NCBI GenBank assembly: GCA_026705345.1
Contig: JAPPAV010000132.1
Span: forward strand, 1 to 34,826
Direction of reading: 5' to 3'
From: Gammaproteobacteria bacterium
Lineage (GTDB): Bacteria > Pseudomonadota > Gammaproteobacteria > Pseudomonadales > Azotimanducaceae
Length of the DNA: 34,826 bases
Position numbers and translations under genes: made by a program. This document shows positions 1 through 34,826 of this stretch, piece after piece (position 1 is the first letter of the stretch; each line of letters starts with the position of its first letter). Under the pieces are notes generated by a model. The model saw only the letters and a program-made list of their open reading frames with translations. It did no database searches and had not been told where the DNA came from.

Positions 1-2
1 AC

Positions 3-71
3 CTGGTCAACCGGAACCCGGCCCAGTCGTTCATGAACTACACCCAGGGCCACGACGCCTTCGTGCCGTGA
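3..71 (+). CDS. 3' end of an unidentified upstream gene
   Basis: An open frame runs from the window edge to a TGA at 69-71 and encodes 22 residues ending in DAFVP. Its stop overlaps the GTG start of the next gene in a GTGA arrangement, so the two are probably co-transcribed and translationally coupled. In known genomes the gene before a cbbQ/norQ-type ATPase is often a RuBisCO subunit or NorB. The visible tail is too short for me to match to either family. Confidence 0.55.
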
Positions 72-907
72 ACAGTCCATCCGCCGCGGTGCTCGACGGC
101 ACGCGCCTCGCGACAAGCGAACCCTACTACCTGCCGCTCGCCGACGAGGTTGCGGAATTCGAGGCAGCCTATGCCGGTCGTCTGCCGGTCCTCCTCAAGG
201 GCCCGACGGGTTGCGGGAAAACGCGCTTCGTGGAGCACATGACCTGGCGCTTGTTCGGCGGTGCGGACATCGACGAGCACCTGGTGACGGTCTCCTGCCA
301 CGAGGATCTCACCGGCACCGACCTCGTGGGACGGTACCTCCTGAAGGGTGACGAGACGCTCTGGCAGGACGGCCCGTTGACCCGTGCGGTGCGCGAAGGC
401 TCGATCTGCTATCTCGACGAGATCGTCGAGGCGCGCAAGGACACCACGGTGCTCATCCACTCGCTCACCGACCACCGCCGGGTGCTGCCCATCGACAAAA
501 CCGGCGAACTGCTCCGCGCCCACGACGACTTCCTGCTGGTCATTTCCTACAACCCCGGCTACCAGAGCATCCTCAAGGACCTGAAGACGAGCACCCGGCA
601 GCGATTCGTGAGCCTGACGTTCGACTATCCGGACGAAACGCGGGAAGCCGAGATCGTCGCGCACGAGAGCGGGGTCGGGGCCGACGTGGCGGAACGCCTG
701 GCGGTGATCGGCGCCAAGGTCCGCAACCTGCGCGAGCACGGCTTTCGGGAAGGCGTGAGTACGCGGCTCCTCATCTACGCGGGTCAGCTCATTCGTCACC
801 ATATCGAACCGCGACGGGCCGCTCAGGTGGCCATCGTCGAAGCCGTGTCGGACGACGCCAACGTTCAGGAGGCCGTCGCCGGGATCGTCGACGTCGTCTG
901 GCCCTGA
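68..907 (+). CDS. MoxR-family AAA+ ATPase, CbbQ/NirQ/NorQ type
   Basis: This 279-residue protein is an AAA+ ATPase of the CbbQ/NirQ/NorQ group. Family members form hexamers that work with a VWA-domain partner to activate RuBisCO or to mature nitric oxide reductase. The sequence shows the EPYY element near residue 18, Walker A GPTGCGKT at 45-52, the sensor-like segment DLVGRYLL near 85-92, Walker B ICYLDE at 113-118, and the ISYNPGYQS segment typical of the group. The length fits the family (about 260-280). The GTG start overlaps the upstream TGA, and the VWA partner follows after 23 bp. The EPYY start and overall wording feel closer to CbbQ than to NorQ, but the client enzyme is outside the window, so I leave the symbol blank. 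Confidence 0.9.
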
Positions 908-930
908 CCGCCCTGGCGGACATCGACAGG

Positions 931-2886
931 GTGCTGGCGTTATTCGCCGAGGGCATCGCGGGTCGGCCGGTGCACATCAAGTCCTTGGCGGAGTTCACTG
1001 GCGATCCGGACCTGACCTCCCGGGACGGCATCGGCGCGAATCACGATGGCAAGGCCGTCTACCTGCCCGAGCAGATCGAACACTTCTCGGATGAGCGGTT
1101 GAACGGGGCACTCTACCGCCTGGCGACACTCGACGAACTCGGATTCCGGGAGTTCGGGACCTACCGATTCGACATCGAGACGGCACGACGTCGGGTGCCG
1201 TGGCTGGCCGCGAACCGATCCGGGCCTTTGCTGCGCGAATCCGACCTAGCCGTATTCTTCCATGCCTTTGCCCGCCCGAGCATCGCGAAGGCGTTGTTTA
1301 GGGTCATCGAGACGGCCCGTATTCGGGCCGCCGTGTCGCGTCGCTACCCGGGTACCCGGCGCTACCGGCGGTCACTGGCAGACTACTTGGCTGAGCGATG
1401 GGCGGCACCCGTCGGAGAACTTGCCGATCTCGAGGAGCTATGCGGCGCCTTGCTCGGCGTCGACGTGGAATCTCCGCTCTTTCGGCTCGCGGCCGAAGTC
1501 CTTGCGCCGGTGGCCGATGTCTACACATCGGCGGCTGCAACGGTTGCCTGCTACGAGGCGTTGGCCATCGGCGCGGATGCGGAGACGGAGACAGGGGAAC
1601 GCGCCGAAGAGACGACGATGGAATGGCTCCAGCGCGAGGCGAGGCTGGATGATTGGGACGAGGAACTCGCCGACAAGGATGCCGAGATCGCGGCACTCGA
1701 GTTCGCGGAGCTTGTCTCGGCCCAGGAGACGAGGGTGGCCAACTCGTCCGGGCAGGACGGCGACACCCGCGAGGTGGGCACGGGTCTCGTGGCGGAGCGG
1801 GATCAACTCAAACGTCGTGTCGACATGGAACGCTCGTCCGTCCGGCGAGCATTGGGAGACGGCCACGACGCCGCGTCGAGCTTCCGCTACGACGAATGGG
1901 ACTATCACAGCGGCACCTACCTGCGCGGCTGGTGCCGGCTCTACGAGGAGCGCTTGGAAGCGGAGCGCGGGGCGGTTACCCAAACTCTGCTCGACGCCGT
2001 GCGTCCCCACGTCCGCGCCGCCCGCCGCCAGTTCGAACAGGTGCGGCCGACGGGCTACCAACGCGTGAAGAAGACGCCGGACGGCGATGAACTCGACTTC
2101 GACGCCATCGTTCAGACCCGAGCCGACATCCGCACCGGCGCGTCACCGGATGAACGCGTCTACAGCCGCCGCGAGCGCCTGCGCCGGGACGTGGGCGCGG
2201 CGTTGTTGGTGGATCTCTCGGCATCCACCGACGATGTCATTCCCGAAGAACGCGAGGCCCCGATGGCGATCGGCAAAGTCCAGGATATCCGCGATCCCTA
2301 CTTCGACGACGACGATTACGACTTCGCGGCCCGCATGGCCGAGGAGGCCGCGAAGCGGCGCATCATCGACATCCTGCGCGAGTCCGTGCTGTTGCTGGGC
2401 ACGGCCCTCGAAAGCCTGGGTGATCGCTACGGCATCTACGGTTTCTCCGGCTACGGCCGCGACTGCGTCGAGTTCTACGTCGCCAAGGAGTTCGACGACC
2501 CCTTGGACGACCGCGCCCTCACCGCCATCGCCGCCATGAAGCCGAAACGCTCGACCCGCATGGGGCCGGCGATTCGCCATGCCTGCGCGAAACTGGAGTC
2601 AAGCGGTGCGGCGCTCAAGGTGCTGATGATCGTCAGCGACGGATTCCCCCAGGACCACGACTACGGGCCGAACCGGGGCGAGCACGAATACGGCGTTCAG
2701 GACACCGCCCGCGCGCTTGTCGAAGCCGAAGCCCGGGGGATCGAGACGTTCTGCGTTACCGTGGATCGGTCCGGACACGACTACCTGCGTCGAATGTGTC
2801 CGGCGGACCGGTACCTCGTGATCGAGGAAACGGCGGAACTGCCGGCGGCACTTCAGAAGACGTATCGGCAGCTCACCCGGGTCTAA
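931..2886 (+). CDS. VWA-domain protein, CbbO/NorD type
   Basis: This 651-residue protein is the expected partner of the preceding AAA+ ATPase. A long helical N-terminal region includes an acidic, coiled-coil-like stretch around residues 230-290. A C-terminal von Willebrand A domain occupies roughly 420-645, with the MIDAS motif DLSAS starting near residue 428 and a second metal-site segment, VSDG, further on. In CbbQ-CbbO and NorQ-NorD systems the VWA subunit links the ATPase ring to the client enzyme and is cytoplasmic; nothing here suggests a signal peptide. The start is uncertain: GTG at 931 is the first conventional start in frame, 23 bp after the ATPase stop, but the frame is open further upstream without ATG. 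Length agrees with NorD/CbbO (about 600-780). Confidence 0.87.
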   Translation: MLALFAEGIAGRPVHIKSLAEFTGDPDLTSRDGIGANHDGKAVYLPEQIEHFSDERLNGALYRLATLDELGFREFGTYRFDIETARRRVPWLAANRSGPLLRESDLAVFFHAFARPSIAKALFRVIETARIRAAVSRRYPGTRRYRRSLADYLAERWAAPVGELADLEELCGALLGVDVESPLFRLAAEVLAPVADVYTSAAATVACYEALAIGADAETETGERAEETTMEWLQREARLDDWDEELADKDAEIAALEFAELVSAQETRVANSSGQDGDTREVGTGLVAERDQLKRRVDMERSSVRRALGDGHDAASSFRYDEWDYHSGTYLRGWCRLYEERLEAERGAVTQTLLDAVRPHVRAARRQFEQVRPTGYQRVKKTPDGDELDFDAIVQTRADIRTGASPDERVYSRRERLRRDVGAALLVDLSASTDDVIPEEREAPMAIGKVQDIRDPYFDDDDYDFAARMAEEAAKRRIIDILRESVLLLGTALESLGDRYGIYGFSGYGRDCVEFYVAKEFDDPLDDRALTAIAAMKPKRSTRMGPAIRHACAKLESSGAALKVLMIVSDGFPQDHDYGPNRGEHEYGVQDTARALVEAEARGIETFCVTVDRSGHDYLRRMCPADRYLVIEETAELPAALQKTYRQLTRV

Positions 2887-2929
2887 CGACGCAATGACCA
2901 GATCGACTCGTCGGAGGGACCCAATCGGT

Positions 2930-3055
2930 CCGTAGGGCGCGCGGTCGCCCGTCTTAGGGCATCGCAAGGCGTCAGCCGGTTGCCACGAGAATGCGCAACA
3001 TTCTCGAAACGCGCCCGAAGGGCGGGCCGGGACGGGACAAGCCCGTCCCCTACGG
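2930..3055. repeat. Intergenic palindromic repeats between convergent genes
   Basis: The spacer between the VWA gene and the convergent lipase gene contains three GC-rich inverted repeats: GGGCG..CGCCC around 2934-2950, CGCCC-GAA-GGGCG around 3011-3023, and a perfect 8-bp stem GGGACGGG/CCCGTCCC with loop ACAAG at 3029-3049, followed by CTACGG to 3055. The last is the reverse form of a repeat family also seen at 6745-6987 and 29967-29995. On the minus strand the CCGTAG end supplies the lipase stop codon. A role as bidirectional terminator or REP-like element is inferred. Confidence 0.7.
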
Positions 3056-4984
3056 CGAGACCAGGTGATCGGCCAGCAGTTCGAGGTCCGCCGAGGGGGT
3101 ATCGCGCAGCATCTCGGCAAGGATCCGAAGGTCGTCCGAGGAGGCGGTTGCGGTGAATTCGGCTAGGGCCGGGGCATCGTCGAGGGCGACCCTGGCGAGG
3201 TCTTCGGCACGCTCGAGCCATCGGCCAGGCTCGGGATCAACCGCCTCGGTGAATCCGACAGCCCCTGCCGAGGCACGGGCGTTCATATCCTGGAGCGCTT
3301 CGTCGAGGGTTTCCATTCCGCAGATCGTGTGGACCAGGCCGGTGATGCGGATCCTCTCTGCGAGCACCTCGTAGAGGGCGCCGTCGCACTCCTCGGCGAA
3401 ATACCGCGCATCGAATTCGCCCGACAGAAGCTCGACCAGATCTCGGGTGTTCTGCGCGGGCACCAGGCGATCGAACGGCGAGTGATAGAGATGGAAGCGG
3501 GTGTCGCGTGCCGTCATTGCCTTGTGCGGCTCGGCGAGGTTGGTGAACGTGCTGAGTTGCAGCAGGGTCTTCAACGCGTCGTAGCGCGGCTCGGCGTCCA
3601 GCATCCCCGCCACGAAGTCATCGGTGAGTCGGTCGCCAGCGACCACTTGGTCGATTTCCAGGCCAACGTCGCCGTAGGCGACAAGTGGCGGAAGCACCCG
3701 CTTCGTCAGGTAGGGAATCACGGCCTCAAGATGCACGTCCCGACACCAGGGACCATCCTCGCAACGGCCGTCCAGTCTCACCAACGCGCCCCGAACCGTC
3801 TGGTAGAGGCTATGCGGCGCGCCCCCGCTGTATAGCTCGCGTACCGTGAATCCCACATCCCCGACCTGGGCGGCAAGCCAGAAAGCGACAACGCTGTGCC
3901 CGCCTTGGGAATAGCCGATGGCGACAACGTCGGCGTTGGCATCGGGTGCGCTGAAAGACCGGTAGTCGTCGCTAGCAAGCACGGCGGCGACCATGTCGAG
4001 CGTATTGATGGCGACGCGATTGGCCATCAGGTAGGTTTCGGGCTGTTGCGTTCCGTCCACGGGATCGGTGGCGGAACCGCCCCGGCCGAAGTTGTCCGGA
4101 GCGATCACCAGGTAGCCGCGCCCAGCGATCAGAGTCGCAAGGACAAACCAGCCGTCGTCGTCCCTGAGCGAACTGGGCGTCGAGCCGGTGGCATGGCTCA
4201 GCACGACGACGCGCTCCCTGGGTCGGAAGTCCGGATCGGCGGCAATGTCCGGAAACGCCACGAGTCCCGTTAGCATCGCGGGTTCTCCGTCAGGGTCGCG
4301 GGAGCTGTACGCGATGCGTTGGGCGATCACGTCGTGGGACGCCCGGCGGGCGGTCAGCTCGGGCCAGGAAAGATCGGCGATCTTGCCGACCGTCACCCGC
4401 GCCAAGGCCCGCAGTATCCACGAGTCGATTTCGTCGATTACCGCCTTGTCGATGTAGCGGTCGAACAGCCGGTTGACGCCGTATACCGACGTGGTTGTCT
4501 GTTCGACGACGGACAGCGTGTCCGATCCGCCGTGGCTGGTCTCGAAGTCGAGCTCCCCACGGTAGCGCTTGTCCTCCCCGGTTGCGTTCACCGTCACGGT
4601 ATAGGCCGTCGAGTCGGCGAGCGAGCAGGGGAGTAGGTGTTCGATGAGCTCCTCTGAGTTGCCGTCGGAGAGATCGGTCAGTTCGCGCCGAAGCGCGATG
4701 CCGCTTCCGGTGCACGGACCGGCGTAGGTGAACGCCAGGCCTTTGCGGCCGCGGTGGGTCAGGCCGACGTCGGTGGTCGACGGATCGACGGTCGCGCGCC
4801 TCGCCGGGATCGTATCCAGGAGAACGATCGGTTCGGGTGGCGGCGGCGGGGGTGGCGGGGGCGGCCCGGCGGGGACGACGGGCCCACCGCCGCCGCACCC
4901 GGCGGCTACGCCAAGACAGGCAACGGCAAAAACGCGTCGGCCAGCAACGCGGTGCTCGCCGGGTCTAGGCGACGGGCAGCTCAG
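3050..4984 (-). CDS. Secreted lipase-like alpha/beta hydrolase, predicted lipoprotein
   Basis: The product is about 644 residues if translation starts at CTG 4984, which overlaps the preceding stop as CTGA. No ATG, GTG or TTG lies between that stop and the signal sequence, so the start is a guess. The N-terminus is arginine-rich, then hydrophobic, ending in a lipobox-like VAAGC, then a run of ten prolines, an Ig-like region, and a hydrolase domain. The nucleophile elbow GYSQG has its serine near residue 359; later SPFDRLVP and LVHTICG supply plausible Asp and His. This architecture resembles secretory lipases and cutinase-like esterases that act outside the cytoplasm. The stop codon TAG lies inside a dispersed palindromic repeat. 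The substrate is unknown. The same frame is open through the 5' half of the frameshifted gene upstream, which I regard as chance rather than a fusion. Confidence 0.72.
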   Translation of the reverse strand: MSCPSPRPGEHRVAGRRVFAVACLGVAAGCGGGGPVVPAGPPPPPPPPPPEPIVLLDTIPARRATVDPSTTDVGLTHRGRKGLAFTYAGPCTGSGIALRRELTDLSDGNSEELIEHLLPCSLADSTAYTVTVNATGEDKRYRGELDFETSHGGSDTLSVVEQTTTSVYGVNRLFDRYIDKAVIDEIDSWILRALARVTVGKIADLSWPELTARRASHDVIAQRIAYSSRDPDGEPAMLTGLVAFPDIAADPDFRPRERVVVLSHATGSTPSSLRDDDGWFVLATLIAGRGYLVIAPDNFGRGGSATDPVDGTQQPETYLMANRVAINTLDMVAAVLASDDYRSFSAPDANADVVAIGYSQGGHSVVAFWLAAQVGDVGFTVRELYSGGAPHSLYQTVRGALVRLDGRCEDGPWCRDVHLEAVIPYLTKRVLPPLVAYGDVGLEIDQVVAGDRLTDDFVAGMLDAEPRYDALKTLLQLSTFTNLAEPHKAMTARDTRFHLYHSPFDRLVPAQNTRDLVELLSGEFDARYFAEECDGALYEVLAERIRITGLVHTICGMETLDEALQDMNARASAGAVGFTEAVDPEPGRWLERAEDLARVALDDAPALAEFTATASSDDLRILAEMLRDTPSADLELLADHLVSP

Positions 4985-5638
4985 TCGTCGCCACCCATGC
5001 CGAACAGGAGCAGGATCGAACTGAAGATGTTGTAGAGACCCACGTAGATCCCGACCGTCGCCGAGATGTAGTTGGTCTGTTCGCCGCGCACCACCGCGCT
5101 GGTTTCCCAGAGAATCAACGCCGAGCCGAACAGGATGCAGATGCCGGCCATCACCTGGGCGAACAACGTCGAGTAGTAGAAAATCGAAACGATCCACGAG
5201 GCCACGATGATGATTGCGCCCACGACGAGGAAACCGCCGAGGAAACTGAAGTCGCGCTTGGTCGCTACTGTGTAGATCGAGAGACCCAGGAACGCCACTG
5301 CCGTGATTCCCAGAGACTGGGCGACGATCGCGCCGCCATCGGCCAGGCCGAGGACCCCGTCCAAGCGAAAAGCCCAGAAACCCGGTGAGGGCGAATACCC
5401 AGACGAGGCCCCAGAGGCTGTTCTGGGTCTTGTGCACGGCGAATAGGAGGCCGAAGAAGACCAGCAACGTGATGAAACCGAGGTGGGGAGCGCCGATCGC
5501 GACCGCGATGGACGCCGTGGCAGCACTCCACAGAAGGGTCATGGCGAGGAGGGCATAGGTGTTGCGAAGCACCTTGTTGACTTCGATCGCCGACGGGCGT
5601 GCGGTGAGAATTCGGGGTTCGGCCATTGCGTAGTTCAT
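4981..5638 (-). pseudogene. Bax inhibitor-1 family membrane protein (YccA-like), frameshifted
   Basis: Two frames together encode a complete BI-1/YccA protein of about 218 residues with seven hydrophobic segments. The first frame, from ATG 5638, gives the family start with VLRNTYALLAMTLLWS and reaches TGFLGFSLG. The rest lies in the neighbouring frame: LADGGAIVAQSLG, then KRDFSFLGGF, LWETSAVV, NYISATVGIYVGLYNIF and the typical GMGGDD end. The shift maps to about 5350-5366, next to a GGGG run (CCCC on the plus strand), and removing one base there restores the frame. Family members are inner-membrane proteins; YccA inhibits FtsH in E. coli. A single homopolymer indel in otherwise intact sequence could equally be an assembly error or recent decay. 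An alternative start is ATG 5626. Confidence 0.85.
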
Positions 5639-5722
5639 CCAATTGTGTGGCTGTCGGGGACTATATTGCCACTCGTTTGCCGGGTTTCAAGTCGTCGAGT
5701 AGGAGCCGGTCACCAATCCACC

Positions 5723-5751
5723 TTGACAACTCCCGGGCGCGATTCGAGAAT
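5723..5751 (+). promoter_or_regulatory. Sigma-70-like promoter for tRNA-Met
   Basis: A perfect -35 hexamer TTGACA at 5723-5728 is followed after 17 bp by GAGAAT at 5746-5751, which matches the -10 consensus at four of six positions. Initiation would fall near 5758, about 20 bp before the tRNA. It may also serve the two downstream protein genes. Confidence 0.55.
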
Positions 5752-5780
5752 CCCGCACCCGGTTTGAACCGGCCCCTCGT

Positions 5781-5857
5781 GGCTGCGTAGCTCAGCTGGT
5801 TAGAGCACAGCATTCATAATGCTGAAGTCGTTGGTTCGAGTCCAACCGCAGCTACCA
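5781..5857 (+). tRNA. tRNA-Met (CAT), elongator type
   Basis: The 77-nt gene folds as a standard cloverleaf with an encoded CCA at 5855-5857. The anticodon stem-loop is CAGCA-TTCATAA-TGCTG with anticodon CAT, and the T arm carries GGTTCGAGTCC. The acceptor pairs GGCTGCG with CGCAGCT, leaving a G1-U72 wobble. The sequence resembles elongator tRNA-Met more than tRNA-Ile2, which also has CAT before lysidine modification. Initiator tRNA is excluded because it lacks the 1-72 mismatch and the GGG/CCC anticodon stem. Confidence 0.93.
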
Positions 5858-5881
5858 CTCACATCGTGAGGACATGCCCAC

Positions 5882-6307
5882 ATGAGTGAACTCAAGACGA
5901 GGCCCACCGCCTCGAGCGTGGACGCGTTCATCGACGCCGTGGACGAAGAGCACAAACGCGCGGATTGCCGGGTCGTCGCCCGATTGATGGCCGAGATAAC
6001 GGGTGCCGAAGGCGTGATGTGGGGCTCGAGCATTGTTGGTTTCGGTAGCTACCACTACCGCTACGCCAGCGGTCGAGAGGGCGACTTCTTCGAGGCCGGA
6101 TTCTCGCCACGCAAAAGGGCGTTGACGATCTATGTGATGGCGGGGTTCGCCGAATACGAAGACCTGTTGGCGAGACTTGGCAAGTACTCCACCGGAAAGT
6201 CATGCCTCTACGTCAAACGCCTGGCCGATGTCGACCTGGACGTGCTGCGGGAAATGCTGATCCGGTCGGTGGCCTACATCCGGGCCAAGTACCCGGGCGT
6301 CGCGTGA
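5882..6307 (+). CDS. DUF1801 (YdhG-like) domain protein
   Basis: This 141-residue protein matches the DUF1801/YdhG pattern. It has an N-terminal helix with VDAFIDAVDEEHKRADC, the GSSIVGFGSYHYRYASG core, the hydrophobic strand TIYVMAGF, and the TGKSCLYVKRLADVD segment followed by a helix of REMLIRSV type. Family members are small soluble proteins with a shallow cavity and no settled function; some are proposed to be chaperone-like or iron-binding. The gene begins 24 bp after tRNA-Met, and its TGA overlaps the next GTG start as GTGA, so it is probably co-transcribed with both. The start ATG lies after GTGAGGACATGCCCAC, with GAGG as ribosome binding site. Confidence 0.85.
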   Translation: MSELKTRPTASSVDAFIDAVDEEHKRADCRVVARLMAEITGAEGVMWGSSIVGFGSYHYRYASGREGDFFEAGFSPRKRALTIYVMAGFAEYEDLLARLGKYSTGKSCLYVKRLADVDLDVLREMLIRSVAYIRAKYPGVA

Positions 6308-6732
6308 CAGAGCCACAACCGCACGCTCTCGAGTTCCTGCGCCGCCGTCTTGCCGGGATGTTCCCCGGACGACGCATTGACGGAAAGCTGATTGCGGAGA
6401 ACATCGCCTTCGGTGCCGCCGTGCTCGGTGCCGGACACGTGGAACTCGTCGACCGGGATGGCTGGTGGTTCGTGGCGAGCGAGTTCAACTGGCTTGTGGG
6501 GTCCAAGGCGCACGACCGGGAGATCGAGTTGTTCGAAACCATGCTGCCGTTCCCCGAGCAATCGCCGACCGGACACCGGGCCGAAATCTACGTCACGGCC
6601 TTTGCCGAGGCGGCTTATTTTCGAATAGGGGACGCGGTGACTTGGCTCCGGGGAGAAACCGAGGGAGAGCTGCCGGACCGGCCGGTCGTCCCAGCTTGGT
6701 GCACCAACGTGCTGGCGTTCCGGTTGTCCTGA
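6304..6732 (+). CDS. Hypothetical protein
   Basis: The frame encodes 142 residues from GTG 6304, which overlaps the preceding stop by 4 nt. I chose this start over a longer frame beginning at 6202 because of that overlap. The protein is soluble and mildly acidic, with an N-terminal basic helix (ALEFLRRRLAGMFPGRR), then alternating strands containing tryptophan-rich segments (DGWWFVAS, SEFNWLVG) and PVVPAWCTNVLAFRL at the end. No catalytic motif or membrane segment is visible and I do not recognise the family. Coupling to the DUF1801 gene suggests a shared role. A 108-bp tandem repeat begins 12 bp after the stop. Confidence 0.7.
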   Translation: MTEPQPHALEFLRRRLAGMFPGRRIDGKLIAENIAFGAAVLGAGHVELVDRDGWWFVASEFNWLVGSKAHDREIELFETMLPFPEQSPTGHRAEIYVTAFAEAAYFRIGDAVTWLRGETEGELPDRPVVPAWCTNVLAFRLS

Positions 6733-6744
6733 GCATCCAAGGTC

Positions 6745-6987
6745 GGGACGGGCCAAGCCCGTCCCCTGCGGACTGCCGGTTTCGCGACCGAGGCCCCGTA
6801 GGGGCGGGGCTTGTCCCCGCCCGCGCCGGAGATTGCCGATGCCGCGGGAACGGTGACGGGCCAAGCCCGTCCCCTGCGGACTGCCGGTTTCGCGACCGAG
6901 GCCCCGTAGGGGCGGGGCTTGTCCCCGCCCGCGCCGGAGATTGCCGATGCCGCGGGAACCGTGACGGGACAAGCCCGTCCCCTACGG
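6745..6987. repeat. 108-bp tandem repeat built from palindromes
   Basis: Two full units, 6747-6854 and 6855-6962, differ at only one position, and a partial third runs from 6963 to about 6987. Each unit holds two facing hairpins: GGGACGGG or a close form, loop CCAAG, CCCGTCCC; and GGGCGGGG, loop CTTGT, CCCCGCCC. A spacer containing CTGCCGGTTTCGCGACC separates them. The block lies between the 3' ends of the convergent 6304 gene and ychF. Overlapping frames that read the repeat as a 36-residue peptide are artefacts. Confidence 0.93.
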
Positions 6988-7020
6988 TCGGGGCTCCATG
7001 CACGTCCGTGCCCGTTGCAG

Positions 7021-8112
7021 TCACACGTTGAAGCGGAAGTGGATGACGTCGCCGTCCCGGACGACGTAGTCCTTGCCCTCTAATCTTCGTCGCCCGGCTT
7101 CCCGGGCGCCGTTCTCGCCACCGTGGACGACGTAGTCGTCGTACGACACCACCTCCGCACGGATGAAGCCACGTTCGAAATCCGTGTGGATGACGCCCGC
7201 CGCCTGGGGCGCAAGGGTTCCCACCGGCACGGTCCATGCCCGGGCTTCCTTCGGACCCGCGGTGAAGTAGTGGTGCAGATCGAGAAGGCGATAGCCCGCA
7301 CGGACGACCCGGTTGAGGCCGGGTTCGTCGAGACCGAGGTCTTCGAGGAACTCCGCCCGGTCGGCGTCCTCCAGTTCGCTGATCTCGGCTTCGATCTTGG
7401 CGCACACCGGTACCACGACCGCGCCTTCCGACGCCGCGCGCATGGCCACGGCGGTGAGCATCGGATTGTCCTCGAAGCCGTCCTCGGCGACGTTGGCAAC
7501 GTACATCACCGGCTTTTGCGTGATGAAGTGGCACTCGCGAAGCAGACCGAGTTCATGGCTCGCGAGCCCGATCGAGCGAACCGGTTGGCCGGCTTCGAGA
7601 CCGGCTCGCACTCGGTCGAGAAGGGCGACCAGCACCCGGGCATCCTTGTCGCCCGCGTTGGCTATGCGCCGGTTTCGGTCATGGACCCGTTCGGCCGTTT
7701 CGAGATCGGCGAGTGCGAGTTCGAGGTCGATGATGTCGATGTCCCCGCCCGGGTCGACGTTGCCTGAGACGTGGGCGACGTTGTCGTCTTCGAAACAGCG
7801 TACGACGTGGGCGAGGGCGTCGGTTTCGCGAATGTGTGCGAGAAACTGGTTGCCGAGCCCCTCGCCCTTGGCGGCGCCGGCGACCAATCCGGCGACATCG
7901 ACGAACTCCATGGCGCTGGGTACGACGCGCGCCGGCTTGGCGATCTCGGCGACGCGCTTGAGACGTGGATCGGGAACCGGCACGACCCCGGTGTTCGGTT
8001 CAATGGTGCAGAAGGGAAAGTTCTCCGCGTCGACACACGCCCGGGTCAAGGCGTTGAAGAGCGTCGACTTGCCGACGTTGGGGAGGCCCACGATGCCGCA
8101 GTTGAAACCCAT
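7021..8112 (-). CDS. ychF: Redox-regulated ATPase YchF (OLA1 family)
   Basis: The 363-residue product is a full-length YchF, a TRAFAC-class P-loop protein that prefers ATP to GTP and associates with ribosomes. The P loop GLPNVGKS lies at residues 8-15, the G3-like segment is [20 protein letters not shown], and NVAEDG is in the G4 position. The C-terminal TGS domain ends in [17 protein letters not shown], the family signature. The histidine-free hydrophobic replacement of the catalytic Gln that defines HAS-NTPases fits the VAGLV segment. It starts only 4 bp after the pth stop, so pth-ychF is an operon, as in most gammaproteobacteria. The stop faces the 108-bp repeat. Confidence 0.97.
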
Positions 8113-8116
8113 TCGG

Positions 8117-8707
8117 CTACTCGTCGGGTGCCGGTGCGTGGAACAGGTTCATGGCTTTCTGCAAGTCGCCGCCGAGTACCAGGTCGAGGACTTCGTCGGA
8201 CAACCACGCGGCCTGCGTCGCGGCTTCGTGGTCTCGGGATGGCATGGCAACGCGCGTTAGGTAGGACACCATCCCGTCGGCGTGACCGGGATGTCCGATG
8301 CCGATCCGCAGCCGGGCGAACCCCTGGTCGTTGCCGAGCGCGGCGATCACGCTCTTCAAGCCGTTGTGCCCGTTGTGTCCGCCACCGTCCTTCAGTCGGC
8401 ACCTGCCGACAGGAAACGCCACTTCATCGTAGGCGATCAACATTTCAGCCGGAGTGATCTTGTAGAACCGGGCCACGGCGCCGACGGCTTCGCCGGAGAG
8501 GTTCACGTAGGTTGTTGGAATGAGGAGGCGGACATCGCGCCCGAGCATGTCCCCCCGGCCGATGGCGCCCTTGGACTTTCGGTCCTTGGCTAGGGTGATG
8601 CCGAAGCGCCGGGCAAGCGCTTCAAGCCATACGGCGCCAATGTTGTGGCGGGTGCGTGCGTAGCGGGCGCCCGGATTGCCGAGACCGGCGATCAGCCGTA
8701 TGGCCAC
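8117..8707 (-). CDS. pth: Peptidyl-tRNA hydrolase
   Basis: This 196-residue enzyme releases peptides from prematurely dropped peptidyl-tRNA in the cytoplasm. The start [18 protein letters not shown] carries the substrate-binding Asn11 and the catalytic His21. The PTTYVNLSG segment corresponds to the usual PxTxMNxSG, with Met replaced by Val. YDEVAF holds the catalytic-dyad Asp, and [10 protein letters not shown] has Asn in place of the usual second Gly. These substitutions are mild and the protein should be active. The gene lies 21 bp after rplY and 4 bp before ychF. The length is normal for Pth (about 190-200). Confidence 0.96.
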
Positions 8708-8728
8708 GGCAAACTCTCACGCTACCGG

Positions 8729-9403
8729 TCAGGACGCGTCTTCTTCGGGGGACTCGTCGTCCGCGTCGTCTTCTTCGGTGTCGACATCGGCGTCGTCCTC
8801 GAGTTCGTCCAGAGTTCCGCCGCGCCTTGCTGTCACGCTAGCAACGGGAATGTCGCGGTCTTCTCCTAGGCCGAGGGCGACGATCGATACGTCGTCCGGC
8901 AATTCGAGGTCGGACAGGTGAATCGACGAGCCCACCTCCAGGTCGGCAACATCGACTGCGATGAATTCCGGCAGGTTCCGAGGCAGGCAGCTAACCTCGA
9001 CCTCGATGAGGTTGTGGGCTATGCGCCCGCCGCCAAGTTTGACGCCGACACACCGATCTTCGTTGATGTAGTGCAGCGGAACATGCAGCTGGACGGGCAT
9101 GTCCTCTTGAATCCGAAGAAAGTCGATGTGTTGCACCTTGTCCGTTGCCGGGTGGCGTTGCAGGTCCCGCAGCACGCAGGCCTGGGTCTTGTCGCCCACC
9201 GAGAGTTCGAGGATCTGCGAGAAGAACGTCTCCTCCTGCATGGCTTTCGAGAGATCGCGATGCGCGACCGACAGGTGCACCGGATCCCCGCCGCCCCCGT
9301 AGAGTATGCCGGGCACCTTGTCCGACAAGCGGCGCAGCCGACGGCTAGCGGCCTTGCCCAGTTCTTCGCGGAACTCCGCTCGTAGCACGATCTGTTCGCT
9401 CAT
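8729..9403 (-). CDS. rplY: Ribosomal protein bL25, CTC-type (long form)
   Basis: The 224-residue protein is the long CTC form of bL25, which binds 5S rRNA in the large subunit. The N-terminal L25 domain begins LRAEFREELGKAASRRLRR and includes VPGILYGGG; the beta-barrel domain follows from about residue 95 with VQHIDFLRI and PVQLHVPLHYINED. The C-terminus is a highly acidic tail of Asp and Glu from about residue 200, commonly seen in proteobacterial long forms. The ATG at 9403 follows GGAGAGGAC, a strong ribosome binding site, which fixes this start over a longer open frame reaching back to 9736. It is followed by pth after 21 bp. Confidence 0.96.
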   Translation of the reverse strand: MSEQIVLRAEFREELGKAASRRLRRLSDKVPGILYGGGGDPVHLSVAHRDLSKAMQEETFFSQILELSVGDKTQACVLRDLQRHPATDKVQHIDFLRIQEDMPVQLHVPLHYINEDRCVGVKLGGGRIAHNLIEVEVSCLPRNLPEFIAVDVADLEVGSSIHLSDLELPDDVSIVALGLGEDRDIPVASVTARRGGTLDELEDDADVDTEEDDADDESPEEDAS

Positions 9404-9447
9404 GTCCTCTCCAGGTCGGATGCGTTCGGCATTCCAATGGCGCCCTT

Positions 9448-9533
9448 GCGCTTGGCCGCGGGCGCTCTTTCGGCGCCTTCGGCGCTTGGCCGCGGGCGCT
9501 CTTTCGGCGCCTTCGGCGCTTGGCCGCGGGCGC
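9448..9533. repeat. 33/34-bp tandem repeat next to tRNA-Gln
   Basis: Two and a half copies of a unit beginning GCGCTTGGCCGCGGGCGC lie at 9448-9480, 9481-9514 and 9515-9533. The first two differ by a single G. Each full unit contains GGCGCC-TTCG-GCGC, able to form a small hairpin. The array sits between the 3' end of tRNA-Gln and rplY on the minus strand, and the partial third copy runs directly into the encoded CCA end of the tRNA. Confidence 0.88.
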
Positions 9534-9609
9534 TTGGCTGGGGCGGCAGGATTCGAACCTGCGAATGCCGGGATCAAAACCCGGTGCCTTACCGCTTGGC
9601 GACGCCCCA
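9534..9609 (-). tRNA. tRNA-Gln (TTG) with one extra acceptor base
   Basis: On the minus strand the sequence gives a cloverleaf with D arm GCCAAGCGGTAAGGC, anticodon arm CCGGG-TTTTGAT-CCCGG (anticodon TTG) and T arm GCAGG-TTCGAAT-CCTGC, very close to known tRNA-Gln. The CCA end is encoded. The 5' acceptor strand is TGGGGCG, but the 3' strand reads CGCCCCC-A-G before CCA, one C more than needed. The gene is therefore 76 nt, against 75 expected. It occupies the place it normally holds between lolB and rplY in many gammaproteobacteria. Confidence 0.88.
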
Positions 9610-9619
9610 ACGCGAGCCG

Positions 9620-9642
9620 TCGGAGGGCGTCTTCGCCTCCGA
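9620..9642. terminator. Possible hairpin between lolB and tRNA-Gln
   Basis: A 7-bp inverted repeat TCGGAGG/CCTCCGA encloses a 9-nt loop in the 133-bp spacer between the lolB stop and the tRNA-Gln 5' end. No U-rich tract follows on the minus strand. It may separate or process the lolB and tRNA transcripts. Confidence 0.3.
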
Positions 9643-9742
9643 AGGGCGCGGTATTCTGTGCGCCGACGCCACCGCTGTCAATCAGCGCGGCTCGCCACTG
9701 CTCGCCACCTACCGAGCAGTTTCGAAGCAACTGCAACGCGCC

Positions 9743-10315
9743 CTAGTCGGGCAACCACTCCTTGCAGACGATCGTGATCCGACGACTGTCACGCGTCGCC
9801 CGAATCCTGCCGGGGACCGGTCCGGCGGCACTTTGCTGCCACCTCGACAACTCGACGGCCCAGCCGAGTTGCTTGAAGGCCGTCAAGTGACCAGCCGCGT
9901 CACGGTCCACGGCATTGGCCCGTGAACCGGGCGCCACGCGTCCGCGGATCCAGTACCGCAGCACGTTCACCGGCGCCGACCACCCCAGGTGTCGCTGCAT
10001 GAGCACTTCGGGCGACTCGCCGGCCAGAGTCGTGCCGTGGGCATCGGTGACGGTCATCGTCTCGTCGTCGCCGGCGAGGCGCGTTCGACCTTGCCCGAGC
10101 GGCCCCCACAGTTCGATGGCGAAAGCGTTTCCCGCCTGGATCCAATCGAACGACGCCGAGAATGAGGCGCCGGTTGGCGATTGATCGCGGACGCCGATCT
10201 TCCCCCGCAGTCGGAAATCCGCCGCGAGACCCTCCCCGAGGGGCGGCAATACGGTGCAAGCGGTCGACAACGCCGGCAACAAGAAAACTATTAAAAACAG
10301 TATCTTACGGTTCAT
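9743..10315 (-). CDS. lolB: Outer-membrane lipoprotein receptor LolB
   Basis: The 190-residue product is LolB, which takes lipoproteins from LolA and inserts them in the outer membrane. It starts with a lipoprotein signal, MNRKILFLIVFLLPALSTAC, whose lipidated cysteine is residue 20. The mature part contains DFRLRGKIGVRDQ, SASFDW, ELWGPLGQGRTRL and VNVLRYWIRGR, matching the LolB barrel pattern. I chose ATG 10315 because it places the signal correctly; an upstream frame reaches 10417 but lacks support. It is divergent from prfA across 118 bp. hemA, which usually stands between the two, is absent, and ispE, which usually follows lolB, is absent as well. Confidence 0.92.
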   Translation of the reverse strand: MNRKILFLIVFLLPALSTACTVLPPLGEGLAADFRLRGKIGVRDQSPTGASFSASFDWIQAGNAFAIELWGPLGQGRTRLAGDDETMTVTDAHGTTLAGESPEVLMQRHLGWSAPVNVLRYWIRGRVAPGSRANAVDRDAAGHLTAFKQLGWAVELSRWQQSAAGPVPGRIRATRDSRRITIVCKEWLPD

Positions 10316-10433
10316 CACGGACCGTCGGCACGGGCGTTGCCGAGGGAGGTTTGCTATGATCGGCAACATGATCATAACAGCGTTCGTCGGCTGCGCCCGG
10401 GTGTCCGGCATGTGCATCCGCCCCTAGTCCATC

Positions 10434-11537
10434 ATGGGTATTTCATCGTCCATCACCGCCAGGCTCGATGACCTTGCCGAGCGCCACGAGGAACTATCCG
10501 CCCTGCTTGCCGATGCGGAAGTGATGGCTGATCGGGAACGCTATACGGCATTGTCGCGCGAGTACGCCGAGCTCGAGCCGGTTATCGGCGCCTATCGGGA
10601 ATACCAGCACAAGACCGGCGAACTGGAAGATGCCCGGAGCCTGGAGTCCGACGACGACCCCGCGATTCGCGAACTCGCTGCGGAGGATGTCGCCGCGTTG
10701 AGGACGGAACTTGATGGAATCGAGGCGCGGATCGGCACGTTGTTGATTCCCAGCGACCCGGACGACGAGCGCAACGTCTTCCTGGAGGTGCGCGCGGGCA
10801 CGGGCGGCGACGAGGCTGCGATCTTCGCGGGCGACCTCTTCCGGATGTATTCCCGCTACGCGGAGGAAACCGGATGGAACGTGGGGATCTTGAGCGAGCG
10901 ACCCGGCGAGCACGGCGGCTACAAGGAGATCATCGCCCGCGTTGAAGGCAAGCGCGTGTACAGCCGGCTGAAGTTCGAGTCGGGCGCGCACCGGGTGCAA
11001 CGGGTGCCCGAGACGGAGTCCCAGGGCCGTATCCATACGTCGGCCTGCACCGTGGCCGTGCTGCCGGAACAGGACGCCATCGAGGATCTGGAACTCGACA
11101 AGTCGGAAATCCGCGTGGACACCTTCCGGGCATCCGGCGCCGGCGGCCAGCATGTCAACAAGACCGATTCCGCGGTCCGCCTCACGCACCTTCCCACGGG
11201 CATCGTCGTCGAGTGCCAGGACGAGCGCTCGCAGTTGAAGAACCGCGCCCGGGCCATGGGATTGCTGCAAGCCAAGCTGCTCGACCGCGCGCGCAGCGAG
11301 CAACGTGCCGAACAGGACGAGACCCGGCGAACCCTGGTGGGCAGCGGAGACCGCTCCGAACGCATACGCACCTACAACTTTCCCCAGGGTCGAGTGACCG
11401 ACCATCGCGTCGGGGTGACGCTCTACAAGCTCGACGAGATCATCGCCGGCGGACTCGACCAGCTCATCGACCCGCTCCTCCAGGAACACCAGGCTGAACA
11501 GTTGCAGGCCTTGGAACGGGGATCACACGGTGGCTGA
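10434..11537 (+). CDS. prfA: Peptide chain release factor 1
   Basis: The 367-residue protein is RF1, which reads UAA and UAG stop codons and triggers peptide release. The coiled N-terminal domain leads to [20 protein letters not shown]. The stop-codon recognition tripeptide is PET at residues 192-194 in [18 protein letters not shown], which is the RF1 form, not the SPF of RF2. The GGQ motif is at 237-239 in [15 protein letters not shown], where PrmC methylates the Gln. The C-terminus is about seven residues longer than in E. coli. The prmC start lies inside the last codons (8-nt overlap), so the two are coupled. No hemA lies upstream. Confidence 0.97.
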
Positions 11538-12366
11538 GGCGACGCCGACCATCCGCGAGTGCGTCGACTACGCTCGCCGCCGCCTGCCGCGGCACGAGGC
11601 GGAACTGCTGGTCGGTACATCCCTCGGCGTGCCGCGGAATCACTTGTACGCGTTCGACGAGCGGGCCGTCGACCCGGTAGCTTTCGCGAGGATGGCCGAG
11701 ACAGTGGCCCGTCGGCAGGATGGCGAACCCGTCGCCTACATACTCGGGATGCGCGGATTCTGGAATCTCGACCTCGAGGTCACGGCGGACGTACTTATCC
11801 CGCGCCCCGATACCGAAACCCTCGTCGCCGCGGCGCTGCCGCTGATCAGGTCAAACGCCAGGGTACTCGACATCGGAACAGGCTGCGGCGCCGTCGCGTT
11901 GGCGATTGCCGGCGAACGGCCGCAAGCGTCCGTGACGGCGACCGATGTCGATCCGGCATGCATTACCCTGTGTCGGCGCAATGCCGCGCGGCTTGGCTTG
12001 TCGGTGGCAACGAGAGTCGCGGACTGCTTTGAGGGGATCGACGGCCGATTCGACGTGATCGTCAGCAACCCGCCCTACGTTGACGACGACGATCCCAGGC
12101 TCGATCAAGGCGACCTTCGCTTCGAGCCGCGGCGGGCCCTTCGCGGCGGCCCGAACGGGGGGCTCGACATCCTCGCCCGCTTGATTCGGGAGGCGCCGGA
12201 TTGCTTGTCTCCGGGCGGGTGGCTCTGCCTCGAACACGGCGTCGACCAGGAACGTGCACTCGCGCGGGCGTTTCGGGAGCGCGGGTTTCGTCGGGTCCGT
12301 TGCCATCGGGACATCGAGAACCGCCCGCGCGTCACCGTCGGCTGTAAGGAGAACCGCGAGTCGTGA
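11530..12366 (+). CDS. prmC: Release-factor glutamine N5-methyltransferase
   Basis: This 278-residue SAM-dependent enzyme methylates the GGQ glutamine of RF1 and RF2. A helical N-terminal domain of about 75 residues precedes the Rossmann methyltransferase domain, with [10 protein letters not shown], the SAM loop [14 protein letters not shown] near 113-126, and the catalytic NPPY at 180-183 followed by acidic residues. [13 protein letters not shown] also matches the family. The start is GTG 11530, overlapping prfA by 8 nt, and the stop overlaps the moeB start as GTGA. The order prfA-prmC-moeB is also found in Enterobacteria-like neighbours and supports the assignment. Confidence 0.97.
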
Positions 12367-13109
12367 ACGACGAGGCGTTGCTCCGCTACAGCCGCCAGAT
12401 CATGCTGCCCGAGTTCGATGTCGCGGGACAGCAGGCGCTGCTCGACGCGCATGTGCTCGTCGTCGGCCTCGGCGGGTTGGGTTCGCCATCCGCCCTGTAC
12501 CTCGCGGCAGCCGGCGTCGGATCGCTCACACTGGTCGATCATGACACCGTCGACGTGTCGAACCTGCAACGTCAGATCATTCACGATCAGGCTTCCGTCG
12601 GCGTGGCCAAGGTCGACTCGGCTGCGGTTCGGATCGCCTCGCTTAACCCCGATACCCGCGTCGAGACGATCGCGACGCGCTTGGACGGTCCGGAACTCGA
12701 TGCCGTAGTGGCCGATGCCGACGTCGTGCTCGACGGCACCGACAATTTCGTCGCCCGCTACGCGATCAACGCCGCCTGCGTACGGAACAAGACGCCGTTG
12801 GTGTCGGGTGCGGCGATCCGACTCGAGGGCCAGGTCACGGTCATCGATCCACGCCGGGACGATGCGCCCTGCTATCGATGCCTGTATGGGGATGCCGGGG
12901 ACGAGGCGTTGAACTGCGCCGAGAACGGGGTGGCGGCGCCGCTGGTGGGCATCGTCGGCAGCGTCCAGGCGATGGAGGCGATGAAGATCATCGCGGGAGT
13001 GGGCGAGAGCCTGGCCGGGTACGTCGTGCACCTCGATGCCAAGCGCATGGAGTGGCGCAAGCTCAAGTTGACCAAGGATCCGGACTGCCGGACCTGCGCT
13101 CGTTCCTGA
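12363..13109 (+). CDS. moeB: Molybdopterin-synthase adenylyltransferase (MoeB/ThiF family)
   Basis: The 248-residue E1-like enzyme would adenylate the C-terminus of MoaD (or ThiS) before sulfur transfer in molybdenum cofactor (or thiamine) synthesis. It begins RYSRQIMLPEFDVAGQ, has the nucleotide loop GLGGLG at residues 35-40, and VSNLQRQIIH with the arginine involved in catalysis. A zinc site is formed by CYRC at 170-173 and CRTC at 242-245. The expected cysteine lies at 185 in LNCAENGV. Location directly after prmC is typical for moeB. ThiF cannot be excluded from sequence alone, since the two share all these motifs; no moaD or thiS is nearby. Confidence 0.85.
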   Translation: MNDEALLRYSRQIMLPEFDVAGQQALLDAHVLVVGLGGLGSPSALYLAAAGVGSLTLVDHDTVDVSNLQRQIIHDQASVGVAKVDSAAVRIASLNPDTRVETIATRLDGPELDAVVADADVVLDGTDNFVARYAINAACVRNKTPLVSGAAIRLEGQVTVIDPRRDDAPCYRCLYGDAGDEALNCAENGVAAPLVGIVGSVQAMEAMKIIAGVGESLAGYVVHLDAKRMEWRKLKLTKDPDCRTCARS

Positions 13110-13328
13110 CCGGATTGGTGGTCGCTTCGCGGCCTGTTTCTGGGTCGAGTCGCGAGTCGACAGCTCGTCGGTTCTGCATGTTTCAGGATGTTACGAAGAC
13201 GTGAAATGTGGCAGAATTCGCGACACCGTAAAGGGGGGATTCTCAGGGTTGTGCCGTTGCGACTTGGCGACGGGATCTTGGACGCTGTTCCCCCACTATT
13301 TACATGTCTACAAGAGAGGAGTAGCGGC

Positions 13329-16166
13329 ATGAACCAGGCGATTTCATCGTCATTCGGTGCATTGCTAGCAATCACCATTCTGCTCGTCGGCGCGCCCGTT
13401 GGCGCGGCCGAAGGCGAGATCGAGACCGTCACCGTCACGGGATCGCGTATCGCTTACTCGCCAACCGACGGCCCGCAACCGCTTACGGTCGTCACCCGCG
13501 AGGACATCGACGATTCCGGTCTGCTTTCCGTCGGCGACCTGATCCAACGCCTGCCCATGCAGGGATCTGGCATCAACCGGACGTACAACAATGGGGGCGA
13601 CGGTTCCGTTCGCGTCGAACTGCGCGCCCTGGGTGCCGCCCGTACGTTGGTACTGGTCAACGGCAAGCGATGGGTCGCGTCCGGGGAAGGCGCGAACTCG
13701 TCAATAGACTTGAACACCATTCCGATGGCCGCCATCGAGCGTGTCGAGGTGTTGAAGGACGGCGCTTCGGCGGTCTACGGTTCCGACGCCATCGCGGGCG
13801 TTGTCAACATCATCCTGCGCAAGAACGTCGAGGGCATCGAGTTCTCGCACCAACTGGGCGATTTCGCGGCCAGCGGCGGCGGCGGTGAGCAGACCTGGAG
13901 CGTTCTCGGCGGCGGCGCGGCGGAGCGGGCTCGGTTCACGATCGGCGCGAGCCTCACCACCATCGACGACCTGTCCAATGCCGATCGTGCGGAGACCGCC
14001 GCGAGACCGGCCGACGGTGGTAGTTCCGGTACGCCCCAAGGGCGTTTCGGCTACGGCGGCGTGGTCGGGGGTTTCGGCAATTTCACACTGATCGAAGGGC
14101 AAGCGGGCACGGACCCGAGTCACTTCCGGGAGTGGACGAGCCCCGACGACCGGTTCAACTACAACCCGGACAACTACATCCAGACGCCCAGCGAGCGGCG
14201 CAACATCTTCCTGAACGGCTCCTACGATCTCACGGACCGGGTCGCGTTCCTGTTCGATGCGATGTACCAGAATCGGCTTTCGGACCAGCTTCTGGCACCG
14301 ACGCCCCTGTTCTGGGGATTCAGCGCCGACGAAGGCATCGACGCTACCAACATCCACAATCCGTTCGGCATTACCCTGTGTGGCTTCTCGGGCACCAACA
14401 ACCTAGGCGTTGCTTGCAGCGAGCTCGACGAAGAGGTTGCCTACGGCTGGTTCGGACGGCGCATGGTGGAAGCCGGCAACCGCAACTTCCTGCAGGACAT
14501 CGAGACCTTCCGGGGCGGCTTCGGCTTCGAGGGTGACCTCGGCGACCGATGGAACTGGGAAGTCTACTGGTCCTGGGCACAGAACAAGGCTTCGTCCACC
14601 ACGGAAGGACTGCTCAACACCGACGCCATCCGCAAGGCGCTCGGACCTGCATCAGGCTGTACCGGGGCATGTGTTCCGTTGAACATCTTCGGTGGCCAAG
14701 GCTCCGATGCGGAATACCTCGGCGAAGGCCGCTGGAGCGGTTCGGGATCCATCACGGAAGAGATGCTGAACTACATCAGCTTCACCGCCCACGACACCGG
14801 CGGCAACGACATGAAGAACATGAACATCCAGGTGACGGGTACATTGATGGAGCTGCCGTCGGGTCCCGTTGGGGCCGCGTTCGGCTACGAGTTGCGGGAA
14901 GAGTCCGGCTTCACGTCGCCTGACGCCCTGATCGTCACCGGCGCTACGTCCGGCAACGCGTCCCAGCCCACCGATGGTTCCTATGACGTCTCCGAGTTCT
15001 TCGCAGAGGTTGGTATTCCCGTATTGTCCGGTGCACCCTTCGCTGAGTCCCTCGACGTCAACATCGCATTCCGCCACTCGGACTATTCGTCGTTCGGTCG
15101 AACGACGAACGGGAAGTACAACATCATGTGGCGCCCGCACAACGATTTCCTGGTCCGCGTAACGGTATCGGACGGGTTCCGTGCACCATCGATCCCGGCG
15201 TTGTTTTTCGGCCAGTCGGATAGCTATCCGGAATTGCAGGATCCATGCGACGTCAGCGCCGAGAATTTCACCGGCAACGCGGCAACGGGCGAACAGACCA
15301 ACGCGCAATGCCGAAGCGACGGCGTGCCCGACGGGTTCACCCAGCCGAATTCGCAAATCCGCATCACGGTTGGCGGGAACCCCGCCCTGCAGCCCGAGCA
15401 ATCCGACAACTTCAGCGTGGGCCTGGTCTATCAGCCCGGCTGGTTGGACGGAGTCCAAGCCGAGGTGGACTGGTTCGACATCGAGATCACCGGCACGATC
15501 AGCTCCATCGGTGACCAGAACATCCTGGAACAGTGCTACAGCGACACGCCCCAGTACTGCGAACACATCGATCGTGGGGCCGGCGGTTTCGTTACCGACC
15601 TGCGTGACCTCAACACGAACGTCGGTGAACTCGCAGTGTCCGGCGTGGACGTCGCGCTTTCCTGGGACGGCGTCGACACCAACTTCGGAATCTTCGACTT
15701 CGGTTGGGACGTGACGAGATACGACAAGTGGGATAGCACGGATGCAATCGGTACCCGCTTCCTGAACTCGGGTTACGTATTCGGCAGTTCGCGCAACAAC
15801 AACGCCGACCTGCGCTCGACGGCTCATGTTGGCTGGACCAACGGCCCGTGGTCGGCACGCTGGTCTTGGCAGTACATCGCCGCAGCCAAGGGCGTTGCCA
15901 ACACCTCGCCAAGCTACGATGTGGACGGCATGTACGACGCGGGCGATGACTACACCAAGCTCGACGCGACGCTCTACAACGACATCGTCGGCTCCTACCT
16001 GTGGGAGCGCGATACGATGACCGTCACGTTCGCAGCGGGTGTGGACAACCTATTGGACCAGGATCCGCCGTTCTTCCCGGACTCGTTCGCCAACGACTTT
16101 GATCCGGACTACCGCGCGTGGTCCAGCCGCTTCTGGTACGCCCGCGTCAAGGTCCTCTTCAACTAG
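13329..16166 (+). CDS. TonB-dependent outer-membrane receptor
   Basis: The 945-residue protein has a signal peptide ending near VGAAEG, a TonB-box-like IETVTVTGSR near residue 33, a plug domain (about 45-180, with LVLVNGKRW, IPMAAIERVEVLKDGASAVYG and AIAGVVNIIL), and a long beta-barrel ending RFWYARVKVLFN. The barrel shows GFRAPSIPALFFG and NPALQPEQSDNFSVG, both typical. Paired cysteines occur in extracellular-type loops (for example CGFSG...VACSELDEE). The style resembles receptors of Xanthomonadales and related marine groups that import oligosaccharides or peptides, but the substrate is unknown and no transporter is adjacent. The start ATG 13329 follows AGAGGAG at good spacing, so the open frame back to 13188 is not used. 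The 219-bp leader has no riboswitch that I recognise. Confidence 0.93.
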   Translation: MNQAISSSFGALLAITILLVGAPVGAAEGEIETVTVTGSRIAYSPTDGPQPLTVVTREDIDDSGLLSVGDLIQRLPMQGSGINRTYNNGGDGSVRVELRALGAARTLVLVNGKRWVASGEGANSSIDLNTIPMAAIERVEVLKDGASAVYGSDAIAGVVNIILRKNVEGIEFSHQLGDFAASGGGGEQTWSVLGGGAAERARFTIGASLTTIDDLSNADRAETAARPADGGSSGTPQGRFGYGGVVGGFGNFTLIEGQAGTDPSHFREWTSPDDRFNYNPDNYIQTPSERRNIFLNGSYDLTDRVAFLFDAMYQNRLSDQLLAPTPLFWGFSADEGIDATNIHNPFGITLCGFSGTNNLGVACSELDEEVAYGWFGRRMVEAGNRNFLQDIETFRGGFGFEGDLGDRWNWEVYWSWAQNKASSTTEGLLNTDAIRKALGPASGCTGACVPLNIFGGQGSDAEYLGEGRWSGSGSITEEMLNYISFTAHDTGGNDMKNMNIQVTGTLMELPSGPVGAAFGYELREESGFTSPDALIVTGATSGNASQPTDGSYDVSEFFAEVGIPVLSGAPFAESLDVNIAFRHSDYSSFGRTTNGKYNIMWRPHNDFLVRVTVSDGFRAPSIPALFFGQSDSYPELQDPCDVSAENFTGNAATGEQTNAQCRSDGVPDGFTQPNSQIRITVGGNPALQPEQSDNFSVGLVYQPGWLDGVQAEVDWFDIEITGTISSIGDQNILEQCYSDTPQYCEHIDRGAGGFVTDLRDLNTNVGELAVSGVDVALSWDGVDTNFGIFDFGWDVTRYDKWDSTDAIGTRFLNSGYVFGSSRNNNADLRSTAHVGWTNGPWSARWSWQYIAAAKGVANTSPSYDVDGMYDAGDDYTKLDATLYNDIVGSYLWERDTMTVTFAAGVDNLLDQDPPFFPDSFANDFDPDYRAWSSRFWYARVKVLFN

Positions 16167-16181
16167 AACCTGCCAACTGGT

Positions 16182-16209
16182 TGCAACGCCACCCTAGGGT
16201 GGCGTTGCA
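16182..16209. terminator. 28-bp perfect palindrome, likely bidirectional terminator
   Basis: TGCAACGCCACCCT is followed directly by its exact reverse complement, giving a 14-bp-arm palindrome with no spacer. It lies 15 bp after the TonB-receptor stop and about 40 bp from the stop of the convergent membrane-protein gene. There is no U tract, so intrinsic termination is inferred from position and stem strength. Confidence 0.65.
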
Positions 16210-16250
16210 TCGGCAGATGCTCGCCAGCCGCCGAGAAGTCCGGCAGGCTT

Positions 16251-16679
16251 TTAGTCCTTTTTGCGGGCGAGAGAAAATCCCTGCGCCCCGAGCAGGAGGG
16301 GCAGCGACGCGTCGATCAGCATCCAGATGACGGATTCGGCATCGGAGCCGGTTGGCGCGTAGCCGGGATTCAGCAGGTTCAGGTAGCTCCACAGCAGCAG
16401 AATGCCGACGGCGAGAAAGCCGTAGAACAGCGTGTTGGCGGCAACGTAGTCCCGGCTGACCGGTGCGTCGTCGCCCTCGCCGCCGACGGCCCGCTTGCGC
16501 TGGTAGGCGAAGATCGTTCCTGCCAGGAGCGCCACGACCATGAAGGGATCCAGCACCATCCAAAACGGACTGTAGGGTTGCGCCGCCGTGGAGACGTGGT
16601 AGAGCGGTTCGATCACGGTGTGGATCGCGACCGCGAATGCCACTGCGATCAACCCCCAGCCTGCGATGCGCTTGGCCAT
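16251..16679 (-). CDS. Four-helix membrane protein, unknown function
   Basis: This 142-residue protein has four predicted membrane helices at about 5-23, 40-60, 80-102 and 116-138, with short loops and a basic, lysine-rich C-terminus (ARKKD). The loop between helices 2 and 3 is charged (QRKRAVGGEGDDAP). The ATG at 16679 follows GGGAGAGCTGAC, a clear ribosome binding site, which decides this start over one 21 bp upstream. It lies 48 bp after the uvrA stop on the same strand and could be read through from it. I do not recognise a named family. No catalytic motif is visible. Confidence 0.75.
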   Translation of the reverse strand: MAKRIAGWGLIAVAFAVAIHTVIEPLYHVSTAAQPYSPFWMVLDPFMVVALLAGTIFAYQRKRAVGGEGDDAPVSRDYVAANTLFYGFLAVGILLLWSYLNLLNPGYAPTGSDAESVIWMLIDASLPLLLGAQGFSLARKKD

Positions 16680-16727
16680 TGTCAGCTCTCCCCTATGCAA
16701 CCGGTTGAAGGGTACGGCTTTCGGGTG

Positions 16728-19670
<2,943 letters not shown>

Positions 19671-19847
19671 AAAACACCCCAACTTACGCCGATGGCTCTC
19701 TACGGGCAATAGCCGCTTGCCTTCACGGAACCCTTCGTCGCCACCGGCATCGTCGATTTCTTACACGCGTTATGGCCGATATCGCTAGGGTTCGCCGGTG
19801 CGAAGGGCTTACACTCGGCATCTTTCACGGGGATTGGGGAGAGGGAC

Positions 19848-20351
19848 ATGGCCCGGGGCATCAACAAAGCCATTCTGATCGGCAATCTCGGCAGGGACCC
19901 GGACGTGCGTTACACGCAGGAAGGACGCGCGGTAACCAACTTCAGCATTGCGACGTCGGAACAGTGGCGGGACCGGAATACGAACGAGCAGCAAGAGCGG
20001 ACGGAGTGGCATCGCGTGGTGTGTTTCGGCCGGCTGGCGGAAATCACCGGCGAGTATCTGCGCCGCGGCTCCAAGGTCTACATCGAGGGGCGCCTGCAGA
20101 CTCGATCTTGGGAACGTGACGGGCAGACCCACTACACCACCGAGATCGTTGCCAACGAGATGCAGATGCTCGACAGCCGCGGCGGTGGCGGAGGCGGAGG
20201 CTTTGGCGGGCCGGACGACGGTGGCGGGTACACCGACCGTTCAGGACCGCCGCAGGGTGGCGGAAGCGACCAGCCTCGCCGGAGTCCGCCACCGGCTTCG
20301 CCCCGGCCGGCTGCCGACGCCGACGACTTCGAGGACGACATCCCGTTCTAG
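19848..20351 (+). CDS. ssb: Single-stranded DNA-binding protein
   Basis: The 167-residue protein has an OB fold in residues 1-110 ([49 protein letters not shown]), a glycine- and proline-rich linker from about 112 to 155, and the acidic tip DDFEDDIPF that recruits partner proteins in replication and repair. The ATG follows GGGGAGAGGGAC, a strong ribosome binding site. It is divergent from uvrA and convergent with uppP. Confidence 0.97.
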
Positions 20352-20432
20352 GCGTTCGCGCCGTGGAAACGCGTATTGGCGTGCGCCGCACCGGCGCGTA
20401 GGGCGTTTTCCCGTCCCGGGGACTCCAACGGG

Positions 20433-21227
20433 TCAGGCGAGCGCCAGCAGCGCGACACCCAGCGCCACACGGTAGACCACGAAGGGCGTCATGCCGACGC
20501 GTTCGATGAAGCGGATGAACATCGCGATGCAGGCGAAGGCGCTTGCGCCGGCAAGGACGAACCCCAAGCCCAGGTCCATCCAAGGTAGGGGTGTATCGCC
20601 CGGGGTGTCCATCGCCGTGTAGATCGTCGCCCCGACGATTGCCGGAATGGACAGCAGGAACGAGAACCGCGCGGCGGCGTGACGCGTCAGGCCCAGCGCC
20701 AGGGCGGCCGCGATGGTGATGCCGGATCTCGACGTGCCGGGAACCAGCGCAACGGCCTGGGCGAGGCCGATGAGCGTCGCTTGCAGGAAGCTTGGGATGG
20801 TGCCCTCGCCGCGGTGGCGGTCGGCAAGCCACAGTACGATGCCGAATGCGATCGTGGCTGCCGCGATGATGGTTGTCGACCTCAGGTGCGACTCGATGTG
20901 GGTCTTGAACAGAAACCCGACGACGACGATTGGAATGGTGGCGACGCCGACTTTCGCCAACAAATCAAGGTTGTCGTCCCATCGGCGGTGTATTGCCAAG
21001 GCCAGGCTGCTTTGCGCGAACCCCGCGAGGTCGCGACGGAAGTAAGAAGCTACCGCGACCACGGTACCGAGATGGACGGCCACATCGAACGCGAGCCCCT
21101 GGTCGGGCCAGTCCGTTAGTGCGGCGGGAAGAATCAGGTGCGCGGAACTCGAGACCGGCAGGAATTCGGTGATCCCCTGGACAAGCGCCAGGACGACGAT
21201 TTGCAGGAGGCCGACGGAGGTTTCCAC
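20433..21227 (-). CDS. uppP: Undecaprenyl-diphosphate phosphatase (BacA/UppP)
   Basis: The 264-residue integral membrane enzyme regenerates undecaprenyl phosphate, the lipid carrier for peptidoglycan and other envelope polymers. The first signature, QGITEFLPVSSSAHL near residues 18-32, and the second, PGTSRSGITIAAAL near 163-176, hold the catalytic Glu, Ser, Arg and the phosphate-binding loop. About eight hydrophobic segments are present. The length matches E. coli BacA (273). It stands alone on the minus strand between ssb and the LON-domain gene; its short upstream spacer (68 bp) must hold divergent promoters. Confidence 0.96.
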   Translation of the reverse strand: METSVGLLQIVVLALVQGITEFLPVSSSAHLILPAALTDWPDQGLAFDVAVHLGTVVAVASYFRRDLAGFAQSSLALAIHRRWDDNLDLLAKVGVATIPIVVVGFLFKTHIESHLRSTTIIAAATIAFGIVLWLADRHRGEGTIPSFLQATLIGLAQAVALVPGTSRSGITIAAALALGLTRHAAARFSFLLSIPAIVGATIYTAMDTPGDTPLPWMDLGLGFVLAGASAFACIAMFIRFIERVGMTPFVVYRVALGVALLALA

Positions 21228-21295
21228 GCCGGAAGTCTACGGGGGCGACGTCCCGTTGGGTATCGCAGCTCCCAATCTGGGGAGTCGGAGGTGAT

Positions 21296-21904
21296 ATGGT
21301 TGGCGCGATGCCTGTTCATCAAGAGATTCCGCTGTTTCCGCTGGGCCACGTGCTGTTCACCGGCGGTCGGCTACCGCTGCAGATTTTCGAACCCCGCTAC
21401 CTCGACCTGATCGGACGATGCATGAAAACGCAGACCGGTTTCGGCGTGGTCCTCATCCGGGAGGGTACGGAGACGTTCGGGGCCTCGGGTCGGCCGTCGG
21501 TGTTCAACATCGGCACCTACGCCCGTATCGTCGACTTCAGCCAACTCGACAACGGGCTCTTGGGCATTGTCTGCGTCGGCGGCGGCAAGTTCCGTATCGA
21601 GCGATCCTGGGAGGAGCCCGATCATCTGGTGATGGCCGAGGTGGAGTTTCTTGCCGAGGAGCCGTACAGCCAGTTGGGCGAGGAGTTCTCCTCGCTTGTC
21701 GATACGCTTCGCGTACTCGTCAAGCACCCGATGATCGAGAAACTCGATCTCGACGTCGACTACGATGATGCGCGGTCGGTTAGCTGGCGGTTGGCGGAGC
21801 TTCTACCGCTGGAAGCCGAGACCCGGCAAAGCCTGTTGCAGATGCAATCGCCCAGGGAACGTTTGGTCGAGATCCGCCGTCTGATCGCGAAGCTGAAGGG
21901 CTGA
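21296..21904 (+). CDS. LON substrate-binding domain protein
   Basis: The 202-residue protein is a stand-alone LON N-terminal domain without ATPase or protease modules. It begins HQEIPLFPLGHVLFTGGRLPLQIFEPRYLDLI, the typical PUA-like start, and has FNIGTYARIVDF, GLLGIVCVGGGKFRI and a helical C-terminal part with SVSWRLAELLPLEAETRQSLLQM. Such proteins are common in proteobacteria, and their role is not established. GGAGG lies 4 nt before ATG 21296; the second ATG at 21308 is an alternative. The gene opens the plus-strand run to nadD, whose start follows 7 bp after the stop. Confidence 0.9.
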   Translation: MVGAMPVHQEIPLFPLGHVLFTGGRLPLQIFEPRYLDLIGRCMKTQTGFGVVLIREGTETFGASGRPSVFNIGTYARIVDFSQLDNGLLGIVCVGGGKFRIERSWEEPDHLVMAEVEFLAEEPYSQLGEEFSSLVDTLRVLVKHPMIEKLDLDVDYDDARSVSWRLAELLPLEAETRQSLLQMQSPRERLVEIRRLIAKLKG

Positions 21905-21911
21905 AGGCGGT

Positions 21912-22577
21912 GTGAAGGCGATTCTCGGCGGCACGTTCGACCCCGTCCATCTCGGCCATCTCCATGCCGCTCGTCGTGCGCGGCTGGCCCTCGGGATTCC
22001 GCACGTTACGCTCTTGCTGGCGGCGCGCCCCGTCCATCGGGCCGCACCACTGGCGGGTATTCGTGACAGATGGCGAATGTTGCGTCTCGCGACGCGACAA
22101 GAGGCGGGGCTGCTCGCGTCCGACCTCGAGGTCGGACGGCCCGGTCCGTCGTATACGGTCGACTCGCTCGGCGACCTCCACGGCGGCGAGCCATTGGTCT
22201 GGTTGATCGGCCGTGATGCGCTAGCGGACGTCCCGTCTTGGCATCGCGCGGACCGATTGGCTTCGCTGTGTCACTTCGTGGTGCTGGACCGGCCCGGCGT
22301 CGGCGCTTGCGAGCCGTTCGTTCCTCGGGGTTTCGAGAGGGTCCACGACTTAGCGCGCCTCGACGAGCGGCCGAGCGGTGGTCTGTATTGCCTGCCCAAC
22401 GCCATGCTCAGCATTTCCGCCAGCCAAGTGCGCCGGATGATCGCCCAAGGCGGCGATGCGAGCGCGTTGCTACCGTGCGATGTGTGGACATATATTTGGG
22501 AGCAGGGTCTTTACAAGCCTGGGGAGTCGAAGGTAGGCGGGAGCAGCCTTGAGGAGCGATGCCGTCGAGACCAGTGA
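21912..22577 (+). CDS. nadD: Nicotinate-nucleotide adenylyltransferase
   Basis: The 221-residue enzyme adenylates nicotinate mononucleotide in NAD synthesis. The nucleotidyltransferase motif GGTFDPVHLGHLHAAR lies at residues 6-21, and the second signature ISASQVRRMI near 174-183 closes the active site. GPSYTVDSL and WLIGRDAL also fit the family. GTG 21912 is the start. The C-terminal 15-20 residues overlap the beginning of rsfS. The pair nadD-rsfS is widely conserved. Confidence 0.96.
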   Translation: MKAILGGTFDPVHLGHLHAARRARLALGIPHVTLLLAARPVHRAAPLAGIRDRWRMLRLATRQEAGLLASDLEVGRPGPSYTVDSLGDLHGGEPLVWLIGRDALADVPSWHRADRLASLCHFVVLDRPGVGACEPFVPRGFERVHDLARLDERPSGGLYCLPNAMLSISASQVRRMIAQGGDASALLPCDVWTYIWEQGLYKPGESKVGGSSLEERCRRDQ

Positions 22578-22977
22578 ATTGAACGACGCGGCGAGGCGTT
22601 TGGGGGCGCTTGTGATGGCAGCGGTTGACGACCGCAAGGGCGTCGATCCGGTGGCGCTCGACGTGTCCAAGCTGACCGAGTTGACCGACACGATGGTGAT
22701 CGTAACGGGAACGTCTAACCGCCACGTCAAGGCGATTGTCGACAACGTCCTACTGGCCGCGAAACGTAGTGGCAGCGAAGTCCTTGGCACGGAAGGTCGT
22801 GAACAGAACGACTGGGTCCTGATCGATCTTGCCGACGTGGTCGTCCACGTGATGAGCACCGAGGCGCGCCGCTTCTACGACTTGGAACGCCTTTGGGAGC
22901 AGCCGGAACGGGCGTTCGGGCAGGCGTCCGCCTCCAATGCGGGTGCGTCCGCCCAAGACGGACCGTTCTGCCGTTGA
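22549..22977 (+). CDS. rsfS: Ribosomal silencing factor RsfS
   Basis: The 142-residue protein belongs to the RsfS/DUF143 family, which binds uL14 and blocks subunit joining in starvation. It has the core KLTELTDTMVIVTGTSNRHV, the VLGTEGREQNDWVLIDLADVVVHVMS segment and ARRFYDLERLW, all diagnostic. The start is a rare TTG at 22549 preceded by GGCGGGAGC; TTG 22579 is possible and would remove the overlap with nadD. The C-terminal 30 residues are variable. The stop overlaps the rlmH start as TTGA. Confidence 0.93.
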   Translation: MRSDAVETSELNDAARRLGALVMAAVDDRKGVDPVALDVSKLTELTDTMVIVTGTSNRHVKAIVDNVLLAAKRSGSEVLGTEGREQNDWVLIDLADVVVHVMSTEARRFYDLERLWEQPERAFGQASASNAGASAQDGPFCR

Positions 22978-23405
22978 AGCTCAGAGTCCTCACCGTTGGA
23001 AGGGCGCCAGGATGGATCGACGAAGGGTTTGCCGAGTACGCCCACCGACTGTCATTGGAGAGGCTCGAACTGGTTGTCGTGCCGGTGCGGCGTGGACAAA
23101 CCACCGAACAGCGTTTGCTCGGCGCCGTGCGGGAACGAGAGGTAGTCGTGGTTTTGGACCGGCGCGGGACGGCCATCTCGAGCGAAGACTTGGCGGCACT
23201 CATGGCCGGTTGGCGCATGCAAGGTCGCGACGTCGCATTTCTTGTCGGTGGGGTCGAGGGATTGGGCTCCCGCGCCCGGCAACGAGCGGAACACGTGCTG
23301 TCGTTGTCCAAACTGACATTTCCCCACCTCCTGGTGCGGGTCGTGCTTGCCGAACAGTTGTATCGCGCCGCCATGATCCTTGGTAACCACCCGTATCACC
23401 GATGA
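22974..23405 (+). CDS. rlmH: 23S rRNA pseudouridine-1915 N3-methyltransferase
   Basis: RlmH is a SPOUT methyltransferase that modifies pseudouridine 1915 of 23S rRNA in the assembled ribosome. The knot region is intact: RDVAFLVGGVEGLG (SAM-binding), then LSLSKLTFPHLLVRVVLAEQLYRA and the C-terminal NHPYHR. I start it at TTG 22974, overlapping the rsfS stop, because the protein then begins LKLRVLTVGRAPGW, like the family. It is 143 residues against about 155 in E. coli; the missing dozen lie in the variable region after residue 45. The end overlaps no functional element of mrdA, which begins at 23434. Confidence 0.95.
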   Translation: MKLRVLTVGRAPGWIDEGFAEYAHRLSLERLELVVVPVRRGQTTEQRLLGAVREREVVVVLDRRGTAISSEDLAALMAGWRMQGRDVAFLVGGVEGLGSRARQRAEHVLSLSKLTFPHLLVRVVLAEQLYRAAMILGNHPYHR

Positions 23406-23433
23406 ACAAGGCCCAAACCAAGGCGCAGATTCG

Positions 23434-25425
23434 ATGAGGCGGACCATTCCCGGTTGGCACGCTGCCAAGGGCATCTTCGATCGCGACCGCGCCCGACAAC
23501 AAGCACAACTGAAAGACGTCGACCAGGAACGACGCGACTTCGCATCGCGCACCCTGGTGGTGTTTTTCGTCGTAGCCGTGATGTGTTGCGTCCTGACCGC
23601 CCGCATGGTGTGGCTCACGGTGTTCAAGCACGACGAGTACCGCACGATCTCGGAGGACAACCGAATCCAAATGTTCGGTGTGCCGCCGCCGCGGGGTCGA
23701 ATCTACGACCGGGCGGGCAACCTTTTGGCCGACAACGTGCCCGTGTTCTCGATCTTCGTTATCCCGGAACTGACGGACGACGTGGACGCCACGTTGTCGG
23801 AGATCGCGGCGTTGGTCGAGCTATCCGATCGAGAGATCGATGCCTTCCATACCTTGGCGAGCGAGAGCTTTCCCCACTCGCCGATACGGGTTAAGCCTCA
23901 CATTTCTCCCGAGGAGCGCGCCGTTATCGAGGTCAACCGTCACAGCCTAAGCGGTGTCCAGGTGAAACCGGACACCGTTCGACACTATCCCTACGGCGAG
24001 GTCATGGCCCACGCCGTCGGGTCCGTGCGGCGCAAGACCGCGGAGGACATTCGGCGGCTGGACCGGCGGCGCTACAGCCGCACCCAGTTCGTTGGGAGAC
24101 GTGGCGTGGAGGCTTTCTACGAGCATTCGCTGCACGGCGAACCGGGCTCGCGACAGGTCGAGGTCGACGCCCACGGTCGGGAGCAACGCGAACTGGACCG
24201 GAATCCGCCGATTCCGGGTCGGAACCTCACCTTGCATCTTGACGCGTCGCTGCAGGTCGCGGCTGCCAACGCCCTTGGCGAACGGCGCGGTGCGGTGGTG
24301 GCCATTGATCCGCGATCGGGCGGAATCCTCGCCATGGCGAGCGAGCCCGGCTACGACCCCAACCTGTTCGTCACCGGCATGGATCCGGCGGTCTACGACG
24401 CGTTGGCCGACTCGCCGATGAAGCCCCTGTTCAACCGGGCGACGAACGGGCGCTACGCGCCGGGCTCCACCTTCAAGCCCATCGTCGGCCTGGCCGCGTT
24501 GGCAGCCGGGGTGACGGACTGGGAACGCACCATCGTGGACAGCGATGGGACATACCGGCTACCAAACGGCAACAGGCGGTATCGGGATTGGACTTGGACC
24601 AAGAACAACGGCGGCGGCCAAGGGGTGATCGACCTGGACCGTGCCATTTACCGATCCTCGAACATCTACTTCTACGAACTGGGTTCCAGGTTGCCGGTGG
24701 ATGTGATTCCGCGCTTCGCGGAACAGTTCGGCTATGGCCACGCCTTGTCCATCGATGTTGCGGGCGCCTCCCCGGGTCTGTTGCCCGACAGCGAATGGAA
24801 AATGGGGGCACGGGGCGAGGGTTGGTACCCGGGCGACAACCTGAATTTGGCGGTTGGCCAGGGTGATCTGCTCGCCACGCCGCTGCAACTGGCAACGGTC
24901 GCCGCGATCATCGCGAACCGGGGGAACGTCGTGCGGCCCCGGATGTTGGTGGACGGAGATGACCTTGCCGAGTTCAAGGACGCCGAGGAACGGAGCGCAG
25001 TTGCGGGTCCCACACCGGACGACTGGCAGAGAATGGTTGCAGCCATGGAAGCCGTCGTCCACCGGGGAGAACAGGGCTATCAGCAGAACGGGACCGCATG
25101 GGCCCATATCGGCTTGGACATTGGCTACCGGATGGCGGGCAAATCCGGAACGGCCCAGGTCGTGGGAATCGCGCAGGGCGAGGAATACGACGAAGAGGAA
25201 CTCGACGAATACAGCCGCAAGCACGCGTGGTTCATCGCCTTCGCGCCGGTGGACGAACCCCGGATTGCCGTCTGCGTGCTCGTTGAGAACGGCGGAAGCG
25301 GCAGTTCCGTGGCCGGACCGGTGGCCCGAGAGGTCCTCGACCACTACCTGTTGCCGAAGCTGGCCGCAGCGCCTTCCACGTCCACGGCGCTCGCGAACGA
25401 GTCGGGTCGGGTACCGGGAACCTGA
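23434..25425 (+). CDS. mrdA: Penicillin-binding protein 2 (elongasome transpeptidase)
   Basis: The 663-residue protein is the monofunctional transpeptidase that cross-links side-wall peptidoglycan together with RodA. A cytoplasmic N-terminus precedes one membrane helix near 40-62, then the pedestal domain (RGRIYDRAGNLLADNVPVFS), then the transpeptidase domain with STFK at 345-348 (nucleophile Ser345), SSN at 408-410 and KSGT from 570. I chose ATG 23434, which gives an N-terminus MRRTIPGWHAAK; an open frame extends to 23380. A zinc-site-like histidine arrangement was not checked. It is followed by rodA after 1 bp, the usual pair. Confidence 0.97.
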   Translation: MRRTIPGWHAAKGIFDRDRARQQAQLKDVDQERRDFASRTLVVFFVVAVMCCVLTARMVWLTVFKHDEYRTISEDNRIQMFGVPPPRGRIYDRAGNLLADNVPVFSIFVIPELTDDVDATLSEIAALVELSDREIDAFHTLASESFPHSPIRVKPHISPEERAVIEVNRHSLSGVQVKPDTVRHYPYGEVMAHAVGSVRRKTAEDIRRLDRRRYSRTQFVGRRGVEAFYEHSLHGEPGSRQVEVDAHGREQRELDRNPPIPGRNLTLHLDASLQVAAANALGERRGAVVAIDPRSGGILAMASEPGYDPNLFVTGMDPAVYDALADSPMKPLFNRATNGRYAPGSTFKPIVGLAALAAGVTDWERTIVDSDGTYRLPNGNRRYRDWTWTKNNGGGQGVIDLDRAIYRSSNIYFYELGSRLPVDVIPRFAEQFGYGHALSIDVAGASPGLLPDSEWKMGARGEGWYPGDNLNLAVGQGDLLATPLQLATVAAIIANRGNVVRPRMLVDGDDLAEFKDAEERSAVAGPTPDDWQRMVAAMEAVVHRGEQGYQQNGTAWAHIGLDIGYRMAGKSGTAQVVGIAQGEEYDEEELDEYSRKHAWFIAFAPVDEPRIAVCVLVENGGSGSSVAGPVAREVLDHYLLPKLAAAPSTSTALANESGRVPGT

Positions 25426-25426
25426 C

Positions 25427-26548
25427 GTGCCTTCCGACTATACCCGCACGCTTCCCCTCGGCGGCGCTTCGACTCGGGCGCTGGTACGACTACATCTCGA
25501 CCCCTGGCTGCTGCTGGGGCTCGGCGCGATCGTGGCTTTCGGCCTGTTGGTTCTCTACAGCGCATCGCACCGGGACCTCGAGACGCTTGCCAACCAGGCA
25601 TTGCGCATCGGCGTCGGGTTCGCGGTCATGTTCGTCGCCGCGCAACTGAATCCCCGGCTCTACCTGCGCTGGGCACCGGGTCTCTACATCCTGGGCATCG
25701 TGCTGTTGATCGCGGTCTTGCTTTTCGGCACCACGGTGAAGGGCTCCCAACGTTGGCTGGACTTGCCGGGCCTGCCGAGCTTCCAGCCCTCCGAGTTGAT
25801 GAAACTGGCGGTCCCGCTTGCGATCGCGTGGTACTTCCATGCCCGGCCACTGCCGCCGCGCATCCGGCATGTGCTGGCGGCTTTGGCGCTCTGCGCCCTG
25901 CCGACCGCCCTGATCGTCCCGCAACCGGACCTGGGTACCGGGCTGATGGTCGCGGCAGGAGGCGTCGCGGTCATCCTAATGTCGGGAATCCGGTGGCGTC
26001 TGGTCGCTGCCCTGACATCGCTGGTTGTGCTTGCATCGCCGGCGCTTTGGTTCGTCATGAAGCCCCACCAAAAGGGGCGGGTGCTGACGTTTCTCGATCC
26101 GGGGCGACAACCCCAGGACGCCGGGTGGAACATTACTCAATCGAAAGCCGCGATTGGTTCGGGAGGGTTCTCCGGCAAGGATCTCTTCAATGGCACGCAG
26201 AGCCAACTCGACTTCCTGCCAGAGAGCCAAACGGACTTCATCATCGCCGTGATCGGCGAAGAACTGGGGTTGGTGGGAATAACCCTGCTACTGGTTCTCT
26301 ACCTGCTGGTGGTCGCGCGAGCGTTGCTGATGGCAACCGGCGCCCAGGATACCTTCGGTCGACTGGCAGCGGGTGGCCTGACCCTGGTGTTCTTCGCCTA
26401 TGTATTCGTCAACGTCGGCATGGTATCGGGACTTCTGCCCGTGGTCGGCGTGCCCCTGCCCCTGGTGAGCTACGGCGGCACGTCCGCGGTAACGCTGCTG
26501 CTCGGATTCGGCATCGTCATGTCCATCTTTGGACGCGGGACCCGCTAG
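25427..26548 (+). CDS. rodA: Peptidoglycan glycosyltransferase RodA (SEDS)
   Basis: The 373-residue SEDS protein polymerises lipid II in side-wall synthesis as partner of PBP2. About ten membrane helices are visible. The family signatures are GSQRWLDLP, FQPSELMKL, QPDLGTGLMV, FLPESQTDFIIAVIGEELG and, near the C-terminus, LVSYGGTSAVTLLLGFGIVMSI. GTG 25427, one base after the mrdA stop, is the start; the long frame extending to 24854 is only an out-of-frame shadow within mrdA. The length matches E. coli RodA (370). Confidence 0.97.
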   Translation: MPSDYTRTLPLGGASTRALVRLHLDPWLLLGLGAIVAFGLLVLYSASHRDLETLANQALRIGVGFAVMFVAAQLNPRLYLRWAPGLYILGIVLLIAVLLFGTTVKGSQRWLDLPGLPSFQPSELMKLAVPLAIAWYFHARPLPPRIRHVLAALALCALPTALIVPQPDLGTGLMVAAGGVAVILMSGIRWRLVAALTSLVVLASPALWFVMKPHQKGRVLTFLDPGRQPQDAGWNITQSKAAIGSGGFSGKDLFNGTQSQLDFLPESQTDFIIAVIGEELGLVGITLLLVLYLLVVARALLMATGAQDTFGRLAAGGLTLVFFAYVFVNVGMVSGLLPVVGVPLPLVSYGGTSAVTLLLGFGIVMSIFGRGTR

Positions 26549-26629
26549 CTACCCGCGTACCTGGATTCACCACGGCGGCGTCTGTTGAAGTAGACTAGTA
26601 GGAAGCACTGGTTAGGAGGACCTCGATAG

Positions 26630-27658
26630 GTGCTGCCGGCAATGGATACGTCCGGAACTCATCCCCTTGCTTTCCTTGCGATTCTCGTTGGGGTTCTCGT
26701 GTTCGCCGCCGAGTCGGGAAGGAGCGACTACTCGACCCGGGCAGAAGTCGTTGACTACGTCAAGGAACTCGTCGCCGAACATGCCTTCGACCGGGAGTGG
26801 CTCCTCGACGTGTTCGAGGGTGCCGAAAAGAGCGACGAGGTTATCGGAAAGATCGACGCGCCGGCGGAGAAGAAGCTCGCCTGGCACGAATACCGGCGGA
26901 TATTCCTCACGGAACAACGCATCGATGGGGGCGTTGAGTTTATTAGAACCCACCGGAACGCTCTCGATGCCGCTACCGACACCTACGGCGTGCCGGTCGA
27001 AATGATCGCCGCCATTATCGGCGTGGAAACCTTCTACGGTCGGTATCTCGGCAGTCACCGCGTCATCGACTCCCTGGCGACCTTGGCCTTCGACTACCCG
27101 CGTAGGTCCGAGTTCTTCAAGGCCGAGTTGACGCAGTTCCTGCTGCTCGTCCGCGAGGAGGAAAAGGATCCCTTCGAGCCCATGGGATCGTACGCGGGTG
27201 CCATGGGATACGGACAGTTCATCTCTTCGAGCTACCGAAACTACGCGGTGGACTTCGACGGTGATGGCCTGCGTGACATCTGGACGAACAAGACAGACGC
27301 CATCGGCAGCGTCGCCAACTACTTCGCGCGGCACGGTTGGAAGGGTGAGGTGCCGCCGGCCGTCCGGGTCGAAATTCGCGACGATCGGGTGCTCGAGCTT
27401 GCCGACGACGCCGGTTTGGAACTTGCGCATACCGTGGGCGACTTGCGCAAGCGGGGCGCCGTCGTGCCGAACTCGATCGGAGACGCGGAAAAAGCCGCGT
27501 TGTTCACGATGGAATTGGCCCAAGGAAAGGAGTATTGGCTGGCGCGGCACGATTTCTACGTGATCACCCGCTACAACCGAAGCGCCCTCTACGCCCTCGC
27601 CGTGCTGCAGTTGAGCGACGCAATCCGGTCTGCCCTTGAGAATGGGCAGCACGAGTGA
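26630..27658 (+). CDS. mltB: Membrane-bound lytic murein transglycosylase B
   Basis: The 342-residue lytic transglycosylase cleaves glycan strands in the periplasm. A hydrophobic N-terminal signal (LAFLAILVGVLVFAAES) lacks a lipobox cysteine, so it is predicted to be soluble or signal-anchored, unlike the E. coli lipoprotein. The catalytic Glu is residue 133 in GVETFYGRYLGSHRVIDSL. MGYGQFISSSYRNYAVDFDGDG and GSVANYFARHGW are family signatures. GTG 26630 sits 10 nt after AGGAGG; ATG 26642 is an alternative. It lies 81 bp after rodA, and the stop overlaps rlpA as GTGA. Confidence 0.95.
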   Translation: MLPAMDTSGTHPLAFLAILVGVLVFAAESGRSDYSTRAEVVDYVKELVAEHAFDREWLLDVFEGAEKSDEVIGKIDAPAEKKLAWHEYRRIFLTEQRIDGGVEFIRTHRNALDAATDTYGVPVEMIAAIIGVETFYGRYLGSHRVIDSLATLAFDYPRRSEFFKAELTQFLLLVREEEKDPFEPMGSYAGAMGYGQFISSSYRNYAVDFDGDGLRDIWTNKTDAIGSVANYFARHGWKGEVPPAVRVEIRDDRVLELADDAGLELAHTVGDLRKRGAVVPNSIGDAEKAALFTMELAQGKEYWLARHDFYVITRYNRSALYALAVLQLSDAIRSALENGQHE

Positions 27659-28554
27659 CGGTCGGCGCGGCTACGGTCAGGCGCCTGCTTTGCGGTGTGG
27701 CGAGCGTGGCTGTGTTCATCGGCGGATGCGCCACCGCCCCAACGAAACCGCCTGTAGAGACGAAACCCCAGGTGGTCGCCGATGCCCCGGCCATCGTCAA
27801 GGACTCCGCTCCCGCCGCACCGCCGCCGCACCTGGCCAGGTTGCCCGATCCGGTGGTCCGGAACGACCCCAAGAGCCGGCGTGGCAATAACCCGTACGTC
27901 GTCTTCGGCAAGCACTACCAGGTCATGGACACGGCGGCGGGCTACGACCAGGTCGGTCAGGCGTCCTGGTACGGCACCAAGTTCCACGGGCGGACCACGT
28001 CGAGCGGGGAACCCTACGACATGTACGAATTGACCGCGGCGCACCGCAGCTTGCCGATACCCACCTATGTACGCGTTACCAACTTGCAGAACGGCAAGCG
28101 TTCGATCGTCCGGGTCAATGACCGCGGGCCTTTCCACCCGAACCGCATCATCGACCTTTCCTTTGCCGCGGCCGTGAAGCTTGGGTTCGAACGAAGGGGC
28201 ACGGCGCGGGTTAGGGTGGAGTCGTTGGCGGCCACGTCCGCGGTTGGCGATGACGGCTCGTCGCGAGGTGCGCGGTTCTTCGTGGATACCGGTATCTACG
28301 CGAATGCGCGTGGCGCGCGTGGCGCGCGCGACGAAGTCATTGCCTTGACGGCGAGGAATGCCTTCGTGGTGCGCTTGGAGGACACCTTCGTCGTACGGAT
28401 CGGACCATTGTCCACCTTCGAAGCCGCGGAGCGTCTGCAGTCGTTCCTCGTCTTCGCGGATCGACCGAGGCCGGTCATTCTTACCGACACGGTGTCCTCG
28501 GAGGGATACCGGGGTACTTCTCCGGTTGCCCATTCGGCCACGGCAACGCCGTGA
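27655..28554 (+). CDS. rlpA: Septal-ring-type lytic transglycosylase RlpA, lipoprotein
   Basis: The 299-residue protein has a lipoprotein signal ending VFIGGC, a proline-rich linker, and a double-psi beta-barrel domain at about 100-180: ASWYGTKFHGRTTSSGEPYDM, TAAHRSLP with His130, and VNDRGPFH with Asp156. The last two are the active-site residues known from the P. aeruginosa enzyme, which cleaves glycans lacking stem peptides. The C-terminal part (about 215-285) looks like a weak SPOR domain (VVRIGPLSTFEAAERLQSFL). A short GARGAR repeat precedes it. GTG 27655 overlaps the mltB stop, so the two are coupled. Confidence 0.94.
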   Translation: MTVGAATVRRLLCGVASVAVFIGGCATAPTKPPVETKPQVVADAPAIVKDSAPAAPPPHLARLPDPVVRNDPKSRRGNNPYVVFGKHYQVMDTAAGYDQVGQASWYGTKFHGRTTSSGEPYDMYELTAAHRSLPIPTYVRVTNLQNGKRSIVRVNDRGPFHPNRIIDLSFAAAVKLGFERRGTARVRVESLAATSAVGDDGSSRGARFFVDTGIYANARGARGARDEVIALTARNAFVVRLEDTFVVRIGPLSTFEAAERLQSFLVFADRPRPVILTDTVSSEGYRGTSPVAHSATATP

Positions 28555-28613
28555 AGGCGTCTGTGTGGGCAGTTGAAATCAGCTACTAGGAACCGCCGGT
28601 ACAGGAGTAAGCC

Positions 28614-29972
28614 ATGAGTTCATCCGAGGTCGGTGTGGTTGGGTCGGAGCGCGTTGAAGCGCACGGCGAATTCGAGCACCGGTCGCCACCGTTGGCGCGT
28701 CGTTCGAGACGGCGGGTCCGCCCGAAGGGTACGGCCAATGCGCGCGCATCGGGAACGTTTGCCGCCGCGCTGGTTGTCTTGGTGGCCGCGACGGTTCGAA
28801 GCGCACCTGCCATCGTGCCGGATCCACCTTCGATTTCCGCCAAGAGCTATATCCTCATGGACGGCCATACGCGAACGGTACTGGCCGAGCGCGACAGCGG
28901 GGAGCCGTTGCCGCCGGCCAGTCTTACGAAGATCATGACGAGCTTCGTGGCCGCCGCGGAGTTGGCGGCCGGGCGCGTTGCCCTCGACGACCAGGTACCC
29001 ATAAGCGTCAAGGCGTGGCGCACACGCGGTTCGAAGATGTTTGTCCGTGAAGGTACCGAGGTCGCGCTGAGCGATCTGTTGCGTGGCATCGTCGTCGTCT
29101 CCGGCAACGACGCAAGCGTTGCGGTTGCGGAATACATAGCGGGTGCCGAAGACGCGTTCGCGGACATGATGAACAGGTACGCGAAGGATCTCGGGATGAC
29201 CAATACGCGATTCGTGAACTCGTCGGGTCTGCCCGACGACGGCCACTACTCGTCCGCCAAGGACATGGCCATCCTGTCGGCCTCGCTCATCGAACGATTT
29301 CCGGAACACTATCTGATGTATTCGGAGAAGTCGTTCCAGTATGGCGAGATCGAGCGGCCCCAAGTGAACCGCAACCGGCTGTTGTGGCGTGACAAATCCG
29401 TGGATGGCGTCAAGACGGGCATGACCGAGGCGGCCGGTTTTTGCCTGGTTGCTTCTGCCCTTCGCGAAGGAACGCGTCTGATCGCCGCCGTCATGGGGGC
29501 CGACAACGACGAGGATCGACTCCGCGACACGCAGAAGCTTCTCGCCTACGGTTTTCGCTACTTCGAGACCCATGATCTCTACCGCGGCGGCGAACCGCTG
29601 GCCACGCCGCGGGTGTGGTACGGGACGGTGGAGGAGGTGGCCGTGGGTATCGAGGAACCGATCCGCTTGACCGTACCCCGTGGTCGCTACGATGATCTCA
29701 GCGCCGTTCTCGACATCCCGGATGACATCGAGGCGCCCATTGCCGTGGGTGACTCGCTGGGCGTGGTTCGGGTCACCCTCGACGACGACATCCTGGCCGA
29801 GCGGAGTCTGTTGGCTCAGACAGCGGTTGCCGAGGCCGGATTCTTCGCACGTCGGGGCGACGACTTGGCGCGCTTCTTCGGCGGACTGTTCGGGGACTCG
29901 GACGATGCGAAAACCCCGGTCCCCGACGCCCCGATCGAAACCGATGCGCCGACGCACGGGGAGGAGCCGTAG
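28614..29972 (+). CDS. dacA: D-alanyl-D-alanine carboxypeptidase (PBP5/6 type)
   Basis: The 452-residue serine carboxypeptidase trims pentapeptides in the periplasm. Motifs are SLTK at 103-106, SGN at 163-165 and KTG at 267-269, followed by a PBP5_C domain and an extended, acidic C-terminus. ATG 28614 follows ACAGGAGTAAGCC, a clear ribosome binding site. It gives an unusual leader of about 45 mostly polar, arginine-rich residues before the hydrophobic signal segment TFAAALVVLVAATVRS. No other good start lies between. The usual amphipathic membrane anchor is not obvious; the end is FFGGLFGDSDD and an acidic tail. The TAG stop is part of the dispersed palindromic repeat. Confidence 0.94.
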   Translation: MSSSEVGVVGSERVEAHGEFEHRSPPLARRSRRRVRPKGTANARASGTFAAALVVLVAATVRSAPAIVPDPPSISAKSYILMDGHTRTVLAERDSGEPLPPASLTKIMTSFVAAAELAAGRVALDDQVPISVKAWRTRGSKMFVREGTEVALSDLLRGIVVVSGNDASVAVAEYIAGAEDAFADMMNRYAKDLGMTNTRFVNSSGLPDDGHYSSAKDMAILSASLIERFPEHYLMYSEKSFQYGEIERPQVNRNRLLWRDKSVDGVKTGMTEAAGFCLVASALREGTRLIAAVMGADNDEDRLRDTQKLLAYGFRYFETHDLYRGGEPLATPRVWYGTVEEVAVGIEEPIRLTVPRGRYDDLSAVLDIPDDIEAPIAVGDSLGVVRVTLDDDILAERSLLAQTAVAEAGFFARRGDDLARFFGGLFGDSDDAKTPVPDAPIETDAPTHGEEP

Positions 29973-29995
29973 GGGACGGGCCTTGTCCCGTCCCG
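29967..29995. repeat. Dispersed palindromic repeat at the dacA stop
   Basis: CCGTAGG begins the element, and the TAG at 29970-29972 is the dacA stop codon. A perfect 8-bp stem follows: GGGACGGG at 29973-29980, loop CCTTGT, CCCGTCCC at 29987-29994. It is the same family as the copies at 3029-3055 and 6745-6987, and lies 24 bp before the lipB start. Confidence 0.85.
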
Positions 29996-30018
29996 TGCAC
30001 GACGGGTGACGCAGGCCA

Positions 30019-30678
30019 GTGGCACGTCTTATTGTCAGGAGTCTCGGTCCCGACACCGTCTACGAGGACGTGTTCCGGGCCATGCGCACGTTCACGGATG
30101 CCCGAAGCGAATCAACGGCGGACGAACTGTGGCTCACCGAACACGCGCCGGTGTTCACCCAGGGCCAAGCCGGGCGGGCCGAGTACCTGCTTGCGCCCGG
30201 TAACATACCGGTCGTGCAGAGCGACCGCGGTGGCCAGGTGACCTATCACGGGCCCGGCCAGATCGTGGGCTACCTGATGTTCGATCTGCGACGGCTGGGT
30301 TTGACCGTGCGTACCCTCGTGCGCAACATCGAGGCCAGCGTCGTCGCGTTGCTCGCCGACTACGGCATCGACGCGGCGCCTCGGACCGACGCGCCGGGTG
30401 TCTACGTGGGACGCGACAAGATCGCCGCTTTGGGGCTGCGGGTACGCCGCGGATACAGCTACCATGGATTGAGCCTCAACGTCGATATGGATCTGACGCC
30501 GTACGCCCGGATCGTTCCCTGTGGTCTGACGGGAACCGGCGTGACGACCATGGCCGTGCTGACGGGTGGCGGCGCTTGTGTGGCGGAAGTGACACCCCGG
30601 TTGGTCGACAAGCTGGTGGCACAATACGGCTTCGACGAGGTCGTCGATGTCCAAGCGCCATCGATGGCAGGCATCTGA
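30019..30678 (+). CDS. lipB: Lipoyl(octanoyl) transferase
   Basis: The 219-residue enzyme moves octanoate from acyl carrier protein to lipoyl domains of 2-oxoacid dehydrogenases and the glycine cleavage H protein. Signatures are [20 protein letters not shown], the catalytic Lys134 in [15 protein letters not shown] and the acyl-carrying Cys168 in [16 protein letters not shown] 30019 is the start. In gammaproteobacteria dacA is usually followed by ybeD, then lipB and lipA. Here ybeD and lipA are missing, and a sulfatase follows lipB after 25 bp. Confidence 0.96.
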
Positions 30679-30703
30679 CCACCACCAGCCGAATCTGCGA
30701 CCG

Positions 30704-32242
30704 ATGCGACCCAACATTGTTTTTGCCTTTGCGGATGATTGGGGCCGGTACGCCCGTGCCTACGCCCAGCATGAAGGTCCCGGTTCGCTGAACGAACTGA
30801 TCGACACCCCGAACTTCGATCGGATCGCCGCCGAGGGCGCGTTGTTCTTGAACGCCTTGGTTCCCGCGCCGTCCTGCACGCCCTGCCGCAGTTCGATCCT
30901 GGCTGGCCAGTACTTCTGGCAGACGGGTCTCGGCGCGATCCTGCAAGGTGCGGTTTGGGACGAAACGATTCCCACGTTTCCCCTCGAGTTGGAGAGAGGC
31001 GGGTATTTCATCGGCTACCAATACAAGGTCTGGAGCCCGGGAAAGACCCTCAATGCACCGATCGGTGCAGCCCGCACGCGTTACGAGCCGGCTGGCCGGA
31101 ACTTCAACCAGTTCTCCCATTGGGTCACGGCCAACGCCGCGACGCTCGGCATCGAAGGCGCCAAGCAAACGCTTTACGACGAGACCCGGGAGAACTTCCG
31201 CGCGTTCTTGGCGGCACGGGGGGACGATCGGCCGTTCTGCTACTGGTGGGGACCGACGAATACCCATCGTACCTGGGAACGCGGGTCCGGAAAGGCGTTG
31301 TGGGGGATCGATCCGGACGACCTCGAGGGCCGCTTGCCGGGTTTCCTGCCGGACGTGCACGAAATCCGCGAAGACGCCGCGGACTACCTCGGCGAGTGTC
31401 AGGCCGTCGACAAGGGTTTGGGCATCCTGCGCGACGAGCTAATCGCCGTTGGCGAATGGGACAACACTCTCCTAGTGGTTAGCGGCGATCACGGCATCCC
31501 CGGCATGCCGCGCGCCAAGTGCAACCTGTACGACATCGGCTGCGAAGTCGCCTTGGCCGTGCGCTGGCCCGGCCGGGTCCGTGCCGGCCGTGTCGTCGAC
31601 GATTTCGTGAACCTGATGGACTTGGGACCGACCTTTTGCGAGGCCGGCGGCATCGACATCCCCGACACCATGACCGGGAAGAGTCTCGTCCCGATCCTCG
31701 ACGCCCCGGCCAGCGGCCAGGTCGATGCCGGGCGCGATCACGTCGTCACGGGGCGGGAACGCCATGTCGGGTTTGCCCGGGAAGGCTACCTGCCGTATCC
31801 GCAGCGATCCCTGCGGACCAAGGACTTCATCTACATCGTGAACTTCGAGCCCGACCGCTGGCCGATGGGCGACCCCAAGGGGCTCGACGACCCCCGGGCG
31901 CCGGCACCGGACTACCAGACACTCGCCTCGAACACATTCGCGGCCTACCCGGACTTCGATGCCAGCCCGACCAAGGCGTGGATGATCCATCACCGGGAGG
32001 AACTCGACGTCGAACCGCTGTACGACTTAGCGTTCGGGAAGCGACCGAGGGAGGAACTCTACGACCTCAATGAGGATCCGCACTACATGACCAACGTGGC
32101 CGACGATCCGAAGTACGCCAATGTGCGGGGTCAAATGGAGGCGCGTCTCCTCGCGATCCTCGAGGACCAGGACGACCCGAGGTTGATGGAGCAGCCGTGT
32201 CGGTACGAACTCGAACCCTACGCGGGCCCTCCCGAACGTTGA
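30704..32242 (+). CDS. Sulfatase, formylglycine-dependent (S1 family)
   Basis: The 512-residue protein is a type I sulfatase. Metal-binding aspartates 11-12 are in NIVFAFADDWG. The nucleophile cysteine is residue 58 in CTPCR, fitting the C-x-(S/P/A)-x-R motif converted to formylglycine by a maturase not seen here. VVSGDHG supplies further metal and substrate ligands. The segment PGMPRAKCNLYDIG resembles N-sulfoglucosamine sulfohydrolase-type enzymes, which act on sulfated sugars, but the true substrate is unknown. ATG 30704 gives no signal peptide. The frame stays open to 30647, overlapping lipB, and that extension adds no signal either, so the enzyme is predicted cytoplasmic. Possible later acquisition into the lipB-lipA slot is inferred. 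Confidence 0.9.
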   Translation: MRPNIVFAFADDWGRYARAYAQHEGPGSLNELIDTPNFDRIAAEGALFLNALVPAPSCTPCRSSILAGQYFWQTGLGAILQGAVWDETIPTFPLELERGGYFIGYQYKVWSPGKTLNAPIGAARTRYEPAGRNFNQFSHWVTANAATLGIEGAKQTLYDETRENFRAFLAARGDDRPFCYWWGPTNTHRTWERGSGKALWGIDPDDLEGRLPGFLPDVHEIREDAADYLGECQAVDKGLGILRDELIAVGEWDNTLLVVSGDHGIPGMPRAKCNLYDIGCEVALAVRWPGRVRAGRVVDDFVNLMDLGPTFCEAGGIDIPDTMTGKSLVPILDAPASGQVDAGRDHVVTGRERHVGFAREGYLPYPQRSLRTKDFIYIVNFEPDRWPMGDPKGLDDPRAPAPDYQTLASNTFAAYPDFDASPTKAWMIHHREELDVEPLYDLAFGKRPREELYDLNEDPHYMTNVADDPKYANVRGQMEARLLAILEDQDDPRLMEQPCRYELEPYAGPPER

Positions 32243-32415
32243 CTGGACGAGCGGTGACGACGCGAATTGCCGCGACGACGCAGGGTTCCTAGTAACGGAC
32301 CCGGTGGCGGCTGCCAGCCCTCTTTTCTCGATGTCTGCCACGGCTTTCGGCACGCCACGAGTGCAGGCTACGTATAACTACCTATCAACCTCCAAAATAT
32401 ACAATAAAATCATTC

Positions 32416-32433
32416 GTTTAACCCGCGTTATCC
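32416..32433. repeat. 18-bp quasi-palindrome overlapping the recombinase stop
   Basis: GTTTAAC-CCGC-GTTATCC is an imperfect inverted repeat around a 4-bp centre. Bases 32428-32430 are the TAA stop of the recombinase on the minus strand. On that strand it closely matches the 18-bp palindrome upstream of the gene (33583-33600), with the centre in opposite orientation. The adjacent 50 bp on the left are AT-rich. A recombinase-binding or attachment-site role is inferred. Confidence 0.6.
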
Positions 32434-33558
32434 GGACTCTACCACCACCGTTTCGGACGCCGCAAGCGCTTTTTTCGACTTTTTCGAGGCACCGCCGCCG
32501 TCGCGGCGACCGCCGCGCAGCCGCGCCACGGCGCCCCGGGACGCCTCCTGGTTGCGTATGTAGAGCGCCGGCATGGACGGATCCTTCCAGCGTCCCTCCT
32601 TCTGCAGCTCGGCGAGCGATGCGCCCCGCTCGGCCAGCTCCTGCGCCGAGCCGATCCGCAGCGAGTGGCCGGACACCCGGCCCTCGATCCCTGCCTCCTT
32701 CGCGCGGCGCTTGATCGCGGCGCGGACCGAGTCCGGCCCGAGACGCCGTTCCGAGACGCGCCCCCACCGGTCCACCGCCCGGAACAGGGCGCCGGACCCG
32801 ATGCGGCCGGCGCCCATCCAACGCCGCAGGCGGTCGGCCGTGCGCACACGCAGGTACTGCACCGCCCCGCGGCCGCGCTGATCCGTTTTGCTGCGGCGGA
32901 TCCTGATCCGCGCCGTGCCGTCCGGCAGGAACGTCAGGTCGTCGACATTCAGTCCCGAGACCTCGAACACCCGCAGCAGGGCGTCCGACGCGACGGCGAC
33001 GATCGCGGCGTCGCGTCTGCCCGCCAGGTCGTCGTGCGCCTCGGCGCATCTGCACATCTTCTCGGCCTCCTTCCACGAGATTCCCCGTACCTGCCCCGTA
33101 CCGCGCTCCGCGCCTTCCCGGCGGAAGCGCTCCAGGCGCTCTTTCGTCACGGGGCCGACCGGGTCCGTTGAGCGCAGGCCCGTCCGCGCGCATGCCTTCG
33201 CGGCGTAGTGCACCGCCGCCACGAGGTGCGCGGCGCTGGGCGGCGAGCGGCCCCGGTCGAACAGCACGCCGAGGTAGCGGGCAAGCAGCGCGTCGGTGGC
33301 CGGCCGCCCGTCCAGCCACTCGCTCAAGGCGGCGAGTACGCCGGCGTAGACCTTGCGCGTCTTGGGCGCGAAGGCCGTCTCGGGCAGCCGCCGGATCGCG
33401 AGTTCGATATCGATCGGCGGCGGCGCCCAGCCGCCGTTCTCGATCCGGTCGGCGAGCAGCCGGACAAGACCGACAACGACGCGGCGGGGGCCCAACGCGA
33501 AGAGGAAGGCTGCGGCGTTCAAGGGTGCCGTTTCGAGATGGACGGTGGCGGATGTCAT
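32428..33558 (-). CDS. Tyrosine recombinase / phage-type integrase
   Basis: The 376-residue protein has a core-binding N-terminal domain (about 45-150) and a catalytic domain with the full constellation: Arg196 in DALLRVFEVSGL, Lys224 in RRSKTDQRG, His298 and Arg301 in SGHSLRIGSAQ, Trp324 in EGRWKDPSMPALY, and nucleophile Tyr333. The GRWKDPSMPALYIR wording is typical of plasmid- and phage-type integrases rather than XerC or XerD. A lysine- and arginine-rich tail follows. The ATG lies after GGAGACACACCC. The gene runs opposite to its neighbours, is very GC-rich, and is bracketed by related 18-bp palindromes. No tRNA or excisionase gene is adjacent. Confidence 0.92.
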   Translation of the reverse strand: MTSATVHLETAPLNAAAFLFALGPRRVVVGLVRLLADRIENGGWAPPPIDIELAIRRLPETAFAPKTRKVYAGVLAALSEWLDGRPATDALLARYLGVLFDRGRSPPSAAHLVAAVHYAAKACARTGLRSTDPVGPVTKERLERFRREGAERGTGQVRGISWKEAEKMCRCAEAHDDLAGRRDAAIVAVASDALLRVFEVSGLNVDDLTFLPDGTARIRIRRSKTDQRGRGAVQYLRVRTADRLRRWMGAGRIGSGALFRAVDRWGRVSERRLGPDSVRAAIKRRAKEAGIEGRVSGHSLRIGSAQELAERGASLAELQKEGRWKDPSMPALYIRNQEASRGAVARLRGGRRDGGGASKKSKKALAASETVVVESG

Positions 33559-33582
33559 GGGTGTGTCTCCTTGTCTTGGTTG

Positions 33583-33600
33583 GGTTAACGCGGGTTAACC
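33583..33600. repeat. 18-bp palindrome upstream of the recombinase
   Basis: GGTTAACGCGGGTTAACC has perfect 7-bp arms, GGTTAAC and GTTAACC, around a GCGG centre, 24 bp upstream of the recombinase start codon. This is the size and form of a tyrosine-recombinase core site or an autoregulatory operator. The related copy at 32416-32433 overlaps the stop of the same gene. Confidence 0.65.
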
Positions 33601-33685
33601 ACGGCGGCTGGACTCCACGAACCGATGTGCTCGTGGTGCGAACACCGGCCCGTCGAGCTACCGACAGACAATATACGGAGGAAAC

Positions 33686-34039
33686 ATGAACCAGCTGCTC
33701 AAATCGCAGCGTCGTCTCACGGCGGCTTTCAGACTGAACCCTGTGATAGTTTCGCTACTACTGGGTGCCGCATTGATATTGGGTCCCGCGTGGCCGGGCC
33801 AAGGAAACGCGGGCGCGGGCTCCAGTCAAATATATCCACCCTACGGCCCCATCGAGTGTTTTGAGGTCTGCGAAAGGGAATGCCAAGCAGTCCATCAATC
33901 TTGCATCGATGTACACGAACGTCGTGGCGCGGGTCCCGTGCGTGTATTCGTGTCATGCACGATACCGTACAATCGGTGCAAGAACGGATGTGAGGAGAGA
34001 TGCAACCAACTCCCATGGCCCGTGTATCCCGGGTATTGA
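33686..34039 (+). CDS. Secreted protein with mirror-symmetric eight-cysteine pattern
   Basis: The 117-residue protein has a basic N-terminus, a hydrophobic segment at about 19-35 and a likely signal-peptidase site near GNAGAG, leaving a mature part of about 75 residues. Its eight cysteines are at 58, 62, 66, 73, 91, 98, 102 and 106, giving spacings 4-4-7-18-7-4-4, an exact mirror. Each half is likely a helix (CFEVCEREC and CKNGCEERC), so an antiparallel hairpin held by disulfides is plausible. The ATG follows TACGGAGGAAAC, an excellent ribosome binding site. The end overlaps the next gene by 40 nt. I recognise no family; resemblance to CX3C or CHCH hairpins is only structural analogy. Confidence 0.8.
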   Translation: MNQLLKSQRRLTAAFRLNPVIVSLLLGAALILGPAWPGQGNAGAGSSQIYPPYGPIECFEVCERECQAVHQSCIDVHERRGAGPVRVFVSCTIPYNRCKNGCEERCNQLPWPVYPGY

Positions 34040-34404
34040 ATGACTTGCCTTGGTCGAACATCGCCGTAGCCGGCATGGGGTTCGTTGTGGGATACCAGCT
34101 GTTGGAAGCGGCATGGTGGGTTCTAGGTAAGATCGGCTGGGATGTTGTAGCCGCGAGTGCTGCAGGGGGCGTGATTGTCTCCGCGTTGGCGTTGAAGTGG
34201 CGGGCAAAGATCGGTATCGCTGCAATAGGCCTAGGTTTCTTTATCCTAATGCTCAATCTTGCAGCCTGTGTTGTTCTGACATTTGGTTGGGCTACTAGTG
34301 TCGGAACAGGTTGGCAAGTCGCTATTGTGGTGCTTGCGCTTCTGTTTGCGGTCGTGATCGCTTTGCTGTCTTCGAACAGGCGTAGGACTTTCGGACAGGG
34401 GTAG
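34000..34404 (+). CDS. Four-helix membrane protein coupled to the cysteine-rich protein
   Basis: The 134-residue protein has four predicted membrane helices at about 20-42, 48-65, 71-95 and 105-125, and ends in a basic segment (SSNRRRTFGQG). ATG 34000 lies inside the preceding gene, 5 nt after GAGGAGAG, and ATG 34015 is an alternative. The 40-nt overlap implies tight translational coupling and a joint function, for example anchor, exporter or protector of the secreted partner; this is inferred. Local GC content looks lower than in the rest of the window. The stop is followed at once by short GTAGGACT-containing repeats. No family is recognised. Confidence 0.72.
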   Translation: MQPTPMARVSRVLNDLPWSNIAVAGMGFVVGYQLLEAAWWVLGKIGWDVVAASAAGGVIVSALALKWRAKIGIAAIGLGFFILMLNLAACVVLTFGWATSVGTGWQVAIVVLALLFAVVIALLSSNRRRTFGQG

Positions 34405-34826
34405 GACTCTACCGAGGACTCCCGGACGGGGACTCCCGGGACGGGGACTCCCGGAGGACGGGGACTCCCGGACACACGCGATTTCGATCCTACGGAGGAC
34501 GGGGACTCCCGGACACACGCGATTTCGATCCTACACGGCGTAGACATTTGGCCCAAGGCAACATTGAGTTGCCCTCCGGCTAGGCCTGTCGGTTCCAGCC
34601 GTGACGCATGGCGTCAACAGACTGCCTGAGCGAGGGCGCTCCGGTCGAGGGCATACGAGCGTATACGCGTCGACCCATCGCCGGTTGAGTCGATCAATCC
34701 CGCCGCTGTCGCTTGCTGACACGGTCAAGCTCGCGGCGGCTGGCGGCATTGCCCGGATGGGCTCGGAGTCCCGGAGTCCCGGACACACGCGACTCCGTTC
34801 CCACGCCCCGTAGGAAATCTGCGCAA
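34405..34826. other. Gene-free right end with repeats
   Basis: The last 422 bp hold no convincing gene. The left part is the tandem-repeat block. At about 34762-34797 a diverged copy with GAGTCCCGG twice and then GGACACACGCGACTCC appears. Between them, 34540-34760 contains no repeat or RNA that I can support. Short frames on the minus strand here are shadows. Confidence 0.6.
34413..34534. repeat. Tandem repeats with 41-bp units
   Basis: A perfect 41-bp unit occurs twice in tandem, at 34453-34493 and 34494-34534. It begins GGAGGACGGGGACTCCCGG, continues ACACACGCGATTTCGATCC and ends TAC. Before it, the short core GGGACTCCCGG or GGACTCCCGG is repeated three more times at about 34416-34454. GGGACTCCC is close to palindromic. 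Confidence 0.9.

Follow-up and report, generated by a model that had tools for sequence, protein, structure and literature searches.

A mirror-symmetric eight-cysteine protein encoded beside a tyrosine-recombinase unit and its possible role as an exported effector

What might be the role of a short orphan gene whose product joins a signal-like N-terminus to eight cysteines in exact mirror symmetry? Such a gene is located at 33686..34039 (forward strand) of the window, i.e., the whole stretch of 34,826 nucleotides that was analysed, from an organism that looks gammaproteobacterial by its gene content; it encodes 117 amino acids, followed by a stop codon, and its product is referred to as P0001. 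The recombinase unit on one side of it, the membrane-protein gene that overlaps it on the other, and the different neighbours found at the same site in related genomes, all of which escaped the sequence-only reading of this DNA, are the best clue to its function.

The eight-cysteine protein and its predicted fold

The exact mirror claimed in the sequence-only reading was confirmed by translation: the cysteines of P0001 occupy positions 58, 62, 66, 73, 91, 98, 102 and 106, with gaps of 3, 3, 6, 17, 6, 3 and 3 residues, and in each of the four mirrored pairs the two positions add up to 164. When eight cysteines were randomly placed in the 73-residue mature part of the protein, an exact mirror was obtained in 270 out of 2,000,000 trials, a figure that concerns cysteine placement only and that is post hoc, because the case had been chosen in that reading. 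The 164 register also holds V69-Y95 and V76-F88, and in each half of the protein the four cysteines, when plotted on an ideal helix, come to lie on the same side (resultant 0.87, reached by 2.4% of the random choices of four positions out of 26). The register of cysteines and V/Y/F residues would fit, as expected, an antiparallel hairpin with cysteines in several layers of its core.

The mature protein (73 residues) was modelled with AlphaFold2 as a single sequence, which yielded a mean pLDDT of 82.8 (range over five models 66 to 83) and a pTM of 0.63. In the model, helix 1 embeds residues 55-80 (33848..33925, forward strand) with Cys 58, 62, 66 and 73, and helix 2 embeds residues 84-107 (33935..34006, forward strand) with Cys 91, 98, 102 and 106; the pLDDT is about 89-94 across most of both helices, and the turn (residues 81-83) coincides with the mirror centre at residue 82. 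The two-helix hairpin previously suggested for this protein is borne out by the model. P0001 probably consists of two helices that would be stapled by four mirror-placed disulfides, and by prediction only it has the two antiparallel helices that define the class of disulfide-linked helical hairpins. Foldseek and VIA-align searches with the model disclosed no relative beyond the usual matches of a helical pair.

As for the gene, a putative ribosome-binding site (GGAGG) is located four bases 5' of the ATG. The N-terminus is signal-like and passes a home-made signal rule (see below), so that export by a signal peptide, as had been proposed, is probable; the probable signal peptide comprises residues 1-44 (33686..33817, forward strand), with the cleavage after AGA-44 estimated by eye. 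The protein is nearly neutral (7 K/R, 8 D/E) and its C-terminus is not hydrophobic. The codon score of the ORF is negative in frame (-18.6) and better in one other frame (-10.8), the recombinase gene and rlpA, two window genes outside the reference set, scoring positive. The GC content is 0.56 versus 0.64 for the whole window. The low GC and the negative score make the gene look acquired, and codon bias gives no support for coding.

P0001 matched no Pfam or NCBIfam family at curated thresholds and had no match in PHROGs or PADLOC, in agreement with the earlier remark that no bacterial family is known to show this exact pattern. No homologue was found in its own genome. A search of 58 related genomes returned no convincing homologue (best non-self E 0.007; 3 of the 35 listed non-self matches, L002, L016 and L019, were inspected), and the same was true for the cysteine part in 390 genomes of the order (best non-self E 0.001), where 19 of the 23 non-self matches came with a locus and 18 of these were inspected, L164 being left out. 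Among the latter, L157 is similar in one frame, but this is out of frame with a longer open frame; L155 and L161 are devoid of the cysteine set, and the other inspected matches were judged by eye to be due to chance. Peptide-pattern scans of genome_contigs and viral_contigs, sensitive to close relatives only, revealed no homologue, and neither did tblastn against phages and plasmids (one plasmid match at E 5). No significant match was retrieved from PDB; the weak ones were a spider toxin (E 0.69) and neurotoxin B-IV (phmmer E 1.6), to whose family P0001 does not belong by sequence homology.

The recombinase unit, the overlapping gene and the chromosomal site

Divergently to the P0001 gene, a tyrosine recombinase (YR) of 376 amino acids is encoded at 32428..33558 on the reverse strand (PF00589, E 9e-16; phrog_1 integrase, E 4e-19); it is not of the IntI type, since it scores 14.1 bits with TIGR02249 versus a curated cut-off of 265. 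Sequence comparison placed an inverted near-palindrome on its left side (32418..32433, forward strand) and another one, GGTTAACGCGGGTTAACC, on its right side (33583..33600, forward strand); here, or within 7 bp, the two closest copies stop matching the window in DNA. On the left side, the identity stops at the palindrome in one of these copies (G002 C502) and runs on into the shared left flank in the other one (G003 C195). The YR unit, containing a single gene, extends from 32418 to 33598 (1.18 kb), and the P0001 gene begins 88 nt past its end, 128 nt upstream of the YR start and within the 1 kb adopted below. Such near-palindromes flank the YR gene of the window on either side; among other copies, a regular expression recognised both of them in 12/14 of the first copies, in none of the ten copies L258-L267, and in four of the 11 copies L268-L278.

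The leader between the right palindrome and the P0001 gene spans 33601..33685 (forward strand). A leader motif, CTCGGCCAGCGAGCCG, allowing up to two mismatches, was found in 4/16 sources (L215, L216, L243 and L250), always upstream of the cargo, the window being without it. By eye, a similar leader around GCGAATTGAACCACAGCCCGG lies between the palindrome and the cargo in L242, L243, L250, L261 and L216, and the window leader has only CCACGGC, at its own start.

The P0001 gene overlaps by 40 nt a gene located at 34000..34404 (forward strand), preceded by GAGGAG two bases ahead of its ATG and encoding a hydrophobic protein of 134 amino acids, a candidate immunity partner. Three hydrophobic segments are present at threshold, and the model contains four helices at low confidence (mean pLDDT 64.8). 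A search of 100 family genomes for this protein gave no homologue, the best non-self match having E 0.006. Downstream, short repeats around GGGGACTCCCGGACACACGCGA are located at 34413-34533 and 34763-34803; similar GGGGACTCCCGGACACACGCGA-type repeats occur in relatives (L215, L216) near an ORF resembling IS200-like (RAYT-type) transposases, whose Y1_Tnp match has an E-value of only 0.027, below threshold.

The left flank of the unit is marked by a gene labelled by eye as sulfatase-like (30647..32242, forward strand), which was used as a marker in the genome comparison. In 5/16 genomes of the genus (G001, G004, G006, G009 and G011), the sulfatase-like gene lies 85-493 bp from rplQ without any insert; the matches of the two genes are not neighbours in seven other genomes (G005, G007, G008, G012-G015), and in G010 neither gene has a match. 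Past the sulfatase-like gene, three unrelated gene pairs are found in three genomes: P0001 and the membrane protein in the window (G000), an exported-looking protein of 152-157 amino acids with small membrane proteins in G003, and an HExxH protein of 321-332 amino acids with an anchored protein in G002. It can be stated that close relatives carry different cargos past one and the same left flank. The YR unit is present at this site in G000 and G003, whereas G002 harbors a single palindrome and, at the contig end, a 119-bp YR fragment; only in G003 does the contig run on past the insert to rplQ, which in G000 and G002 is located on other contigs (assembly gaps). The YR units of the window, G003 C195 and G002 C502 are 91% identical in DNA and are flanked by unrelated cargos. 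It can be added that the lone palindrome of G002 (L216), without a YR unit, has the look of an excised or never-filled site, and that the unit is multi-copy in some genomes of the genus, with up to seven matches in G003.

A protein search retrieved 28 YR copies from 10/58 related genomes. In 14 copies of the unit, viewed before this search, an exported-looking protein is located past the right palindrome nearly every time. The home-made rule calls for an ATG or GTG start with a ribosome-binding site, a length of at least 60 amino acids and a signal-like N-terminus, within 1 kb; it was finalised after nearly all of its test loci (these 14 copies, then ten more) had been viewed. Leaving aside three copies without a flank to test (L245, L255 and L266), a signal-like ORF lies divergently upstream of the YR gene in 23/25 testable copies versus 3/26 on the other side (Fisher p 3.6e-9), the rule being positive in 301 out of 2000 random 1-kb stretches. 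Without L259, which matches the rule and looks like an unrelated efflux-type protein, the count is 22/25 (p 2.8e-8). The two misses are L215, where an exported protein is visible by eye, and L254, owing to an upstream start. The later ten copies, under the final rule, gave 9/9 testable versus 2/9 on the left side (p 0.002); since the earlier rule found nothing at L263 and L259 is doubtful, seven of these nine are convincing.

The search was extended to the family, where the YR occurs in 17/206 genomes, belonging to 4/37 genera. The 11 copies from outside the genus (L268-L278) form the one set that was independent of the rule, and two of them, L269 and L270, are identical where read. Five of the ten testable ones were positive, versus 1/11 on the left side (p 0.06), and the sole left-side match (L275) is itself cargo-like. 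The positives are unevenly distributed: all five testable copies of genus g7 (two of them identical, and with a match in L271 that looks like a membrane protein) have a signal-like ORF upstream, versus none of the five copies of g8 and g55. A link between YR and export is thus seen with the nearer recombinases, and it is missing from the distant ones.

The cargo repertoire and the recurrence of mirrored ladders

A variety of proteins is found at these loci. Six cargo proteins (L216, L242, L244, L249, L250 and L253) have an HExxH motif, L249 being just under the SprT-like threshold (23.5 vs 25.6 bits), and the partners of four of them (L216, L244, L249 and L253) are mutually homologous (E 3e-9 to 3e-30). 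The L216 and L253 cargos are homologous over most of their length, and other cargos have modules in common joined to different remainders (L240/L265, L248/L249, L252/L260, L260/L263 and L247/L261). Several small ones (L215, L252 and L264) show by eye a glycine-rich hydrophobic C-terminus. No toxin domain was found above a curated threshold. The ORF that follows the cargo, chosen automatically at 25 loci, has a hydrophobic segment in 16 cases (at least four doubtful) and lacks one in seven, no ORF being found in two. The mean GC is 0.60 for the cargos (23 loci), 0.73 for the recombinases and 0.65 for the left flanks, and the cargo is lower than its left flank in 22/23 loci, L246 being without a value and the left flank of L215 consisting of 96 bases.

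When compared by BLASTP with the 24 other cargos, P0001 matches none of them at E 1e-3, so that its membership rests on position and architecture instead of sequence; what it has in common with them is the position, the size class, the predicted export, the low GC and the membrane partner. Two side observations concern the other cargos. An unusual N-terminal region of the LILPAxPxxPIPTVGGxAxA type, seen by eye after a hydrophobic stretch in small exported-looking cargos of L240, L244 (weaker), L264, L265, L267 and L275, might represent a common leader. A cargo of genus g7 (L254:2751-3659, reverse strand) has a weak PPPDE/papain-like match (PF05903, E 0.07) near an NCQH motif.

A second mirrored ladder is embedded in another cargo of genus g7, the 133-residue protein of L272. 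Its cysteines lie at 33, 37, 44, 77, 86, 119, 126 and 130, with gaps of 3, 6, 32, 8, 32, 6 and 3 residues and mirrored sums of 163, a Pro/Gly-rich turn is located at the mirror centre, and its outer ends, C-X3-C-X6-C and C-X6-C-X3-C, repeat the spacing of the three inner pairs in P0001. When the two proteins are aligned by BLASTP, the best match covers 14 residues of the C-terminal cysteine motif (E 0.001, against a single sequence and uncorrected for composition). No convincing homologue of L272 was found in 206 family genomes (best non-self E 9e-4); this best match, L280, the only non-self one inspected, was judged to be due to chance. Two matches in the viral contigs were likewise judged chance, and PDB and Pfam gave none that is convincing.

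In order to estimate how often such mirrors occur, ORFs of 60-400 amino acids with at least six cysteines were taken from the retrieved loci, leaving out the pattern-scan loci L022-L138 and L201-L214, and were submitted to 1175 tests, the same ORF being testable up to three times. Three perfect mirrors were found: P0001, L272 and a 60-amino-acid ORF of L218, which lies in a ribosomal-gene region and was taken as chance. Among the 157 eight-cysteine segments counted, 0.02 perfect mirrors would be expected at the random-placement rate. Only L272 counts as a new mirror, because P0001 started the inquiry.

The exact spacing of P0001 was met in at least 117 stretches of genome_contigs. Among the listed matches (L022-L138), an open match with at most 12 cysteines occurs only in L088 and L133, the remaining ones having more cysteines (mostly poly-Cys frames) or a stop; L133 was judged a chance frame. 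The viral scan, with poly-Cys partly excluded, returned 14 stretches, all of them Cys-repeat frames. The L088 match (3653-3799, reverse strand) belongs to a PilY1-type protein of Desulfomonile tiedjei (PF05567, E 4e-16), which by eye holds the P0001 spacing inside a longer ladder of six mirrored cysteine pairs. On the basis of L272 and L088, the mirrored ladder is a recurring solution, found in YR loci at least twice.

A possible effector and its alternatives

The reading that we prefer, at about even confidence, is that P0001 is an exported, disulfide-laddered hairpin effector that, along with a membrane immunity protein, would constitute one polymorphic cargo linked to the YR unit. P0001 would leave the cytoplasm via its signal peptide and fold in the oxidising envelope as an antiparallel helical hairpin, in which four cross-helix disulfides (58-106, 62-102, 66-98 and 73-91) would form. 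Once released from the cell, it might act, most likely as an antibacterial toxin, on the membrane of competing relatives or close to it, the product of the 34000-34404 gene being the putative cognate membrane immunity protein. The pair would be one of many alternative cargos lying by a palindrome-bounded YR unit in this genus and a neighbouring one, and its exchange may be driven by the recombinase. The HExxH motifs, the shared modules, the partner genes and the low GC make the cargos resemble polymorphic toxin-immunity systems and SitA/SitI. Several observations count against this reading: P0001 is linked to the other cargos by no sequence match, its partner had no homologue in the family genomes searched, a clear hydrophobic partner is present at part of the loci only, the independent set of YR copies gave p 0.06, no toxin domain reached threshold, and P0001 is nearly neutral with a C-terminus that is not hydrophobic.

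This effector reading has to be weighed against others, the strongest of which, though in our opinion unlikely, would make P0001 an enzyme inhibitor, or a surface peptide with a structural or adhesive role, stapled by disulfides and residing by chance in a hypervariable spot beside an unrelated membrane gene. Disulfide hairpins may also be plain structural modules, an example being the mirror ladder in the PilY1-type protein, and the lack of a sequence link between P0001 and the other cargos is consistent with this; however, P0001 is placed relative to the YR unit like 22 other signal-like ORFs, and the two genes overlap by 40 nt. A target in a eukaryotic host or predator, instead of in bacteria, is improbable. 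It might be suggested by the weak, non-significant PDB matches, i.e., a spider toxin and a worm neurotoxin built as a disulfide-linked helical hairpin, and by the TSP3-like (below threshold) and HExxH cargos present in the family, but the cargo varies between close relatives, and the adjacent membrane-protein gene would fit self-protection, which a host toxin would presumably not need.

A slightly poorer chance is given to the possibility that the cysteines remain free thiols and coordinate a metal, Cu(I) or a different one, in the manner of Csp1, a helical, cysteine-lined copper storage protein. A metal site could be lined by cysteines spaced i, i+4 and i+8 along the same side of a helix, and two hairpins could associate into a four-helix bundle; against this stand the likely export to an oxidising place, the exact mirror about the turn and the even number of cysteines. 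Least probable of all is that the ORF is not a gene and that foreign DNA merely happens to read as this pattern. Even though the codon usage is no better than that of other frames and no homologue is available to reveal selection, the ribosome-binding site, the signal-like start and the ordered single-sequence model argue for a real gene, as do a mirror expected at a rate of about 1e-4 and the recurrence of the pattern at the equivalent locus L272.

If the effector reading is right, this orphan pair is one visible member of a YR-linked effector store whose members can be found by position without sequence likeness, and a direct route would be opened to the antibacterial proteins, and the proteins that neutralise them, that are hidden among orphan genes. 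A further, testable question would be by what means a tyrosine recombinase, together with a palindrome, might swap pairs of unrelated genes at a single site. A bolder extension, which is tentative and on the doubtful side, would regard the palindrome-bounded YR as an integron-like exchanger of whole pairs, each composed of an exported toxin and an immunity protein of the membrane or periplasm, at a fixed adjoining site and with a private set per strain; one branch of the toxins would represent a new fold class of mirror-symmetric cysteine-ladder hairpins, known in two unrelated sequences. In integrons, the recombinase gene is divergent from a variable cargo, with a recombination site between them. 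The YR locus is similar in its divergent recombinase and in the recombination-like site before the cargo, and it differs in that the YR is not IntI, a single pair rather than an array is present, and no obvious attC was recognised.

According to the parts of Zhang et al. 2012 (PMC3482391) considered here, the classes of polymorphic toxin-immunity systems include HExxH (zincin-type) metallopeptidases and two-helix pore-forming toxins. Those systems are like the present cargos in the variable toxin part, the adjacent immunity gene and the recombining modules; at the YR loci, on the other hand, the exported proteins are of small size with a presumed activity, and it is the entire gene pair by the YR unit that varies. 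A conserved N-terminal or trafficking part joined to a variable toxin part is seen among the other cargos and not in P0001. The SitA/SitI proteins of myxobacteria, as described in portions of their report (PMC5562445), also comprise exported, polymorphic toxins, each with its cognate gene next to it, and some are carried by the variable repeat element Mx-alpha, but SitA are lipoproteins with nuclease-type domains, and the word integrase does not appear in the main text of that report as far as it was available. In Vibrio parahaemolyticus, mobile T6SS effector modules adjoin integrases, recombinases or transposases and vary between strains; in the excerpts of that work (PMC9765294) these modules carry T6SS components, whereas the YR-cargo proteins have signal-like N-termini. 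Among the best matches in the open-licence literature, judged by titles and the starts of abstracts, there was no paper on a comparable set of exported effectors linked to a YR.

As regards the fold, neurotoxin B-IV of Cerebratulus is presented in part of its source (PMC6410017) as a disulfide-linked helical hairpin with four disulfides, and P0001 is, by model, a helical hairpin too, which represents an analogy and not kinship. The plant alpha-hairpinins (PMC11591084) are disulfide-linked helical hairpins, as is proposed for P0001, but they have four cysteines and come from other organisms. The mirror ladder would offer a compact scaffold, probably a very stable one.
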